In this document: piece after piece, positions 1 to 64,000 of the stretch
How positions within the stretch are numbered: the stretch's first letter is position 1
Layout of the letters: each line of letters starts with the position of its first letter
From: Sulfobacillus thermotolerans
GTDB lineage: Bacteria > Bacillota > Sulfobacillia > Sulfobacillales > Sulfobacillaceae
DNA length: 64,000 nt
NCBI GenBank assembly: GCA_002951815.1
Contig: CP019454.1
Coordinates: 3,173,837 to 3,237,836 of the forward strand
Reading direction: 5' to 3'
Translations under genes and position numbers: made by a program
The notes under the pieces: generated by a model
Seen by the model: the letters and a program-made list of their open reading frames with translations, nothing else
Databases searched by the model: none
Told to the model about the DNA's origin: nothing

Positions 1-229
1 TAAAAGGCCGTTGCCGGATTTCGCGCCGGATATACTGCTGATTGTTGTCTTTTTCTTCCGGCACTGTCCCTTGAATCTGCAGGACACCATTTTCAATCGC
101 AAGATGCAGCTGGTATTCTGTGTATCCGGGAACCGCTAAATCCACTTCAAACGCATTGTCTTTACGCACAATATTGGTTAGCGGTACAAACCCTACTCCG
201 TTCACGCCATACCATTCCTCAAACCGCAT
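1..229 (-). CDS. Hsp20/alpha-crystallin small heat shock protein (C-terminus outside window)
   Basis: Only the first 76 codons are present; the gene runs off the left edge. The translation begins MRFEEWYGVNG and contains VPLTNIVRKDNAFEVDLAVPG, ENGVLQIQG and YIRREIRQRPF, the typical order of an alpha-crystallin domain start. Small heat shock proteins of this family are ATP-independent holdases that keep unfolding cytosolic proteins soluble. The ATG at 227-229 is preceded by an AGGTGA ribosome site about 7 nt upstream, which fixes the start. A strong sigma-A-type promoter lies at 272-299. No CIRCE-like inverted repeat was found, so HrcA control is not indicated. The family call is firm; the missing C-terminus prevents a check of the I-x-I tail. 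Confidence 0.88.
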   Translation of the reverse strand, partial: MRFEEWYGVNGVGFVPLTNIVRKDNAFEVDLAVPGYTEYQLHLAIENGVLQIQGTVPEEKDNNQQYIRREIRQRPF

Positions 230-271
230 CGCAATCACCTCGCATTTGTGACTTTGTCTTTCTTTGTCTTT

Positions 272-299
272 ATAATATCACGCTTTCCTTCGATGTCAA
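272..299 (-). promoter_or_regulatory. Sigma-A-type promoter of the hsp20 gene
   Basis: On the minus strand TTGACA (294-299) is followed after 16 nt by TATTAT (272-277). The -35 is a perfect consensus and the -10 has one mismatch. It lies about 45 nt upstream of the Hsp20 start codon with no gene between. Confidence 0.75.
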
Positions 300-408
300 C
301 ATTTCCCGTAAAAATTTTTTCGGAGATTTTATCCAATGTCGAGGGGAATACGCCACGCCTTGCGGAACGTGAGACCTGCTTCAAGAACCGGTGAGTCCAA
401 TCCCTTCG

Positions 409-417
409 TGGTATAAT
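409..417 (+). promoter_or_regulatory. Extended -10 promoter of the DUF1284 gene
   Basis: TGGTATAAT is an extended -10 (TGnTATAAT) 20 nt upstream of the GTG start at 437. No good -35 is seen at 17 nt, which is usual for extended -10 promoters. Confidence 0.5.
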
Positions 418-436
418 TCGCCGAGGTGGTATTAAC

Positions 437-859
437 GTGAAGACAATACGTTTACGCGGTCATCATATTTTATGCTTGCTGGGGTACCGCGGCATGGGAT
501 ATTCAGAAGAATACATTGTCAATATGACAGCCATTCATCAGACCTTGCGCAACGAGCCGCAGACTCGAATCATATTGATAACAGGCCCTGACGACTTGTG
601 CGATAAGTTCCCGACAACTCAACCTTATCATTGTGAAGATGCCGAAATCTTTTGGCGCGATCAACGCGTCTTAGACCAGTTATCGCTGTCATTAACCAAA
701 GAAACAACGTGGGACGCTATTGTCGACCGCATCAGGCAGCATATGGTTTCCGGTGATATCGACACGCTCTGTGCTACGTGCTCGTGGCGACCTTACGGTG
801 TCTGCGCTCAAGGTCTTGATGACATCAAACAGGGTAAGGGATTGTTTCCAATCCCTTAA
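437..859 (+). CDS. DUF1284 family protein
   Basis: A 140-residue protein starting IRLRGHHILCLLGYRGMGYS after the first three residues, the conserved N-terminus of DUF1284. Cysteines occur at about residue 13 (HHILCLL), in a DLCDKF segment, in YHCED, and in a C-terminal CATCSWRPYGVC cluster. This family is thought to bind metal or an Fe-S cluster, but its function is not established. GTG at 437 is chosen because GAGGTGG lies 7 nt upstream. The gene is monocistronic and convergent with the UspA gene 25 nt downstream. Confidence 0.8.
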   Translation: MKTIRLRGHHILCLLGYRGMGYSEEYIVNMTAIHQTLRNEPQTRIILITGPDDLCDKFPTTQPYHCEDAEIFWRDQRVLDQLSLSLTKETTWDAIVDRIRQHMVSGDIDTLCATCSWRPYGVCAQGLDDIKQGKGLFPIP

Positions 860-884
860 CGCCTGCACGCCCCAGATATTTCTG

Positions 885-1364
885 TCATGATGCATCTTGG
901 GACGGGGGAATAATGACAACAGGTAAGGATGCATGCGTCGCCAGCCACCGCGGAAAACTGCCAAAGAGTCCTTCAATCCATGCTGAGCCATGGTGACGGC
1001 CTGCGACCACCGCTTGGGCCTTGGCTTTGATAGCCGCTTCTAAGAACGCTTGGGCAGCATGCATTTCCCCATCTTGAATCGTTACGACTTGCCACTGAGC
1101 CGTAATGCCCGTCTTCTTCACCATGGCCATCGCCTGTTCGCGCACCTTTTCGGCATTGGCATCCCATTCCTCGAGCAGTGTTTCGAGACTCGCCATGGAC
1201 GATCCTCCGTAGGTGGTCGGAGCAATGGGCTGAACAAAGGCCACAATGTCTTTAACGTCAACGATCAACACTTCACCCTGGTCTCCGAGCCATTCCAAGG
1301 CGGCTTCTAAGGCGCGCCAACTGGCATGCGATCCATCGACGGCTACAGCCACTTTCGTTAGCAT
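885..1364 (-). CDS. Universal stress protein, UspA family
   Basis: About 159 residues with the UspA fold signature: an N-terminal VAVAVDGSHASWRALEAAL strand-helix with the conserved Asp, a central KAQAVVAGRHHGSAW glycine-rich segment and a final LPVVIIPP strand. These cytosolic nucleotide-binding proteins are induced by stress; the client is unknown here. Two ATGs lie six bases apart (1370 and 1364). The ribosome site AGAGGAG sits only 2 nt from the first but 8 nt from the second, so 1364 is preferred. It is a single-domain, single-gene unit convergent with the DUF1284 gene. Confidence 0.88.
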   Translation of the reverse strand: MLTKVAVAVDGSHASWRALEAALEWLGDQGEVLIVDVKDIVAFVQPIAPTTYGGSSMASLETLLEEWDANAEKVREQAMAMVKKTGITAQWQVVTIQDGEMHAAQAFLEAAIKAKAQAVVAGRHHGSAWIEGLFGSFPRWLATHASLPVVIIPPSQDAS

Positions 1365-1440
1365 GTTCATTTCTCCTCTGCAAAATCTCGCGTATTGCCA
1401 TGATTATGCCATACATTTCCACAGATGCCTAAAGGCTTAC

Positions 1441-1471
1441 AGGACAAGACACGCGCTTTTTGTCTTGTCCT
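1441..1471. terminator. Perfect hairpin downstream of the small membrane-protein pair
   Basis: An 11-bp perfect stem (AGGACAAGACA, 1441-1451, with its complement at 1461-1471) encloses a 9-nt loop. It sits 9 nt after the stop of the 57-residue membrane protein on the minus strand. There is no clean T-run, so factor-assisted termination or mRNA 3'-end protection is possible. Confidence 0.5.
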
Positions 1472-1480
1472 AAACGAAAA

Positions 1481-1654
1481 TTAATGAAACACCGCGATAG
1501 TAAAAAAAATGAGGGTAATGGCTGCCAACCCCAAATGGGTGATCACCAAGCCCAACGGATAATTCCGTTTCGGCAGGAGATAGGCAAAGAACAATGTACC
1601 TCCTCCCACAACCGTGAGCAAAAACAACATATACGTCCATTGCAACAAGGTCAT
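1481..1654 (-). CDS. Small two-helix membrane protein (57 aa)
   Basis: A short gene of 57 codons, starting MTLLQWTYMLFLLTVVGGG. Two hydrophobic segments (about residues 8-25 and 36-55) are joined by a polar LPKRNYPLG loop. The ATG at 1654 overlaps the TGA of the upstream gene (ATGA, 1651-1654), a strong sign of translational coupling. I do not recognise the family. It may form a small membrane complex with its partner. The length, hydrophobic pattern and coupling make it a likely real gene rather than chance. Confidence 0.62.
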   Translation of the reverse strand: MTLLQWTYMLFLLTVVGGGTLFFAYLLPKRNYPLGLVITHLGLAAITLIFFTIAVFH

Positions 1655-1956
1655 TGGGTCGCCCCCTTACTAGGTGCAACCGACCCCGAATTCGTGAAAG
1701 TCAGACCATGCCGGTGCAAAGTCAACCATAAGGTGCTGTGAGCGCCTCGTCCAATTACCGGATGCGGATAATGCTGCCTGAGGCTCGGCGCCATGGCTGA
1801 CGAAAACAAAATAAACGTCATGACCGTCAAAAATAAGTGGACGGCCAAAAAACGCGGCGGCAACTTGCGCCGGCGCAAATCATAACGCAGAAAAAATATG
1901 ACGCCTAAAACAAATGTCAGAAGGTACGTAAGATACGCCCATATGACCACATGCAT
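1651..1956 (-). CDS. Small membrane protein of unknown function (101 aa)
   Basis: Starts MHVVIWAYLTYLLTFVLG. There are two predicted membrane helices (about residues 3-22 and 38-58) separated by a very basic RYDLRRRKLPPRF loop, then a polar tail with several His residues. The start is supported by AAGGTGA 6 nt upstream. It is the first gene of a two-gene operon and its stop overlaps the start of the 57-residue protein. No family is recognised. A role as accessory subunit of a respiratory or transport complex is only a guess. Confidence 0.6.
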   Translation of the reverse strand: MHVVIWAYLTYLLTFVLGVIFFLRYDLRRRKLPPRFLAVHLFLTVMTFILFSSAMAPSLRQHYPHPVIGRGAHSTLWLTLHRHGLTFTNSGSVAPSKGATQ

Positions 1957-2114
1957 CCTTTATCACCTTCCTTGAGCCAAAACGGCTACACCTACCATGA
2001 CTCCTCGCGATAGAGTTTGCGAGAAAACGACACCATGGACCTGCCTCATTGTAACGCACTCAGTAGGACTATGATGCACGCAAATCACCATACGACGTTC
2101 GAAATCATGGCATA

Positions 2115-2143
2115 GAAAATTAGCTGGCACCGCAATGCCAGCT
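2115..2143 (-). terminator. Terminator of the Fur-family gene
   Basis: On the minus strand AGCTGGC pairs with GCCAGCT around an 8-nt loop (2122-2143), followed by AATTTTC. It lies just after the stop of the regulator at 2166. Confidence 0.5.
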
Positions 2144-2165
2144 CGCACCTTCCCTCTTATTATGG

Positions 2166-2627
2166 TTAAAAAGCCTTATGCTCGGCACGAGCTGCCGTCG
2201 ACAGGGTGTTTTGCTTAGCGCAGGCAGGACACAAGCCGCGCAACGTCACGTCGACGGTTTCAATGACAAACCCCGGCGCATCAAACGTCAAAGCCTCCAC
2301 ATTATTCGGTTGCACGTCAAACCAGCCATGGCATGCGACGCAATAAAAATGCTGATGCGGCTTTAAACGCAAGCCATATAAGGCATAACCCTGGGGTGTC
2401 GGCAAAAGCTCCACGATGTTGACCGCGGTTAAATCCTGTAGGGTCTTGTACATCGTCCCTTTTGCCAACTCAGGCAATAACGGCAATAACGCATCACGCA
2501 CTTGGTCGGCCGTGAAATGACTGCCTTCGTGGTCCAGCAAATATTGTAGGACCATGCGCCGTTGCGCTGTCACGCGTAGCCCTTTTTCGCGTAAAAGCGA
2601 TTCCGCTGATACCCCGCGCTGATTCAT
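2166..2627 (-). CDS. Fur/PerR family metal-dependent repressor
   Basis: 153 residues with a winged-helix N-terminus (LREKGLRVTAQRRMVLQYLL, then HFTADQVRDAL) and a metal-binding C-terminus. The HQHFYCVACHGWFDV motif and a later CPAC pair form the structural Zn(Cys)4 site seen in Fur and PerR proteins. Such repressors sense iron, peroxide, zinc or manganese; which one cannot be told from the sequence. ATG at 2627 follows AAGGAGAGAGG. Its promoter (2670-2697) is back-to-back with the CuA-like lipoprotein gene, which makes that gene and itself the likeliest local targets. I saw no clear Fur-box palindrome. Confidence 0.88.
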   Translation of the reverse strand: MNQRGVSAESLLREKGLRVTAQRRMVLQYLLDHEGSHFTADQVRDALLPLLPELAKGTMYKTLQDLTAVNIVELLPTPQGYALYGLRLKPHQHFYCVACHGWFDVQPNNVEALTFDAPGFVIETVDVTLRGLCPACAKQNTLSTAARAEHKAF

Positions 2628-2669
2628 GACCTCTCTCCTTGCTCTTTATCCTAGGTCTCCCTCTTATCT

Positions 2670-2697
2670 ATTATACGGTCTCACCAAGAAAATACAA
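2670..2697 (-). promoter_or_regulatory. Promoter of the Fur-family gene
   Basis: Minus strand TTGTAT (2692-2697), 16-nt spacer, TATAAT (2670-2675). The -10 is a perfect consensus and lies about 43 nt upstream of the start codon. Confidence 0.6.
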
Positions 2698-2805
2698 ACC
2701 GCTGGAAATTGGCAGCCGTCCTAGAAAATAGTCCTTATGGTCCTGGTCACCTGTCTTGGAAATGGGTACCCTAAACAAAGACTCTGACATTAGGGGAGGT
2801 TGAGT

Positions 2806-3366
2806 ATGACTCCACGACCACTTATGATCGCGATGACCACAGCAATGGCTCTGGGACTTGCCGGATGTGGACTCAATACCGCTAGTCCATCCAAAGGACC
2901 GACGGTGATTGCCCGGACGATGGTCATTTACACGGGCCAGGAAATTCACAAACCAGGCTGGCCCCAATACCGTCCCGCTTTTTGGTCCGCGCCAGCCGGC
3001 AGCACCGTACAGCTCACCATTATCTCGCACGATTCCGGTACGGCTCCCTTGATGATGCTGCAAGATGACAAAGTCCGCGGGACGATTGGCGATACGGAGA
3101 TGATTGACGGAAAAGCCGAGCGCTCCGTCAACAACCAAGACATCGCCCATACCTTTACCATTCCTGCGATTGGCTTAAACTTGCCCATACCCGCAGCACC
3201 CGCAGGCCACACAGTCACCGTCACCGCCAAAATTCGGATGCCTCAAGCAGGCCGTTACGGCTGGCAGTGCATGGCCCCTTGCGGCACCTCTCCCATGGGC
3301 ATGGGCGGTCCCATGGTCACTCCAGGGTATATGCAAGGCACTATTACTGTCACTCCAGCGTCTTAA
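2806..3366 (+). CDS. Lipoprotein with a COX2/CuA-like cupredoxin domain, second His ligand missing
   Basis: 186 residues. An N-terminal lipobox (ALGLAGC, Cys21) predicts export and lipid anchoring outside the membrane. The rest resembles the soluble domain of cytochrome c oxidase subunit II: DIAHTFTIPAIG matches the first CuA His region (usually D-V-x-H-S-F) and CMAPCGTSPMGM matches the C-x3-C-G-x-x-H-x-x-M loop. The loop His is a Pro here, so a normal binuclear CuA site is unlikely; a mononuclear copper site or an altered one is possible. ATG 2806 is preferred over TTG 2800 because GGGAGG lies 6 nt upstream. The 3' end overlaps the convergent NlpC/P60 gene by 17 nt. The cupredoxin call is by motif only. 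Confidence 0.68.
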   Translation: MTPRPLMIAMTTAMALGLAGCGLNTASPSKGPTVIARTMVIYTGQEIHKPGWPQYRPAFWSAPAGSTVQLTIISHDSGTAPLMMLQDDKVRGTIGDTEMIDGKAERSVNNQDIAHTFTIPAIGLNLPIPAAPAGHTVTVTAKIRMPQAGRYGWQCMAPCGTSPMGMGGPMVTPGYMQGTITVTPAS

Positions 3367-4591
3367 GGACCGCGCCAACAGACGTGACGCCTTCAAGATA
3401 AGGCAGGTCACGGTCTCTAAGCTCAATATCAAGGGGCGAGACCATGACCTGATTAACCCAATGCACCTGGCCACCATGACGATAGCCCACAAAAGCATGC
3501 AGGGCATAAGGACGACCACGGTACATACCTAAGTAAAACATCACGTGCCCTGGCATAAAGAGCACCTCGCCCGCTAACGCGCCTTCTAATGCGATCCGGC
3601 GCTCATCATATGAGCCCGATAACCGCTGACGCCAAGACACCGCTTGTTCTTGGGCACCGCTATTGCGCGGCATATGAACGCCTAGGGTTTGAAAAACATC
3701 GCGAACAAAACTCGAGCAATCATGCCGGTCAAAGCTATCGCCCCAGCCGTACCGCTCGCCTAATAAGCTGAAAGCGACACGCAGGAGGTTGGCACGCGTC
3801 GCCGGCAAAAACCCCTGGTGCACACCCGGCCCTTTTACCATAAGCGCCGGACGAACGCTCAAGGAGCCATTAGCCGCACGCTGTGGCCACCACACCGCCA
3901 CATGAACCAGTGAGGCTTGATGCCCTACTGAGAACGTCGTGGCCTCTGGCAACATGGTGCCTACACTGACGACGTGGGGCTCCTCATCGCTCCCCGGCTC
4001 CGGTTCCACCACCTGCCGGGGTTGGGTAATGACAATAAGATGGGAACGATCCGCAAAACGCGTAAACGTCAGCGCGTCACACCAGGCCACATCGTCTTGG
4101 CGAACCCATCCCTGATAAATGGGTGACTGCACCAAAAACCATTGGCCATCTGCGCTTTGTCCTAAAATCAAAAGCGGTTCAAAAACCCCAACGCGTGTCT
4201 GTTGCAACTGATCAAATTCCTGGTCCTTTGGCGTGCGAAAGACGGGGTCTAAGGTAGGCCATGACCGTAGTGCCGCTCGCGTCACAGAAAATCCCCATCG
4301 CTCAGGAAAGGGTTCCAGAATGGCATTCTTTTGCACCTGCCCTTGCCACGCCGCCGTCACGGGTTGCCCATGACGGTCATAGCCCTGGGGCACTGCACCC
4401 GCAGGGAGAATTAACGCCGCTTGGTCCCCTCCTTGACGAAGTGTTTGGATTGCCTCTTGAAAGGGGAGATGAGGAGGCTTGAGCGCCTGGTTAATAGCCT
4501 GTGGATTATAAACACGGTGTGCCGCCTCTTCCCCCATGCGAGCGATCCAGAATTCTGGAGACAGCATGGCCTCTTCGACGTGCAAAATCAT
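3350..4591 (-). CDS. NlpC/P60 endopeptidase with SH3-like region (YkfC-like murein peptide hydrolase)
   Basis: 413 residues. The C-terminal third carries the NlpC/P60 papain-like core: the Cys nucleophile in RHDCSSFVRDVFQTLG and the catalytic His in MPGHVMFYLGMY, with the ERYGWGDSFDR lead-in usual for this family. The N-terminal two thirds contain SH3-like beta segments (RVGVFEPLLILG, QGWVRQDDVAW). YkfC-type enzymes cut gamma-D-Glu-diaminopimelate bonds in murein peptides. The start at 4591 is chosen because its ATG overlaps the TGA of the epimerase gene (ATGA) and GAGGGG lies 5 nt upstream. No signal peptide is seen, so it should act in the cytoplasm on imported peptides. Coupling to the epimerase supports the role. 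Confidence 0.82.
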   Translation of the reverse strand: MILHVEEAMLSPEFWIARMGEEAAHRVYNPQAINQALKPPHLPFQEAIQTLRQGGDQAALILPAGAVPQGYDRHGQPVTAAWQGQVQKNAILEPFPERWGFSVTRAALRSWPTLDPVFRTPKDQEFDQLQQTRVGVFEPLLILGQSADGQWFLVQSPIYQGWVRQDDVAWCDALTFTRFADRSHLIVITQPRQVVEPEPGSDEEPHVVSVGTMLPEATTFSVGHQASLVHVAVWWPQRAANGSLSVRPALMVKGPGVHQGFLPATRANLLRVAFSLLGERYGWGDSFDRHDCSSFVRDVFQTLGVHMPRNSGAQEQAVSWRQRLSGSYDERRIALEGALAGEVLFMPGHVMFYLGMYRGRPYALHAFVGYRHGGQVHWVNQVMVSPLDIELRDRDLPYLEGVTSVGAVLKTLE

Positions 4592-5670
4592 ACCAGCCCC
4601 TCTTCCTGGCCTTGCCACGTGAGCGCCAAACCCGGCTTGTCTGGAAACACAATGGCCCCATGTTCATAGCGAATGCCCCCTTGCGCTTTCGCCTCGTGTA
4701 AAAAGTAGCCGGCATCCAAATCAACATAGTGACATTGGTAGGCTTGGGCCAGCGCGGCGGCCGCACTGACCGATGCCGGACCTTCCATCATACTGCCCAC
4801 CATCAAGTGCAATCCGGCTGCTTGAGCCCACGCTAACAAGAGCGCCCCTCGGGTCAATCCTCCTGCCTTCATTAATTTGACATTGAGAATATCGGCTGCA
4901 CGCAAATCCAACAGCCGTTGCAAATCAAGAGGCTCATACACCGCTTCATCCGCACAAATCGGCAACGCGCTGCGGCTTCGTACCTCGGCCATCCCCCGCA
5001 TGTCGCTAGCCGGGAGTGGCTGCTCAATAAATTCCACCCCATAGGGACCAAGCGCTTCGGCTTGGTCCAACGTTTCTCGGACGGACCACGCTTGATTGGG
5101 GTCTACCCACAGACGCACAGAGCCGCCCACGGCCTCCCGAATTCGGCGCACGCGCACCGCATCGTCTCCGTCGCGGCCACCCACTTTAATTTTTAGTTGC
5201 GAAAATCCTTGGGCCACAAGCGACAAAGCTTGACGCTCCATGGTCTCACTCGTGTCCAAACTGACAGTCGCATCCGTCAACACCGTGGTACCCTTTCCTC
5301 CCAGTTGGCGCACCAACGGCATGTCATCAAAGCGGGCATACAAATCATGTAAGGCAATATCCACCGCCGCTTTTGCCGACGTATTGTGTTGCAGCGCATC
5401 TTGAACCGCTTGATACGTCGCGTTGCGGTCATCGAGATCGCGCCCATAGAGCGCAGGCAATAGATATTCCCGAATCGCAGCCACGATGCCCGCCGTCGTC
5501 TCACCCGTAATCGCCGCCGTAGGAGACGCTGACCCCAGCCCTTGGTGGCCGGAATCGGCTAGCAAGGTGACACGGACATCGTCTACCGCTGTCACTTCCC
5601 GTAAACTTGTACGGAATGGGGTCACAAGCGGCAAACGAGCAACATGGACCATCCCTTCTATCAATCGCAC
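4588..5670 (-). CDS. Dipeptide epimerase, enolase superfamily (L-Ala-D/L-Glu type)
   Basis: 360 residues of the muconate-lactonizing/epimerase group. Visible are the LKIKVGG lysine motif of the acid-base K-x-K pair, the metal ligands in LWVDPNQAW, EFIEQPL and ICADEAV, and the C-terminal lysine in NVKLMKAGG. Family members epimerise L-Ala-D-Glu to L-Ala-L-Glu during murein recycling, or other dipeptides. The coupled YkfC-like hydrolase downstream fits this. GTG 5670 is preferred because AGGAGG lies 8 nt upstream and PFRTSLREV then falls at the usual distance from the start. An in-frame extension to 5772 exists but lacks a comparable site. Exact dipeptide specificity cannot be read off. Confidence 0.82.
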   Translation of the reverse strand: MRLIEGMVHVARLPLVTPFRTSLREVTAVDDVRVTLLADSGHQGLGSASPTAAITGETTAGIVAAIREYLLPALYGRDLDDRNATYQAVQDALQHNTSAKAAVDIALHDLYARFDDMPLVRQLGGKGTTVLTDATVSLDTSETMERQALSLVAQGFSQLKIKVGGRDGDDAVRVRRIREAVGGSVRLWVDPNQAWSVRETLDQAEALGPYGVEFIEQPLPASDMRGMAEVRSRSALPICADEAVYEPLDLQRLLDLRAADILNVKLMKAGGLTRGALLLAWAQAAGLHLMVGSMMEGPASVSAAAALAQAYQCHYVDLDAGYFLHEAKAQGGIRYEHGAIVFPDKPGLALTWQGQEEGLV

Positions 5671-5772
5671 CCCAGACCCCTCCTCTTCACCTGTGACGGC
5701 CAAGCTTGTTACCAAAAAGATTCGCTTTGGCAGGTGAAAGTTCCTGTCTTTGGGGTGGGATTTTTCTTTCAA

Positions 5773-6633
5773 TCACAGAGATAGCATCTTGGCAATGTCC
5801 GGCAGAGCCTCAATCGCCGCATGGCGCCCTAAGGCGATAAGGCGATGATAGTCGTGAAAAGCCCAAAATGGCGTCCCTTCAGTCGGTGGACTTATCACGA
5901 CTGAGAGGTACTGTTGATTCTGCACATCGGACAATTCTTGGGTCACAAAAGCCTCCGACCGCGCTAAAATGTCGGCAATCCCCAAATCGGCGCCGTTGAC
6001 CGGTTTCGTGGGCGCGACATTGACCCCAATAACCGGCCCTGGGCAAAGTTGAAAAGCCCAATTAATCGGCAACGTGTCGGAAATCCCGCCATCGACATAC
6101 AAGGCCGCCTTGTGGCGCACCGCATCAAATAACGCAGGAATCGCCATCGTCGCCCCTAAAGCCCAACGCAGGTGAGCTTGTTGGATAATTTCCCAGCCCG
6201 GCCCTGGGGGCTTAACCCCCAAAACGGGCGTAAAGGCCGCGGGCTGCATTTGCGCAATATTCGTCGCAATCACCGCACAGGGCATCGCCCAATCCGCAAT
6301 GGTTTGCACAGTGGGAGATAGCGCAATGAGACTCTCCAAGAACTTTTGCGGATTAATGATCCCGGTAGCGGGCTGATGTACCCCCGGCCAAATTTCTTTA
6401 ACAAATCCCTCCGTATTCAGCTCGAAATAGTCCTCCGGGTGTTCGGTTACGGCTTGGCCCCACGCGACCATATCCTCCACCCCTACCCCTGACGCAACCA
6501 TCGATGCCACCAATCCTCCAGCCGATGTTCCTGCCACTGCCGACGGCCACAAACCGTTTTCCTCCAAGACTTGCAACACGCCTAAATGCGCGGCTCCCAG
6601 CAAACCTCCCCCAGACAATGCGAGTGCAAACAT
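5773..6633 (-). CDS. Patatin-like phospholipase / lipid acyl hydrolase
   Basis: 286 residues starting MFALALSGGGLLGAAHLGVL, which holds the oxyanion-hole glycine motif. The nucleophile elbow is GTSAGG (Ser at about residue 42) and the catalytic dyad Asp is in YVDGGISDTLP. The protein is soluble and belongs to the bacterial RssA/YchK-like group, which hydrolyses acyl esters of unknown natural substrate. ATG 6633 follows AAGGGGGG with a 10-nt spacer; upstream in-frame codons look unlike the family. It lies about 100 nt upstream of the epimerase in the same direction, so cotranscription is possible. Confidence 0.85.
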   Translation of the reverse strand: MFALALSGGGLLGAAHLGVLQVLEENGLWPSAVAGTSAGGLVASMVASGVGVEDMVAWGQAVTEHPEDYFELNTEGFVKEIWPGVHQPATGIINPQKFLESLIALSPTVQTIADWAMPCAVIATNIAQMQPAAFTPVLGVKPPGPGWEIIQQAHLRWALGATMAIPALFDAVRHKAALYVDGGISDTLPINWAFQLCPGPVIGVNVAPTKPVNGADLGIADILARSEAFVTQELSDVQNQQYLSVVISPPTEGTPFWAFHDYHRLIALGRHAAIEALPDIAKMLSL

Positions 6634-6744
6634 AATACGATTGCCCCCCTTCAGTGGTCCTTTTACACCATATTCCAAAGGTCCCGTGTTTCTTCGGGAA
6701 GGCAATAACTGGGGCGAAGAAAAGTTGAAAATCAACCGAAAATC

Positions 6745-8925
6745 TTAAGACGGATCCCTGGCATCTTCTCGTGCCCATCCATCGCTCTCACTGGCCACCT
6801 GTTGCGCCGGATCCGATGAGGGAATGCGCCACGGCCAATACGACGCCCGCCCCAATAAAACGATGGTGCTCGGTACTAACAACGAACGGACAATCCATGT
6901 ATCCACCAACACCGCAAAGCTCAATCCAAGCGCTAAGGTCTTCATCACCTGCAGCGGGCTGACCATCAAAGATAAGAACACCACTACCATAATCATGCCT
7001 GCCCCCGTAATCATCGAGCCGGTGGTCGACACCCCCGAATACACCGCCCGGGATACCGGCGCCCCCGTTCGCAGCGGCTCTTGAATTCGGTGCAATAAAA
7101 TCACTTCATAGTCCATGGATAAGCCAAAAAGCAACACAAAGATCAACGGCGTAATCGAACTATCTAAGGGTTGGGCTTGGAAGCCCCACAGACCGTGCTG
7201 AACGACCAGCACCAACAGTCCGGCTGTCGCCAGCGCAACCAACGCATCAAATACTACGCCTAATACGGCCTGCATAATGGACCCCGTCGCAATGGACAGC
7301 ACAATCAAGGCAACAATCAGGGCCGCGCCAATAATCCACGGAAGTCGGTGCGCCGTCAGCGTATTAAAACTGCGCAAAATCGGCACCTGCCCCCCCACCG
7401 CAGCGCGGGTACCCCGCGGCAGCCACCGCGGCAACTGATGGTCAATGCGAGCCGCCAAATGGGCGGTCGCTGGATTATCTGGTCCGGTCGTGGCTACCAC
7501 GTAAACGACCACGGTGCGGGGAATAGCATGGGGATTGATAAAATTGGACAAGGCCGTTTTCAAAGCGGCAGGCTCTGGCAGTTTATGTCCCACCATCGCA
7601 GCTAAACCCCCTGGGGGCACGCCCAAGTCCCTGGGAGAGGAAACTTTCTTGACCCCCGAAAGATTTTGCAAATGGGCCGTGACGTCATTCACAGCGCTCC
7701 ACGTTTGTGCCTGACTAAGCGGCGTGGCAAAGCGCATCACCACCCCTAATGGGGCAATACTGCCTGGCCCTTGAATTTTCTGCTCGAGGATGACAGCTTG
7801 CCGAATCGGACTATTTAAGGGCAACATACTGGCCAAATTAGCCGGCGTCCGCATTTGCATGCGCGGCCCCAATAACGCCAGGGGTACTAACAGCAATACG
7901 CTTAGGATCAAGCCCCACCACGGCTTATCGACGGATAACCGGCCGACAAACCGCCAGAATCCCCAATTGGGCACCCGCTTCAGTCCACCCCAACGCAAGT
8001 GTTTGCCCATGACCGCCATAACCGCTGGCAACAGCGAATGGGTAGCCAACAGCACAGAAGCAATGGCGACAGCGCCTCCCAAAGCCAGACCTTGCCAATA
8101 CGCATTGCCTCCCAACAGCAATGTCGCCACCGCCAACGCTACCGCGATTCCGGAATAGAGCACAGAGCGCCCCGCATGACGCATGCTTTCCACAACGGCC
8201 TCTTCAACCCCGTGACCGCGGTCTAGCGCTTGGCGAAAACGCGTGCTAATAAAGAGCGCATAATCAATGCCGACCCCTAAGGCTAAAAAGGACACAATGT
8301 CTGTCAAAAAGACGGACAATTGAATGTGTGTTTCCACGAGAGTAATCACCGAAAGCGCAATTTCCGACCCCGCCACCGCAATGATGAGCGGCAAAGCAAT
8401 CGCTGCCACCGATCCGAACACGGCAAACAAGAGCACGGCTAAAAAGGGGATGGCGAGTACGCCGCTTAACGCCAAGGTTTTCGCGCTATCATGGGCCACG
8501 GTTTTCCCCACAGAGCCTTGGGTCACATCTTGCCACTGTCCATGGTGAGCCGTAATCAACCTTTCGAAATGGCGTGACGTCGACACCGACGTCTGGGGAG
8601 AAGGCACATACAGCACCCCGCCCCCGTGCAGGGGATGCAAAGTTTGACGACCAATATGCGCATCTTGGGCAATCGCGATCACGCGGCCTTGAGATAATCC
8701 CTGAATCAAAAGGGGGTCAGGGGCAGGCGGAAGATTCAGCCGGGAGAGTTGATCAGTCGCCCACCTCGCCTCACTCCGAGGATTATCAAATCCATTGGCC
8801 GTGAGATGGCGGGTGACTTGCATCGCTAAGGGGATAGTCGCAACGATTAATAGCACCCACACCATAATTACCAGCCATCTAGACCGTACTGTAAACCGCG
8901 TCCACCCCGCATGCATTGCGCGCAA
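6745..8925 (-). CDS. MMPL/RND-family membrane transporter
   Basis: 726 residues with the two-repeat RND layout. One helix at the N-terminus (about residues 17-35) is followed by an extracytoplasmic region, then five or six helices around residues 155-325. After a second large loop comes a second helix bundle around residues 530-690. The motif GVGIDYALFISTRFRQAL in helix 4 and its counterpart GLSMDYEVILLHRI are the signature MMPL Asp-containing helices used for proton-driven export. Substrates of the family are often lipids or hydrophobic drugs. A neighbouring patatin hints at lipid, but this is inference. The start is uncertain: TTG 8925 lies close to GGAAGG, and ATG 8916 is an alternative. 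Confidence 0.88.
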   Translation of the reverse strand: MRAMHAGWTRFTVRSRWLVIMVWVLLIVATIPLAMQVTRHLTANGFDNPRSEARWATDQLSRLNLPPAPDPLLIQGLSQGRVIAIAQDAHIGRQTLHPLHGGGVLYVPSPQTSVSTSRHFERLITAHHGQWQDVTQGSVGKTVAHDSAKTLALSGVLAIPFLAVLLFAVFGSVAAIALPLIIAVAGSEIALSVITLVETHIQLSVFLTDIVSFLALGVGIDYALFISTRFRQALDRGHGVEEAVVESMRHAGRSVLYSGIAVALAVATLLLGGNAYWQGLALGGAVAIASVLLATHSLLPAVMAVMGKHLRWGGLKRVPNWGFWRFVGRLSVDKPWWGLILSVLLLVPLALLGPRMQMRTPANLASMLPLNSPIRQAVILEQKIQGPGSIAPLGVVMRFATPLSQAQTWSAVNDVTAHLQNLSGVKKVSSPRDLGVPPGGLAAMVGHKLPEPAALKTALSNFINPHAIPRTVVVYVVATTGPDNPATAHLAARIDHQLPRWLPRGTRAAVGGQVPILRSFNTLTAHRLPWIIGAALIVALIVLSIATGSIMQAVLGVVFDALVALATAGLLVLVVQHGLWGFQAQPLDSSITPLIFVLLFGLSMDYEVILLHRIQEPLRTGAPVSRAVYSGVSTTGSMITGAGMIMVVVFLSLMVSPLQVMKTLALGLSFAVLVDTWIVRSLLVPSTIVLLGRASYWPWRIPSSDPAQQVASESDGWAREDARDPS

Positions 8926-9008
8926 TCATCCTTCCGTTCTCTGTCACTGTTTGGTTTAAGCATACCGTGCCGCTATGCCAAACACAACGCACACTGGTTG
9001 TTCCCGAT

Positions 9009-9039
9009 TTGACAACGAGGCCCATCATTGGATCATAAT
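9009..9039 (+). promoter_or_regulatory. Candidate promoter of the peroxiredoxin gene
   Basis: TTGACA (9009-9014) is followed after 19 nt by CATAAT (9034-9039). The -35 is perfect but the spacing is long, which often means that an activator or a bent spacer is used. Confidence 0.4.
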
Positions 9040-9114
9040 ACAAGCAGAGGACTTCTTCCTCACGCAACGCGCATCGGCGCGTCAGCTAAGACTTCACACT
9101 TAGGAGGATACACT

Positions 9115-9651
9115 GTGGCACTCGTAGGAAAACCCGCACCATCTTTTGACATGCCGGCTATTATGCCGAACGGTGAAACCGAGCAAGTACGCCTTGAACA
9201 GTACCGCGGTAAGTGGGTTGTCCTATTCTTCTATCCCCACGACTTCACCTTTGTCTGCCCGACCGAAATCACTGCCTTATCCACCGCCTATGACCGCTTT
9301 GCGAATCTGGGCGCAGAAATCATCGGTGTCTCCACAGACAGTCCGCATGTACATAAGGCATGGATTCAGCAAAGCCCAGACAAAGGCGGCATTGGACCCA
9401 TCAACTACCCGTTAGCCAGTGACTGGACTCATGACGTCTCACGGCGTTACATGGTCTATGTTCCTGAAGAAGGTGCAGCGTACCGCGGTCTTTTCATCAT
9501 CAATCCAGACGGCGTCGTAGAATATGAAGTGGTGCACAACCTCAACGTCGGCCGTTCCGTAGATGAAACCTTGCGTGTTTTGCAAGCCATTCAAGCGGGT
9601 GGTTTGTGTCCTGTGGACTGGACCCCTGGCAAGCCCTTGCTGAAAGTCTAA
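9115..9651 (+). CDS. 2-Cys peroxiredoxin (AhpC/Tsa family)
   Basis: 178 residues with the thioredoxin fold. The peroxidatic Cys lies in FTFVCPTEI (about residue 51) and the resolving Cys in GGLCPVDWTPGKP (about residue 165), so this is a typical 2-Cys enzyme reducing peroxides in the cytoplasm. GTG 9115 follows TTAGGAGG at 7 nt; the open frame extends upstream to 9028 but without homology. It is a single gene bounded by a promoter at 9009-9039 and a terminator at 9673-9700. No dedicated reductase (AhpF) is adjacent. Confidence 0.94.
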   Translation: MALVGKPAPSFDMPAIMPNGETEQVRLEQYRGKWVVLFFYPHDFTFVCPTEITALSTAYDRFANLGAEIIGVSTDSPHVHKAWIQQSPDKGGIGPINYPLASDWTHDVSRRYMVYVPEEGAAYRGLFIINPDGVVEYEVVHNLNVGRSVDETLRVLQAIQAGGLCPVDWTPGKPLLKV

Positions 9652-9672
9652 GGACCCCTTTTTGGCGTCACC

Positions 9673-9700
9673 AGCCGCCCTCTTACGGGGCGGCTTTATT
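9673..9700 (+). terminator. Rho-independent terminator of the peroxiredoxin gene
   Basis: AGCCGCCC (9673-9680) pairs with GGGCGGCT (9688-9695), followed by TTATT. Confidence 0.8.
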
Positions 9701-9879
9701 ATGTTGGACAAAATGCGACCTTAGGTATTGGACTTGTTGCATTGACAGCGGCTTTTTGCCACCTCTGCCTGCCCTCTCGTTCCCACCCAAGACTACAAGG
9801 GCACAGCACATAAGCAAAGACCACTAAGCGCAGGGGGCCGAAGTCTCCCCTGCGCCTCTAGCAAGGTTAAGACGTGCCT

Positions 9880-11436
9880 TTAAGCGCTATCTCCCACACT
9901 GCCTTTAGCCGTTACATCGGGATTCGCCTGCGGAGCCATCCGCGAGGCGATTCCCCACGGCAAAAACAACACTAAACACACCACGACAACAATGACGCTG
10001 CCTATATCAATATTAAACCACTTCAGGGCTCCGACGCTGCCAATATAGGTCATGAGCGTCAAAAACAGCACATAGGCGATATACCAGATGGCATTAACAA
10101 ATCCCCCTTTGACCTTGTACATGAGGCCAAAGACAACAGAGGCCAATGCCAGCAAGACAGTGGCATAGGGGACTGAAGGCCACCCACTCCAATAGACAAT
10201 GAGTGACGCGGACGCAAACGCCAACACTGCGACGAGTGAACCATTTTTCAACTTGCCGGCATGACCTTCCTTGCGCAAGGCCAACATCACCACAGGATTG
10301 ACTGCAAAGCCCAAATAGCCCGCCACGACGGCATCGGTAATCAAACTGTAAATCGATGGCAAGGGTGCCGCAATATACGCCACAACCGCTCCGATGACCG
10401 TAAAGACAAGCAAGGCCCATACAGGAATCGCATAGCGATCGCTTAATTCTTGCATTTTGGCGCTTACCAAACCGGAACGGCCCATGGCCAAAAGGATACG
10501 ACTCCCTGCCCCTTGATAAATGTAGCCGGTCACAAACGGACCAATGACGGCGATGATGACAGTCAGGAATATCAGCCACCCAACATGCGCACCCTGGGCT
10601 ATTGTCAAAAAGGGATTGCCCGCAATAGACGCAATGGCGCTCCACGTCCCAGGATGAATCTTGAGCTGGGACCAATCCAGGGCCGTAAGAAAACCCAAAC
10701 TCAACAAGACATAGATAATGGTTTGACCAAGAACTGACCATAATATCGCATGACCTAAGAGCCTTGGCTGTTTAACCTCTTCGGCATAGTCGGGAATTAC
10801 CCGTATGCCGCCAAAAGCAAACATCCCAAGTGGTATGGCCGCAAACACGCCCCCCATCCCGAAAGGCATGAAGCCACCATACGCCGTGAAATTCTGACTA
10901 TGCGCGAAGGATAGAAAGCCAATTCCGACCACGACATAGAGCAATAGCTTGGCGATGCCAAAAACATTGGTCGAATTGGCAAACATGCGAACGCCATAAT
11001 AATTGAACGGCAGAAATAAGAGCATCAACACGACCCCAAGTACGGCTCCAGCCGTCGTGGGATTGCCTAACGCATTAATAAAATGCGGGTAAAAATAGTT
11101 CAGCCCTTCTACAGTCGCCAATGCTTCAACCGGCGGAATAAAGAGATACCAAATCAGGTCAGCGAACGCATTAATCATATTGGTCGTTTTACCATAGCTG
11201 TACAGACTGTACCGTGAGGGTCCGCCCGCTTCGGGATATAAATAACTCAAATCGACATAGGTCAACCCCACGAAAAGATACATCACAGCCCCAATCAACC
11301 ACGCTAAAACCACGCCGGGTCCCGCCACCGCAGCCATCCCCGCTGAGCTGAAAAGAACACCGGTTCCGACTGCTCCTGCGACCCCAATGACGATTAGGTC
11401 GAACAATGTAAGATGCTTTTTTAAGCTGTTCAGCAC
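9880..11436 (-). CDS. APC-superfamily amino acid/polyamine permease
   Basis: 518 residues with about 12-14 hydrophobic helices. The first helix contains the unwound substrate-binding motif GVAGAVGTGVLFSSAG, and helix 6 has GMFAFGGIRVIPDYAEEVKQP, both typical of APC permeases. These are cation-coupled importers or antiporters of amino acids or amines; the substrate cannot be assigned. GTG 11436 is preferred because AAAGGA lies 7 nt upstream and the sequence then starts VLNSLKKHLTLFD as in relatives. A GntR gene is divergent, with an inverted-repeat operator between them, so the permease is probably under its control. Confidence 0.88.
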   Translation of the reverse strand: MLNSLKKHLTLFDLIVIGVAGAVGTGVLFSSAGMAAVAGPGVVLAWLIGAVMYLFVGLTYVDLSYLYPEAGGPSRYSLYSYGKTTNMINAFADLIWYLFIPPVEALATVEGLNYFYPHFINALGNPTTAGAVLGVVLMLLFLPFNYYGVRMFANSTNVFGIAKLLLYVVVGIGFLSFAHSQNFTAYGGFMPFGMGGVFAAIPLGMFAFGGIRVIPDYAEEVKQPRLLGHAILWSVLGQTIIYVLLSLGFLTALDWSQLKIHPGTWSAIASIAGNPFLTIAQGAHVGWLIFLTVIIAVIGPFVTGYIYQGAGSRILLAMGRSGLVSAKMQELSDRYAIPVWALLVFTVIGAVVAYIAAPLPSIYSLITDAVVAGYLGFAVNPVVMLALRKEGHAGKLKNGSLVAVLAFASASLIVYWSGWPSVPYATVLLALASVVFGLMYKVKGGFVNAIWYIAYVLFLTLMTYIGSVGALKWFNIDIGSVIVVVVCLVLFLPWGIASRMAPQANPDVTAKGSVGDSA

Positions 11437-11571
11437 TGTCACGTCCTTTCGCCCGAAATGTTCTGCCGAGCCCTGTGAAGCCAATCCGTTTAGGCTAGCC
11501 GTCTAAAACACTTCCATTGGTGCAGCCAGCCAGTCTTTCTTATTGTTCTCAGCCATTGACTCCACGCTTTA

Positions 11572-11599
11572 ATTGTATAGAATTATCTGGCTATACAAT
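11572..11599. promoter_or_regulatory. Inverted-repeat operator between permease and GntR gene
   Basis: ATTGTATAG and its exact complement CTATACAAT form 9-bp arms separated by 10 nt. The site lies 136 nt upstream of the permease start and 133 nt upstream of the GntR start. Many GntR regulators bind such repeats next to their own gene. Confidence 0.6.
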
Positions 11600-11640
11600 A
11601 GGGATGGCGCACAACTTCTGACTATCACTGCATTTCGAGG

Positions 11641-11670
11641 TATTGATTTGATATAATATATCTATCAATA
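11641..11670 (+). promoter_or_regulatory. Imperfect palindrome overlapping the gntR -10 box
   Basis: TATTGAT and ATCAATA flank an inner GATAT...ATATC palindrome. A perfect -10 hexamer TATAAT (11652-11657) lies inside, and the -35 is weak. A protein bound here would block transcription of the GntR gene, consistent with autoregulation. Confidence 0.5.
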
Positions 11671-11731
11671 CTCGTAGATGATTCACCTCATCACAATGCG
11701 GCGGCAACGCGCTGAGGAAGCAGGCAGAGGT

Positions 11732-12409
11732 ATGGAGAACAAAGCATTTGAAACCAAAAAGGACTATATCTTAAGAAGGCTGCGAGAAAAAATTCTCGCA
11801 GGCGAGTATGCTCCTGGCGACCGACTGAAAACACGCCAACTGGCCGAAGAGTTCGGAACCAGCGAAATCCCTGTACGGGAGGCCATTAACCAATTAGCCT
11901 CAACCGGTTTGGTGTCCATTACGCCTCATGTGGGAGCCACGGCAAGTTTAATCTCTTCACGGGATTTGGAAGAAATTTTTCAGATCCGGACTGCGTTGGA
12001 AAGCTTAGCCATTCGTCTCGCTACGCCCGCGTTAACCGATCAGGATTTGGACGAACTCGACCGCATGGCGCACGAACTGGAGGAGGCTGTTGCCCAGAAC
12101 GCGCCGCCTGAACAATTAAACGCGTTGAATCGGCGGCTCCATATGGCCATCTATCAGCACTCTGGCAATCGCAGACTTATCCAAGGCATCGAAGAGCTGT
12201 GGAACCATGCGGGCCGCTATCCCGGTCCTCTAACGGGTAGCGACGACAGCACACGCCGCTCGATCGAGGAGCACCGTGCCATATTAGACAGTTTGCGCGA
12301 CCACGACGCAAATACAGCGGCAGTTTTAACGGAGGCGCATAAGAGCCGCGCCATGCGCGGCATCTTACAACGCGTTCGGGACATGGAGCAACAGCAAAAA
12401 CACTCTTAA
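11732..12409 (+). CDS. GntR-family regulator, FCD subfamily
   Basis: 225 residues. The N-terminal winged helix reads YILRRLREKILAGEYAPGDRL, then LAEEFGTSEIPVREAINQLASTG. The C-terminal FCD all-helical ligand domain has the EIFQIRTALE start and Asp/His metal-site residues (LNRRLHMAIYQHSG). FCD regulators respond to organic acids or amino-acid-related compounds. The start is uncertain: ATG 11732 begins closest to the HTH, but the frame opens at 11678; neither has an ideal ribosome site. It is divergent from an APC permease with two palindromes between them, so the permease is the likely target. Confidence 0.88.
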   Translation: MENKAFETKKDYILRRLREKILAGEYAPGDRLKTRQLAEEFGTSEIPVREAINQLASTGLVSITPHVGATASLISSRDLEEIFQIRTALESLAIRLATPALTDQDLDELDRMAHELEEAVAQNAPPEQLNALNRRLHMAIYQHSGNRRLIQGIEELWNHAGRYPGPLTGSDDSTRRSIEEHRAILDSLRDHDANTAAVLTEAHKSRAMRGILQRVRDMEQQQKHS

Positions 12410-12418
12410 CTCGAGTTC

Positions 12419-13249
12419 TTAGGCCCAGTGATCAAAAAAATCCCGAACGACGCCTACGATCTCCGGGTGGGCAAAGTGAACATAATGTCCTCCAGAGACT
12501 TCGTACAGCAAGATCGGCAAACCCAGCTCATCAATCGCTGTCAGAGGCCGCCTATTCATCATCGACTCTGGGACGACGAGTAGCGTGGGCGGCTTAAGTC
12601 GGCAAAATGCTTGCACGGGCTTTGAGCGGTAGATCGCCAGAAGAAATGCCAAGCCGCCTGGGGTAACGACCACCTCTTGCATTGCTGTATAAAATGCAAT
12701 CCGCAAGGACGGGGTAATGGGTATATGTTGCTCATGCACGAAGGTCAAAAACGCCTGCTCAAGACCGGCAGGACTCATATCGCGCGCCACCGCACGGGTG
12801 GCGACGCGCGCTGCCCAAGATGTGGCGCCGGTTTGGGTCATGACACTCAGCACCGGCGTAAAATAACGTAACGGTTTCGACACACCCGTTGGAAAACGGG
12901 GAATTTTTTGATATCCGGCATCGAGCAACACCAATTGGTGAACGCGCTCTGGATACTGATCCGCAAACGCCAAGGCCACCACACCTCCCGTCGAATGCCC
13001 GATCAGACGCACGGCACCAAATCCTTGACTATCGCAGTAACTTTTGACCCAGAAGGCCACATCATACCAGTTGGCCGCATGCGGTAAGGGCGCACTGCGT
13101 CCCAATCCCGGCAGGTCTAAGGCATGCACCGTATAGCGATCTTGAAGGAGCCGAAACGGCCAGACCGACTCGGCCGTCCATCCCATTCCCGGAAGAAAAA
13201 TGACGGGGCTACCCACTCCGGCGACCTTAGCAAAGACCTTAATGCGCAT
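12419..13249 (-). CDS. Alpha/beta hydrolase
   Basis: 276 residues with the alpha/beta-hydrolase core. The oxyanion segment is FLPGMGWTAESVW, the nucleophile elbow is GHSTGGVVAL (Ser at about residue 93), and the C-terminal catalytic His is in SGGHYVHFAHPE. The DLPGLGRSAPLP strand is typical of the esterase/haloperoxidase/C-C hydrolase group. The substrate is unknown. The stop lies 9 nt from the stop of the convergent GntR gene. The ATG at 13249 is preceded by a purine-rich stretch at poor spacing, so a slightly different start is possible. Confidence 0.85.
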   Translation of the reverse strand: MRIKVFAKVAGVGSPVIFLPGMGWTAESVWPFRLLQDRYTVHALDLPGLGRSAPLPHAANWYDVAFWVKSYCDSQGFGAVRLIGHSTGGVVALAFADQYPERVHQLVLLDAGYQKIPRFPTGVSKPLRYFTPVLSVMTQTGATSWAARVATRAVARDMSPAGLEQAFLTFVHEQHIPITPSLRIAFYTAMQEVVVTPGGLAFLLAIYRSKPVQAFCRLKPPTLLVVPESMMNRRPLTAIDELGLPILLYEVSGGHYVHFAHPEIVGVVRDFFDHWA

Positions 13250-13456
13250 CCCTCTTTTCTCTCACCCATCTTCCCATGACTAAACGGCCCAGCGCCCACG
13301 CCTATTTGCCACACCTCGTATCATCCTAATAGATATTTCTTGCGGACGCATAGAGCAAATTACACCAACCCCGGACTCTATGGAATGTATAGCACACGCG
13401 GTGGCCAGTTAACCGAATCCCCCTTTTAACAAACCAGCCATTCACTTTCCTATAAC

Positions 13457-13494
13457 CAAAAAAACTCCCTTTCCGTATTCGAAAAAGGGAGTTT
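13457..13494 (-). terminator. Terminator of the formate dehydrogenase operon
   Basis: An 11-bp perfect stem, AAACTCCCTTT (13462-13472) with AAAGGGAGTTT (13484-13494). On the minus strand it is followed by a T-run. It lies about 20 nt after the last FDH gene. Confidence 0.85.
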
Positions 13495-13514
13495 AGTGCG
13501 TATATGGTTTAAGG

Positions 13515-14354
13515 TTACTCGTCTTCACTTTGGGCAAAAGCATAGCCATAACGTCCTTTTACACACAACATGCCATGCGTCACAGGATGATCTGCAGGCG
13601 ATGTGACTTTGACAATTTGGTTGTCTAGGACATGTAATTGCAGATCGCAGCCCACGCCACAATAGGAGCAAACCGTTTCGGTCGTGGTGATCTGACTTTC
13701 ATCCCACTGCCCCTCCTGCCGCAATTCGTATTCCTTTTTGCCAATCAATGCTCCTGTAGGACAGACTGCCACACAATTTCCACAAAAGACACAATCTGAC
13801 TCCGGCAGTTCGCGCCCGAAGCCCGCATCAATATGAGCATCAAACCCTCGCCCCGCCACCGCAATCGCAAATGTATTCTGCGCGTCGTCGCCACACGCTT
13901 CAACACAACGGTAGCACAAAATGCACTTGGACAAGTCCCGCACATATAAATTGTTGTCATCGCGCACCGGCTGCGCCCACGTGGCCCCCCCTGCAAAGCG
14001 ATTGGGATCCGCTCCCGATATTTGGGCCAATTCCTGAAGACTCGGCGCCAATGTCGCATCCGATGTAGATAACAGCAATTCCGCGACCACCTGGCGCGCA
14101 TTCTGAACACGCTCGCTCGCTGTCAACACTTCCATCCCATCTTCTGCGACACGCGAACATGATGCCACGAGCGTACGCGACCCTTTCAGTTCAACAACAC
14201 ACGCTCGGCAAGCATTAGCCGGCGTCAAGTTTTCATGCCAACAAAGCGTGGGCACCGGATGCTGCGCCTGTTCGCATGCGGCCCGCAAGGTCGTGCCAGG
14301 CGCTACCGTTACGACTTGGCCGTCAATGGTCAGTGATATGGATTTCTCCATCAT
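13515..14354 (-). CDS. NuoG-like ferredoxin subunit carrying the FDH [4Fe-4S] domain
   Basis: 279 residues, in order: a [2Fe-2S] ferredoxin domain (CWHENLTPANACRAC, with a later Cys), a His/Cys cluster segment, two [4Fe-4S] motifs (CILCYRCVEAC and CVFCGNCVAVCPTG), and finally the N-terminal cluster domain of molybdenum formate dehydrogenases (CSYCGVGCDLQL ... MLCVKGRYGYAF). The protein stops right there. In ordinary FdhA proteins the molybdopterin domain follows directly; here that part is the separate gene at 16043-17968. The protein would pass electrons from the active site to the NuoF-like flavin subunit. ATG 14354 follows AAGGAGG at 5 nt. The upstream frame overlaps the NuoF-like gene by 8 nt. 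Confidence 0.87.
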   Translation of the reverse strand: MMEKSISLTIDGQVVTVAPGTTLRAACEQAQHPVPTLCWHENLTPANACRACVVELKGSRTLVASCSRVAEDGMEVLTASERVQNARQVVAELLLSTSDATLAPSLQELAQISGADPNRFAGGATWAQPVRDDNNLYVRDLSKCILCYRCVEACGDDAQNTFAIAVAGRGFDAHIDAGFGRELPESDCVFCGNCVAVCPTGALIGKKEYELRQEGQWDESQITTTETVCSYCGVGCDLQLHVLDNQIVKVTSPADHPVTHGMLCVKGRYGYAFAQSEDE

Positions 14355-14373
14355 AGCCTCCTCCTTCTTCGCC

Positions 14374-15585
14374 TCAGGCATGAGGCCTCAGTTGCGGCCG
14401 TTCGATGAATGACAGGAGAGCTAAGGGCGCTGTCTGGCCTAAGCCACAAATCGAGGCATCGCGCATCGCCTGTGCTAACGCCCGCACATCGTGTACGCGA
14501 CTTTCCCACTGCTTGGCTTCCACGATCTCTAAGAGGCGGCGGGTGCCAATACGGCACGGCACACACTGGCCACAAGATTCCTCTGCGAAGAAGCGGGCAA
14601 GCCTTGCGACCACCCAGCCCAAATCCACGGTATCGTCAAAGAACATCATTGCGCCTGAGCCAATGCTGGCTCCTAGCGCTTGCAGCGACTCATAGTCCAA
14701 ATGGTGGTTCATGACCTCCTCCGGTGTCAAAAAGGTGCCAGCCGCTCCGCCAAGTAACACCGCTCCCAAGCGGCCGCTCCCTGCCACCTGTCCACCCAAG
14801 TCCGGATCGCTCACAATATCGGCCAACGGCACACCAAACGGCACTTCATAAACACCAGCACGGCGAATGTGTCCGCTTAAGGCCACTAATTTGGTGCCCG
14901 GCGTCTTTGGGGTCCCGTACTGCGTAAACCACGACACATCATGAGCGAATAACACGGCAACATTGGCCAACGTTTCCACATTTTGAATGAGGGTCGGTGA
15001 GCTCCATAGCCCTTTCACCGTCGGAAAGGGTGGTTTGACCCGCGGTTCGGGCCGCTTTCCTTCAATGCTATTAAACAAAGCCGTTTCTTCGCCGGCAATA
15101 TACGCCCCCGCTCCCCGCCGGATTTCAACATCAACCCCGCGCAGCCAATCACCCTGGCGTAAGGTTTCCAAGGCATTGGCTAAAGCCTGCTCGACCTCCC
15201 GGTATTCGCCGCGGATATAACAAAAGGCTTTTCGAGCCCCGACGGCATACGCCGCAATGAGAAGCCCCGTCAATGCGCCTAAGGGATCTTGCTCTAACAA
15301 GACCCGGTCTTTGAACGTCCCGAGTTCGCTTTCATCCGCATTCATCACCACATACTTTATCTCTCCAGGCGCTTGACGCACACTCGTCCATTTGATCCCG
15401 GTGGGGAAGGCAGCACCCCCGCGCCCCTTAATCCCACTGGCCGTGACCCATTCAATCACCGTTTCCGGGTTCATCGCCCAAATCGTGGCCAACGCCTGAT
15501 CAAAACCCCGTTCACGCATCCGCTCAGCACTTTGGGGATCTGAACGGACCTCATGGGGTGGTAAAAGGCGGCGAATTTCACCCAT
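14374..15585 (-). CDS. NuoF-like NADH-binding flavoprotein subunit of formate dehydrogenase
   Basis: 403 residues. GRGGAAFPTG and NADESELGTFKDR are the FMN/NADH-binding segments of the 51-kDa subunit family. The C-terminal ESCGQCVPCRIGT with SICGLGQ supplies the four cysteines of the N3-type [4Fe-4S] cluster. It moves electrons from the Fe-S chain to NAD+. The ATG at 15585 overlaps the stop of the NuoE-like gene by 8 nt, so the two are translationally coupled. In this operon the partner is the Sec formate dehydrogenase, which makes an NAD-dependent FDH rather than a complex I module the best reading. Confidence 0.92.
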   Translation of the reverse strand: MGEIRRLLPPHEVRSDPQSAERMRERGFDQALATIWAMNPETVIEWVTASGIKGRGGAAFPTGIKWTSVRQAPGEIKYVVMNADESELGTFKDRVLLEQDPLGALTGLLIAAYAVGARKAFCYIRGEYREVEQALANALETLRQGDWLRGVDVEIRRGAGAYIAGEETALFNSIEGKRPEPRVKPPFPTVKGLWSSPTLIQNVETLANVAVLFAHDVSWFTQYGTPKTPGTKLVALSGHIRRAGVYEVPFGVPLADIVSDPDLGGQVAGSGRLGAVLLGGAAGTFLTPEEVMNHHLDYESLQALGASIGSGAMMFFDDTVDLGWVVARLARFFAEESCGQCVPCRIGTRRLLEIVEAKQWESRVHDVRALAQAMRDASICGLGQTAPLALLSFIERPQLRPHA

Positions 15586-16018
15586 GATGCACCGCCTTCA
15601 CTGCCTCTTGCACCACTTGAGGCGTCGCCCGGCGCAAAATTTTCTGTCCAATCCATGCGGCCGGAGCATGGTCACATTGGCCCAGGCACGCCGATTCTTT
15701 CACGGTAATAGGGAGGCCCGCCGCAGCTTGTTCGGCCCAAGCCTTTAACTCCTCTGCGCCCTGCAGCGCGCACATGACATCTGTGCAAATATGCACCGGG
15801 GTTGTGCCCTCTATGTTGTCAAAGAGCGTATAAAAAGAGGCCACTCCATAGACTTCGGCATAAGCAACGCCTAACACTTCGGACACGGCGCCAATTAAGG
15901 CTGGTGTCAGTGCGTGATAATGCTCTACGACCCGCCATAATGCGGGTAGCAACTGGCCACGTTCTGCGGGCAAGTCTTTTAACAACCCCGCAACCTCTTG
16001 CACCCCTTCTGTATCCAT
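15578..16018 (-). CDS. NuoE-like [2Fe-2S] subunit of formate dehydrogenase
   Basis: 146 residues of the 24-kDa thioredoxin-like family: an N-terminal helix bundle (LLPALWRVVEHYHALTPALI, then AEVYGVASFYTLF) and the cluster ligands CTDVMC and CLGQCD. It holds the N1a-type cluster next to the FMN subunit. ATG 16018 follows GAGGTGAGG. It lies 24 nt after the catalytic subunit and overlaps the NuoF-like gene by 8 nt. Confidence 0.91.
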   Translation of the reverse strand: MDTEGVQEVAGLLKDLPAERGQLLPALWRVVEHYHALTPALIGAVSEVLGVAYAEVYGVASFYTLFDNIEGTTPVHICTDVMCALQGAEELKAWAEQAAAGLPITVKESACLGQCDHAPAAWIGQKILRRATPQVVQEAVKAVHHG

Positions 16019-16042
16019 CCGCCTCACCTCATTTACTGTAGC

Positions 16043-17968
16043 TCACGCGTGCATCGGGGCCTTGGCCACCAAGCGTTCTAGCCGCACCGCGGCGGCCTTG
16101 AATTCTGCCGTACCCGACAGCGGATCAGTCGCCTCAATCGTCAACACATTGGTCATGACCTCATCGGGGAAGTGAAACGTCATAAAAACGGTCCCCGGCA
16201 TCACAGACGACGACGCATAAGCAGGCACTTCGACCCGGCCTCGCCGTGAAATGACGGCCACCACCTCTCCATCGACAATGCCTAACGCTTTAGCATCGTG
16301 CGGATGAATTTCCATCCATTCGCCAATTTTATGGGGATGGTCATAGACATTGGACTGCACCCCCGTGTTATAAAAGGCCAGCCGACGGCCCGTGGTGAGC
16401 TGAAACGGATACTCCGGTGTCGGCATCTCCACAGGAGGCGCCCACTGCACTGGCATAAAGGGAGCTTTTACCGCCACCTCCGGCGCCCACAAGCGTTCAT
16501 GTAAAACTTTACTGCCCGGATGGTCCAGCTCCGGTACAGGCCACTGCAAGCCGTGCGCTTCCTCTAATCGTGCATACGTCATGCCCCGGAAATTCACCGT
16601 CAGTTGCCGCATCTCGTCAAATACCCCTTCGGCATCGAGATAAGGCCACGGATAACCCATCGCCCGCGCCAGTGACGTCACAATCCACAAGTCGTCTTGG
16701 GCCTGGCCCGGAGCTCTGCGGGCCGCGCGAACACGCTGCACTCTTCGTTCACTATTGGTATACGTGCCGTCGCTTTCCGCAAACGACACCCGAGCGGGGA
16801 AGACCACATCGGCTATTTCCGCCGTAGCGGTTAAAAAGATGTCTTGAACCACCAATGCACCCAGTTGGCCAAACAGCGCCCGCATGTAGCCACTGTCCGC
16901 TTCAGACTGGATCGGATTCTCTCCGATGACGTAAAGTCCACGCAGTGTTCCCTGCTCAATGGCGTCAAACATCTGCGTTTGATTCCAACCAGGCTCAGGT
17001 GCTAGCGGAACCCCCCAGGCCTTTTCAAATTTTTCTCGCACGGCCGGATCGGTGACATCTTGAAACCCTGGCAAGCGGTTGGGCAACGCCCCCATATCTC
17101 CGCCACCTTGCACGTTATTTTGCCCGCGCAAGGGATTAAGACCGGCGCCGGGGCGACCCACATTGCCACAGAGCAGCGCCAAATTGATTAAGGCGTATAC
17201 GTTGTCGACGGCATTATGATGTTCGGTAATCCCCAAAGTCCAACCAATCATCGCTGTCGGAGCTGCCGCGTAACGCCGCGCCAAGGCTTCAATGCGTTCG
17301 GGCGCAATCCCCGTAATGACAGCAGCCCGCTTAGGTGTCCAATCTGCCACACTGTCGCGAAAGGCATCAAAACCTACGGTTGCGCGCGCCACAAAGTCTT
17401 CCCGGTACAAATGCTCACGAATAATCACATGCGCCATGGCATTCAATAACGCAATATCCGATCCGATAGCAATTTGAAGATGCTCATGAGCGCGTTTAGC
17501 GGTCACCGTCTTGCGAGGATCTACGACGACCAACTCCGCTCCATTGTGCACCCCTTTCATAATGTGGTGGAAAATAATCGGATGCGCTTCAGCGGCATTG
17601 GACCCCACCAACAAAATAAAAGACGTGTGATGAAAATCTTCATAGGAACTCGTACCTGCTCCACTCCCGAATACCGTCGTGAGACCCACGACAGAAGGAG
17701 CGTGTCACGTCCGGTTGCACGAATCGATATTATGGGTTCCAAAAGCAACACGAGAAAACTTCGAAGCTAAATAGTTGAGCTCGTTTGTCGACTTGGAACA
17801 ACTGAAAACACCCAAGCCATTAGGGCCGTACCGCGTTTTGACATCCTGAAAGAGCTGGGCTGCCCGCGTTAAGGCCTCTTCCCATGTCGCTTCCCGCAGC
17901 TGCCCATTCTCGCGGATGAGAGGTTTGGTAAGCCGGGTGTGTTCAAACTTCCGGATGACCGTAGCCAT
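16043..17968 (-). CDS. fdhA: Formate dehydrogenase catalytic (molybdopterin) subunit, selenocysteine-containing
   Basis: 641 residues if the in-frame TGA at 17705-17707 is read as selenocysteine. The residues before it are GTHNIDSCNRT and those after it HAPSVVGLTTVFGSGAG. In known FDHs the catalytic Sec or Cys sits exactly there, followed by His. A SECIS-like hairpin starts right after the UGA. Further FDH marks are CGNVGRPGAGLNPLRGQNN (active-site Arg region) and MGALPNRLPG. The C-terminus has the MGD-binding domain (FQLTTGRRLAFYNTG, IHPHDAKALG). The enzyme oxidises formate to CO2. ATG 17968 has AGGAGG just upstream; the chain begins about 8 residues before RLTKP, so it lacks the usual N-terminal [4Fe-4S] domain, found instead at 13515-14354. 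Read without Sec the gene would be two fragments. Confidence 0.9.
17664..17707 (-). promoter_or_regulatory. SECIS-like element directing selenocysteine insertion at the UGA
   Basis: The UGA is at 17705-17707. Downstream GUCGUG (17687-17692) pairs with CACGAC (17676-17681) around the loop GGUCU (17682-17686), and a lower stem CUCC/GGAG brackets it. Counting the U of UGA as 1, the loop GGU lies at 22-24, the same place as the SelB-binding GGU in E. coli fdhF. This is a direct reading; function needs SelB in the genome. Confidence 0.88.
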
Positions 17969-18075
17969 GTGAACCCTCCTCTTGGAACTCATTCGTCATG
18001 CGTCTGCCTTATTCTACGCCAGAACCTTGTTATGGTACAGATCGAGCACCCCCTATTATCGTTATTTACGGAATA

Positions 18076-18525
18076 TTAAGAATTATGATGGCGACAGTCC
18101 CCCTGTCCTTGTGCCACGCGGCGCCGTAACGCTTGAAGTTCTTGAAATTGCCGCGTGACATCGCGCAACACGGCGGCGATTCCCGTCAACACGTGGTCTT
18201 CATTATAAAACGGGACTACCGTAAATTCCACCGAGATTCGGACCCCGTCTTTGCGCATCGCCGGTACCGCCAGTACGGCTCCATCTGGATAGCGCCGTTC
18301 TCCCGTCTGCACCATGTGGTCAAAGCCTGCCCAATGGCGAGCCCGCAATTTTTCCGGAATAATCAGATCGAGAGACGCCCCCACTGCCTCCTCCGCGCTA
18401 AAGCCGAAGATGTGCTGGGCTCCTCCATTCCACACCCGAATCGTTCCTTGCCCATCGGTGAAGATAACGGCATCGGCCATCGCCGTGACGAGGCCCACAC
18501 AAAATTGGGCGAAATCAAATTCCAT
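18076..18525 (-). CDS. Single PAS-domain sensor protein
   Basis: 149 residues, essentially one PAS/PAC domain: a VTAMADAVIFTDGQGTIRVW start, NGGAQHIFGFSAEEAVG, then the PAC part with RKDGVRISVEFTVVPF and TGIAAVLRDVTRQ, ending in a short coiled helix. There is no kinase, GGDEF or HTH output domain, so it must act by protein contact or simply bind a ligand or cofactor. It lies between oxalyl-CoA decarboxylase (18 nt) and the formate dehydrogenase gene (107 nt) in the same operon. AGGAGG upstream of ATG 18525 fixes the start. A role in sensing redox state or metabolites of the pathway is inference. Confidence 0.82.
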   Translation of the reverse strand: MEFDFAQFCVGLVTAMADAVIFTDGQGTIRVWNGGAQHIFGFSAEEAVGASLDLIIPEKLRARHWAGFDHMVQTGERRYPDGAVLAVPAMRKDGVRISVEFTVVPFYNEDHVLTGIAAVLRDVTRQFQELQALRRRVAQGQGDCRHHNS

Positions 18526-18543
18526 GGGTCCCTCCTCTTAGGT

Positions 18544-20223
18544 CTAAGCCAACCCACTTTTCGGATTCAGATTTTGAATATGGCCGCTCTCCGTCCCCGC
18601 CAACGGATCAATCACACAATTGATGAGTGCAGGACGCCTGGCTGCCAACGCTTCTTGGAGAGCTTGCATCAATGCCTGTGGATCTTCGACATGGTAGCCC
18701 TGGCCGCCAAACGCTTCAATCAACCGGTCATAGCGTGCCCCCGCCACAAATCCCGTCGGAGAGGGCGGCCCATTGCCCACATCGCCACGGTAAATTCCCC
18801 CATTATTCATCACGAGCACCACTACCGGCAGACGGTAGCGGCAAATCGTTTCTAACTCCATCCCGCTAAAACCAAAGGCGCTATCGCCTTCAATGGCTAA
18901 CACTATGCCCCCGCGCGCCGTAGCCGCCCCTACAGCATAGCCCATGCCGATGCCCATAATACCCCACGTCCCACTGTCAAGCCGCATGCGCGGGTCTTGC
19001 ATATCAATGATATTGCGCGCAAAATCCAAAGCGTTAGCGCCCTCATTGACCACATAAACCCCGGAGTGTTCCTGTAAAACCGCCCGGACCGCCCCGAGCG
19101 CGCTCGAAAAATTCATAGGGCGCGGGTCTGCGGCCAGCCTCGCCGCCATCCGTGCGATGTTTTTTTGTTTCTGCTGATGCAAAGCCTCCAACCATTCACG
19201 TCGTGCCCCGATGGGATAGTCTTCTAACGCGGCCACCAAAGCTTCCATGCTCGAATGGATATCGCCTACAACGGGCGCTTGAATCGGGCGGTTGCTATCC
19301 ATTTCGGTCGCCGCAATATCCAACTGGATATATTGGGTGTCTTCGGACCATAAAGGCCCTTTGCCATGAGATAGCAACCAGTTCAGACGCGCCCCCACAA
19401 GCATGACGACATCGGCGTGGCCAATCGCGTATGAGCGGGCGGCGGCCACTGAGAGGGGATGAGCATCTGGCAACAACCCCTTGGCCATAGACATGGGCAA
19501 GAAAGGGATGTGCGTCCGTTCGATAAAGGACCGGATCGCCGAATCGGCCTGGGCATAAGCGGCGCCCTTGCCCAGAATAATGAGAGGCCTTTGCGCCACC
19601 GACAGAAGTTGAATGGCTCGTTGCACGGCCAAAGCACTAGGCATCTGAGCCGGGGCCGGATCGACCACTTTCACTAAGCTTTTTTGCCCCGCATCCGCAT
19701 CCAAGACCGCACTCAGCGCAGCGGCAGTGAGATCCAAATAGACCCCGCCAGGCCTGCCCGATACCGCGGCGCGCACCGCGCGCGCGACTCCGATCCCAAT
19801 ATCTTCAGGTCGGTTGACGCGAAACGAAGCCTTGGCAAAAGGTTTTGCCGCGGTCATTTGGTCCAGTTCTTCATAGTCGCCTTGCTCCAGATCTACAATA
19901 GCACGGTCGCTGGATCCGCTAAGAAGAATCATAGGAAAACAGTTGGTGGTGGCATTCGCCAAAGCCACCAGCCCATTCAGAAAACCAGGCCCTGAAACCG
20001 TCAAGCACACCCCAGGTTTTTGAGTCAAATATCCCGCAATGGCCGCCGCATGGCCGGCACTTTGTTCATGGCGAAAACCAAAATAGTGTAGACCTTCTTG
20101 CTGCGCGAGGCGGGCCAAATCGGTAATGGGAATCCCCGCAACCCCATAAATCGTCTCAATCCCATTAAGCCTCAGAGCTTCTATCACTAAATGAAAGCCG
20201 TCGGTCATTGCTCCACTCATCAT
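18544..20223 (-). CDS. oxc: Oxalyl-CoA decarboxylase
   Basis: 559 residues of the ThDP-dependent family. GVAGIPITDLARLAQ and FRHEQSAGHAAAIAGYLT hold the conserved Glu that activates ThDP. The C-terminal ThDP/Mg motif is GDSAFGFSGMELE ... NNGGIY. The Y-G-V-x-G-I-P-I-T-D signature and the linkage to Frc favour oxalyl-CoA decarboxylase over acetolactate synthase. It converts oxalyl-CoA to formyl-CoA and CO2 in the cytoplasm. ATG 20223 follows AAGGGGG; the frame extends to 20262 into the frc end. It is the second gene of the frc-oxc-PAS-FDH operon. Confidence 0.93.
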   Translation of the reverse strand: MMSGAMTDGFHLVIEALRLNGIETIYGVAGIPITDLARLAQQEGLHYFGFRHEQSAGHAAAIAGYLTQKPGVCLTVSGPGFLNGLVALANATTNCFPMILLSGSSDRAIVDLEQGDYEELDQMTAAKPFAKASFRVNRPEDIGIGVARAVRAAVSGRPGGVYLDLTAAALSAVLDADAGQKSLVKVVDPAPAQMPSALAVQRAIQLLSVAQRPLIILGKGAAYAQADSAIRSFIERTHIPFLPMSMAKGLLPDAHPLSVAAARSYAIGHADVVMLVGARLNWLLSHGKGPLWSEDTQYIQLDIAATEMDSNRPIQAPVVGDIHSSMEALVAALEDYPIGARREWLEALHQQKQKNIARMAARLAADPRPMNFSSALGAVRAVLQEHSGVYVVNEGANALDFARNIIDMQDPRMRLDSGTWGIMGIGMGYAVGAATARGGIVLAIEGDSAFGFSGMELETICRYRLPVVVLVMNNGGIYRGDVGNGPPSPTGFVAGARYDRLIEAFGGQGYHVEDPQALMQALQEALAARRPALINCVIDPLAGTESGHIQNLNPKSGLA

Positions 20224-20258
20224 AATCCCCCTTCTGATGCGACTCTTCCGGGGCTCGG

Positions 20259-21509
20259 TCAAACGACCCGCGCCGCGCGCAATTTCGCAATCTCATCCGC
20301 CGAATAACCCAACTCCGTCAGCACTTCGTCGGTATGCTCACCCAACAACGGCGACTCTAAAATGGTGGGTTTGAATCCGGAAAACTTGATGGGACTGCCC
20401 ACGGTGAGATAGGGCCCACGCACTTTATGCTGAACTTCCACCACCGTGCCACTCTCGCGCAGGGCCGGATCATAAGCAATTTCCTTCATCGTCAGGACGG
20501 GTGCACAAGGGATGTCAAACTTACGGAGAATATCGACCGCTTCGAATTTTGTCTTATCCGCGAGCCATTTTTCAATGTCGGCGAAAATCTCAAAAATATG
20601 GGATTGGCGGGCTCGAGGCGTGGCATAATCCGGATCATCAATCCATTCAGGCTTGCCTATCGCCTTGCACGTCGCCGCCCACGCTTGCTCTTGAATCGTA
20701 AAATAGATATAGGCGTTGTCATCCGTCTCCCAACCCTTGCATTTTAGCACCCATCCCGGTTGCCCGCCGCCGCCGGCATTGCCGCCGCGAGGCACCACAT
20801 CGCTAAAGGTTCCATTGGGATATTGCGGATATTCTTCAAGATATCCAACGCGCTCCAAACGCTGTTGATCGCGCAATTTCACCCGCGCCAAGTTCAGTAC
20901 ACAATCTTGCATGGACACCGTGACCTTTTGCCCTTTGCCCGTTTTCATGCGGTCAATAAGCGCAGTGAGAATGCCAATAGCTAAATGCATTCCGCTGTTG
21001 CTGTCCCCCAACGCTGCACCGCTAACGGTAGGCGGCCCATCCCAAAACCCGGTCGTAGAAGCCGCGCCCCCCGCGCACTGCGCCACATTTTCATAGACCT
21101 TAAGGTCGGCGTATGGAGAGTTTTCACCAAATCCCTTGACCGACCCAAAGATCAAACGAGGATTAAGTTCTTGAATGCGTTCCCAACTAAACCCCATCCG
21201 GTCCATGGCCCCTGGCGCAAAATTCTCGACTAAAACATCGGCGCTCCGAATCAACTTTTCCAAAATCTCCCTGCCCTCAGGGCTTTTTGTGTTCAGTTCC
21301 AACGACTTTTTATTGCTGTTGAGCATGGTGAAATAAAGCGCGTCGACGTCAGGAATGTCACGCAATTGTCTTCTCGTGATATCCCCTACCCCAGGGCGCT
21401 CCACCTTAAGCACATCAGCCCCAAACCACGCTAGCAATTGCGTGCACGCAGGCCCCGCCTGCACCCCCGTAAAGTCAATCACTTTAATCCCTTCCAGCGG
21501 CAAACTCAT
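20259..21509 (-). CDS. frc: Formyl-CoA:oxalate CoA-transferase
   Basis: 416 residues, class III CoA-transferase. The catalytic Asp is in [12 protein letters not shown] (about residue 169). [13 protein letters not shown] segment matches the mobile glycine loop of Frc, and the start [22 protein letters not shown] is characteristic. It moves CoA from formyl-CoA to oxalate, giving oxalyl-CoA for Oxc and free formate for the dehydrogenase. The ATG follows GAGGAG. It is the first gene of the operon, 35 nt ahead of oxc, so the promoter should lie in 21510-21732, an AT-rich stretch. Confidence 0.95.
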
Positions 21510-21732
21510 GCCTCATCACTCCTCGTGGTCATATTCAGTCGGTGTTAAAACATCTTCATCGTTGGCTACACGCCATCACTCAAGGGATTGCCCGCCAGCT
21601 TGGTGTTTTGGCGGATAGTCGAAGAGGGTTACCTGAAGTACGGGTTCATTCTAAAATTGCTATCTGACTACTTCAATGATTGTGCATTATCCGTTAATAT
21701 AATTATTCCTTATATCCTCTTATACTTGCGCT

Positions 21733-21882
21733 TCACCGAGGCTCGCGGCGGCTATCTCTCCACACCGCCCACAACATCATCGCCGTCCGCGGAATAATAA
21801 TCACGGCCAGCATCACCCCCAACAGCCACCACTGCGGCCCGTGACGGCCCGCAAAGAACGACAATGCCCCAAGTTGCTCCAT
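21733..21882 (-). CDS. Small single-helix membrane protein (49 aa)
   Basis: A 49-codon gene with one hydrophobic helix (residues about 18-35, WWLLGVMLAVIII) and a basic C-terminus ending RDSRREPR. AAGGGG lies 8 nt before the ATG. It sits between the hypothetical gene at 22048 and frc in the same direction. The family is not recognised. It could be an accessory peptide of the oxalate transporter or simply unrelated. Confidence 0.45.
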   Translation of the reverse strand: MEQLGALSFFAGRHGPQWWLLGVMLAVIIIPRTAMMLWAVWRDSRREPR

Positions 21883-22047
21883 ACTCGCCGCCCCTTTCTA
21901 GGAACCCCAACCTAAGGTCATAAAATACGAAGTATTCGGTTTTTTGTAGTCAAAAGCATGCGCAGCCCTTGTGGTCATCGTATCGCCATTTTCCCCAGGT
22001 CATAAGGAGGTGACGTTATACTCCCCTATAAAGATGGCTTATGGAGA

Positions 22048-22536
22048 TTAAGACATTTCCGGCCAGCGGTTGACCACATAGCCCCAATAACACGCAAGCG
22101 CCCCAATCATGACCGCCAACAACACATCCATCTCGCGCCACTGCACCATAATTTGCTGCTGACACCAAGGGCTTGACCGGAGCCAGCCGCAGACATCTGC
22201 CTGATGCGCATCCACATCAATCTCGCAACCGGTAACAATCCCTCCAATGCGCCCAGAGATATGCATGCCGTTTTGATTTAGGCGCAAAGTGTGTCCTCCC
22301 AAACGGCTTCCCACACGCACGACTAACATATCCCCCGGCATGTAGAATCCCCGGACGGAACGCTTCCACAACCCCCATCCGCAACGCCCCGTAATGTATT
22401 GGGACGCATCCACCCACAGCGTCAATTCCCACCTGCGCTCCCCTTCTTCAAACCGCGAGTGAATGGCCTGACTGGGTGCGCTTTCCGCCCACAAAACGGT
22501 TTGCAACACCCCCACCTGCCCCAACATCACACCCAT
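22048..22536 (-). CDS. Hypothetical protein with C-terminal membrane helix
   Basis: 162 residues, not recognised. The body is predicted beta-rich (RRWELTLWVDASQYITG, MLVVRVGSRLGGHTL, GCEIDVDAHQADVCGW) and one hydrophobic helix near the C-terminus (LLAVMIGALACYWGYVV) should anchor it. ATG 22536 is preferred since GGGAGG lies 8 nt upstream. It follows the LysR gene by 37 nt on the same strand and may be cotranscribed with it. Confidence 0.6.
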   Translation of the reverse strand: MGVMLGQVGVLQTVLWAESAPSQAIHSRFEEGERRWELTLWVDASQYITGRCGWGLWKRSVRGFYMPGDMLVVRVGSRLGGHTLRLNQNGMHISGRIGGIVTGCEIDVDAHQADVCGWLRSSPWCQQQIMVQWREMDVLLAVMIGALACYWGYVVNRWPEMS

Positions 22537-22573
22537 AAACCTTGCCTCCCCCATGTCTCATGCGCTTTCCCGA

Positions 22574-23512
22574 TTAGCCATTGTGGTCGGCCACCCGCTG
22601 CTTTTCTTGGTGAACCCGCGTCCTGGGAACCTCTTCGGAGTAAGACCGAATATAATGCATAAACACTTCGACAGCTGCACCAATTTCCTCGCGCGCCCGA
22701 AACACCATCGCCAAGCGCCGATAGGCTCTGGGCTGCAGCGGCGCGGTACGAATGAGTCCAGCCTCCGCTTCCAGCAAAATCGTGTCCTTCGGCACAATCG
22801 CTATCCCAATCCCGGCAGCAACAAAGCCTAACAAGGCATGAATGCTTGTCGCCTCACTGACAACGCGCGGCACAAAGCCCGCCTGCTGAGCAAGGCGTGA
22901 TATCGTAAGATTGATACTATAACCGGGTTTCATAAACACGAAGTTGCGGTCGCGCAAGGCATCCATCCGCACAGGTCCCTCTAAAGGCTCTTCGGGGCTG
23001 GCGATTACCACCAGCTCTTCGGCCCATAAGGGCTCGAATTGGACTTTCGTCGTAAAAAGCGGCAAAGGCGTAAGCGCCAGGTCCACCTGATTTTTTCTCA
23101 CCTGCTCGGCAAGATGCAAGGCTTCATTCTCGAGCACTTCAATGCGAATTTCAGGAAAGGCCTTATGAAAAGGGCGATAAATCCGCGGAAAATGGTGAAT
23201 GGATACCGGAGATAAAGGGCTGACCCCTAACACAATTTTGCCCGCAATAGAATTTTTTGCGTCCTCTATCGTCATTGGAATTTGGCGCACTTCGTGTAAG
23301 ACCTTTCGGGCCTGAATCACCGCTTTTTGACCACTTTCCGTTAATGTGGCGCCCCGGACGCCCCGTATCAAAAGCGGCGTCGCCAATTCCTCTTCAAGTT
23401 GTAAGATTTGATTGGTGACCGCAGGCTGGGTTACCCCAAAATACTCCGCACACGCTGATAAACTCCCCAAATCGGCTATCCCAATCAAAAATTCCAATTG
23501 CCGCAGCGTCAT
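22574..23512 (-). CDS. LysR-type transcriptional regulator
   Basis: 312 residues. The N-terminal HTH is MTLRQLEFLIGIADLGSLSA, then AEYFGVTQPAVTNQILQLEEEL. The periplasmic-binding-protein-like effector domain has the usual GKIVLGVSPLSP start and the AAGIGIAIVPKD motif near the end. LysR proteins usually activate nearby operons in response to a pathway metabolite, so oxalate, formate or a CoA ester are natural candidates here. Three ATGs lie close together; 23512 gives the family-typical start, without a clear ribosome site. It is flanked by the antiporter/fdhD genes and the frc operon. Confidence 0.9.
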   Translation of the reverse strand: MTLRQLEFLIGIADLGSLSACAEYFGVTQPAVTNQILQLEEELATPLLIRGVRGATLTESGQKAVIQARKVLHEVRQIPMTIEDAKNSIAGKIVLGVSPLSPVSIHHFPRIYRPFHKAFPEIRIEVLENEALHLAEQVRKNQVDLALTPLPLFTTKVQFEPLWAEELVVIASPEEPLEGPVRMDALRDRNFVFMKPGYSINLTISRLAQQAGFVPRVVSEATSIHALLGFVAAGIGIAIVPKDTILLEAEAGLIRTAPLQPRAYRRLAMVFRAREEIGAAVEVFMHYIRSYSEEVPRTRVHQEKQRVADHNG

Positions 23513-23633
23513 CCCCATCGCCCCCATCATCTAAAACGTCAGGTGCCTCAATGGCCTGTCCCGAACTGCTTATACCATTATATTCCAGTTGTTAGCTGCA
23601 CTATGCCAAGACGTTGAAGACACCCGACACCTC

Positions 23634-24446
23634 CTAAAGACTTGGGGCGTCAATCCGTTCGGGATGGCTATACACACTGAGTTCTTCATCCCGAACAAAC
23701 CCTACTGCCGTAATGCCCAGCGCCTCCGCCAAGGCAATGCCTAAAGTGGTGGGGGCCGCATTGGAAATTACCGCCGGCACGCCCATTCTCGCTATTTTAA
23801 TGATGACTTCCGATGACAACCGTCCCGAAAACACCACCGCAGCCTCTCCTAAAGACAGCGCATGTAACAAGCTGTAGCCATATAGTTTATCGAGCGCGTT
23901 ATGACGCCCCACATCGGCGCGAATCGCTACTAGGCGTCCCTCCCGCCACAACCCCGCGGCATGCAAGCCTCCTGAATGCTGCATTTGTGTCCATGCACTA
24001 AACTCGTTAAACAACGACCCAAGGATGTGGGCCTTTAACCGCAAAGCGCCTTGTGGCACCGGCCTGATATCGGCATCTTCCGCAAAATAGAATCCCGTTC
24101 GTCCGCGCCCACAGCAATTGCTGATATAGCGCTTACCGCTTTGCGCCAAAAGTTCCGGCCGTAATCCTGGAATGCGCACCCACACTTGCCCCTCGGATTC
24201 TCGGATCTGACAAATGCTGATTTCTTGCGGCGCCACAATAAAGTGTTCGGCCGCCAAAAACCCGACGACCAATTCATAAAGGTCTGTCGGCGTAACGATC
24301 ATCGTCGTCCATTCCCGCCCGTTGATAAAGAGAGTGAACGCTTCCTCGCGCACAATTTCTGCTGATTCCCGCCGCCACTCTCCTTGGTCGTAATGGTCAC
24401 GGGTCAACATGCGCACAGCATCTTGCAGACGTTTTGGCACCTCCAC
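23634..24446 (-). CDS. fdhD: FdhD, sulfur carrier/transferase for formate dehydrogenase
   Basis: 270 residues of the FdhD family, which passes sulfur from a cysteine desulfurase to the molybdenum cofactor of FDH, making it active. Visible marks are the EEAFTLFINGREW strand, the NCCGRGRTGFYF active loop with a Cys pair (a CC arrangement instead of the E. coli C-x-x-C), the VGRHNALDKLYG motif and VVFSGRLSSEVIIK. GTG 24446 is chosen because GGGGGG lies 7 nt upstream and the result has normal length; the open frame extends further into the antiporter gene. Presence next to the FDH operon is functionally sensible. Confidence 0.92.
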   Translation of the reverse strand: MEVPKRLQDAVRMLTRDHYDQGEWRRESAEIVREEAFTLFINGREWTTMIVTPTDLYELVVGFLAAEHFIVAPQEISICQIRESEGQVWVRIPGLRPELLAQSGKRYISNCCGRGRTGFYFAEDADIRPVPQGALRLKAHILGSLFNEFSAWTQMQHSGGLHAAGLWREGRLVAIRADVGRHNALDKLYGYSLLHALSLGEAAVVFSGRLSSEVIIKIARMGVPAVISNAAPTTLGIALAEALGITAVGFVRDEELSVYSHPERIDAPSL

Positions 24447-24494
24447 CGGAAATCCCCCCAAGGTGACCCCACACTTCCCACCGCGCGCGAAAAC

Positions 24495-24522
24495 GGCCAG
24501 TTTCCGCGAACGAAAACTGGCC
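24495..24522 (-). terminator. Hairpin after the antiporter gene
   Basis: GGCCAGTTT (24495-24503) pairs with AAACTGGCC (24514-24522). On the minus strand a short GTTTT follows. It lies between oxlT and fdhD, so fdhD may get reduced read-through. Confidence 0.6.
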
Positions 24523-24531
24523 CAAGCATTG

Positions 24532-25929
24532 CTACTCGTGAGAAACAGCCACCGCGTCCGTATGGCGGGCAGCAACTAATCGCGCCGCTCGTTCCACCTG
24601 CTCAGCGGTTGGCCGCTTTAACAGAAACAGCGCGATTAACGAAGCCAACAGGGCCATGATGCCCGCAATGACGAAGGCCACGGGATAGCCGCCGATCCCA
24701 ACCAAAGACGCCGTGACAATACCGCCATAGAAACCGCCAACAATCTTTCCCGCATAAATTGTTCCGTAATTTTGCGTCACGTGATTTTCTCCATAATAAT
24801 CACTGGTCATCAAGGGATTGAGCACAAACAACGATCCTGAGGTTCCCCCTGCCAGCAAGGCGAAAATCACAAAGAACGGCACACTGTGCGCTTCACCTGC
24901 CAGTAGCACGAGAATCGAGGAAAACCCTAAAATCGCATAGACATAGACCATAGCGCGCTGCCGCCCAATATAGTCCGACCACAAGCCGACAAGCGGTCTA
25001 CCAATCCCATCGGTAAAGGCAAAGCCCGTTGCGCCAGCAATAATCACGACCGTTCCTAAATGCATCGCTGTGCCAAAGGGGTAATAAAAGCCCACGCCGA
25101 AGAGCGATGTCCCTGCAATTAACATGAACTCAATCAGCATCCAGAAAGGTTGGGGGGTTTTCCACATTTCCGCGGTGGTCATTTGCCGACGTGCCGGGGG
25201 ATTATGCCGCAAAGCCAGCAACTGCTTGTTCTCGGCCCATTTCAGCGGATCGACGTCTTTAGGCCACCAATTCTTGGGCGGATCTTTGAACCAGAAGCTA
25301 ATGATAATCAGACCGCCACCCAAAATCACGCCGGTCAGGTACAAAATGCTGATGAAATCGTGCGTGTTGAAGTCTGCACCATAGAGAATAATAAAGGGAA
25401 CCGCGCCATAGGCCCAGCCTCCATCCACAAACCCGGTCCGCCAGCCCTTCTTCTCCGGGTACCATTTGCTGACCGTATTGACACAAGTCGAGTACACCAA
25501 CCCCGACCCCAAGCCCCCCAGTGCTGCGTAGCCCACATAAGAAATCCAAGGCTGTACCGCATGGGCCAAGAAATAGTAGGCGGCCGCCACAAGCACACCG
25601 CCTATCAGCACCGCATACCGCGTCTTTAACAAGCCACGTTCCCTTAAAACCCCATTAAAATACGATATCCCCGCCTCAAAGAGCACATAGACGGAGTAAT
25701 TCCAAAAAGCCGTGGTCAAACTCCAATGATACTCATTCGCCACCGTCGCGGACGCAGCGCCCCATCCGTATTCCAGTGTTGAGGCCAGCATCATCCCAAT
25801 CCACGGCAAAATAATCATTACGATACGGCCTTGCCCCATAATATCGCGAGGACTTTCCCCAATCCGGTAAATGCGTCCATTTTGATCTCTGACTTCTTTG
25901 TAAGGCACCGCGTTTGCTGTCATAGACAC
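24532..25929 (-). CDS. oxlT: MFS oxalate:formate antiporter family transporter
   Basis: 465 residues with 12 predicted helices. The sequence around WGAASATVANEYHWS, GLGSGLVYSTCVNTVSKWYPEKKGWRTG and the GFAFTDGIGRPLVGLWSDYIGRQ loop is typical of the OFA subfamily. The family exchanges oxalate for formate or takes up related anions. Context (frc, oxc, FDH) supports oxalate uptake. The exchange would be electrogenic in the known case, but formate would be consumed inside here, so uptake may differ. Starts at GTG 25929 or ATG 25923 are close; GAGAGG favours the GTG. A likely promoter is at 26011-26040. Confidence 0.86.
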   Translation of the reverse strand: MSMTANAVPYKEVRDQNGRIYRIGESPRDIMGQGRIVMIILPWIGMMLASTLEYGWGAASATVANEYHWSLTTAFWNYSVYVLFEAGISYFNGVLRERGLLKTRYAVLIGGVLVAAAYYFLAHAVQPWISYVGYAALGGLGSGLVYSTCVNTVSKWYPEKKGWRTGFVDGGWAYGAVPFIILYGADFNTHDFISILYLTGVILGGGLIIISFWFKDPPKNWWPKDVDPLKWAENKQLLALRHNPPARRQMTTAEMWKTPQPFWMLIEFMLIAGTSLFGVGFYYPFGTAMHLGTVVIIAGATGFAFTDGIGRPLVGLWSDYIGRQRAMVYVYAILGFSSILVLLAGEAHSVPFFVIFALLAGGTSGSLFVLNPLMTSDYYGENHVTQNYGTIYAGKIVGGFYGGIVTASLVGIGGYPVAFVIAGIMALLASLIALFLLKRPTAEQVERAARLVAARHTDAVAVSHE

Positions 25930-26010
25930 TGACGCCTCTCCCCCTTCTTCATGGGCCAACGGGATGTGTACAATATAGCTAAACAATTGCTCAATCGATT
26001 GGGCTCATTT

Positions 26011-26040
26011 ATTTTATCTTTAACTTTTTGATTAATTCAA
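26011..26040 (-). promoter_or_regulatory. Candidate promoter of the oxalate transporter gene
   Basis: Minus strand TTGAAT (26035-26040), 18-nt spacer, TAAAAT (26011-26016), about 80 nt upstream of the start. The surroundings are AT-rich. Confidence 0.4.
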
Positions 26041-26426
26041 GAATTGTATATTATCGCTCATCATAACAATTGCTTATAGTCATTAGGAATGTCTGGATTT
26101 AAACCATCTGTTCATTGAAGCTATTCCCATCCGGAAATGCCGCAAAGTATTCCCTGCAATTTCTGTTCTCATCACGTCGATGCCCATCACATAGCCCGGG
26201 AGTTTAAGCGAGCGGCGATTTGTCTTTGCCACGGTGGCAAGGGGGGATTGATCACGGTCTTTCGAACCCCGTGTGAACGCCATGATTAACTTCAGCCGTT
26301 CTTCAGGGCCAAACGGTATTCATGCCGGACTGTCCTAAGTATCATGGAATGCAAGAAGGATAACCATGCCTAGACAACGAGTATGACATATCCGCATGTA
26401 ATTTCGCTTTGGGAGGCGATGCTTCG
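26041..26426. other. Intergenic region between oxlT and the exporter operon
   Basis: 386 nt between divergent genes. The left part is AT-rich and contains TTGCTTATAG (26070-26079), part of a motif repeated near lysR. The right part must hold the promoter of the membrane-fusion gene. A 66-codon open frame on the minus strand (26083-26283) has no ribosome site and no recognisable family, so it is not called. Confidence 0.5.
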
Positions 26427-27905
26427 ATGGCGACATCACAGACTCCAGAAAGCCTGAAGCTTCACCGTAAACTGCCGTATCCGCGTGTCATCCTTTTAGC
26501 GGCGGGTACCGTGACCGTATTGTCCGCGCTGACCTATGGCGTTATCCGCAGCACCGAACCCCCGTCTCCGGTAAAATATTTGACGGCAATGGTCCGCCGT
26601 GGATCGTTATCGGAAACAGATTCCGCCACCGGCGAGGTCGTGCCCGCCGAAACCGATACGGTCGCAGTGCCCAGCAACGCCGTGGTCAGCACAGTACCTG
26701 TTCACTTAGGCGAGGTCGTCACCCAAGGCACCACCCTCGCCACCTTTAGCGATCCCACTCTCGTCAGTACCGTGGCCGCCGAACAGGCGGTCGTCTCCGC
26801 CCAATCCGCACAGGTCAATCTTCTCACGTCATCCAGTTATACCGCTTCGCAGCAAGACAGCATTACGCAAGCGCAAGATAACCTGATCCAAGCCGAAGAG
26901 ATTCTGTCCGCTGATAAAAGTGCTGGGAATGTTGTCTCTCCCGCTGGAGGCATTGTCAGCCAACTGACCTCGGTTGGCACTGCGGTAACCGCGGGGCAAA
27001 GCATTGCGATGGTCGACGGTAAACCGGTTCAAGCGCCCATGACTGGCACCGTACAGACCATTTCCGTTGTCAACGGTCAGACCGTGAATCCCGGCACACT
27101 CCTTCTCACCATCACTTCCCCTGCCCTGCAAGCAAAAATTGTCGGGGACGAAGGACAAATTGCCGGGTTGCAAGCCGCTCTAGATAAAGCGGAGGCACAA
27201 GACAGCCCCGCACAAAACACCACGGCCGCCGCCGAAGCAAGAGCCCAGTTACAGCGGGATGATGAAACCTTAGCCCAAGAACAGCAAGCCCTAGCTGGAT
27301 TAGTCGTAAAAGCTCCTTTTGCCGGCGAAATCACCGCCCTCAATCTTTCCTCACCAGCTAAACTCCTGACCCTCAGCAGCTTAGCGCAGCAAGTAACAGT
27401 GCCCATTCCGGAAACCCAGGTGGCCATGATTCATCTCGGACAATCGGTCCAGTTGAGTTTACCCGCACTCCCCGATCAAACCCTTGCGGGCAGCGTGCAG
27501 AACATTGCCCCCGTTGGTACCTACTCCAATGGAGTTTCCAGTTTTCCTGTCAATGTCAACCTAACCCATTCTTCAGAGGTTCGGTACGGGATGAGTGCGC
27601 AAGCTAACATCGTCATCCGTACCGTGCATAATGCCTTGCTTGTTCCCTTATCGGCAATCCAAACGCACGGATTACACCATTTTGTGCAATGGTTAGGTGC
27701 GAACAATACCGTCACACGCACTCCTGTGCGCGTCCTCTTAGAGAACGCGACCACCGCAGCGATCAAATCGAAGCATCTAACGACCAATATGCGCGTCATT
27801 ACCGCGACTCTGACAGCCTCCAATGGCAAATTACACTTGAAAACGAAGGGACGTGCACTCCATAGAGCCCATCCTAAAGGCCCACGAGGAGGAAAAAAAG
27901 CATGA
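26427..27905 (+). CDS. HlyD/MacA-type membrane-fusion (adaptor) protein
   Basis: 492 residues. A single N-terminal helix (about residues 22-42, VILLAAGTVTVLSALTYGV) anchors the protein. It is followed by a lipoyl-like half (VPVHLGEVVTQGTTLATF), a coiled-coil hairpin rich in Ala/Gln (about residues 115-165 and 250-290), a second lipoyl half (APMTGTVQTISVVNGQTV) and beta-barrel segments ending in a basic tail. It should link an ABC exporter to the cell surface. ATG 27905 overlap: the stop TGA overlaps the ATG of the ATPase gene. GGGAGG lies 10 nt before ATG 26427; TTG 26409 is an alternative. Confidence 0.87.
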   Translation: MATSQTPESLKLHRKLPYPRVILLAAGTVTVLSALTYGVIRSTEPPSPVKYLTAMVRRGSLSETDSATGEVVPAETDTVAVPSNAVVSTVPVHLGEVVTQGTTLATFSDPTLVSTVAAEQAVVSAQSAQVNLLTSSSYTASQQDSITQAQDNLIQAEEILSADKSAGNVVSPAGGIVSQLTSVGTAVTAGQSIAMVDGKPVQAPMTGTVQTISVVNGQTVNPGTLLLTITSPALQAKIVGDEGQIAGLQAALDKAEAQDSPAQNTTAAAEARAQLQRDDETLAQEQQALAGLVVKAPFAGEITALNLSSPAKLLTLSSLAQQVTVPIPETQVAMIHLGQSVQLSLPALPDQTLAGSVQNIAPVGTYSNGVSSFPVNVNLTHSSEVRYGMSAQANIVIRTVHNALLVPLSAIQTHGLHHFVQWLGANNTVTRTPVRVLLENATTAAIKSKHLTTNMRVITATLTASNGKLHLKTKGRALHRAHPKGPRGGKKA

Positions 27906-28582
27906 TGATTCGCTTGGTATCCGTATCGAAAACCTATCAGGTAGGAACAGAAACTTATCCGGTCTTGCGCGATATTGACTTGGAAGTACCCCACGGCATG
28001 TTCACCGCTATCATTGGTCCCTCCGGATCAGGCAAAACCACTTTGCTTAATATTTTAGGCGGTTTAGACGTTCCGTCTCAGGGATCATATTGGCTTAACG
28101 GCCACGACGTGAGCCATTTCAACCGAGAAGAATGGGCTCATGAGCGCAATCACACGATTGGCTTTGTCTTTCAATCCTTCCAACTCATTCCCTCGTTGTC
28201 GGCCCTAGACAATGTCGCATTGCCGCTCATTTACCGAAGAACGCCCCCCAAACAACGCCGCATCTTGGCCCAAGAAGCGCTCGAGCAAGTCGGGCTTGCC
28301 AAGCGAATGAATCATCGTCCCACCCAGTTGTCAGGAGGGCAGCAACAAAGGGTCGCCATCGCTCGCGCTCTCATTGGTCAGCCCCCTCTCATTTTGGCCG
28401 ATGAACCCACAGGCAATTTAGATCATCAAACCGGTGAAGAAATTCTCGCGTTGTTGGAATCGTTAAACCGTAACGGCAAAACCGTCATCATTGTGACGCA
28501 TAGTCACGAAGTGGCCGACAAATGCCGACAAGTTGTTCACGTCGAAGACGGCCATGTCACCTTGGCGGGGGTCCTATCATGA
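27902..28582 (+). CDS. ABC transporter ATPase, MacB/LolD family
   Basis: 226 residues: Walker A GPSGSGKTTLLN, Q-loop FVFQSFQLIPSLSALDN, signature LSGGQQQRVAIARAL, Walker B LILADEPTGNLDHQTG and the H-loop VTHSHEV. The DEPTGNLD form and the N-terminal VSKTYQVGTETYPVLRDI are characteristic of the lipoprotein/macrolide/antimicrobial-peptide exporter group. It overlaps both neighbours by ATGA, so the three genes are one coupled operon. AGGAGG precedes the ATG. Confidence 0.94.
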   Translation: MMIRLVSVSKTYQVGTETYPVLRDIDLEVPHGMFTAIIGPSGSGKTTLLNILGGLDVPSQGSYWLNGHDVSHFNREEWAHERNHTIGFVFQSFQLIPSLSALDNVALPLIYRRTPPKQRRILAQEALEQVGLAKRMNHRPTQLSGGQQQRVAIARALIGQPPLILADEPTGNLDHQTGEEILALLESLNRNGKTVIIVTHSHEVADKCRQVVHVEDGHVTLAGVLS

Positions 28583-29745
28583 TGTGGCGCGATGGCGTAG
28601 CGTTAGCACTTCGGGGCTTGACAGGCAACAAACTGCGCGCACTATTAACCATGCTAGGAGTGGTCATCGGGGTCGCCGCGGTCATCGTACTCGTAGCGAT
28701 TGGGCAAGGCGCATCGTCCTTAGTGACCTCTCGAATTGAAACGTTGGGTACCAATGTCGTCTTTGTCACACCTTCAGCGGGAACTTTCTACCCTGTGTCA
28801 GAAACAACCACCGTGGCACGTGTGTTACCATCTGGAGATCACGTCGTACCCGTAATGAGCACCGGTGCCAAAATTTCAACCCCTGACAATCAAAGCAGCG
28901 CCCTCATTGACGGCACCACCCCAAAGTATTTTGCGCTCGGCGGCCTCTCCTTGGCTTCGGGACACTTTTTAACCACGCCCGAACTTGAGCAAGCTCAGCA
29001 TGTCGCTGTGCTAGGAGCCAACCAAGCAGCCAATTTGTTTAACGGCATGAACCCGGTCGGTTCGTCGGTCATGATATTAGGCCAGCAATTTACCGTCATA
29101 GGCGTTTTGAACGCAGTGGGTCAAGGTCCCGGAGCGAGTCAAGACAACGCCATTTTTATTCCCTTGTCAGTCTCCGAGTTCCTATTTAGCACCAATCAGC
29201 TTAGCGAATTGATTATTCAAGCGCCCAGCCCCAATATAGCGAATTTATCGGCAGACGAATTGACCCGCCTTTATACGAATGCATTGGGATCGGCCAACGC
29301 AGTCAGCGTGGCTTCTGAAGACCAAGTTTTGCAAACCCTTCAGGCCACCCGGTCGACCTTTACCGACCTTTTAGCCGGGACGGCTGCGATTGCGCTCCTT
29401 GTCGGCGGGATTGGCATTATGAATATCATGCTCGTATCTGTTACCGAGCGCACGCGAGAAATCGGCATACGCCAAGCGTTAGGGGCAACGCGCGAAGACG
29501 TGCTGTTGCAGTTTTTAATAGAATCTATGGTCCTAAGCTTATCGGGAGGGATCTTGGGTGCCGCCATTGGGGTGGGACTGACCCAACTCGTTCCTGTCAT
29601 CTTGAAAACCCCTGCCATCTTTTCGCCTTCAGCTTTGGTATTAGCCTTCGTCTTTAGCACGGCTGTTGGGCTCATTTTTGGTCTCTATCCGGCCTTTAAA
29701 GCGTCCGCCCTCGAACCCATTCACGCTCTGCGCTATGACGGCTAA
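28579..29745 (+). CDS. ABC transporter permease, MacB/FtsX family
   Basis: 388 residues with the four-helix MacB layout: helix 1 at about residues 20-40 (LLTMLGVVIGVAAVIVLVAIG), a large extracytoplasmic domain (about 45-265), then three helices. The motif VGGIGIMNIMLVSVTERTRE, then IGIRQALGATREDVLLQFL, is the signature of this family. With the adaptor and ATPase it makes a MacAB-like exporter driven by mechanotransmission. The substrate is unknown. ATG 28579 overlaps the ATPase TGA. Confidence 0.93.
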   Translation: MMWRDGVALALRGLTGNKLRALLTMLGVVIGVAAVIVLVAIGQGASSLVTSRIETLGTNVVFVTPSAGTFYPVSETTTVARVLPSGDHVVPVMSTGAKISTPDNQSSALIDGTTPKYFALGGLSLASGHFLTTPELEQAQHVAVLGANQAANLFNGMNPVGSSVMILGQQFTVIGVLNAVGQGPGASQDNAIFIPLSVSEFLFSTNQLSELIIQAPSPNIANLSADELTRLYTNALGSANAVSVASEDQVLQTLQATRSTFTDLLAGTAAIALLVGGIGIMNIMLVSVTERTREIGIRQALGATREDVLLQFLIESMVLSLSGGILGAAIGVGLTQLVPVILKTPAIFSPSALVLAFVFSTAVGLIFGLYPAFKASALEPIHALRYDG

Positions 29746-29835
29746 CCCAAAAGACAGTCCTGCATGATGCTGTCGAACCCAATCTTTAAAATGTGTTAAG
29801 GAAATTGATGACCCGTCTTAGGAAAGTTTCCGCCT

Positions 29836-30147
29836 ATGGAAAACACAACGAGTGCGGCTCAGGTTACCAAGACATTAGGGGTGACGGTAAAAACCATTTC
29901 GCATTAAGACCACGCAGGCCGTCTGACGCCGGCACAACGCACACAGCGTAGTCGCCGCTATGACACGCCAGACGAGTACACCGATTTCGCCAAGCATTCC
30001 ACCAAAACCGCGACAAAAGCGGGTCGCGAATCTTCGACATCCTCTGAAACACATCGCGCTGTCTCCGACGTAAAAACAAAGAAGAAGAATCGAAACCGTG
30101 GGGAAGGCATGGTGAAGAATCATCATTGGGGGGTGTTCTTCGTGTGA
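29836..30147 (+). pseudogene. Remnant of an IS607-type serine recombinase (TnpA) N-terminus
   Basis: Starting at ATG 29836 the frame reads a MerR-like DNA-binding head: SAAQVTKTLGVTVKTISH, then TAA (29905-29907), then DHAGRLTPAQRTQRSRRYDT. In intact IS607 TnpA proteins this is one continuous helix-turn-helix with a Trp where the stop is, followed by a Y-T-x-E-D segment. The frame stays open to TGA at 30145-30147, but no recombinase catalytic domain (Y-A-R-V-S) follows. It is a decayed fragment, unrelated in sequence detail to the intact copy at 62380-63030 but of the same family. It lies between convergent operons. Confidence 0.65.
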
Positions 30148-30367
30148 GATGACGCCTGCCCGTGATATCCCTGCCTCACAGCATGTGCACCGGCGAGCGA
30201 CCAAAACGGCGACGTGTTCCGCAATGGACGCGACGAAAAAGTCACGCCTGTATGATCTGCACCGAGACCCGCTGGCTATAGGTTGAAGGATTTAGGGCAG
30301 TGATCCCTATCGATTATAAGATTGTCTAGCAGGTATTAACGACCGCACGGGCTTTGAGTGAAGTCCT

Positions 30368-31696
30368 CTAATGTCCACCCAAGATGGGCGCAATGGCCTT
30401 TAAGGGTAACGCCGTTAGAGAAGGTGCCCGAGTCCCCACGATGACGGTTTGACCGACTAAAAGTGGCACACTGGGCATAAACGCTCCGCCCACGGCTGTT
30501 TGATGCAAGACGTCCCCGGTCTTCGCATTCACGTCCCATAATGTGCCTTGGCTATCGCCCACCAAGAGTTGTCCTTGTACATACAAAGGCGCCTGCGTAA
30601 TCCCCTTGTGATTCAACCCATTGCTCCAAAGCACCGCCCCGGTCCGAGCATTAAGTGCATAAAGTGTTTTTGTAATCGGACTGCCAAGATAAAGCACACC
30701 AGCATGAAAGGTGGGAATGCCCGATTCATTGCTTGCTCTTCCACTTGCCGAATACGGCAAGGGCCCGGTTCCTAACGCGTGTTGCCATCGAATATGTCCC
30801 GTCGCTTTATCGATATCGATCGCGTAGAAGGTATTGCGCCCATCCACCGTTTTCACGGCTTCGGTATAAATGTTGTGCCCCACCAGCAAAGGAGGACAAT
30901 CATCTAACGCTCCTGTGGCACCAGACACGGGTGTCTGCCATTGGACGCGCCATGTCCTTAAATTCACCGCATAAAACGTGTAGGGATAGGCACCGCCAAA
31001 ATAGAGCACGCCTTGCGAAACGACCGGGGACGACATACTAACATAACTCGGAATCGGCAACGTACGAAGAATTTGGCCGGTGACAGGACTAATCTCCATG
31101 AGTTGGTCTGATCCGCCGACAACATATAAATCCCCTTGCCAATAGACGGGAGTCGGCATATCTTCTCCCTGTGTAGGAACTTGCCACAGCACTTGTCCCG
31201 TTTTGGCGGATAAGGCCATGACACTGCTGCTGCCAGTGCCCCGGATATTCGCCTGACCTATTTGCGGCACTTCCGGAAATAGACTATTGCCCTTTCCCAC
31301 AAACACCCGATTGCCTATGACAAGCGGCATGGTCATGACCTGATTATTGACGGGGGTAGCCCACAGCGGATGACCATTTTTAATATTGAGCGCCACCACT
31401 TCAAAGGGCGAGGAAACCGTTCCTCCATATACCACGCCTCGCACGGCCACGGGATTCATAACGGCGCCTCCGTCATATCGCCAGTGCACCGCGAGTGATT
31501 GTTGCAAGACGTTCGGTTTTGGGGTTCGAGACGCATCGATCCCAAACATCTTTGCCGATTGCAAGCCATAATTCCCGAAGATTTGACCTGCTGTGGACAA
31601 GACGGTCCACTTTACAGTTACCGCCACGATAAAGAGAACGGCAAGCATGGCCCCTGTCCTAAACGACGATTTATGCAACACACGTGAAACACTCAT
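30368..31696 (-). CDS. Membrane-anchored PQQ-like beta-propeller protein
   Basis: 442 residues. One N-terminal helix (about residues 11-33, GAMLAVLFIVAVTVKW) is an anchor or uncleaved signal. The rest consists of repeating beta-propeller blades of the PQQ/BamB type, each with a G-x-x-x-W-(T/Q) turn: NGHPLWATPV, TGQVLWQVPTQ, TWRVQWQTPV, TGHIRWQHALG and TGAVLWSNGL. No dehydrogenase catalytic residues or heme motif were seen. A scaffolding or quinoprotein-like role outside the cell is possible. ATG 31696 follows AAGGGGG at 7 nt; the longer frame upstream overlaps the ArsR gene. Confidence 0.82.
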   Translation of the reverse strand: MSVSRVLHKSSFRTGAMLAVLFIVAVTVKWTVLSTAGQIFGNYGLQSAKMFGIDASRTPKPNVLQQSLAVHWRYDGGAVMNPVAVRGVVYGGTVSSPFEVVALNIKNGHPLWATPVNNQVMTMPLVIGNRVFVGKGNSLFPEVPQIGQANIRGTGSSSVMALSAKTGQVLWQVPTQGEDMPTPVYWQGDLYVVGGSDQLMEISPVTGQILRTLPIPSYVSMSSPVVSQGVLYFGGAYPYTFYAVNLRTWRVQWQTPVSGATGALDDCPPLLVGHNIYTEAVKTVDGRNTFYAIDIDKATGHIRWQHALGTGPLPYSASGRASNESGIPTFHAGVLYLGSPITKTLYALNARTGAVLWSNGLNHKGITQAPLYVQGQLLVGDSQGTLWDVNAKTGDVLHQTAVGGAFMPSVPLLVGQTVIVGTRAPSLTALPLKAIAPILGGH

Positions 31697-31803
31697 GCGC
31701 TTTCCCCCTTGTTCTTCCCGGGGGATTTTAACAAGACAAGCTGAAACGGTCCTGAATGTGAGCTGAACATTACCTGAATCACCAAGGGGCTCCCGAGCAC
31801 GCG

Positions 31804-32502
31804 TTATCTGCCGCTGATTGAGAACCGTATGCCCAGTTCCCCTTTGAAGCCCATCAATCCTGAAGGCGTTATGCGCACAGCGCGCCCCACGGGAACTCGC
31901 TCGACCCACTTGAGTTCGATAAGGCGATTAGTGAGTGCCGCCCCCAGCGCCCCGGCCATATGATGCCGGCGTTCGCTCCAGTCCAAGCATTGCCGTGCAA
32001 AATGGCGCCGGCTGCGTCCAAGATCTTCCACGTCTATCCCGAATTCGCGAAACCACTGTGTTCCATTCAACGTCACGACAAAGTCTCGCCCTTGGGAGCG
32101 CACCAGACCCAGTTCCCCCATCTTATCGGTTAACGCCACCCCAACCTCCCCAGCGAGATGGTCATAGCAGGTCCTGGCAAAGCGCAAAGCACGTGATTCC
32201 TCCGATTCACGAAGGGAGCGAATCGGCTTAGGGGACGCAACGGCATTGAGTGCCTCCAATGCCAACCCCACCTCAATGCTCGCTAAACGATAATAGCGAT
32301 GCCGGCCGTAGGATTCGTGGACCAATAGGCCCCCTGCCACCATCTTGGCGAGATGTGAGCTGGCGGTTTGGGGCGTCACATGGGCCGCGCGGGCGAGTTC
32401 ACTAGCTGGTAGCGCCTTGCCGCCCAGCAAACACAGCAACATCGCGGCCCGTGATTCATCCCCTATTAAGGACGCAACCTCCACCAAATTCGGTACCGTC
32501 AT
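31804..32502 (-). CDS. ArsR-family transcriptional regulator with long C-terminal domain
   Basis: 232 residues. The N-terminal winged helix reads EVASLIGDESRAAMLLCLLGGKALPASELARAAHVTPQTASSHL and GRHRYYRLASIEV, typical of ArsR. No obvious metal-binding Cys pair is present at the known alpha3 site (the helix has no C-x-C). The remaining 130 residues are a second domain seen in ArsR proteins that pair with small-molecule enzymes. ATG 32502 follows GGAGG at 6 nt. A divergent flavin-reductase-like gene and an intervening palindrome (32539-32554) make it the likely local regulator. Confidence 0.87.
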   Translation of the reverse strand: MTVPNLVEVASLIGDESRAAMLLCLLGGKALPASELARAAHVTPQTASSHLAKMVAGGLLVHESYGRHRYYRLASIEVGLALEALNAVASPKPIRSLRESEESRALRFARTCYDHLAGEVGVALTDKMGELGLVRSQGRDFVVTLNGTQWFREFGIDVEDLGRSRRHFARQCLDWSERRHHMAGALGAALTNRLIELKWVERVPVGRAVRITPSGLMGFKGELGIRFSISGR

Positions 32503-32538
32503 TCCATACCTCCATTCATTGGCCCATAACATGTATAG

Positions 32539-32554
32539 TTCGATACTAGTCGAA
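32539..32554. promoter_or_regulatory. Palindromic operator candidate for the ArsR protein
   Basis: TTCGA-TACTAG-TCGAA has 5-bp arms and lies midway between the divergent starts at 32502 and 32610. ArsR operators commonly are such inverted repeats overlapping promoters. Confidence 0.5.
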
Positions 32555-32609
32555 TAGATTGCGTCTTACAATAGCGGCGGAATCCACTAAGCCTTAGGGA
32601 GGTCTTGCC

Positions 32610-33230
32610 ATGACGCAACATCTAGAACCCAAGTTCCCCACGCGGATTGTCCATCCAAGGATCTTATATTTCGGGACACCGGTCGTCCTGCTCAGCACCT
32701 TAAACCTAGACGGCAGTACTAACATTACTCCGATGTCCTCAGCCTGGGCATTAGGTTCTCGCATTGTCTTGGGATTGGGGGAAGGCGGGCACGGGTTAAC
32801 CAATCTCCGGCGACATGGCGAATGTGTCGTGAACGTCCCCAGTCCCGACCTGTGGGAGCAGGTGGAGGCCCTTGCTCCCTTCACCGGAGCCCAGCCGGTC
32901 CCGGAACATAAGCGGGGCGTGTTCCGGTTCGAACCCGACAAGTTTAGGGTCTGTGGCCTAACGCCTCAGCCTTCACACGAGGTTCGCCCCCACCGCATTA
33001 GCGAATGCCCACTCCAAATCGAGGCTAAGCTCGTCACGCTGCACATGGCAGGCGCGCATACTCGTTTTGCCATTATCCAGGTCGAAACCGTCCTGGTCCA
33101 CGCCCACGAAACCATTGTGGTTGACGACTCGCATATCGATCCGGCACTTTGGAGTCCTCTCATTTATAACTTCCGTCACTATTTTGGCTTGGGACCCCAG
33201 CTAGGCAAGACGTTCCGCGCAGAGCTCTAA
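32610..33230 (+). CDS. Flavin-reductase-like (FMN-binding split barrel) protein
   Basis: 206 residues. The N-terminal half has the split-barrel pattern YFGTPVVLLSTLNLDGSTNITPMSSAWALG, then NLRRHGECVVNVPS, seen in flavin reductase-like proteins that bind FMN. It may reduce flavin or carry out an FMN-dependent conversion; the substrate is unknown. ATG 32610 follows AGGGAGG. The gene is divergent from the ArsR regulator and ends at a strong hairpin. Confidence 0.82.
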   Translation: MTQHLEPKFPTRIVHPRILYFGTPVVLLSTLNLDGSTNITPMSSAWALGSRIVLGLGEGGHGLTNLRRHGECVVNVPSPDLWEQVEALAPFTGAQPVPEHKRGVFRFEPDKFRVCGLTPQPSHEVRPHRISECPLQIEAKLVTLHMAGAHTRFAIIQVETVLVHAHETIVVDDSHIDPALWSPLIYNFRHYFGLGPQLGKTFRAEL

Positions 33231-33237
33231 AATAAAA

Positions 33238-33261
33238 GGACACGTGGCACACCACGTGTCC
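33238..33261. terminator. Bidirectional terminator
   Basis: A 10-bp perfect stem GGACACGTGG/CCACGTGTCC. On the minus strand it is followed by TTTTATTTT, so it best ends the ECF operon; on the plus strand it closes the flavin-reductase gene. Confidence 0.78.
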
Positions 33262-33314
33262 ATAGAGCCGAGATCTTGCCAACAAGAAGATGACCACACA
33301 CTGCGGCACCTGCC

Positions 33315-35699
33315 TTAATGCCCCCCTATCACAATAGCTAGGTTCACCGCACATACCAGCACCACGTACAAACCATCTTGCCATCCCAAGGGGATCCGGC
33401 GGTAATACGTTCGGGCCTGAGGGTTGTCTGCCACTACCCCACGAAATCCGCGCGCTTCCATTGCGACGGACACGCGTTCTCCCATGCGGATGGCTTGACT
33501 TAATAAAGGTAGGGCATAGGTCACAATCCGGGTCAGGCGGTAACGTCCGGCTTTTCCTCGCAGTTGGCGAGCTTGGCGAATCTTGCGCCATTCATCCTCG
33601 AAAAGAGGAAACACGCGAATGCCCGCCAGACTTCCGTAGCTAAAACGCGGCGGTACCCGCAAGTTTTGCGACAAACTCACAATGAGATCCGTTAAATCGG
33701 TTGTGGAGACAAATAATACGCCAAATGCGACGGAAGCGAGCATCCGAAACGCTAAAATCAGCCCGTTATCGAGCCCGGTCCAACTCAAGCGATACCATAG
33801 AAAATAGAACACGGGCGTATGCGGTCCGACACGGGAATACGCGGTCAGCGTCCACGTATATAACACGAAGAAAATTACAAATGGAGCCATGCGTTTGGCA
33901 ATTTGGCCAAGCGTCAACTGCGCTCCCCACCACATCAAGAGCACGGGAAAAATCGCCAGCGCGACCGCTTCAGGGATATTTGCCGCAAACATTGCAATTC
34001 CCATCGCTAGTATAGTCGCAATCAGTTTTACGGAGGGATTGAGCCGCCCCAGCCATGATTGTTTTTGTGATTCCTGCACTTGCGCAAACCGGCTCCAGCC
34101 CCGGGTTTGTGGATCCACGGCCGTTTCGCTCGGCACGGGTTCTTCACCCACTAATTCAGGCACGAGATGCGCTTGGCGCATCAGCGCGGGATTTGCAAAT
34201 AAATCGGCCGGAGCGCCATCAAACACGATCTTCCCTTCCATCAAGACAAAAACACGGCTGGCGTAACGCGCCACCAGCTCCATATCGTGGGTTGTGATGA
34301 TGACGGTACGACCTTGCTGGTGCAGCGTTTCCAATTGGTTCACAATCGCTTCTTGTGTCCGCGCGTCTTGGCCAAACGTCGGCTCATCTAAGACATAGGC
34401 TAGGTGATCATCTTTCAGCATAACGGCCACCGCAAGCCGCCTTTTTTGGCCTTGACTTAATGCGAATGGACTATGTCGCTCATAGCCATCAAGACCAAAT
34501 TGCTGTAGTAGCGCCCCGACCTGGGGAGGCGTCTCATCCTCGACATAGCCATCTGCGAGTTCGTCCACGACCCGTTCATAGACAAACTGATGCTCCGGAT
34601 TTTGAAACCCCAACACCACCGGTACCGGCATCATCTCCGTGGGTTGCGGCCTGTCGAGTTCTCCTCCACTGGGTTTCGTCAATCCGGCCAGCAAGGCGAG
34701 CAACGTGGATTTTCCCGACCCGTTTGGCCCCACAATGACGACTTTTTCGCCAGCATGAATCTCAAAATCTAATCCATGAAGCACCTCTCGCGATGCTTTG
34801 CGTTTGCCGTAGGCATAACGCAACTGACGGGCTGCAAATAACGTCTCTTGGTCCCTGCCGTCAGGTTCTTTTGAGGAGCGCCGGGCTTGCGCCAATGCCT
34901 GCAGCGTGTGAGGCTGTCCCCAGGCCCCGTGGGCATCGGTCCACCATGGCGGCACCATACCTTCTTGCACCATCCATGGCCATTCTCTTGCGATCACCTC
35001 ACGGGTCGGGCCTTGAGCTCGAATGGTACCCTCGCGACCAATGAGAATGACTTGAGGCAGGAGATCCATAAATGCTAAAAACTTATGCTCAATGACCATG
35101 AGGGTGCGGCCACTACCGTGCAGCCGCCGAATTTCATGAAACACCTCGGCCGTGCCTTGCGGATCGAGATTCGCGGTCGGCTCATCGAAGATCAAGACGT
35201 CGGGATTCTGCGCCAACGCCGACGCAATCGCTAATTTTTGTTTCATCCCGCCTGACAAGGTCAAATTGTATGCGTCCGGTGCCACGGCCAAATGGGCCCG
35301 TGATAATGCGTCACGAATGCACCCATCCATCTCTTCTCGTGGCACACTTTGGTTCTCCAATCCAAACGCAATTTCTTGGCCGGCTGTTAATTGGCAAAAT
35401 TGCGATTCCGGATCTTGAAAAATATAGCCGATGCGTCCCGAAGCCTCAAGTTCTGGGGCGCGTTCCACCCGTCCTGTGACCAGGGCTTCAACGCTATCGG
35501 GGATAAGGCCCGCAACTACCATGGCCAGCGTCGATTTACCGCTGCCGCTGGGACCGATCACTAACACGGATTGGCCTTTGTAGAGCGTGAAATCAACGTG
35601 GTCTAACGCCAAGCGCCCTTCGTAGCGAACGCTCAAATCCCTTGCCGCAAACAAAGGCGTTTCGAGCTGGCGATCCGGACGCGACAAAGAGGTCATCAT
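33315..35699 (-). CDS. Fused ECF transporter energizing module (ATPase-ATPase-EcfT)
   Basis: 794 residues carrying three subunits in one chain. ATPase 1 (about residues 15-250): Walker A GPSGSGKSTLA, signature LSGGMKQKLAIA, Walker B VLIFDEPTANLD. ATPase 2 (about residues 290-510): Walker A GPNGSGKSTLL, signature LSQGQKRRLAVA, Walker B AYVLDEPTFGQD. EcfT (about residues 550-794): five or six helices and the coupling motif EARGFRG, with AGIRVFPLFEDEWRKIRQARQLRGK ahead of it. In B. subtilis the same parts are YkoD (two ATPases) and YkoC. The start at 35699 overlaps the YkoE-like stop (ATGA). A TPP riboswitch upstream indicates thiamine or HMP import. Confidence 0.9.
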   Translation of the reverse strand: MMTSLSRPDRQLETPLFAARDLSVRYEGRLALDHVDFTLYKGQSVLVIGPSGSGKSTLAMVVAGLIPDSVEALVTGRVERAPELEASGRIGYIFQDPESQFCQLTAGQEIAFGLENQSVPREEMDGCIRDALSRAHLAVAPDAYNLTLSGGMKQKLAIASALAQNPDVLIFDEPTANLDPQGTAEVFHEIRRLHGSGRTLMVIEHKFLAFMDLLPQVILIGREGTIRAQGPTREVIAREWPWMVQEGMVPPWWTDAHGAWGQPHTLQALAQARRSSKEPDGRDQETLFAARQLRYAYGKRKASREVLHGLDFEIHAGEKVVIVGPNGSGKSTLLALLAGLTKPSGGELDRPQPTEMMPVPVVLGFQNPEHQFVYERVVDELADGYVEDETPPQVGALLQQFGLDGYERHSPFALSQGQKRRLAVAVMLKDDHLAYVLDEPTFGQDARTQEAIVNQLETLHQQGRTVIITTHDMELVARYASRVFVLMEGKIVFDGAPADLFANPALMRQAHLVPELVGEEPVPSETAVDPQTRGWSRFAQVQESQKQSWLGRLNPSVKLIATILAMGIAMFAANIPEAVALAIFPVLLMWWGAQLTLGQIAKRMAPFVIFFVLYTWTLTAYSRVGPHTPVFYFLWYRLSWTGLDNGLILAFRMLASVAFGVLFVSTTDLTDLIVSLSQNLRVPPRFSYGSLAGIRVFPLFEDEWRKIRQARQLRGKAGRYRLTRIVTYALPLLSQAIRMGERVSVAMEARGFRGVVADNPQARTYYRRIPLGWQDGLYVVLVCAVNLAIVIGGH

Positions 35700-36283
35700 A
35701 ACGAATTTTGAGCCTGCCGGCCGATGGCAAAGTTGCGCAAGACGCCGGTGCGTTTGAGAGCATTGCCGATCCATGTGGACAGTAAGCCGGAAAAGATAGC
35801 CCCACTAATTAACGTGACCACCACATAGCCGACTTGGGTTAAAATCGTATAATCATTGACACCATAATAGAAGTACGAATAGATGTAATTGCCGACGCCA
35901 CCCATAGCCGTGGCAAACAGCATCATGGGCAAATTGTATCGGCGATAGCGACCCAACGCAAAGCCCGCTTCGACGCCTAGACCTTGGGCAATGCCAATTG
36001 TAAACGCCTGAATCCCGTAGGGGCTACCTAAAGCAAATTCGACAAATCCGCCAATCGATTCCGCTAACACAGCAGCGCCCGGCTTGCGCACAATATAGGG
36101 AACAATTCCTGCAGCAATCCACCATAAGCCATTAAAACCCGCTGTTAGTACGGGGCTTACCGTACTCGGCACAAATTTATAGAGGAGGTCCCAGCCCAGA
36201 TAGATTGCACCGCAAGCCGTAGCTAAGACGGCTGTGACAACAATATCACGCAGTTTCCACTGCATCGATGAATGATTTTGCAT
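35696..36283 (-). CDS. ykoE: YkoE-like ECF substrate-binding (S) component for thiamine precursors
   Basis: 195 residues with six predicted helices. WKLRDIVVTAVLATACGAIYLGWDLLY at the start and the PYGIQAFTIGIAQGLGVEAGFALGRYRRY segment are typical of YkoE. YkoE-type proteins bind hydroxymethylpyrimidine or related thiamine parts and hand them to the ECF module. ATG 36283 follows GGAGG at 9 nt. The gene is the first of the operon, downstream of the TPP riboswitch (36371-36458) and coupled to the fused ECF module. Confidence 0.9.
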   Translation of the reverse strand: MQNHSSMQWKLRDIVVTAVLATACGAIYLGWDLLYKFVPSTVSPVLTAGFNGLWWIAAGIVPYIVRKPGAAVLAESIGGFVEFALGSPYGIQAFTIGIAQGLGVEAGFALGRYRRYNLPMMLFATAMGGVGNYIYSYFYYGVNDYTILTQVGYVVVTLISGAIFSGLLSTWIGNALKRTGVLRNFAIGRQAQNSL

Positions 36284-36370
36284 GAATCCCATCCTCCCTA
36301 GTGAAGGACAAGGAGTGAGGGCTCCAGAAAAGGATACACCTTAAGAAATGAGGTGAATCGCAGTCACTGG

Positions 36371-36458
36371 CACTTTCCTCCCGCTGGCATTATCCAGATC
36401 GAGTTGAAAGGGTTAGCAACGGTCACGTTGCTTCTCAGCCTCTAGGCACCCCTAGTAC
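36371..36458 (-). ncRNA. TPP riboswitch (THI box)
   Basis: On the minus strand the conserved blocks appear in order: ACTAGGGGTGCC, GGCTGAGAAG, AACCCTTTCAAC, GATCTGGATAATGCCAG and CGGGAGGAAAG. These are the pyrimidine-sensor GCUGAGA and pyrophosphate-sensor GGAUAAUGCCAG elements of the THI box. It lies about 90 nt upstream of the YkoE-like start, so binding of thiamine pyrophosphate should shut down the transporter operon. An expression platform is not resolved, but a hairpin is possible between 36330 and 36375. Confidence 0.93.
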
Positions 36459-36694
36459 CATGTCACAAACAGTATTGTGTTTGCTTCTTGATTATAATCC
36501 ACGATCCCTCTTATGAGATCAATCCCGACAGATTTTTTACAGGGCTCAAAAATGGCTCAGCGACAAGGTCACCGTGTTTTTTAGAGTCTAGCACCGGATT
36601 GATACCCACAAGGTTCAAGAAATACTTGAAGTTCTCTGGGGTATTTCGTAACGTGAAGAGAAGAGCATAGCCCATTGACAAGGAGACTACTCAT

Positions 36695-37510
36695 ATGCCG
36701 TACCCCAGGTCCGTCGCGCTGATAACGGGCGCAGGCAGTGCCCAAGGCATTGGCTTTGCCACCGCTAAGCTTTTGGCCCAAGCGGGTATAGCCATCGCTA
36801 TCACATCCACGACAGCCCGCATTCATGACCGTGCGCACGAACTGCGTCAAGCCGGCTTCAACGCTTTTTCGGTCGAAGCTGACCTCACCGACTGGTCAGC
36901 CGTTACGCACGTTGTGCACGAGACCCTTGCCACATTTGGCCATCTCGAGATTTTGATTAACAATGCGGGCATGACACAAGTTGGTACCGCAATGGGTGAC
37001 CAACCGGTCGAGACGCTAAGCCTTGAAGAGTGGGAACAAGGGCTAGCACGCAATGCGACGACGGCCTTCTTATGTTGTAAAGCCGTCCTTCCTGTTATGA
37101 AAGCTCAGCGCTATGGCCGTATCGTCAACGTGGCATCGGTCACGGGCCCAGTCGTGACCAATCCCTTTGAAGCTGCCTATGCGGCGGGCAAAGCCGCCAT
37201 GGTGGGACTGACGCGCACCTTGGCTCTGGAGACTGCAACATGGGGCATTACCGTCAATGCGGTGGCCCCAGGATGGATTGCGACTGCCTCTTCAACACCC
37301 GAGGAACACCATGCTGCCCGTTATAGTCCGGTGGGCCGAGCCGGAACTCCAGAAGAAGTCGCCAGTGCAATTAGGTGGCTAGCGGCCCCTGAAGCCAGCT
37401 ACGTGACTGGACAGATTCTGATTGTCGACGGAGGAAATTCTCTTATGGAAAACAAAGCCCCAAGCCTTAGCCTTGGGATTGCGCCTGACTCTGAATCCAA
37501 CGAAACATAA
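36695..37510 (+). CDS. Short-chain dehydrogenase/reductase
   Basis: 271 residues of the classical SDR fold. NAD(P)-binding TGAGSAQGIGFATAK, NNAG, the catalytic Ser in VNVASVTG and the Y-x-x-x-K pair in AAYAAGKAAM are all present. The C-terminal IRWLAAPEASYVTGQILIVDGG is typical of FabG-like members. Substrate unknown. ATG 36695 follows AAGGAG at 9 nt. The last 44 nt overlap the 3' end of the convergent PucR gene. No partner gene on this strand. Confidence 0.88.
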   Translation: MPYPRSVALITGAGSAQGIGFATAKLLAQAGIAIAITSTTARIHDRAHELRQAGFNAFSVEADLTDWSAVTHVVHETLATFGHLEILINNAGMTQVGTAMGDQPVETLSLEEWEQGLARNATTAFLCCKAVLPVMKAQRYGRIVNVASVTGPVVTNPFEAAYAAGKAAMVGLTRTLALETATWGITVNAVAPGWIATASSTPEEHHAARYSPVGRAGTPEEVASAIRWLAAPEASYVTGQILIVDGGNSLMENKAPSLSLGIAPDSESNET

Positions 37511-38918
37511 AGCCCAACTCCCACAGGTAGCCGGGATCTAAAGGGCGTTCTAAAATCTGCTCTAACTGCTGAACACGGTACCGCAAGGTATTGCGATGAA
37601 TTCTCAGCGCCATAGCCGCCTCGGACCGCGATCCATGATGCTCTACGAGCACTTGTAAGGTGAGACGCAAGACAGGATCGGTAATCCGGTCCCACGTCAA
37701 TTTCACCAATGTCCCCATCACCTCCGGTGGCAATTCTGCAATCAATCGCGGAAATAAGAGGTTACTTAGGTCCATCACCTCGGTTCTCGCCGTACGCGGC
37801 ATCACGCGAATGATAGCGCGGTATGTTTCGGCGAGTTTGGTCGTCTCCACCGCATCAGAAAACACCGCAGTTAGACACCCGTTCTCACGCAACAACCGAT
37901 GGATTTTATGATTTAAAGAGACCAAATTGATGGCGGGCTGTTCTGGCAAAACCGCGACAATATACTCTTGCGACAGCGTCGTCAGGACCTTCCATTCGCT
38001 TAACACATGGCGCAGCTGATCTTCCACATGGGTTACAGGCTCAAAGCCTTGTTTGGTCTTGCAAGGGCCCGTACGAACCACCGCCACCACCAATAGATGG
38101 TGACGCCGATGCATATGAAATCCAATCAGTTTGGCGCGCTCCACCAAGCCCGGATCGTGCGTGACGTTGCCACTCAGCGCCATATCTAAGACAGAACTTT
38201 GTAGACGCGCTTCCGTGCGTGCTGCCACCTGTTCGCGTAAAACCCAAAGACCGGTTACTAAGGCCATATGCTCAAAGACATGGGTTTGCCAATCTTCAAG
38301 CGGCTGGGGTAGGGCTACACGCAGAAAATGCGTATGGGCATGAAAGGTTTGAATAGGAAACTGGGTAAAGGCCGCCATAGGAATCGCCCGATTGAGCAGG
38401 GAATTGCCCTCACTATCGGTAACGTCCACGGCATGGCCACATAACGACGACAAGTCTTGGCATAACTGCGTCAACGACCGACTTTGTACCGCCACGCGCA
38501 CCATCTGCGTTTGCAAGCGGTCAATATTGGCCATCACCGCAAACTGCTCTTGAATCACCAATTGGTGCACTGCTTCGCTCACCCGCACAAAGGGCAGCGC
38601 CCACGGCAAAACAATAATCGGTAAGCCTAGGCGATCCGCATCCGCCAGCGCCTCATCCGGAATTTCTTGGATGTAAGGCCCCAGTGCTACCATAATGCCA
38701 CTCAATTTTTGCGCATCTAGCTCCCCAATGATACTGGTCCACTGAAAGCGACTATACCCCGTGGTCATCAAAAGCATTTGTGGCAAGATCCATTGCGTGA
38801 TATCGGGAATATCCACCACATGGACCAGCCGTACCGGCCGCTCCAACCCCGAATTCCCGGCCACAACCTGCGCTTGGGATAAAATGGGCAAGCCTAGGAC
38901 ATCTTTGACCGTAGCCAC
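37467..38918 (-). CDS. PucR-family transcriptional regulator
   Basis: 483 residues. The N-terminal PucR-like domain begins VKDVLGLPILSQAQVVAGNSGLERPV (typical V-x-D-x-L, then R-x-V-x-W-V-H), a GGDEF-like middle follows and the C-terminus has the helix-turn-helix HHGSRSEAAMALRIHRNTLRYRVQQLE. PucR-type regulators control purine, amine or amino acid catabolic operons. The polyamine genes begin just upstream on the same strand, which makes them candidate targets. The start at 38918 is the ATG nearest to the PucR motif. It overlaps the convergent SDR gene by 44 nt. Confidence 0.88.
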   Translation of the reverse strand: MATVKDVLGLPILSQAQVVAGNSGLERPVRLVHVVDIPDITQWILPQMLLMTTGYSRFQWTSIIGELDAQKLSGIMVALGPYIQEIPDEALADADRLGLPIIVLPWALPFVRVSEAVHQLVIQEQFAVMANIDRLQTQMVRVAVQSRSLTQLCQDLSSLCGHAVDVTDSEGNSLLNRAIPMAAFTQFPIQTFHAHTHFLRVALPQPLEDWQTHVFEHMALVTGLWVLREQVAARTEARLQSSVLDMALSGNVTHDPGLVERAKLIGFHMHRRHHLLVVAVVRTGPCKTKQGFEPVTHVEDQLRHVLSEWKVLTTLSQEYIVAVLPEQPAINLVSLNHKIHRLLRENGCLTAVFSDAVETTKLAETYRAIIRVMPRTARTEVMDLSNLLFPRLIAELPPEVMGTLVKLTWDRITDPVLRLTLQVLVEHHGSRSEAAMALRIHRNTLRYRVQQLEQILERPLDPGYLWELGFMFRWIQSQAQSQG

Positions 38919-39086
38919 TGTGCCACCTCTTTACCCGAATCCATTCCCGAAAGACGCTGCCAAAATCGCTAATAGGGCGTCACCGATATACTGTCGCCAC
39001 GAATCCTGATTTAATACAGAATAGCGCGAAATGTTGAGCCATAAAAGGCCTTATGGGGTGTTTTTGCAAATTACTGGGCTCTAGCC

Positions 39087-39121
39087 CTAAAAACCAAACG
39101 GAGCAGGATATTCCTACTCCG
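39087..39121 (-). terminator. Terminator of the polyamine catabolic operon
   Basis: CGGAG...CTCCG with an inner AGGA/TCCT pairing (39099-39121); on the minus strand it is followed by TTTGGTTTTTAG. It lies just after the aldehyde dehydrogenase stop at 39154. Confidence 0.65.
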
Positions 39122-39153
39122 CTTCCATCCTGATCGGCCTTTCATTCTATCCG

Positions 39154-40647
39154 TTATTCTTCAGGTACGTCGCCTAAGACCGTAAAATGCCAAGGTTTGA
39201 TGGCATCGGTGTGGATCTCTGCCATGACGTGCTTCACAACCGTGTACTCCTCGAGTGCATAGCGCGAGAGATCGTGACCAAAGCCACTTTGCTTGATGCC
39301 CCCATGCGGCATTTCCGAGGTCAACGGCAAATGGTCATTAAGCCACACCTCGCCAAATGCTAGATGCTTGCTCATAGTCATCGCGCGGTTCAAGTCCTGG
39401 GTCCACACCGAGGCGGCCAAGCCGTAGTCCACGTCATTCGCCTTGGCGAGCACTTCCTCGTCCGTGTCAAATGGCATGACCGCGATGACCGGCCCAAAGA
39501 TTTCCTCTTGGACACAGGCCCAATGCTGTTCGACGTCCGCTAAAATCGTAGGGTCCGCATAAAAGCCCGTTCCGATGCCTGGTAAGTGCCTGCCTCCGGT
39601 GATAATCCGCGCCCCTTGTTTTCCAGCCTGTTCAATGTAGCCCGTGACTTTTTGCCATTGCGCCTGCGAGACTAAGGGGCCTAAATCGGTGTCTTTTTGC
39701 ATGGGATCACCTAAGCGGGCTTGATCAAACACCTCTTGCAGCCCTTCTAAAAACTGTTCGTAATGCTTGCGGTGAACATAGGCCCGGGTTGCTGCGGTAC
39801 AGTCCTGCCCGGAATTGACTAAGGCTGCAACGGCAATCCCGTGGATTGCCGCATCAAGAGGGGCATCGTCAAATACCACCGCCGGAGCCTTGCCGCCCAA
39901 TTCCAAGTGCAGGCGCTTGACTCGCGAAGCGGCCTGCGCCATAATCTTCCTGCCTGTGTGGGTATCTCCCGTGAGGGAAATCATCGCCACATCAGGATGG
40001 CGAACGAGCGCATCCCCCACCAATGCCCCAGGCCCCGCGATAATATTAAGCACTCCCCTAGGAATCCCCGCTTCTTTGGCCGCGGGCCCTAATAATAACG
40101 CGGTTAAAGGCGTAATGCTTGCTGGCTTTAACACCACCGTATTGCCTGCTGCCAAGGCAGGAGCAATTTTCCAAATCGCCATCATCAACGGATAATTCCA
40201 TGGGGCAATAGCCGCCACGACTCCCACCGGCTCGCGGCGAATCCATGAAGTATGAACGCCGTTATATTCTTGCGTCGCTTGACCTTCTAGCACGCGCCCA
40301 GCGCCTGCAAAATACCGCAGATTGTCTAACGCAAAGGGAAAATCGGAATAGGTCACGAGCTTTATGGGTTTTCCCGATTGCAACACTTCCCAGCGAATCA
40401 AGTCCTCGGCCTGGCTCTGGAGGACATCCGCCAATTTAAAAAGGGCAGCGGCTCGCTCTGCGAACGCCATGCGCGGCCATGGACCCGATTGCCACGCCTT
40501 CTTGGCAGAGGCCACGGCCTGATTGACTTCTGCAATCCCTGCCGTCGCGACTTCTGCCACCGTTTCCTTTGTGGCCGGATTGATCACGGTGCCTACGCTT
40601 TGCTCCCCAGACGTCCATGCTCCGTCAACCCACGAATGCCACTGCAT
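39154..40647 (-). CDS. Aldehyde dehydrogenase, gamma-aminobutyraldehyde dehydrogenase-like
   Basis: 497 residues, NAD(P)-dependent aldehyde dehydrogenase. PWNYPLMMAIWKIAPALAAG, the catalytic Glu in LHLELGGKAP and the catalytic Cys in NSGQDCTAATRAYV are all present, with the C-terminal PHGGIKQSGFGHDLSRYALEEY. In this setting it most likely oxidises 4-aminobutanal, the product of putrescine transamination, to GABA. ATG 40647 follows AGGAGG at 8 nt; the first ATG at 40671 overlaps the preceding stop but has no such site. It is the last gene of agmatinase-aminotransferase-aminotransferase-dehydrogenase. Confidence 0.88.
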   Translation of the reverse strand: MQWHSWVDGAWTSGEQSVGTVINPATKETVAEVATAGIAEVNQAVASAKKAWQSGPWPRMAFAERAAALFKLADVLQSQAEDLIRWEVLQSGKPIKLVTYSDFPFALDNLRYFAGAGRVLEGQATQEYNGVHTSWIRREPVGVVAAIAPWNYPLMMAIWKIAPALAAGNTVVLKPASITPLTALLLGPAAKEAGIPRGVLNIIAGPGALVGDALVRHPDVAMISLTGDTHTGRKIMAQAASRVKRLHLELGGKAPAVVFDDAPLDAAIHGIAVAALVNSGQDCTAATRAYVHRKHYEQFLEGLQEVFDQARLGDPMQKDTDLGPLVSQAQWQKVTGYIEQAGKQGARIITGGRHLPGIGTGFYADPTILADVEQHWACVQEEIFGPVIAVMPFDTDEEVLAKANDVDYGLAASVWTQDLNRAMTMSKHLAFGEVWLNDHLPLTSEMPHGGIKQSGFGHDLSRYALEEYTVVKHVMAEIHTDAIKPWHFTVLGDVPEE

Positions 40648-40667
40648 CAATGCGCCCTCCTCCTGCT

Positions 40668-41987
40668 TCATAATTGTGCCATTTCTTCTACTAAAGCCTG
40701 ACGCAAGGCGTCAATAATGTCTTGGCCTTGCTCCTTGGTCATAATAAGCGGGGGAGACAACGTTAAAATATCTTGGGCCGTTCGGACAATCACCCCGCGC
40801 TCTTTCATTTTTTGGGCCACGCGTAAAGCCCGCTGTCCTGGCTTGTCGGCCTTCCCCGGCACAATCTCAATGCGCCCTAACAAACCAATGCAGCCGGGAT
40901 ACTGCGCGGCATCGGGATACGCCTCACTCAAGACCTTAAGCTCCTGGCCCATCCATTCTCCGACATGCTGGGCATTAGCGGCGAGATCCTCATTTTCGAT
41001 GATTTCCAAATTGGCGATGGCAGCCGCGCACGCCACCGGATGGCCACTGTAGGTATTGCCGTGTCGAAATTCCGGACCGTCAGCGGCTTGTGATGTAATG
41101 GTGTCAAAAACGTCGCCACTGACCGCGGTGGCACCAAGCGGCATATATCCTGAGGTCAGGCCCTTGGCAAATGTCATCATGTCGGGCTGTATCCCGTAGT
41201 AGCGACTTCCCGTCCACGTACCCAAGCGCCCAAACGCCGTTACCACTTCATCGGCGATGAATAAGACATGATAGCGCGCACACAAGTCCCTAACCCGGGC
41301 CAAGTAGTCCGGCGGTGGGATAATGACCCCACCCGCCGCCTGAACCGGCTCCGCAATGAACGCCGCAACGGTGTCAGGATCCTGAAATTGAATCATCCGT
41401 TCGAGTTCGGCCACACACGCGTAGGTGCATCCTGTTGTTGGACCATGAAAAGCGCAATGGGACACGTAAGGTGCGGGCGCGTGGTAGACGTCGCCGACAA
41501 AAGGCTCGAACAACGTGCGATTGGCGGTGATACCTGCCACGGACAACGCCCCATATGTCACGCCATGATAGGCGTGATGCCGCCCAATCAACTTGGTCTT
41601 GCGCGGCTGTCCCTTGCTCTTCCAATATAATCGCGACAGCTTCAGCGCCGTTTCCACCGCTTCTGACCCGTCATTGCTAAAGAACACGGACGCCATACCT
41701 TCAGGTTGTAAAATCTCTACCAATCGCTCTGCTAAATCTAACGAAGGACGATTCGCCATCCCGCCAAACGAGGGAAACCATGCCAACCGCTCAGCTTGCT
41801 CGGCCATTGCCTGGACGATTTCCTTGCGTCCGTACCCCGCGTTGACCAGCCACAATCCCGCGTGCGCATCGAGATAGCGCCGGCCGTGCTCATCAAACAC
41901 ATATACCCCCTTGGCGGTATCGACCACGAAATCCGGTGCACTCTCCATGGCCTTCATATTGGTAAATGGACCCCAACGTGTCTGCAC
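40668..41987 (-). CDS. Class III aminotransferase (polyamine/omega-amino acid type)
   Basis: 439 residues, PLP-dependent. [35 protein letters not shown] and [14 protein letters not shown] are the PLP-site motifs, and the Schiff-base Lys lies in [19 protein letters not shown]. The sequence resembles the beta-alanine/taurine/putrescine-pyruvate group rather than the YgjG type next to it, so the two enzymes probably differ in amino donor or acceptor. GTG 41987 is preferred because GAGGTGA lies upstream and [20 protein letters not shown] then fits the family start. The longer frame would overlap patA. Confidence 0.85.
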
Positions 41988-42030
41988 AAACTCACCTCTA
42001 TCAAGGATTTTATGGCCTCTCGTATGAACG

Positions 42031-43371
42031 TTAGACCTTTTCCTGCAACGCGTCTTCCAGCGCATTTAAAACATAATCGATTTGTTGATAGCTAATCGAA
42101 TAGGGCGGTTCAATGCGAATCACTTGCGAATTGCTAAGGGTCCCGCCCACTAACACGTTTTTCCGAAAAAGCCGCTTGGCCACGTCATACCCCGTTTCGT
42201 GATTATAGAATTCCATGCCCATGAGGAGGCCGCGGCCTCTGACATCACGCAAGATCTCAGGATGGCGCTCGCGAATGGTCTGAAGACCTTCCAGAAAATA
42301 TGCGCCCTTTTCGGCGGCAATGCGCGGCACATCCTCTTCCATGATGACCTCAATGGCAGCAATCGCGGCGGATGCCACCAAAGGATTACCGCCAAACGTC
42401 GAGGAACCCAAAATAAATGGATTGTCTTCCATCTTCCCCCACCACCGGTGCTGTGCGACCATGCAAGCAATTGGTGCCACCCCGCCACCAAAGGCTTTAC
42501 CCAAGGTCATAATATCGGGCACGACTCCGCTGTGATCGACGCCGAAAAGTTTGCCTGTCCGGCCCATCCCCGTTTGAATTTCGTCGACGATAAGCAAGCA
42601 TTCATAGCGGTCGCAAATCGCGCGCAAGTCGGGGAGATATGACGGCGGGGGAATATTCACGCCCCCTTCGCCTTGAATAGGCTCCACAATAATCCCGGCC
42701 ACGGTTTCACCGGAGCGCAGCAATTGCACAATAGCTTGCTCGGCGGCTCCTGCATCGCCAAAAGGCACATGCTGAAATCCAGGTACCAAGGGTAAATAGG
42801 GCTGGCGAAACAATCCTTTGCCGGTCGCTGACAACGACCCCATGGTTTTGCCATGAAACCCCTTTTCCATCGCAATGAAATGTTTTTTGCCCGTCGCAAG
42901 CCGCGCCAGTTTTAATGCCATTTCATTGGCTTCGGTGCCGGCATTGACAAGGTAAGAGTGTTGCAAATCTCCGGGCGATATCATCGCGACCAGTTTTGAC
43001 AAATACCCCCGCAACGGATCAATTAATTCTTGGCTGTGCAGCGCATAGCGGTTCAATTGACTTTTGACCGCTTCGACCACTTTCGGATGGCGATGACCCA
43101 GGAGATACACGCCATAGCCGCCTAAACAGTCAATGTATTCATGACCATGGGTGTCGCGAAATACCGCCCCTTCGTCTTCCCATTCCGCCACTGAATAATC
43201 GTCAGAATAAGATTTGCGGCTTTTCAGAATCGCTTCGGTCACGTAGAGCGGAAAGTTTTCCAAAGAATCCGCGACAATGCGGTCGCGATCGGCCTCGCTC
43301 AGCGTATCTGCTTTGATATACCCAAGGATTCTCTGCGACTCCCGTACAATCTCTTCTGATGATGCACGCAT
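42031..43371 (-). CDS. patA: Putrescine aminotransferase (PatA/YgjG-like)
   Basis: 446 residues. The sequence follows E. coli putrescine aminotransferase closely, including ENFPLYV near the start, [64 protein letters not shown] and the PLP Lys in [12 protein letters not shown]. It ends with RIEPPYSIS. It transfers an amino group from putrescine (or cadaverine) to 2-oxoglutarate, giving 4-aminobutanal. The ATG directly follows the agmatinase TGA with GGAG 9 nt upstream. The substrate assignment is by similarity recall, so cadaverine or related diamines remain possible. Confidence 0.9.
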
Positions 43372-44328
43372 TCATACCGTCTCCTTCGTTTTATTGCGCC
43401 CGCGCGCACGCGCAAGCAAAAATAGCACTTCATAGGCCGTCGTCGCTGCAAACAATGATGAGGTCCGGGTCACATCCAAGTCAGGACTAAGTTCCACCAC
43501 ATCGGCACCTGCCAGCGGTGCGGAGATGAGGCGCAAGGCTTGCAACACCATGTAGCTGCTTGGCCCTCCCGCCTCCGGTGTGCCGGTTCCGCACGCATAA
43601 GCGGGATCGACCACATCAATATCGACACTTAAATACGCCACGTGTGTTCCGACGCGCCTGTGAATTTGTTCGGCAAGCCATGACGCTGAGTGTGCATACC
43701 AATCGTCCGTTGTGATCTGTTGAATGTGTAGGTCCTCTCCAAAGTGGTCCTGCTCCGCTTGGTCAAGCCCGCCCCGCAATCCCACCTGAAGACTGAATGC
43801 AGGATCAATCAAACCCTCTTCGATTGCTCGCCGAAATACCGTGGCATGACTATACTTTTCACCCCACGAATCGTGCCACAAATCATGGTGCGCATCGAAA
43901 TGGATGAGAGCGAGAGACCCTACCCGCTTACTTAGTGACCGAAGCGCGGCCAGCGACACCGAATGATCCCCACCGAGCAGCAAGACCGCGGCCTCTCCCA
44001 ACTTGTCCAGCTGTTCTGTCATGCGCACAAGTGTCACGACGATATTGCCCGGAACCACAATGAGGTCTCCGCCATCCGCCACGACGGCTTCATGGGTGAG
44101 AAACTGCCGGTGTCCTCGGTGGTAGGGATATAAGGCGCTTGACGCCTCGCGAATGGCACTAGGGCCCATTCGAGCTCCCGGCCGAAAGGTGGTTCCGCCA
44201 TCAAAAGGGGCGCCAACGACAACGATATCAGGGTCGTTAACCTGTTCCAAAGACGGCAGTTTCATAAACGTGGTAGGGCCAGAAAATCGTGGCATCAAGT
44301 GTTCTGCAACGGGATCATAATTGGCCAT
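43372..44328 (-). CDS. speB: Agmatinase / arginase-family amidinohydrolase
   Basis: 318 residues with binuclear Mn2+ ligands: GGDHSVSL, DAHHDLWHD and SVDIDVVDPAYACGTGTPE. The N-terminal FMKLPSLEQVNDPDIVVVGAPFDGGTTFRPGARMGP is typical of agmatinases. It hydrolyses agmatine to putrescine and urea, feeding the transaminase downstream. Guanidinobutyrase or another ureohydrolase cannot be excluded. It is the first gene of the operon; the divergent dehydrogenase gene starts 329 nt away. Confidence 0.87.
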   Translation of the reverse strand: MANYDPVAEHLMPRFSGPTTFMKLPSLEQVNDPDIVVVGAPFDGGTTFRPGARMGPSAIREASSALYPYHRGHRQFLTHEAVVADGGDLIVVPGNIVVTLVRMTEQLDKLGEAAVLLLGGDHSVSLAALRSLSKRVGSLALIHFDAHHDLWHDSWGEKYSHATVFRRAIEEGLIDPAFSLQVGLRGGLDQAEQDHFGEDLHIQQITTDDWYAHSASWLAEQIHRRVGTHVAYLSVDIDVVDPAYACGTGTPEAGGPSSYMVLQALRLISAPLAGADVVELSPDLDVTRTSSLFAATTAYEVLFLLARARGRNKTKETV

Positions 44329-44656
44329 AATGCGTCCTTTCTTGGTTCTCTCATCATGCGATATTGGCTTATTCTTGGCTCATCGGACTGTAGTGGTAAC
44401 GCACGATCACCCCTATACCTCTGACGTATTCAGATATTTCTTTAGAATGACCATGAGATCCTTCGTCGCTCTGCCCTATATTCCAGGCAATATTCCATCG
44501 CCTTGCACAAATGCCAAGTGTTTTGGGCGTCAAGATGCATTCCATGCCGCGTCGTTGTTCATCCTGCCTCAAGGAATTTCAACGAGACAGCGCGAATCTT
44601 CCCCAAAGACAGACTGTCTAAAGAAGCTTTTTGAATCGGCAAAGGAGCGAATACAG
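44329..44656. other. Regulatory interval between divergent agmatinase and aldehyde dehydrogenase genes
   Basis: 328 nt with no gene. The rightward gene's open frame extends through it, but no ribosome site supports this. A 13-bp perfect palindrome lies at 44607-44619. Promoters for both directions must be here; none stands out as consensus. Confidence 0.5.
44607..44619. promoter_or_regulatory. Palindrome upstream of the second aldehyde dehydrogenase
   Basis: AGACAG-A-CTGTCT, two 6-bp arms with one central base, 38 nt before the start codon. Possible operator; its regulator is unknown. Confidence 0.35.
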
Positions 44657-46111
44657 ATGCCCTATGGTTATCAGCGCATGTATATCAACGGTAAGTGGGT
44701 TGACGCGGCGAATAATGCCACCATTGACGTCATCGATCCCGCTCGGGGTAGCGTCATTGCCACCGTCCCCCGGGGCATGTCCCATGATATTGATCAAGCC
44801 GTACAGGCCGCCCGCCAATGCTTTGACACGGGGGCTTGGCCAGGTCTTGCTCCGCGCGAGCGAGAACAAATGCTGCTTGACTTAGCCCAGATGATTCGCC
44901 AAGACCGCCTACGCTTAGCCGAAATGGAGGTCGCAGATTGCGGCAAGCCTTTAAACGATGCCCTAGCGGACATTGATGAAGCAGCCTTTATCTTGTCTTA
45001 TTATGGCGGGTGGATTACGAAAATCGCCGGCGACATTCCCCCCGCCAGCCCCGGAGCCATGAGCTTAGTGGTCAAAGAACCCATTGGGGTGGCAGGATTG
45101 ATTGTGCCGTGGAATTATCCGTTTCTCATGGCCATTCAAAAAATCGCGCCGGCCTTGGCCGCAGGCTGTACCTGTATCCTCAAACCCGCCGAACAAACGC
45201 CCTTAACGGCTTTAGCCCTGCCGCGCTACCTTGAAGCGGCACATCTGCCACCAGGCGCCGTAAATATCGTCACAGGGTACGGAGAGGAGGCTGGGGAAGC
45301 ACTCGTCAGACACCCGGATGTCGATATGATTAGCTTTACAGGTTCCCTAGAGGTCGGGCGCCATATCCAGCAAGCCGCCGCCCATACCATCAAACGGGTC
45401 ACGTTAGAATTAGGCGGCAAATCACCCAACATTGTGTTTGCGGACGCCGACATGGACCTAGCCGTCGCCAAAACGTGCTTTGGCGTCTTTTGGAATCAAG
45501 GAGAAGTCTGCTCAGCGGGCAGCCGGGTCTTTGTCCAAGAGAGTATTTACGATGCCTTCATCACCCGCGTGTCAGCCTATTTGGCCACCATTAGAGTAGG
45601 CAGCGGCGATAACTCCACCACCACCATGGGCCCGCTAATCAGCCGCGAGCATCAAGCGCGCGTGCTAGGCTATGTGCAATCCGCCTATCAAGAAGGCGCC
45701 CAATGTATCGCCAAAGGGTCCGTTCCGGATGACCCCGCCCTTCGCCAAGGATTCTTTGTTGAACCCATGGTTTTTGCCCATGTCACGCCCTCTATGCGCA
45801 TCATGCAAGAAGAAATTTTTGGACCTGTTATGGCCGTCATGCCCTTTGCCACCGAAGACGAGGTCATTGCCCTTGCCAATGACACACCGTATGGACTAGC
45901 GGCAGCTGTGTGGACGCGTGATATTCAGCGCGCCCTTAGTGTGGCCAAGAAACTGCGGGCGGGGACCGTATGGATAAATGACTCCCAACCCGCGCCCTCG
46001 GAAGCACCATGGGGCGGCTACAAGCAATCGGGCAACGGGCGCGAGTTGGGCCGCTTAGGGCTCGAAGAATATTTGGAAACCAAGCACATCTATATTCGCT
46101 TAGATAGCTAA
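44657..46111 (+). CDS. Aldehyde dehydrogenase (betaine/aminoaldehyde type)
   Basis: 484 residues, NAD-dependent. PWNYPFLMAIQKIAPALAAG, catalytic Glu in LELGGKSPNIVF, catalytic Cys in WNQGEVCSAGSRVFV and C-terminal PWGGYKQSGNGRELG are present. It begins YQRMYINGKWVDAANN as in betaine aldehyde and 4-trimethylaminobutyraldehyde dehydrogenases. In this cluster aminoaldehydes from polyamine breakdown are the likely substrates, with different specificity from the enzyme at 39154. ATG 44657 follows AAAGGAG at 9 nt; the in-frame upstream stretch to 44321 has no similarity to the family. Confidence 0.88.
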   Translation: MPYGYQRMYINGKWVDAANNATIDVIDPARGSVIATVPRGMSHDIDQAVQAARQCFDTGAWPGLAPREREQMLLDLAQMIRQDRLRLAEMEVADCGKPLNDALADIDEAAFILSYYGGWITKIAGDIPPASPGAMSLVVKEPIGVAGLIVPWNYPFLMAIQKIAPALAAGCTCILKPAEQTPLTALALPRYLEAAHLPPGAVNIVTGYGEEAGEALVRHPDVDMISFTGSLEVGRHIQQAAAHTIKRVTLELGGKSPNIVFADADMDLAVAKTCFGVFWNQGEVCSAGSRVFVQESIYDAFITRVSAYLATIRVGSGDNSTTTMGPLISREHQARVLGYVQSAYQEGAQCIAKGSVPDDPALRQGFFVEPMVFAHVTPSMRIMQEEIFGPVMAVMPFATEDEVIALANDTPYGLAAAVWTRDIQRALSVAKKLRAGTVWINDSQPAPSEAPWGGYKQSGNGRELGRLGLEEYLETKHIYIRLDS

Positions 46112-46465
46112 CGCCTAAGGTCTGTAGGCCCCCCAAGCGCCTAGTCCTGGCCATCATCACATTGTCATCATTTACCCGAGTCCATCATAGACTGATAACA
46201 GCCCCATAGTCTCACCGCACAAGCTGTGCATTATAAACATTAAAATTATGAATTTTAGGGCGGGTTGCTCAAGGAATTTGCGCTCGGGACCCCGAATGTA
46301 CTGAAGGATGAAATATTTGGAGATGGGGCGTTTGACGATGCGGGAAATTTTTGGCGTATCGGCTGTCTCCTTGAGCGCGCCACAGGAAGCTTTGTATTTT
46401 CTGTGTCTGGACCGTACCGAGCCCCATTTTCTGTGCGCACAAGGAGTGTAGAAGAGGAGGACTTT
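46112..46465. other. Interval upstream of the saccharopine-dehydrogenase-like gene
   Basis: 354 nt. It contains a perfect AT-rich palindrome at 46241-46257. The open frame of the next gene extends through the last 200 nt but the ribosome site sits only at 46466. No other gene is visible. Confidence 0.5.
46241..46257. promoter_or_regulatory. AT-rich palindrome TAAAATT-ATG-AATTTTA
   Basis: Two perfect 7-bp arms around a 3-bp centre, about 210 nt upstream of the next gene. This may be an operator or simply an AT-rich promoter element. Confidence 0.35.
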
Positions 46466-47701
46466 ATGAATGGCGATAACAAACGTGGTGTCTTAGTTTT
46501 GGGAGTGGGCGGAGTGGGAGAGGTTGTCGCAAAAGGCTTGACGCGACTGCCCGCGGTGGAGGCGATTATTGTGGCTGACCTGTCACTCTCCCGCGCTGAG
46601 ATGGTGGCCGCCAAACTGCATGATTCTAGAGTGCGCGCCCTTTCAGTAGATGCCCGTGATGTCGAGGCCGTCTACCGTGCCATTCCCGATGATTGTGCCA
46701 TTGTGATTCACGCTGGAATTCCTCGCTTTAATCTGACCGTCATGGAAGCATGCTTGCGAGCAGGCGTCCACTACATGGATATGGCCGCAGACGGCCCTGT
46801 AGAACTTCCGGGGCTCGTCACCGTGCAGCGCCAAATTCGGGAATATCATGAGAAATTTCAATCCGCAGGACTCTTAGCATTGCTCGGTATTGGCGTCGAT
46901 CCGGGTGTGACCAATATTCTGGCACGCTGGGCCTCAGACCATTTAGCATCGTTAGATGAAATTGTGGTCTATGATGGAGACAATTCCATGTTAAAAGCCA
47001 GCTATGCCTTTGCCCTTCCGTTCTCACCAGACACGAGCATTGAAGAATGCCTGCAACCGCCTTTGAGTTACCTCAACGGCTCTTTTGTGACGGGCACTGC
47101 GCTTGACACCGGGATCGAAGTCTTTGATTTTCCCGATCCCGTAGGCCCCTTGACCGTCCGCTCCGTGTCGCACGAAGAAGCGGGAACCTTGCCGGTGTTT
47201 CTCCCGAACAAGGAACTTGTCCGCTGCGAATTCAAATATGCGCTGCCTGATGAATACATCAATATTCTCCGAGTGCTTAAGACGTTAGGATTGGACTCCG
47301 AAGACGCGATTGACATTAATGGAACCAAAGTGGTGCCTAGGCAAGTCGTCACGGCGCTTTTGCCGACCCCAACAGATTTAGCGCATGCCTTTGAAGGTAC
47401 ATCGTGCGTTGGCACTTGGGTGCATGGCCAAACCTATGACGGCGATATGGTCGAATGGTATCTGTACACAATGGGTACACACGCCGCGAGCTGGCGGGAC
47501 ATGGAAGCCAACGTCACCGTCTGGCAAGCCGGATTGCCTTCGGTGATTGCCACCGAACTTCTCTTCGCCGGCGATATCCCCGAACGCGGCGCGTTAGTGC
47601 CTGAGCAGTTAAATCCGGAACCTTGGATTCAGAAACTGCCCCAATGGAACATGCCCCTATTTAAACGCGAGCTGCGTTCCACCGTCCTTAAACGCGCCTA
47701 A
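46466..47701 (+). CDS. Saccharopine dehydrogenase-family oxidoreductase (lysine 6-dehydrogenase-like)
   Basis: 411 residues. An N-terminal Rossmann fold (VLVLGVGGVGEVVAKGL) is followed by an HAGIPRFNLTVMEACLRAGVHYMDMAAD strand and LLALLGIGVDPGVTNILARWA, the catalytic-domain start of the LYS9/saccharopine-like family. A DINGTKVVPRQVVTALL segment resembles bacterial L-lysine 6-dehydrogenase. Alternatives are carboxyspermidine dehydrogenase or homospermidine-synthase-like enzymes, all of which act on amino-imines related to polyamines or lysine. ATG 46466 follows GAGGAGG at 5 nt. The aldehyde dehydrogenase upstream could oxidise a resulting semialdehyde. Confidence 0.7.
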   Translation: MNGDNKRGVLVLGVGGVGEVVAKGLTRLPAVEAIIVADLSLSRAEMVAAKLHDSRVRALSVDARDVEAVYRAIPDDCAIVIHAGIPRFNLTVMEACLRAGVHYMDMAADGPVELPGLVTVQRQIREYHEKFQSAGLLALLGIGVDPGVTNILARWASDHLASLDEIVVYDGDNSMLKASYAFALPFSPDTSIEECLQPPLSYLNGSFVTGTALDTGIEVFDFPDPVGPLTVRSVSHEEAGTLPVFLPNKELVRCEFKYALPDEYINILRVLKTLGLDSEDAIDINGTKVVPRQVVTALLPTPTDLAHAFEGTSCVGTWVHGQTYDGDMVEWYLYTMGTHAASWRDMEANVTVWQAGLPSVIATELLFAGDIPERGALVPEQLNPEPWIQKLPQWNMPLFKRELRSTVLKRA

Positions 47702-47715
47702 TAAGCGACTTCTAT

Positions 47716-47757
47716 AAAAGCCCGCTTCAGTCCTTAAGTGGACCGAAGCGGGCTTTT
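47716..47757. terminator. Strong bidirectional terminator
   Basis: AAAAGCCCGCTTC pairs with GAAGCGGGCTTTT, with an inner GTCC/GGAC stem around a 6-nt loop. Flanking A- and T-runs serve both the plus gene ending at 47701 and the potD gene ending at 47783. Confidence 0.9.
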
Positions 47758-47782
47758 GGGGTTGAGCGGGGTCTCGAGCTAT

Positions 47783-48856
47783 TTAGGATTGTTTGAATTT
47801 CTCCCAAATCGTATTGAACTGCTCATTGGCCGACGCAGGAATCGCCTTCATGACTTCCCCCTGCGTAATCACCCACTGCGGGGGATTCAACCACGGATTT
47901 TTCAACAAACTCTTTTGAATATAGGGATCGGCTGCGGTGTTGGGATCGGAATATTCTTCGGCATTTTCTAACTCGGCACTAATTTTGGGCGACAGCAAGA
48001 AATTAATGAACAGTTCTGCCGTGTACTTCGCCTTGGAACTGGTAGGAATGATAAAGTTATCAAACCATCGGTTCACACCAGACTTCGGATAGACCGGCAG
48101 AATCCACGGATCCTGGCTGTATGCCAATGCACCTTCTCCACTCCAAACAATCCCTGCTGTCGCTTCCCCGTTGAGCAAATCCACATGCGGATCATTGCTG
48201 TTGAACACCTTGACCTGCGGGCGGAACTTGTCCAAAGTGACGGCGGCCTGATTCAAGGCGCTCAGGTTGGTATCATTGAGGTTATGGCCATTCATCATAA
48301 GCGCAATACCAACCATAGTGCGCGGCGAATCCACCACCACCAAATTGTTCTTAAACACCGGATTGAGCAAGCTTCTATATCCTGTCACAGGCACATGGAC
48401 AGCGTGGGTATTGACCGCAATCGGCACGGTGCCCCACAAATACGGCACGGAGTATTCGCTGTGGGGATCAAACGGCAAATTGCGAAATGGCGGCGCGATA
48501 TTTTTAAAGTTCGGAATATCCTTGAAATTGAGCTTGTCTAATAGCCCCAGTTTGGTCATGGTCTGCACCATATAATCGCTGGCCACGGCGACATCAAATT
48601 CTTGGCCCGCTTGCATTTTCGCCAACAGTTCGGCGTTGCTCGGATAGGTGGAATAGTTGATATGCACATGGTATTTGTTCTCAAACTGATGCAGGATTTC
48701 ATGCGGCAAATACGCCGCAAAATTCCCTACATCCAACACAGGGGAAATGGTATGCGCCCCATTCCCCGCCGCGGACGGCGTAGAACTTCCGCATCCCGCA
48801 AGCGTCGAGGCAAGCACTAGTGTGCCTAAGGCCGCTGATATTATCGGTAAACGCAC
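47783..48856 (-). CDS. potD: Spermidine/putrescine ABC transporter substrate-binding lipoprotein
   Basis: 357 residues. The lipobox LASTLAGC near residue 22 predicts a lipoprotein. The mature part follows the PotD/type-2 periplasmic binding fold: HEILHQFENKYHVHINYSTYPSNAELLAKMQAGQEFDVAV, then DYMVQTMTKLGLLDKL and PYLWGTVPIAVN. PotD-like proteins bind spermidine or putrescine at the outer face and deliver it to PotBC. GTG 48856 follows AGGAGG at 9 nt. It is the last gene of potABCD, 119 nt after potC. Confidence 0.92.
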   Translation of the reverse strand: MRLPIISAALGTLVLASTLAGCGSSTPSAAGNGAHTISPVLDVGNFAAYLPHEILHQFENKYHVHINYSTYPSNAELLAKMQAGQEFDVAVASDYMVQTMTKLGLLDKLNFKDIPNFKNIAPPFRNLPFDPHSEYSVPYLWGTVPIAVNTHAVHVPVTGYRSLLNPVFKNNLVVVDSPRTMVGIALMMNGHNLNDTNLSALNQAAVTLDKFRPQVKVFNSNDPHVDLLNGEATAGIVWSGEGALAYSQDPWILPVYPKSGVNRWFDNFIIPTSSKAKYTAELFINFLLSPKISAELENAEEYSDPNTAADPYIQKSLLKNPWLNPPQWVITQGEVMKAIPASANEQFNTIWEKFKQS

Positions 48857-48975
48857 TGAGTAATTCCTCCTTATATGGAATATATAGAATGATATAGAAT
48901 GGTCGATGAACATTGATGCGGACTATTCCTCAACGCCTGTATGTCGTTGCCGCGCCCTCACCCCCTTACCTGTAA

Positions 48976-49797
48976 TCAGCCGCGCTGTGCGCGGCGACGC
49001 TGTGTCCTTTGCCCGATAAATACGATAACAAGGGTTGCCGCCACAATAATCGTCGATAACGCATTGACAGACGGATTGACCCCATGGCGCAGCATTCCAT
49101 AAATTTGCACGGGTAACGGCGTATTGCCTGAACCATCCACAAAAAAGCTGGTCGTAAAATCATCAAAGGATTGTGAGAACGACAACAACGCGCCCACAAT
49201 AATGCCCGGCAGGATCACAGGAACCGTCACCGTCCATAACGTCTGCAGCTCACTCGCGCCTAAGTCCCTGGCAGCCTCTTCTAAGGTGGTGTCAAATCCC
49301 GCCATAGCAGCGCGTACGACCAAAACCACATAGGGAATCGTAAAGGTCGTCTGGCCAATAACCATAGCAGGAACGCCAAGCGGCACGCCAATATGGGGAA
49401 AATAGATCAAAAGCGCCACCGCCATCACAATTTCCGGGATGACAATGGGCACATACAGAAAGTAGATCAACGCTTTCTTGCCCCAAAACGTGTACCGATG
49501 CAGCGCAATCCCGCCCAATGTGCCTAATATCGTGGAAATAATGGTTTGAATCACGGCCACTTCCAGACTAATCACCAACGAATGCAGAAGCGTGGGCTCT
49601 TGCAGCAGCACATGATACCAATGAAAGGTAAACCCTGTCCATAAGGCGCTGAGGTACGAGTTGTTAAAGGAGAACGCAATCAAGACCACAATCGGCACAT
49701 AAAGAAACCCTAGGACCGCGACGATAATGGCTTGGCGCACCCAACTAGGCGACGACGGATGTTCACGCCCACGTACACGCGGAGCCTCAGTAGCCAT
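48976..49797 (-). CDS. potC: Spermidine/putrescine ABC transporter permease PotC
   Basis: 273 residues with six helices. The cytoplasmic EAA motif is EEAARDLGASELQTLWTVTVPVILPGI. The first helix (AIIVAVLGFLYVPIVVLIAFSFNNS) matches PotC. It forms the translocation path with PotB. Its ATG starts right after the potB stop, consistent with coupled translation. Confidence 0.93.
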   Translation of the reverse strand: MATEAPRVRGREHPSSPSWVRQAIIVAVLGFLYVPIVVLIAFSFNNSYLSALWTGFTFHWYHVLLQEPTLLHSLVISLEVAVIQTIISTILGTLGGIALHRYTFWGKKALIYFLYVPIVIPEIVMAVALLIYFPHIGVPLGVPAMVIGQTTFTIPYVVLVVRAAMAGFDTTLEEAARDLGASELQTLWTVTVPVILPGIIVGALLSFSQSFDDFTTSFFVDGSGNTPLPVQIYGMLRHGVNPSVNALSTIIVAATLVIVFIGQRTQRRRAQRG

Positions 49798-49798
49798 A

Positions 49799-50734
49799 TT
49801 ACCGCTCCTCCTCTAAGAAGGCATTATTCATATAGCGTGAGCTCAACCCGATGAGCAACAGCGTAATGACAATCACTACGGCAGACGCAGCGGCTCCAAA
49901 CGGCCAATTGTCGGCCGCAAGAAATTGGTTTTCAATGAAATTCCCAACGAGGACGACTCCTCCACCGCCCATCAATAGCGGAATGAAAAAGGTGCCTAAG
50001 GTGGGAATAAACACAAGCAAGCTGCCTGTTGCAATCCCTGGAATCGACAATGGGGCTACGACTTTCCAAAAAGTCTTAGCCGCGCCTGCCCCTAAGTCTT
50101 TCGCGGCTTCCATGTATTCAGGATGGTCCATAATGCCTTGCAACGACGCGTATAACGGCAAAATCATATAGGGCAGCATACTATAAAATTGTCCGACATA
50201 GGTTGCTCCCATGGTATAAAGCATGTTCAGCGGCTGGTGAATCAGGTGCAATGATAGCAAGACCGAATTGATAAAGCCATCGGTTGCAATTAAAAACATC
50301 ATGGCAAAGGTTCGGATCAGCGAGCTCGTCCAAAATGGCACAATCACAAGAAATAGCAACACAATTTTACGTTTGGGTGAGGACGTTGCGATAATGTAAG
50401 CAAAAGGGTAGCCCACAACTAAGCAGAATATCGTCACCAAGAAAGAAAACAACAAGGAATCGGCAATGACTTTAAATTCGACCCAATGAAACAGCAAACC
50501 ATAATTGGCGAGGGTAAAGTGATAGACGATCCCTCCATAGCCACCTACCTGCATAAAGCTGATAAACAACATGTACAAATTAGGAATGGCAAAAAACAGC
50601 ACCATCCATGCCACCACGGGTAAGACTATGGTCCATCGCTGCCGTTTGAGCCAAGCACGCCGGCGATGCCAGGAAGAGTGCTGGATGGCGGTTTGTCCGT
50701 CTGGCAAAACGCGAGGGAATGATTGGGATCCCAC
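49799..50734 (-). CDS. potB: Spermidine/putrescine ABC transporter permease PotB
   Basis: 311 residues with six helices, the first at about residues 33-53 (TIVLPVVAWMVLFFAIPNLY), and the EAA motif MEAAKDLGAGAAKTFWKVVAPLSIPGI. The start GTG 50734 has AGGAGG about 10 nt upstream and lies inside the end of potA, so the two coding regions overlap by 109 nt. An internal start would lose the residues before the first helix only; either way the gene begins inside potA. Confidence 0.9.
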   Translation of the reverse strand: MGSQSFPRVLPDGQTAIQHSSWHRRRAWLKRQRWTIVLPVVAWMVLFFAIPNLYMLFISFMQVGGYGGIVYHFTLANYGLLFHWVEFKVIADSLLFSFLVTIFCLVVGYPFAYIIATSSPKRKIVLLFLVIVPFWTSSLIRTFAMMFLIATDGFINSVLLSLHLIHQPLNMLYTMGATYVGQFYSMLPYMILPLYASLQGIMDHPEYMEAAKDLGAGAAKTFWKVVAPLSIPGIATGSLLVFIPTLGTFFIPLLMGGGGVVLVGNFIENQFLAADNWPFGAAASAVVIVITLLLIGLSSRYMNNAFLEEER

Positions 50735-51765
50735 TGCACATCAACCTCCTCTCCAAGGGCATACGTCTGATTAACCCCGTGACTGACACAATGCAAGGTG
50801 AGGTCGGGCGCAACGCGGATCCACAAATGCACGAGCGAACCGCCAAAAATGCGTTCGGTGACAACACCACGGCACAGCGCCTGATCCCCAAAGGCCCCCA
50901 AATGCAGTGCCTCCGGCCTCACACTCAGCACCACCGGTGCACCCAAAACGTGGTCCGCCCGCATGGGGGTTTTGGTGAGAAAATACGGGGTTTGCACAAT
51001 GGTATAGCCTTTCGTCACATCGACAATGGACCCCGTCAGCAAATTAGTCTCACCAATAAATCCCGCAACCGCCGGCGACGACGGGCTGCTATATAATTCT
51101 TCGGGGCTGGCGTATTGTAAAAGCTCCCCCTGCGCTAGCACCCCAATCCGATCGGATAGGCTCATCGCTTCTTCCTGATCATGGGTGACATACAGAAATG
51201 TAATGCCTAATTCGCGATGCAGTCTTTTGAGTTCCAGCTGCATTTCCTTACGCAGCTTCAGGTCTAAAGCACTGAGCGGCTCATCGAGCAACAAAACCTT
51301 GGGCTCATTGATGAGCGCTCGCACAATAGCCACGCGCTGCTGCTGACCCCCGCTCAACTGACGAATGCGGCGACTCGCAAACTTTTCGAGTCCTACCATC
51401 GCCAGGGCGTCATAGACGCGCGTTCGAATGGTCTGTTCGGGGACTTTTTTAATCCGGAGTCCAAAAGCCACATTGTCAAAGACATTCAAATGCGGAAACA
51501 GCGCATAATTTTGAAAGACGGAGTTCACGGGCCTTTGATTGGCGGGCATTTGGGTCATGTCGACTCCATCGATGATGATATGACCCGTCGATACCGACTC
51601 AAACCCGGCAATCATGCGCAAGATGGTCGTCTTTCCTGACCCGCTGGCGCCCAATAGGGTGACAAATTCTCCCTGATAGATTTCCATTGAAAAGTCTCGG
51701 ATCGCTTGCGCACTAGCAAAGTGTTTTGCGACATGATGGAGCCCGATCATGACTTTTGCCGACAC
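50626..51765 (-). CDS. potA: Spermidine/putrescine ABC transporter ATPase PotA
   Basis: 379 residues, close to the E. coli length. Walker A GASGSGKTTILRM, signature LSGGQQQRVAIVRAL, Walker B VLLLDEPLSALD, H-loop THDQEEA, and a C-terminal TOBE domain (about residues 280-370, starting GFIGETNLLTGSIV). GTG 51765 fits AGGGGC at 6 nt and the family length, although the frame is open up to 52062. It is the first gene of potABCD, divergent from speE. Confidence 0.93.
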   Translation of the reverse strand: MSAKVMIGLHHVAKHFASAQAIRDFSMEIYQGEFVTLLGASGSGKTTILRMIAGFESVSTGHIIIDGVDMTQMPANQRPVNSVFQNYALFPHLNVFDNVAFGLRIKKVPEQTIRTRVYDALAMVGLEKFASRRIRQLSGGQQQRVAIVRALINEPKVLLLDEPLSALDLKLRKEMQLELKRLHRELGITFLYVTHDQEEAMSLSDRIGVLAQGELLQYASPEELYSSPSSPAVAGFIGETNLLTGSIVDVTKGYTIVQTPYFLTKTPMRADHVLGAPVVLSVRPEALHLGAFGDQALCRGVVTERIFGGSLVHLWIRVAPDLTLHCVSHGVNQTYALGEEVDVQWDPNHSLAFCQTDKPPSSTLPGIAGVLGSNGSDGP

Positions 51766-52160
51766 ACCACTGCCCCTTTCCTGCCCCCCAAAGGCCCTTT
51801 CCTGTGTTGTTTCCTTATGCCTTGCATCATCTTTCGTTCCCGCCTCAAAGGAATCCTTCGTCGGCGTGAACAATGTACCAAAATAAATTGCATCAGCCCG
51901 CACAAGACGTCTAAACCCCAGTCTCATGCAAGGTGACATTGGATTATTAGCGGCGAGGGACAAAGGTTGCCACGCTTTCTCTACCCGCATTATTTTAATG
52001 CATCGCTGCATAATTGCTAGACTTCTGGGGTCTCTTCGCAAGAAAAACTCACCAAGCGCCATAGCCCGCTATCACCCCAGATGTGTCGACCGTCTGGGTC
52101 AATATGATATGGTAATAGCGTGTCAACACGAAGGGATATTGGTTTTGGGAGGTCATATTG
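51766..52160. other. Divergent regulatory interval between potA and spermidine synthase
   Basis: 395 nt. It must hold both promoters and any polyamine-responsive operator. No consensus promoter stands out; there are several short AT tracts and a TGCA-TCGC-TGCA repeat. Open frames on both strands have no family resemblance. Confidence 0.5.
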
Positions 52161-53006
52161 ATGGGTTTCTGGTTTGAGGAAACGGCCTCTTCCGGGCACC
52201 GTTTGCAATGGAAAGTCATTCGAGAACTTTATGCAGGGAAGTCTCAATATCAACAGATCCAGATTGTCGAGACCGAAGAATTCGGGGTCGCCATGGTCCT
52301 CGATGAAATTATGCAGACGACAACAGGCGATGAATTTATCTATCATGAAATGCTCGCGCTCGTGCCGTTGTTGTCGCATCCCCATCCGCGCCGCGTTCTC
52401 ATTGTCGGCGGCGGCGATGGCGGACTTGCGCGGGAAGTGCTTAAAGTGCCCAAAGTGGAGCGCGTCGTCATGGTCGAAATCGATCCGATGGTCATCGAAG
52501 TCGCCAAGCGCTTTCTGCCAGGACACACGCAGTCGCTTGATGATCCGCGCTTGACCATTTTGTGTCAAGATGGCGCCGCTTACGTGAAAAATATGGCCCA
52601 CGCCCAGGAAAAATTTGACGTGATATTGGTCGACTCGACCGACCCCGAAGGTGAAGGCCCAGGACAATTTCTTTATACGCCCGCATTTCACGAGGACGTC
52701 ATGAATGCCTTGAATCCTTTAGGGGTCTACGTCCAGCATACCGGAGCCCCCTTTTATAATCCCGAGGTACTCCGTGACGTGAGTCGCGACGTGGCACGGC
52801 TTTTCCCAAGACGCCAAGTCTACTGGTGCACGATTCCCACCTACCCCGGAGGCATTTTTACCTTTACCGCCGGATCACTTGGTCCCGACTTGTCGGAACC
52901 GCTGCAGTCATGCTCTTACCCGACGCGCTATTATTCGCCTGCTATACACCAGGCAGCCTTTGCGCTTCCCCCTTTTCTCGAAGAGCTCATTGATAACGCC
53001 CAATAG
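52161..53006 (+). CDS. speE: Spermidine synthase (polyamine aminopropyltransferase)
   Basis: 281 residues with the SpeE fold. QWKVIRELYAGKSQYQQIQIVETEEFGVAMVLDE, GDEFIYHEML, the dcSAM-binding GGGDGGLAREVLK and DSTDPEGEGPGQFLYT (catalytic Asp) are all in place. It adds an aminopropyl group from decarboxylated SAM to putrescine or, in some thermophiles, to agmatine. No SAM decarboxylase gene is in this window. ATG 52161 follows GGGAGG at 8 nt; the TTG at 52158 is an alternative. Confidence 0.93.
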   Translation: MGFWFEETASSGHRLQWKVIRELYAGKSQYQQIQIVETEEFGVAMVLDEIMQTTTGDEFIYHEMLALVPLLSHPHPRRVLIVGGGDGGLAREVLKVPKVERVVMVEIDPMVIEVAKRFLPGHTQSLDDPRLTILCQDGAAYVKNMAHAQEKFDVILVDSTDPEGEGPGQFLYTPAFHEDVMNALNPLGVYVQHTGAPFYNPEVLRDVSRDVARLFPRRQVYWCTIPTYPGGIFTFTAGSLGPDLSEPLQSCSYPTRYYSPAIHQAAFALPPFLEELIDNAQ

Positions 53007-53021
53007 ATAGCCACGTTTGCC

Positions 53022-53074
53022 CAGAAGAGACCCCTGCCGGTCCTCACCACGAGAATCCGCAGAGGTCTCTTCTG
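53022..53074 (+). terminator. Large hairpin after speE
   Basis: CAGAAGAGACC (53022-53032) pairs with GGTCTCTTCTG (53064-53074), with further internal CTGC/GCAG pairing. No T-run follows, so termination may need a factor or the hairpin may protect the mRNA. Confidence 0.5.
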
Positions 53075-53488
53075 CTCATATGGGGGGGAAGCTGTTACGT
53101 TACGCCTAAAACCAATCACCGACAGCTAAGACAATGCCAAACCTCTTTCCTCTTGGGTCAGCGCACAAGCCCTGGGTTCCCGAGGAGACCGATAAAAATG
53201 ACCTGCACAAAGCCATCCCCAAGGCTAGCCGGTTAACGGAACTTCTTTATATTTTATGGGACAAGGTTAAAAATAGAGCATCTCAGCTTAAACCGATGAA
53301 TTTCTAGGGGCCTTTCACAGGCAATGCGAATGGTAATAAATTGCAGCAGAATTTCTTGAAAATCTGGGGTTTTTGTGGTTTGCCTGACAGGGATGCGAAG
53401 GGCTACGCTACAGATGTGCCGAGTCGATGAACAAAGCACAAAAAACAATCCTCCATGAGGATGGTGATGAATCTGGAGTAGTGATAAT
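53075..53488. other. Gene-free interval before the MFS gene
   Basis: 414 nt. It has AT-rich stretches (TTATATTTTATG near 53250) that may serve as a promoter. Open frames on the minus strand have no ribosome site or recognised family. Confidence 0.45.
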
Positions 53489-54673
53489 ATGTGGGCCCTT
53501 GTGGTTGCCCAATTCTTCTACGCCCTCGGGGATGGCTTCTTATACCCGTTTGTCGTCTTTTACTTAACACGTGATTTGCATCTTTCTATGGCTCATGCCG
53601 GACTGTTAATGGGAATTGCGGGCATCGGGTACATCGCTGGGCAATTGCCAGCTGCTTACCTAAGCGACCGCTTTGGACCACGCAGAATCTCAGTGGTGTC
53701 TTATGCGATTGCCGCTATCGCCGTGATGACAGCTGGTCTCGTGCATAATGTGTGGGTGTGGACCATTGCTTACGGTCTCACCTTAATGATGGTCGGAGCC
53801 GCATTCCCGGCGGTAATTCACGCCATGACCCTCCAGGTCAAGCCTGAACACCGAACCCAAGGATATAGCTTGTTGCTCCTATCCCAAAATGCCGGCATTA
53901 TTGTCGGGCCTCTGGTCGGCTTATCTTTGGCTCTCTATCAATTTCAATGGATATTCTGGATCGATGCCATTTGCCTTGTCATAAGCAGCCTCGTGCTGAC
54001 CCGCGGTATTCCCCAGATCGTGCCCGCCCGTCCCATGGATTCTCCAAGGGCGCATGTCTCCATTTGGCGCACGTGGCTGTATTTCCCGCCGTGGAAACAG
54101 TCGGGATTTTGGTCTGTCGCCTTAGGCGGCACCCTTATTGGCATCATTTATAGCCAGCTGATGTCGACGCTCCCCATGGAAATGGAGCATACGGTGGGCA
54201 TCTTGCGCTGGTACGGCTTATTATGGGCTATGAATGGCGCTCTCATTACGGTATTGCAATGGCCTGTGTCTCGTGTATTGCGCCATGGAAACCGTCGCTT
54301 CTGGATGGGGTTAGGCGCCATCTTGTACGCCGCTGCGATGATTTTGCTGGGCATGTCCGCTGAAATCATGCTCATTGTCGCCGCCTTTGTCATCGTGACG
54401 CTAGGTGAACTCATCTATGAGCCGTTGCCCCCTACAGAATATGCAGCGCAAGCCCCCAAAGGCTATGGGGCACGCTATCAAGGTGCTGGCAGCTTCTTTA
54501 GCGCATTCGGCATGGTCATTGGTCCCGTTTTAGGCGGCGTGTTATTAGCCGATGCTGGGCATCTGGTATTGTGGCTCGCCATGGGCGCCTGCGGTCTCAT
54601 TGCCACCTGGCTGATTATGCACCACTCCACATCGGGCACGTTGCGCTCAGATTTCACGAAAACAGCCCACTAA
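53489..54673 (+). CDS. Major facilitator superfamily transporter
   Basis: 394 residues with about 12 helices. The loop motif YLSDRFGPRRIS after helix 2 is the MFS A-motif equivalent (G-x-x-D-R-x-G-R-R-x). The C-terminal half has AAFVIVTLGELIYEPLPPTEYAAQAP. The substrate is unknown; the multidrug or DHA1-like class is likely by motif. GGAG lies about 10 nt before ATG 53489. It is a single gene ending at a terminator (54720-54747). Confidence 0.85.
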   Translation: MWALVVAQFFYALGDGFLYPFVVFYLTRDLHLSMAHAGLLMGIAGIGYIAGQLPAAYLSDRFGPRRISVVSYAIAAIAVMTAGLVHNVWVWTIAYGLTLMMVGAAFPAVIHAMTLQVKPEHRTQGYSLLLLSQNAGIIVGPLVGLSLALYQFQWIFWIDAICLVISSLVLTRGIPQIVPARPMDSPRAHVSIWRTWLYFPPWKQSGFWSVALGGTLIGIIYSQLMSTLPMEMEHTVGILRWYGLLWAMNGALITVLQWPVSRVLRHGNRRFWMGLGAILYAAAMILLGMSAEIMLIVAAFVIVTLGELIYEPLPPTEYAAQAPKGYGARYQGAGSFFSAFGMVIGPVLGGVLLADAGHLVLWLAMGACGLIATWLIMHHSTSGTLRSDFTKTAH

Positions 54674-54719
54674 TATCGAAGAATGTGCAACCAATCATCG
54701 GGTGAAAAGATCAAAACTT

Positions 54720-54747
54720 AAGCGCTCCACAAGTGGGGCGCTTTTGC
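54720..54747 (+). terminator. Terminator of the MFS gene
   Basis: AAGCGC-T-CCAC pairs with GTGG-G-GCGCTT around AA, followed by TTGCTTTTC. Confidence 0.8.
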
Positions 54748-54850
54748 TTTTCATTTCCTCCATAAGGCACGGGTTGTAAGAAAGATAGACGGGCATAGTG
54801 AAATAGCCGCAGCATAAAAGGCTCCGGAAATTTACGCGGTGAGGCTCGAA

Positions 54851-55066
54851 CTAGGTCGGAGACAGCTCTTGCGAGCGCATGCTTTGGCGGCGCTTGCGAT
54901 GCGCGCGTTTTCTAATCCCTTCCGCTGTAATCGTATAGACAATCGTGCCATCGTCATCATGTTTAAATTCCACGGTACAGGTCGAACAGAAATACCAGCC
55001 GGGCGCCGTCAGCCGCCCCACCCACCGATTTCCGCATTCAGGACAAATGGGATACTTTTCACGCAT
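54851..55066 (-). CDS. Small zinc-ribbon protein
   Basis: 71 residues beginning MREKYPICPECGNRW, with two C-x-x-C knuckles (CPEC and CSTC), and ending in a basic KRAHRKRRQS tail. This looks like a zinc ribbon, perhaps nucleic-acid binding. The family is not further identified. ATG 55066 is preferred over 55072 because GGAG lies 7 nt upstream. It is single and flanked by unrelated genes. Confidence 0.7.
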   Translation of the reverse strand: MREKYPICPECGNRWVGRLTAPGWYFCSTCTVEFKHDDDGTIVYTITAEGIRKRAHRKRRQSMRSQELSPT

Positions 55067-55184
55067 AGCCATTCTCCTTTGCTCGCTTTATACCTACCAT
55101 AACGACAGACACGAATTGTTGGTAACAAGAAATCGAAAATATTTTCCTAATCCTTCCTGTTTGTGCCCCAAGCCTAAAATTCGC

Positions 55185-55928
55185 TCACAAGTCAGGACGC
55201 GCATCCTGCCATTTTTGTGCCAAGGCCGCTAATCCGATAAACAAAACGGCGTACACCCCCAATATCAGCACATCATTGATTGCCACAGGCTTGTTTTCTA
55301 AAATAGCCCAAGCGGGTGCGGCAAACCGGTAGGTCGGCATCAGCCGGGCTACCGGTTGTAAGGGAGAAGGCATTGTGGAAATAGGAGTCCAGAGTCCGCC
55401 TAAAAAAGATAGCGTCAAATACACCAACGTGCCCAAAATTTGAGCGGCGTTCCCAAAAAACCCTATGACCACGCCTAATGCCGCAAAAGGAATCGACCCT
55501 ATCCACAACCACCCTAAAATTTCTGCCCACTTTTCCCCCTTTAAAGTGACTCCTTGGTCAAAATGCGCTACGGCAAAAATCGCCGCGACAATTAGTAAAG
55601 ACAGTACTAGCTGCGTCAAGATTTTCGATAGGGCATAAGCGACGGGCGACAAAGGCGTCGTTTTAAACCACCGCACCCACCCACTCTTGCGTTCCGCCGC
55701 AAGGCGTACTCCAAGGGTATTGACGGCCGAACCCACTACCCCAAATGCCGCCATCGATACCATAAAATATCCTTTCCACAACGGTGCCGAAGCCGAAAGA
55801 TGCGGATTGGTTTCGTCAATAAAAATGAAATAGAAGGCAATCGGCATGCCCATCGTCAATAAAAAGACACGCCGGTCGCGCACCGTACGCAGCATATCCA
55901 TTTTCCATTGTGACCATAAGGCTCTCAC
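55185..55928 (-). CDS. ABC-2 type transporter permease
   Basis: 247 residues with six predicted helices. RTVRDRRVFLLTMGMPIAFYF near the start and the late SFLGGLWTPISTMPSPLQPVARLMPTYRF segment are typical of the ABC-2 family (YvfS/DesS-operon type). The ATG overlaps the TGA of the ATPase gene by ATGA. It would export lipid, polymer or drug substrates; unknown here. Confidence 0.88.
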   Translation of the reverse strand: MRALWSQWKMDMLRTVRDRRVFLLTMGMPIAFYFIFIDETNPHLSASAPLWKGYFMVSMAAFGVVGSAVNTLGVRLAAERKSGWVRWFKTTPLSPVAYALSKILTQLVLSLLIVAAIFAVAHFDQGVTLKGEKWAEILGWLWIGSIPFAALGVVIGFFGNAAQILGTLVYLTLSFLGGLWTPISTMPSPLQPVARLMPTYRFAAPAWAILENKPVAINDVLILGVYAVLFIGLAALAQKWQDARPDL

Positions 55929-56812
55929 AGCTCACCCTCCCGTGCCGTTAAGCGAACAAAGGCTTCTTCTAATCCAACACCGGTAATCATAAGGTCACTG
56001 ACAGGCCAGTCCTCTTGGATAAGGCGCTTGACGACGGCATCCGAATTTTGCGTTTGCAAGATGACGTGACGCCCTGCTATCTGGACCTCCGTCACGTCCG
56101 GCCAGTGCCGCAAATCTACCGTGCGCGATGCGTCTTGGATGACAAATGAGACTTGACGCCCACCGATTTGCATTTTAATGTGCTCAGGAGATGCATCCGC
56201 GACAATACGTCCACGATTCAACACGACCACCCGGTCCGCGATTTGGTCGACTTCATGCAAATCATGCGTCGTCAAGATCAACGTGCGCTGGTCCTCCACA
56301 AATTGACGCAGCATTTCCCAAAATAAGCGCTTAGATTGAACGTCCATCCCGACCGTCGGTTCATCCAAAAAGAGGACGTCAGGATTGCCCACCATGGCTA
56401 AGGCAAACTGCAGGCGCCGCATTTTACCCCCAGAGAGCCGAGACGCCATTTGCCGTCTATCCTCTTCTAGGCCCGCCATTTCGAGAACTTCGGCCGCAGG
56501 CAGAGGATGCGGATAAAAGCCCCGGAACAAATTCACACTTTCGAGCACCGTCAAGCGGTCCGGCACGCTGACATTTTGCAACATCACCCCAATTTTGGCA
56601 TGGATTTGGGGCGAAGCCGGCAGCGCACCCAAAAGCCGCACTGAACCGTGACTCGGCGATGTTAAGCCCATCATCAGGGCAAGGCTTGTCGTTTTGCCCG
56701 CGCCATTTGGTCCTAACAAGGCTACTGCCTGCCCTCTAACAATGCGCAGCGTGACATCCGAGACGGCCACGTGCTGACCATAGTGTTTACTGCAGGCCTG
56801 CATATCAATCAC
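55925..56812 (-). CDS. ABC transporter ATPase (ABC-2 exporter)
   Basis: 295 residues. Walker A GPNGAGKTTSLAL, signature LSGGKMRRLQFALAM, Walker B VLFLDEPTVGMD, H-loop TTHDLHEV, and a C-terminal 70-residue extension (about residues 215-295) typical of the DrrA/YvfR group. It energises the permease encoded right after it. The ATG at 56812 is a normal start for the family. Confidence 0.92.
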   Translation of the reverse strand: MIDMQACSKHYGQHVAVSDVTLRIVRGQAVALLGPNGAGKTTSLALMMGLTSPSHGSVRLLGALPASPQIHAKIGVMLQNVSVPDRLTVLESVNLFRGFYPHPLPAAEVLEMAGLEEDRRQMASRLSGGKMRRLQFALAMVGNPDVLFLDEPTVGMDVQSKRLFWEMLRQFVEDQRTLILTTHDLHEVDQIADRVVVLNRGRIVADASPEHIKMQIGGRQVSFVIQDASRTVDLRHWPDVTEVQIAGRHVILQTQNSDAVVKRLIQEDWPVSDLMITGVGLEEAFVRLTAREGEL

Positions 56813-57044
56813 CGTATCCGTTATCAGCAGCCTTTCACCCCTTGAAATCTTGCCCTCTCTATTCTTTCATCTTAGCGTTTTTTCTTCCCAGTTATTACGG
56901 TCATTGCATATCCAACAATTATTCGATAACAAAACTTTCTCAGGAACTCTTCAGATGCGCGTAACAACTTGGAAACACCTTTTGGGTTTACTATCAATGG
57001 GACGTCAAGTGAGCCCCAAATGTTGTTGAGGAGAGTGACACAGC

Positions 57045-58190
57045 ATGTTGAAACCGATTACCATCATGGCGGCAGGCATTTTAGTCGCGGGAGGCGCCGG
57101 CCTGGCGGTGACTGCGCACGGAGGAACACATAGTGCATCGACGCTTCAAAATATTGAGCTGTCAGCCAATGCCCAGGCATCGGGATCAAATAGCCCGGCT
57201 CATTGGGGACATCGTGACGGATTCGGGCCTAGGGGCCAATGGATGAAAGACGCCGCCAAAGCATTAAACCTTTCGACTAGCACCTTAAAGGCTGATCTCA
57301 AGGCGGGCCAAAGTCTAGCCACCATTGCCCAAGATCACGGCTCTTCCGCCAGTGCCTTGGAAAGCACCTTACTGTCAGATGCGAAGGCTAAAATCCAAGC
57401 CGCCGTGTCTGCGGGCAAAATGACTCAAACCCAAGCCACTCAAATCGAGTCACATCTCAGCACCATGATTGATCAGATGGTAACTCGCACCGGCATGATG
57501 CCCAAAGGCGGTGCTTGGAATCACCGTGGCGGCTTCGGCATGATGGGTAACGTCATGTCCACTATCGCTAAAGATCTCAACATCTCCACCAGCACCTTAA
57601 GGGCTGATCTCAAGGCGGGCCAGAGTCTAGCCACCATTGCCCAAGACCACGGCTCTTCCGCTAGTGCCTTGGAAAGCACCTTATTGTCAGACGCCCAGGC
57701 GAAGATTCAGTCCGCCGTCTCTGCGGGCAAACTGACTCAAACCCAGGCCACTCAAATGGAGTCACATCTCAGCACCATGATTGATCAGATGGTGACTCGC
57801 ACCGGCATGATGCCCAAGGGCGGTGCTTGGGGCCATGGTCCTCACCATTTTGGCATGATGGGCCACGCCGTCTTGTCCACTATCGCTAAGGATCTCAACA
57901 TCTCCACCAGCACCTTAAAGGCTGATCTCAAGGCGGGCCAGAGTCTAGCCACCATTGCCCAAGACCACGGCTCTTCCGCCAGTGCCTTGGAAAGCACCTT
58001 ATTGTCAGACGCCCAGGCGAAGATTCAGTCCGCCGTCTCCGCTGGCAAACTGACTCAAACCCAGGCCACTCAAATGGAGTCACATCTCAGCACCCTAATT
58101 GATCAGATGGTCACGCATTCCGGACCCATGGGACATATGCATTACCATGGCTCTTGGAGTCACGCACCGTCATCCCCGGCCGCTTCCTAA
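57045..58190 (+). CDS. Secreted protein with three ~105-residue tandem repeats
   Basis: 381 residues. A signal peptide (residues 1-25, ITIMAAGILVAGGAGLAVTAHG) is followed by three near-identical repeats of 104-106 residues. Each contains LNxSTSTLKADLKAGQSLAT, then IAQDHGSSASALESTLLSDA, SAVSAGKLTQTQATQ and ESHLSTMIDQMVT. The linkers are rich in Gly, His and Met (KGGAWGHGPHHFGMMGH), which could bind metals. The LKAGQSLATIAQDHG element resembles LysM-like repeats. I do not recognise a family function. GAGGAGAG precedes the ATG by about 8 nt. It is monocistronic, with a terminator at 58206-58237. Confidence 0.72.
   Translation: MLKPITIMAAGILVAGGAGLAVTAHGGTHSASTLQNIELSANAQASGSNSPAHWGHRDGFGPRGQWMKDAAKALNLSTSTLKADLKAGQSLATIAQDHGSSASALESTLLSDAKAKIQAAVSAGKMTQTQATQIESHLSTMIDQMVTRTGMMPKGGAWNHRGGFGMMGNVMSTIAKDLNISTSTLRADLKAGQSLATIAQDHGSSASALESTLLSDAQAKIQSAVSAGKLTQTQATQMESHLSTMIDQMVTRTGMMPKGGAWGHGPHHFGMMGHAVLSTIAKDLNISTSTLKADLKAGQSLATIAQDHGSSASALESTLLSDAQAKIQSAVSAGKLTQTQATQMESHLSTLIDQMVTHSGPMGHMHYHGSWSHAPSSPAAS
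57244..58130 (+). repeat. Three in-frame tandem DNA repeats
   Basis: The block starting CACCTTAA recurs at 57281, 57593 and 57911 with periods of 312 and 318 nt. Copies two and three are almost identical, while copy one has several differences, which suggests recent duplication of the middle copy. Confidence 0.85.
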
Positions 58191-58205
58191 GCTTATGCAA
58201 CACAC

Positions 58206-58237
58206 AAGCGCCACGCCAAGAATTAGGCGTGGCGCTT
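58206..58237 (+). terminator. Hairpin after the repeat protein
   Basis: AAGCGCCACGCC (58206-58217) pairs with GGCGTGGCGCTT (58226-58237), a 12-bp perfect stem with an 8-nt loop; only a weak T tail follows. Confidence 0.72.
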
Positions 58238-58278
58238 CTCGTTCTGAGATACGGTATGCGCGTTCCCGAAATTATGCG

Positions 58279-58464
58279 TTAACGATCATGAGAGGAATCT
58301 AAGGGCTTTTCCGATGACGAGGCGTCACCATTCATCGCGCGTTTAAATTCCTTAATGCCTTTAGCTAAATTGCCCCCAATTTCCGGCAAGCGTTTGGGCC
58401 CAAAGATCAGCAAAGCTACGATTAACAGCACAATGATGTGCATCGGAGACAACAAATCATCCAT
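58279..58464 (-). CDS. tatA: Sec-independent protein translocase subunit TatA/E
   Basis: 61 residues: one N-terminal helix (PMHIIVLLIVALLIFGPKRLPEIG), with the conserved FGPKRLPE hinge and an amphipathic helix (NLAKGIKEFKRAM), then an acidic tail. TatA forms the pore for folded, often cofactor-containing, exported proteins. ATG 58464 follows AGGA at 9 nt; an upstream ATG at 58488 has no site. No tatC is in view, so it must be encoded elsewhere. Confidence 0.92.
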   Translation of the reverse strand: MDDLLSPMHIIVLLIVALLIFGPKRLPEIGGNLAKGIKEFKRAMNGDASSSEKPLDSSHDR

Positions 58465-58588
58465 GTTATCGCTTCCTTTTTTGAGCACCTCTTGGCCCTA
58501 TTATACGCCTGCCACAAGGTCTTCGCGCAGCGTTTTTAAGCGCGTTGGTCATAACGATATGGGGATCACCAAAACACTTGTTTTCTTG

Positions 58589-58619
58589 TTATCCACAATT
58601 CCACACAGGTTTATCCACA
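58589..58619 (+). other. Two perfect DnaA-box sequences 22 bp apart
   Basis: TTATCCACA occurs at 58589-58597 and again at 58611-58619, in a CACA-rich stretch. This is the 9-bp DnaA consensus. No dnaA, dnaN or AT-rich unwinding region is nearby, so a DnaA-titrating or regulatory site is more likely than an origin. Confidence 0.4.
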
Positions 58620-58686
58620 TAATTCTCACACGCTCAAGCTTTTAGGCGTCATAATGCCAAGCGCTTCCATGACCAAAACGCCGGTC

Positions 58687-58721
58687 AACAAAAGGCGGCT
58701 CATAACGAGCCGCCTTTTGTT
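58687..58721. terminator. Strong bidirectional terminator
   Basis: A 15-bp perfect stem, AACAAAAGGCGGCTC with GAGCCGCCTTTTGTT, around a 5-nt loop. It ends the APC permease operon on the minus strand. Confidence 0.9.
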
Positions 58722-58753
58722 TTAATGGGATTGCTAGCCTTTCGGGACTGCCT

Positions 58754-60385
58754 TTATAACGCGCCCGTCTCGCGGGTTTCTTCAAGGGCTTCCAACACTT
58801 CATCCGCCGCTTTGCTGCGGTAGCCACTCGATACCCCCCAGTAGTAAAACAGCAACGAGACGACCGCAATCACTACCAAGTCCCACGGATACGGAATAAA
58901 GCCCTTGCCGTGGTTAGCCGGGGCTCCAAAGACACCCGAGCCGTAATAAGACATCGCCAGCATGAATAGCAGATAAAACACCATCCATACGCTGGACTTA
59001 AATGACTGGGCCGAGGGCTTCGCAATGGTCTGCGGCACAATGGCGCTGATAATCAAATACAGGACCACGCCAATCAAGATAATGCCCAAGAGTTTCTCGT
59101 CAGCGACCCAGCCATCCCAGTAGATAATCAAGGACGCCCCAATAAACGCCAACGGTGCAATCCACGACAAGCCGCCTAAGCGAATAGGCCGCGGTACATT
59201 GGGCATCGTACGGCGAAACACCGCGGCCGAAATCGGCCCCACCATGTAGGTAAAGACGGTGGCTCCCGACACAATCGCCACCAGCGACTGCCACGCCGGG
59301 AACGGCGCCAAGAAAATCAGACTGATGATGGCCGCGACCACCAAGGCAATGCTAGGAATCCCCGTCTTGGGGTTGATTTTCGCTAAGCCCTTGGGCATAT
59401 AGCCATTGCGGCCCAGCGCGTCTAAGACGCGCGTCGTGGAAGCCAGATAAATACTGCCCGTGCCAGCGGGCGACAAGAACGCATCAATAAACAGCAGGGT
59501 CGACAACCACGACAAGCCCGCAAAAATGGCCAACTGGGCAAACGGCGCCCCTGCAATTTGCGCATTGGACGCAATCGCGGCCCAGCCTTTCCCGAGGACC
59601 GAGGTGGGGAGCGCTCCGATAAAGACCACCTGCAACAAGGTGTAGAGAATAATGCCGATCACAATCGACACAATCAAGGCGCGAGGCACGTCCCGTTGGG
59701 GATTTTTCGCTTCTCCCGCCAAGTCCACCGCTTGCCGAAAGCCCAAGTAGGAAAACACAATCCCGGCCGACGCGACCGCGCCCAACATTCCCGACGATTT
59801 CATCGGCATGAAGCCCCCAATGTGGCTGAAGTTGACGCCATGCAGCCCGACAATGGCCAACACAATTACCGTCAACGTCGGCATCAAGAATTTCCAGATC
59901 GTGAGCGGTGTGTTAATCCGTGCAAACACCTTAATCCCAAAGTAGTTCACGGTGAAAAAGGCCACAATCAACAGGGCGGCGAAAATCAAGCCCGACGTAG
60001 TCAACGTGGACTTGACATACAGTCCTGGGAAAAAGTGACTCATATACTGCACTGTCGCTTCGGCTTCCACGGCGGGTACAGAGGCATATGCAATCACCGC
60101 GGCCCACCCGACGATAAAACTCGTCAAGTGCCCATGCGAGTATTGCGTATAGCGCGCAATGCCCCCCGATTCCGGAATCATCGAACCTAATTCGGCATAA
60201 ACCAAGCCAATGAACAAGACAATCACACCGCCAATGATCCAACTAAAAATCGATGACGGTCCCGCCAAATACGCCGCCGTAAAGGCCGCAAATAACCATC
60301 CGGATCCAATAATGGCCCCCAGCGAGGACATGGTCAGATCGAGAAAGGATAATTCACGTTTCAAGCCCCGCTCTAAATTAATCAC
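58754..60385 (-). CDS. APC-superfamily amino acid/polyamine permease
   Basis: 543 residues with about 12-14 helices. The first helix has SSLGAIIGSGWLFAAFTAAY with the unwound glycine motif, and the sixth has GIVFSYLGFRQAVDLAGEAKNPQRDVPRAL. This matches APC amino acid transporters. The substrate cannot be assigned; it is not linked to a metabolic operon. GTG 60385 follows GAGGAGG. It ends at a 15-bp terminator. Confidence 0.9.
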   Translation of the reverse strand: MINLERGLKRELSFLDLTMSSLGAIIGSGWLFAAFTAAYLAGPSSIFSWIIGGVIVLFIGLVYAELGSMIPESGGIARYTQYSHGHLTSFIVGWAAVIAYASVPAVEAEATVQYMSHFFPGLYVKSTLTTSGLIFAALLIVAFFTVNYFGIKVFARINTPLTIWKFLMPTLTVIVLAIVGLHGVNFSHIGGFMPMKSSGMLGAVASAGIVFSYLGFRQAVDLAGEAKNPQRDVPRALIVSIVIGIILYTLLQVVFIGALPTSVLGKGWAAIASNAQIAGAPFAQLAIFAGLSWLSTLLFIDAFLSPAGTGSIYLASTTRVLDALGRNGYMPKGLAKINPKTGIPSIALVVAAIISLIFLAPFPAWQSLVAIVSGATVFTYMVGPISAAVFRRTMPNVPRPIRLGGLSWIAPLAFIGASLIIYWDGWVADEKLLGIILIGVVLYLIISAIVPQTIAKPSAQSFKSSVWMVFYLLFMLAMSYYGSGVFGAPANHGKGFIPYPWDLVVIAVVSLLFYYWGVSSGYRSKAADEVLEALEETRETGAL

Positions 60386-60599
60386 GTGTTTCCTCCTCTG
60401 TGAGTGACAGAAATAGCAATTATCTGAAATTAAATAAGTGCTCTAAGACGTCTCGGGGCAATCCTCAGCAAGGCGTCTAATGGAAATAATGATACCCTTC
60501 AACTTTCGACATCGGACGATAAATTCCTGCCTTGTCAGAAAATAAATTTTCATGCCAGCATGTGAATAATTGTACAAACACCTGGTTAAAAAAACCTAC

Positions 60600-60862
60600 G
60601 ATAATCTCTTTCGGCTTTTCTCGGCCCCTAACGGGACCCGCAGTCCTCACAGGATTCGTCTGCTCGGGGGTGGCTTCCGCCCCATCGCGTGGGGATGTTT
60701 TTCCCCCACGCACCGCTCAAGATCCCGGCAGGAGAAGGATGGCAGGAAACTCCCATCGGTGTCCCGTCGGTGGTGCCCTGAGCCCCAGTGTTACTGGGCC
60801 CTCATCAAGATGCCCCGTCGCTCCTTTCGCCACGTGGTGGCGACGGGGGAATGCGATATGGG
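60600..60862 (-). ncRNA. Candidate omega RNA downstream of the TnpB-related gene
   Basis: Just after the tnpB stop (minus strand) lies a GC-rich stretch with at least four hairpins: CCCCGTCGC/GCGACGGGG (60813-60821 with 60840-60848), CCCAGT/ACTGGG (60784-60798), GCGTGGGG/CCCCACGC (60687-60694 with 60704-60711) and a GGGG...CCCC stem (60665-60683). TnpB guide RNAs come from this location at the right end of IS607/IS605 elements. Function is inferred from position and structure. Confidence 0.5.
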
Positions 60863-62383
60863 TCATTCGGAGAATAACGTCTTGCGATACCCTAACCAGG
60901 CACTCAAATACTGATGGTGCGATGCCAACGTCTTCGTCATGATCCGTTTAATCCGAGCCCATGCACTCCAATCATTTTTCCGATAAGTGGGGTCGTTCCA
61001 TTGATCGCGGTCTTGCATCCAGAGCCGCAAGGCTTTCGGGACGTTTTCCCGGCGGACTTTCAGTCCGCCTCGTCGCCCGATCACGAGGGCCGCGGCGTGA
61101 TGCACGCTTATCCCGTATTGCGGCTGATACTTGAACCGCCCGATAATCGAGGTATAAGCTGGTTTGACTTTCCGCAAGGCGACGCCTTCCCGCGCGGCCT
61201 GTCGTTCGACCGCCGTCAGCAAGGCCCGGTAATTAAACTGGTGCGTCACGCGGTTAAACTTGGCGCTCACATCCCGATCATGGATGAACTGCAAGTCTTC
61301 CACGACCAGTCCCGCTCCACGAGCCTTAGCCCACTGAACGGTCTCGACCGCGAGACCTCCCACCAACGCGTCGCGTTGGGTCGATCGGACATCGAAGAGA
61401 CGGGGGTCCCCGATCGTCGCGAAGGCGTGGGGATTGCCGTTCGGCAACACGTGACAGAGCGCCAAAAAGGTGCTGTTGGTATCCACTCCCACCCAGCCAT
61501 GACGCGGATCGGTCTGGATGGGCGCGGGGACTTCTTCGACGGTCACGCGGACCTGATACCGTCCTTGACGTCGGAGAATTTCGACTTGATAGGGGTCGCC
61601 GGCGGCGAGCACCCGACGCAGCAGCCCCTCATAATCCCGGCCATGGACTTGGCCAGTTTTCTTGGACACCTTCCGCGCAATATAGAGAGGGATCTCCAGT
61701 TTCTCATACCGAGGGACTTTGGCGTCGGGGTTGCCCGGTTTGAGGCAATCGAGAGAGATTTCTACGATCCAATGGTCGGTTCCTGCGCGGACGCGCAGGA
61801 GGGGATTGCCCCTTTTGGTTCGATCCCCACGCGCTGACAGCCGACCATTCCGGCTCTCGTCCCATTCTTTCCGCCACGCCTGCTGGCGTTCCTGTTCGGC
61901 GAGGGGGTCATCGAGAGTCTTAAACTGATCCAACCACCGTTTTTTTGTGCCAAACACCACGGGAGGAAAGGTGCCTGCCTCGACATGCTGTTGATAAAAC
62001 GCTTGCTGGGCTTCTTGATGCGTGAGCTTACGTTCTTGTCCCGCAATGCGGCGGGCATTCGGATGCGGGGAGGCCCGGAGTGCGGTCAACCGTTCTCGGG
62101 TTTTTTTCACGCGTTGCGTCCATAAAGTCGCCCCGTCTTTCATGGCTTGATGGCGGGCCCGAATGAGGTCTTGCGCTTCTTGCACCGCATCTTTGGCGTA
62201 ACGCAGCGGCAACTCCGTTTCACTGGCACAGTGACGTTCCAAACCGCCGATGTTTTGTAGTCCTCCAACCAAGCGTTGAAAGGCAAACCGTAGCATGAAC
62301 CCATATTTGCGCATCAAACGGCGTAACACCGTGTCCTGATCGGGCGTGACATCGAGCAAGACACCAAAAATGGTTGTCTTCAT
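60863..62383 (-). CDS. TnpB-related RuvC-like protein of an IS607 element
   Basis: 506 residues. RuvC-I is GVDTNSTFLALC and RuvC-II is GLVVEDLQF, supplying the usual Asp and Glu. The third region reads YTSIIGRFKYQPQYGISVHHAAAL, without the expected Asp and without the four-Cys zinc knuckle of canonical TnpB. TnpB proteins are RNA-guided DNases that help the element persist; here one catalytic carboxylate is missing or moved. The ATG overlaps the stop of the recombinase (ATGA). It belongs to a known but poorly studied TnpB-related group. Confidence 0.82.
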   Translation of the reverse strand: MKTTIFGVLLDVTPDQDTVLRRLMRKYGFMLRFAFQRLVGGLQNIGGLERHCASETELPLRYAKDAVQEAQDLIRARHQAMKDGATLWTQRVKKTRERLTALRASPHPNARRIAGQERKLTHQEAQQAFYQQHVEAGTFPPVVFGTKKRWLDQFKTLDDPLAEQERQQAWRKEWDESRNGRLSARGDRTKRGNPLLRVRAGTDHWIVEISLDCLKPGNPDAKVPRYEKLEIPLYIARKVSKKTGQVHGRDYEGLLRRVLAAGDPYQVEILRRQGRYQVRVTVEEVPAPIQTDPRHGWVGVDTNSTFLALCHVLPNGNPHAFATIGDPRLFDVRSTQRDALVGGLAVETVQWAKARGAGLVVEDLQFIHDRDVSAKFNRVTHQFNYRALLTAVERQAAREGVALRKVKPAYTSIIGRFKYQPQYGISVHHAAALVIGRRGGLKVRRENVPKALRLWMQDRDQWNDPTYRKNDWSAWARIKRIMTKTLASHHQYLSAWLGYRKTLFSE

Positions 62384-63030
62384 TCGGGGACTCCTTCCTG
62401 AGCTAAGGTCGCCATCGCTTGACGCACGGTCGACCCCATCTTTTCCCCTCCGCGTTTGCCATAAATGCGGGCCGAGAACGACGTGGTAATGGCAATCAAG
62501 TCCTCCACGAGTTCCTGCTGATCGTCTTTCACCGTGTGTTCCATGACAACAACACGCACGCCAAAGGCGTGCAGGTAACTTTCCAGATAAGTAAACCCGA
62601 AGCGTGCCAATCGATCCTGGGATTCCACAGCCACAATGCCCGCTTGGTGTTGCTGAGCAAGATCCAGCAACCGATGGAGACCCCGCCGTTTTTCATTCAA
62701 GCCGCTCGCGACATCGGTAAGAGCCGCCACCACAGTCCATCGCTGCTCCGCAGCGAACGCGGTTAACCGCCCGAGTTGACGATCCAAGTTCCCCGCGTCT
62801 TGTTGTTTTGTGGTCGAGACTCGGGCATAGAGGAGACAACGAGTATCCCTAGCAACATCAGGCGCATCCTCGTGCATCAGGGCGCGTAAGTCCGCGACCC
62901 GATAGCGCCGATGATTCGTCACGGTACGCACCGGAATCAGGCGCCCTTCGCGTTCCCACTTCCGGAGTCCGTCGATGCTCATGCCGAGCATCTTGGCCGC
63001 CTTGCCGATACTGACAAACTGCTCATCCAT
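62380..63030 (-). CDS. IS607-family serine recombinase (transposase TnpA)
   Basis: 216 residues. The N-terminal MerR-like HTH is SIGKAAKMLGMSIDGLRKWE, then NHRRYRVADLRAL. The resolvase domain contains LLYARVST with the catalytic Ser, and AVESQDRLARFG with the helix that binds the active-site Arg. The C-terminal LIAITTSFSARIYGKRGG is typical of the IS607 group. It excises and inserts the element by Ser-DNA covalent exchange. ATG 63030 follows AGGTGA at 7 nt; the frame extends to 63069. Confidence 0.92.
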   Translation of the reverse strand: MDEQFVSIGKAAKMLGMSIDGLRKWEREGRLIPVRTVTNHRRYRVADLRALMHEDAPDVARDTRCLLYARVSTTKQQDAGNLDRQLGRLTAFAAEQRWTVVAALTDVASGLNEKRRGLHRLLDLAQQHQAGIVAVESQDRLARFGFTYLESYLHAFGVRVVVMEHTVKDDQQELVEDLIAITTSFSARIYGKRGGEKMGSTVRQAMATLAQEGVPE

Positions 63031-63264
63031 AATACAATCACCTAATAACATATTATCAGAGATCATCATAGATTGACAGCAAGCAGCTTAAACCTCCTTA
63101 TATACCCACAGATGCCCACGGGATAATCACCGGTGCATTCTGGTCGTCAAAATTTGAAAGAAGCTTCACCATACACCGGCCTTTTACCGTCCGGGACGAA
63201 GTCATCTTGCGCAGCCCCTTATATTACAAAACGATAGGTCCCAAAAGTCTTGTTCATGACGACC

Positions 63265-63292
63265 AAAAAACCGTGCCTATGGCGAGGTTTTT
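63265..63292. terminator. Bidirectional terminator hairpin
   Basis: AAAAACC-GT-GCC-TAT-GGC-GA-GGTTTTT forms a stem with flanking A- and T-runs. It lies between the EAL-domain gene and the mobile element. Confidence 0.6.
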
Positions 63293-63373
63293 CGCGTGCT
63301 ATCCAAGGTAAAAATCATAAAAATTCTGCTGTTCCCACGGTTATACCGGCGTTGGACAACGGCTTAGCGTCTG

Positions 63374-64000
63374 CTATCCGGCTACATCTTTGGGACTCTC
63401 ACCAGCTGTCATGAGGCGGGATACGGTCTGGGGCACATCCCAGCTAGGCCGGCCCCATAAATATCCTTGCGCCGCATCGACGCCGCAGTGCTGAAGTATA
63501 AGAGCTTGCTCACGAGTTTCGACCCCTTCGCCAATTGCATAACTATCCCTTTGATGCAGCCACGAGACCATCATCGCAATCAAATCCTGGAGCGCTGCAT
63601 CAACAGGCAAGCGAGAGACCAAGGCACGATCAAACTTGAGCCATGCCGGGCGGCGCTGATGCATGCGCACAATATCCGCCTCTCCCACGCCAAAATCGTC
63701 CTGGGCAAACGCGATCCCTGCATATGATTTCGCCACACTAGCCCAATCGCGATCAGAGGATGTCGCATGCTCATAAACTTCTAACACAATCTGGCTTCGT
63801 GGCAGCACCGTCATGATTTGCTTAAGCACGAGTTCTACACGCTCGGATTGTTCAAGCGTCGCCTCTTGGATGTTAATAAATAATTGAGCTCCTTCTGGCC
63901 AAAAACCCATTTCTTGAATGCGCCTCGCAATAGCGGAAAGACAGGCCAAATCTGCCTCGATACTTAAAGCGTTCTGCGCGCATTCCGAAAAAAACTGCAA
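63374..64000 (-). CDS. EAL-domain cyclic-di-GMP phosphodiesterase-like protein (N-terminus outside window)
   Basis: The last 208 residues of a larger protein; the frame is open to the window edge. EAL-family segments are recognisable: LFINIQEATL, IVLEVYEHATS, FAQDDFGVGEADI (metal-binding DDFG), LKFDRALVSRL, AIGEGVETREQ (Glu-loop) and AAQGYLWGRPSW. The C-terminal half matches an active-site layout, although EVYEH deviates from the usual E-I/V-T/H-E. It may hydrolyse c-di-GMP or only bind it; the upstream EAL signature lies outside the window. Confidence 0.8.
   Translation of the reverse strand: MQFFSECAQNALSIEADLACLSAIARRIQEMGFWPEGAQLFINIQEATLEQSERVELVLKQIMTVLPRSQIVLEVYEHATSSDRDWASVAKSYAGIAFAQDDFGVGEADIVRMHQRRPAWLKFDRALVSRLPVDAALQDLIAMMVSWLHQRDSYAIGEGVETREQALILQHCGVDAAQGYLWGRPSWDVPQTVSRLMTAGESPKDVAG

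Follow-up and report, generated by a model that had tools for sequence, protein, structure and literature searches.

A split selenocysteine-containing, NAD-linked formate dehydrogenase predicted beside oxalate degradation genes in Sulfobacillus thermotolerans

Results

The window, that is, the whole stretch of 64,000 nucleotides of Sulfobacillus thermotolerans DNA analysed here, carries a formate dehydrogenase (FDH) catalytic gene on its minus strand at 16043–17992. The frame is open from an ATG at 17992, through an in-frame TGA at 17705–17707, to a terminal TGA at 16043–16045. When the internal TGA is translated as selenocysteine (Sec), the product has 649 residues with Sec at residue 96, followed by H97. 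An earlier note, made from the letters of the sequence, had described the gene as open on both sides of one TGA, which was borne out, and its range of 17664–17968 lies within the gene but covers only a part of it. A domain search identified PF00384 (molybdopterin oxidoreductase) and PF01568 (the dinucleotide-binding domain) in the catalytic chain, and TIGR01591 (Fdh-alpha) matched it with 674 bits over model positions 51–671, above the equivalog cut-off of 666.25 bits. The residues around the TGA, CNRT-U-HAPSVVGL, place the codon at the active-site position, as the earlier note had read them. In the alignment U96, H97 and R289 correspond to U140, H141 and R333 of Escherichia coli FdhF. Gene callers that do not allow recoding would end this FDH at residue 95.

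The catalytic gene heads an operon whose further genes, all on the minus strand, are in the order nuoE, nuoF and nuoG-like, with these last three overlapping by a few bases. They encode a NuoE-like [2Fe-2S] subunit (15578–16027; PF01257), a NuoF-like FMN/NADH-binding subunit (14374–15585; PF01512 and PF10589) and a NuoG/HoxU-like Fe-S subunit that also carries the FDH Molybdop_Fe4S4 domain (13515–14381; PF13510 and PF04879). All the NuoE, NuoF and NuoG-like partners of an NAD-linked FDH of the FdsABG type are therefore present in the operon. The N-terminal Fe4S4 domain, which is common in TIGR01591 and not required by its cut-off, is not in the catalytic chain; it is in the gene at 13515–14381, whose product matches TIGR01591 positions 1–52 and whose Lys275 (CVKGRYG) corresponds to Lys44 of FdhF. 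We considered the catalytic frame as a truncated one and rejected this, because the missing domain is carried by the separate NuoG-like subunit.

Directly upstream of the FDH genes and on the same strand are the genes for oxalyl-CoA decarboxylase (oxc, 18544–20262; TIGR03254, 933 bits) and formyl-CoA transferase (frc, 20259–21509; TIGR03253, 723 bits), both over their cut-offs. Between oxc and the FDH genes is a gene for a PAS-domain protein (18076–18525, minus strand; PF00989), possibly a sensor. The gene for FdhD, the sulfurtransferase for FDH maturation, is close by at 23634–24575 on the minus strand (TIGR00129, over cut-off). Elsewhere in the window, an Rfam scan placed a TPP riboswitch at 36358–36463 on the minus strand (72.2 bits).

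The SECIS hairpin

A SECIS hairpin was assigned to 17662–17702 on the minus strand from conservation, folding and a sub-threshold Rfam match. Its apical helix pairs 17694–17687 with 17681–17674 over 8 bp (7 Watson-Crick and one G-U) and closes on the loop GGUCU at 17686–17682; a lower helix of seven pairs, 17702–17696 with 17668–17662, stands below it. The 6-bp core begins 15 nt from the U of the UGA, which is 12 nt after its A, and the loop GGU lies at an offset of 21 nt from that U, an offset shared with the E. coli fdhF gene of NC_000913. Thus the loop and the E. coli distance given in the earlier note are confirmed, and its spacing of 15 nt holds when counted from the U, while its 6-bp helix proved to be larger, with 8 bp.

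The hairpin by itself is suggestive and only moderately improbable. The 48-nt segment from the UGA onwards has a minimum free energy of −20.9 kcal/mol, with z = −2.4 relative to dinucleotide shuffles, a fold as stable occurs in 1.6% of 20,000 synonymous recodings, and the SECIS segment ranks fifth most extreme among 619 windows of the catalytic gene. In about 9% of the synonymous recodings, six or more base pairs still close a 5-nt loop at this site, so the view in the earlier note that chance would not give a matching SECIS was too strong. The amino-acid sequence in part dictates such a hairpin, which is therefore not near-proof when taken alone. An Rfam scan of the 64-kb window at the gathering threshold gave no SECIS; in a sensitive scan SECIS_3 aligned over its full model and in register with 17.4 bits (E 0.23), below the gathering score.

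What is decisive is the conservation among homologues. In a sample of 130 homologues, comprising 109 with Sec (UGA) and 21 with Cys, the six core pairs are kept in 97% of the former and 33% of the latter, and the GGU loop in 98% and 19%, respectively (Fisher tests uncorrected for relatedness, p about 3e-11 for the hairpin and about 1e-15 for GGU). Moreover, several paired positions covary, for example with CG/GC at offsets 17–29 and GC/CG/AT/TA at offsets 20–26.

Conservation of the codon and of the split gene order

In each of the 80 nearest homologues in genome_contigs, which reach down to 55% identity, TGA stands at the codon equivalent to 17705–17707; this codon and the one after it correspond to Sec140-His141 in E. 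coli FdhF. These homologues come from Sulfobacillus, which supplies the nearest named ones, and from Planctomycetota, Gemmatimonadota, Actinobacteria and Chloroflexi. Among genomes of the same phylum, nearly all of the best matches also have an internal TGA.

Within the clade of 55–84% identity, every locus with a detected second module has the split gene order (the module was not detected in some short loci, and two loci, L108 and L109, at about 57% identity, have long upstream extensions). In most split loci the second module is about 3.5–4 kb downstream of the catalytic gene. In the clade at 49% identity or less, most chains are fused and have about 900 residues. We tentatively suggest, at somewhat less than even odds, that the split-type Sec NAD-FDH is a distinct and widespread clade, apparently always with Sec and with a division uncharacterised as such, in Sulfobacillus, Actinobacteria, Gemmatimonadota, Planctomycetota, Chloroflexi and others.

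Selenocysteine machinery and other genes of the genome

The earlier note had proposed a search for selA, selB, selC (tRNA-Sec) and selD as a check, and all four were found in the genome (3,317,203 bp, one contig); selB and selC, whose absence it held would refute its reading, are both present. SelA is encoded, as is SelB, which is over the TIGR00475 cut-off; tRNA-Sec with the anticodon TCA (UCA) lies at C1:1824194-1824285. SelD is encoded at L011:1402-2535 on the minus strand (G000:C1:198204-199139), and its gene, too, is interrupted at residue 44 by an in-frame TGA (TSKSG-U-GCK), with a strong 9-bp hairpin behind it. An acidophilic Sulfobacillus is thereby shown to own everything needed for reading UGA as selenocysteine. 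Together with the conserved TGA and SECIS, these genes support the earlier proposal that the lineage makes selenoproteins, which it probably does. SelB is also encoded in 34 of the 41 related genomes searched. About 7 kb from selB there is a RuBisCO large-subunit-like gene, identified by eye from the sequence (L017:4386-5828, minus strand).

Selenoproteins of the genome were sought by targeted searches only. Other molybdopterin oxidoreductase homologues in the genome carry Cys at the aligned position and are not interrupted by a stop. The same holds for a second, fused FDH-like protein of 1000 aa (L146:5416-8418, plus strand; G000:C1:2738369-2740228). A redoxin-like frame (L147/L170; G000:C1:151431-151805, minus strand) has an in-frame TGA ending at 151700 within FFYEADT-U-SACLQQ, a UxxC motif; its hairpin has the loop GGUCG, and the TGA is also found in homologues of eight further genomes of the class. 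This gene may be frameshifted in S. thermotolerans, as its likely membrane-anchor part is in another frame. The UxxC redoxin selenoprotein family is already among those listed in PMC13188914.

The window also encodes a peroxiredoxin at 9028–9651 on the plus strand, of 178 aa if the start is the GTG of VALVGK. It carries Cys, in FTFVCPTE, its frame lacks TGA, and a 166-aa stretch scores far under the NCBIfam PrxU cut-off. The S. thermotolerans proteome paper (PMC7409299) includes among its proteins BXT84_15685, a peroxiredoxin of 178 aa, and mentions a selenocysteine-containing PrxU; if BXT84_15685 is the gene at 9028–9651, its residue is Cys in our sequence. The term "formate" is absent from that paper, and protein-level evidence for Sec or FDH activity was not found.

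Discussion

The TGA at 17705–17707 is very probably a genuine selenocysteine codon of formate dehydrogenase. The same codon might be taken for an ordinary stop, leaving a pseudogene or two polypeptides, and a 548-aa frame does open from a GTG at 17689, soon after the TGA. This is highly improbable, since the TGA stands exactly at the catalytic Sec/Cys position in a genome with the full Sec machinery, and the protein beyond it stays conserved in the homologues that share the codon. Even more remote is a sequencing error that turned TGC or TGT into TGA: the codon is TGA in all independent isolates and metagenome-assembled genomes, by which an error is already refuted, and the SECIS loop, absent from most Cys homologues, is retained. 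The presence of TGA in all the nearest homologues excludes both an error and a private mutation, and on this conservation the pseudogene, two-frame and sequencing-error readings were all rejected.

A less drastic alternative concerns the role of the enzyme. Metal-dependent FDHs are able to work in either direction, so a Sec-containing FDH at this locus could be an NADH-linked CO2 reductase, or could use formate from elsewhere than oxalate; NAD coupling and oxalate supply are themselves read from the neighbouring genes only. We regard such a role as unlikely, given the adjacent frc and oxc, the nearby fdhD and the published oxalate degradation genes of the strain, including oxlT (PMC6803676). 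From this neighbourhood, the FDH most likely consumes formate released from oxalate.

With a probability of about 97%, the locus encodes a Sec-containing, NAD-linked, cytoplasmic FDH whose UGA is decoded via SelB and SECIS; it would most likely oxidise formate from oxalate to CO2. The UGA would be decoded by Sec-tRNA(Sec), brought by SelB bound to the hairpin just downstream. The Sec would ligate the Mo or W of the bis-MGD cofactor, where formate would be oxidised to CO2. The domains suggest that electrons would then travel via the Fe4S4 cluster on the separate NuoG-like subunit to NuoF/NuoE, with NAD+ being reduced. The predicted route would lead from oxalate through oxalyl-CoA, formyl-CoA and formate to CO2 and NADH.

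The earlier note had thought selenoproteins unusual for this group, which they are not, given the SelB count among relatives and the Sec formate dehydrogenases, with NuoEFG genes next to them, that a 2014 paper (PMC4378227) reports for all Sulfobacillus genomes. The paper also proposed NAD coupling of the enzyme for the genus, and PMC13188914 describes FdhA as the selenoprotein family with the widest distribution in bacteria. The finding of a Sec FDH is therefore correct but known already in kind and in genus, and because trait and enzyme type were known, its value is mainly one of correct annotation. The split architecture of the FDH and the Sec-redoxin are modest additions.

Compared with the putative cytoplasmic Sec FDHs of PMC4378227, the present enzyme shares the genus, the Sec catalytic subunit and the NuoEFG-like neighbours; the Sec machinery, the SECIS and the division of the alpha subunit, which do not figure in the FDH section of that paper, are given here for the S. 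thermotolerans strain. With E. coli FdhF (FDH-H, 1aa6/1fdo) it shares the UGA site, the distance of the GGU loop and the conserved His and Arg. However, FdhF is a single chain including the Fe4S4 domain and is part of formate hydrogenlyase, whereas the S. thermotolerans FDH is split and belongs to a predicted NAD-linked complex. The FdsA-type NAD-linked FDH (6tg9) has the same catalytic domain and NuoE/F/G-like chain to NAD, but its alpha subunit is fused, while in S. thermotolerans the FdsA-like chain is divided over two genes.
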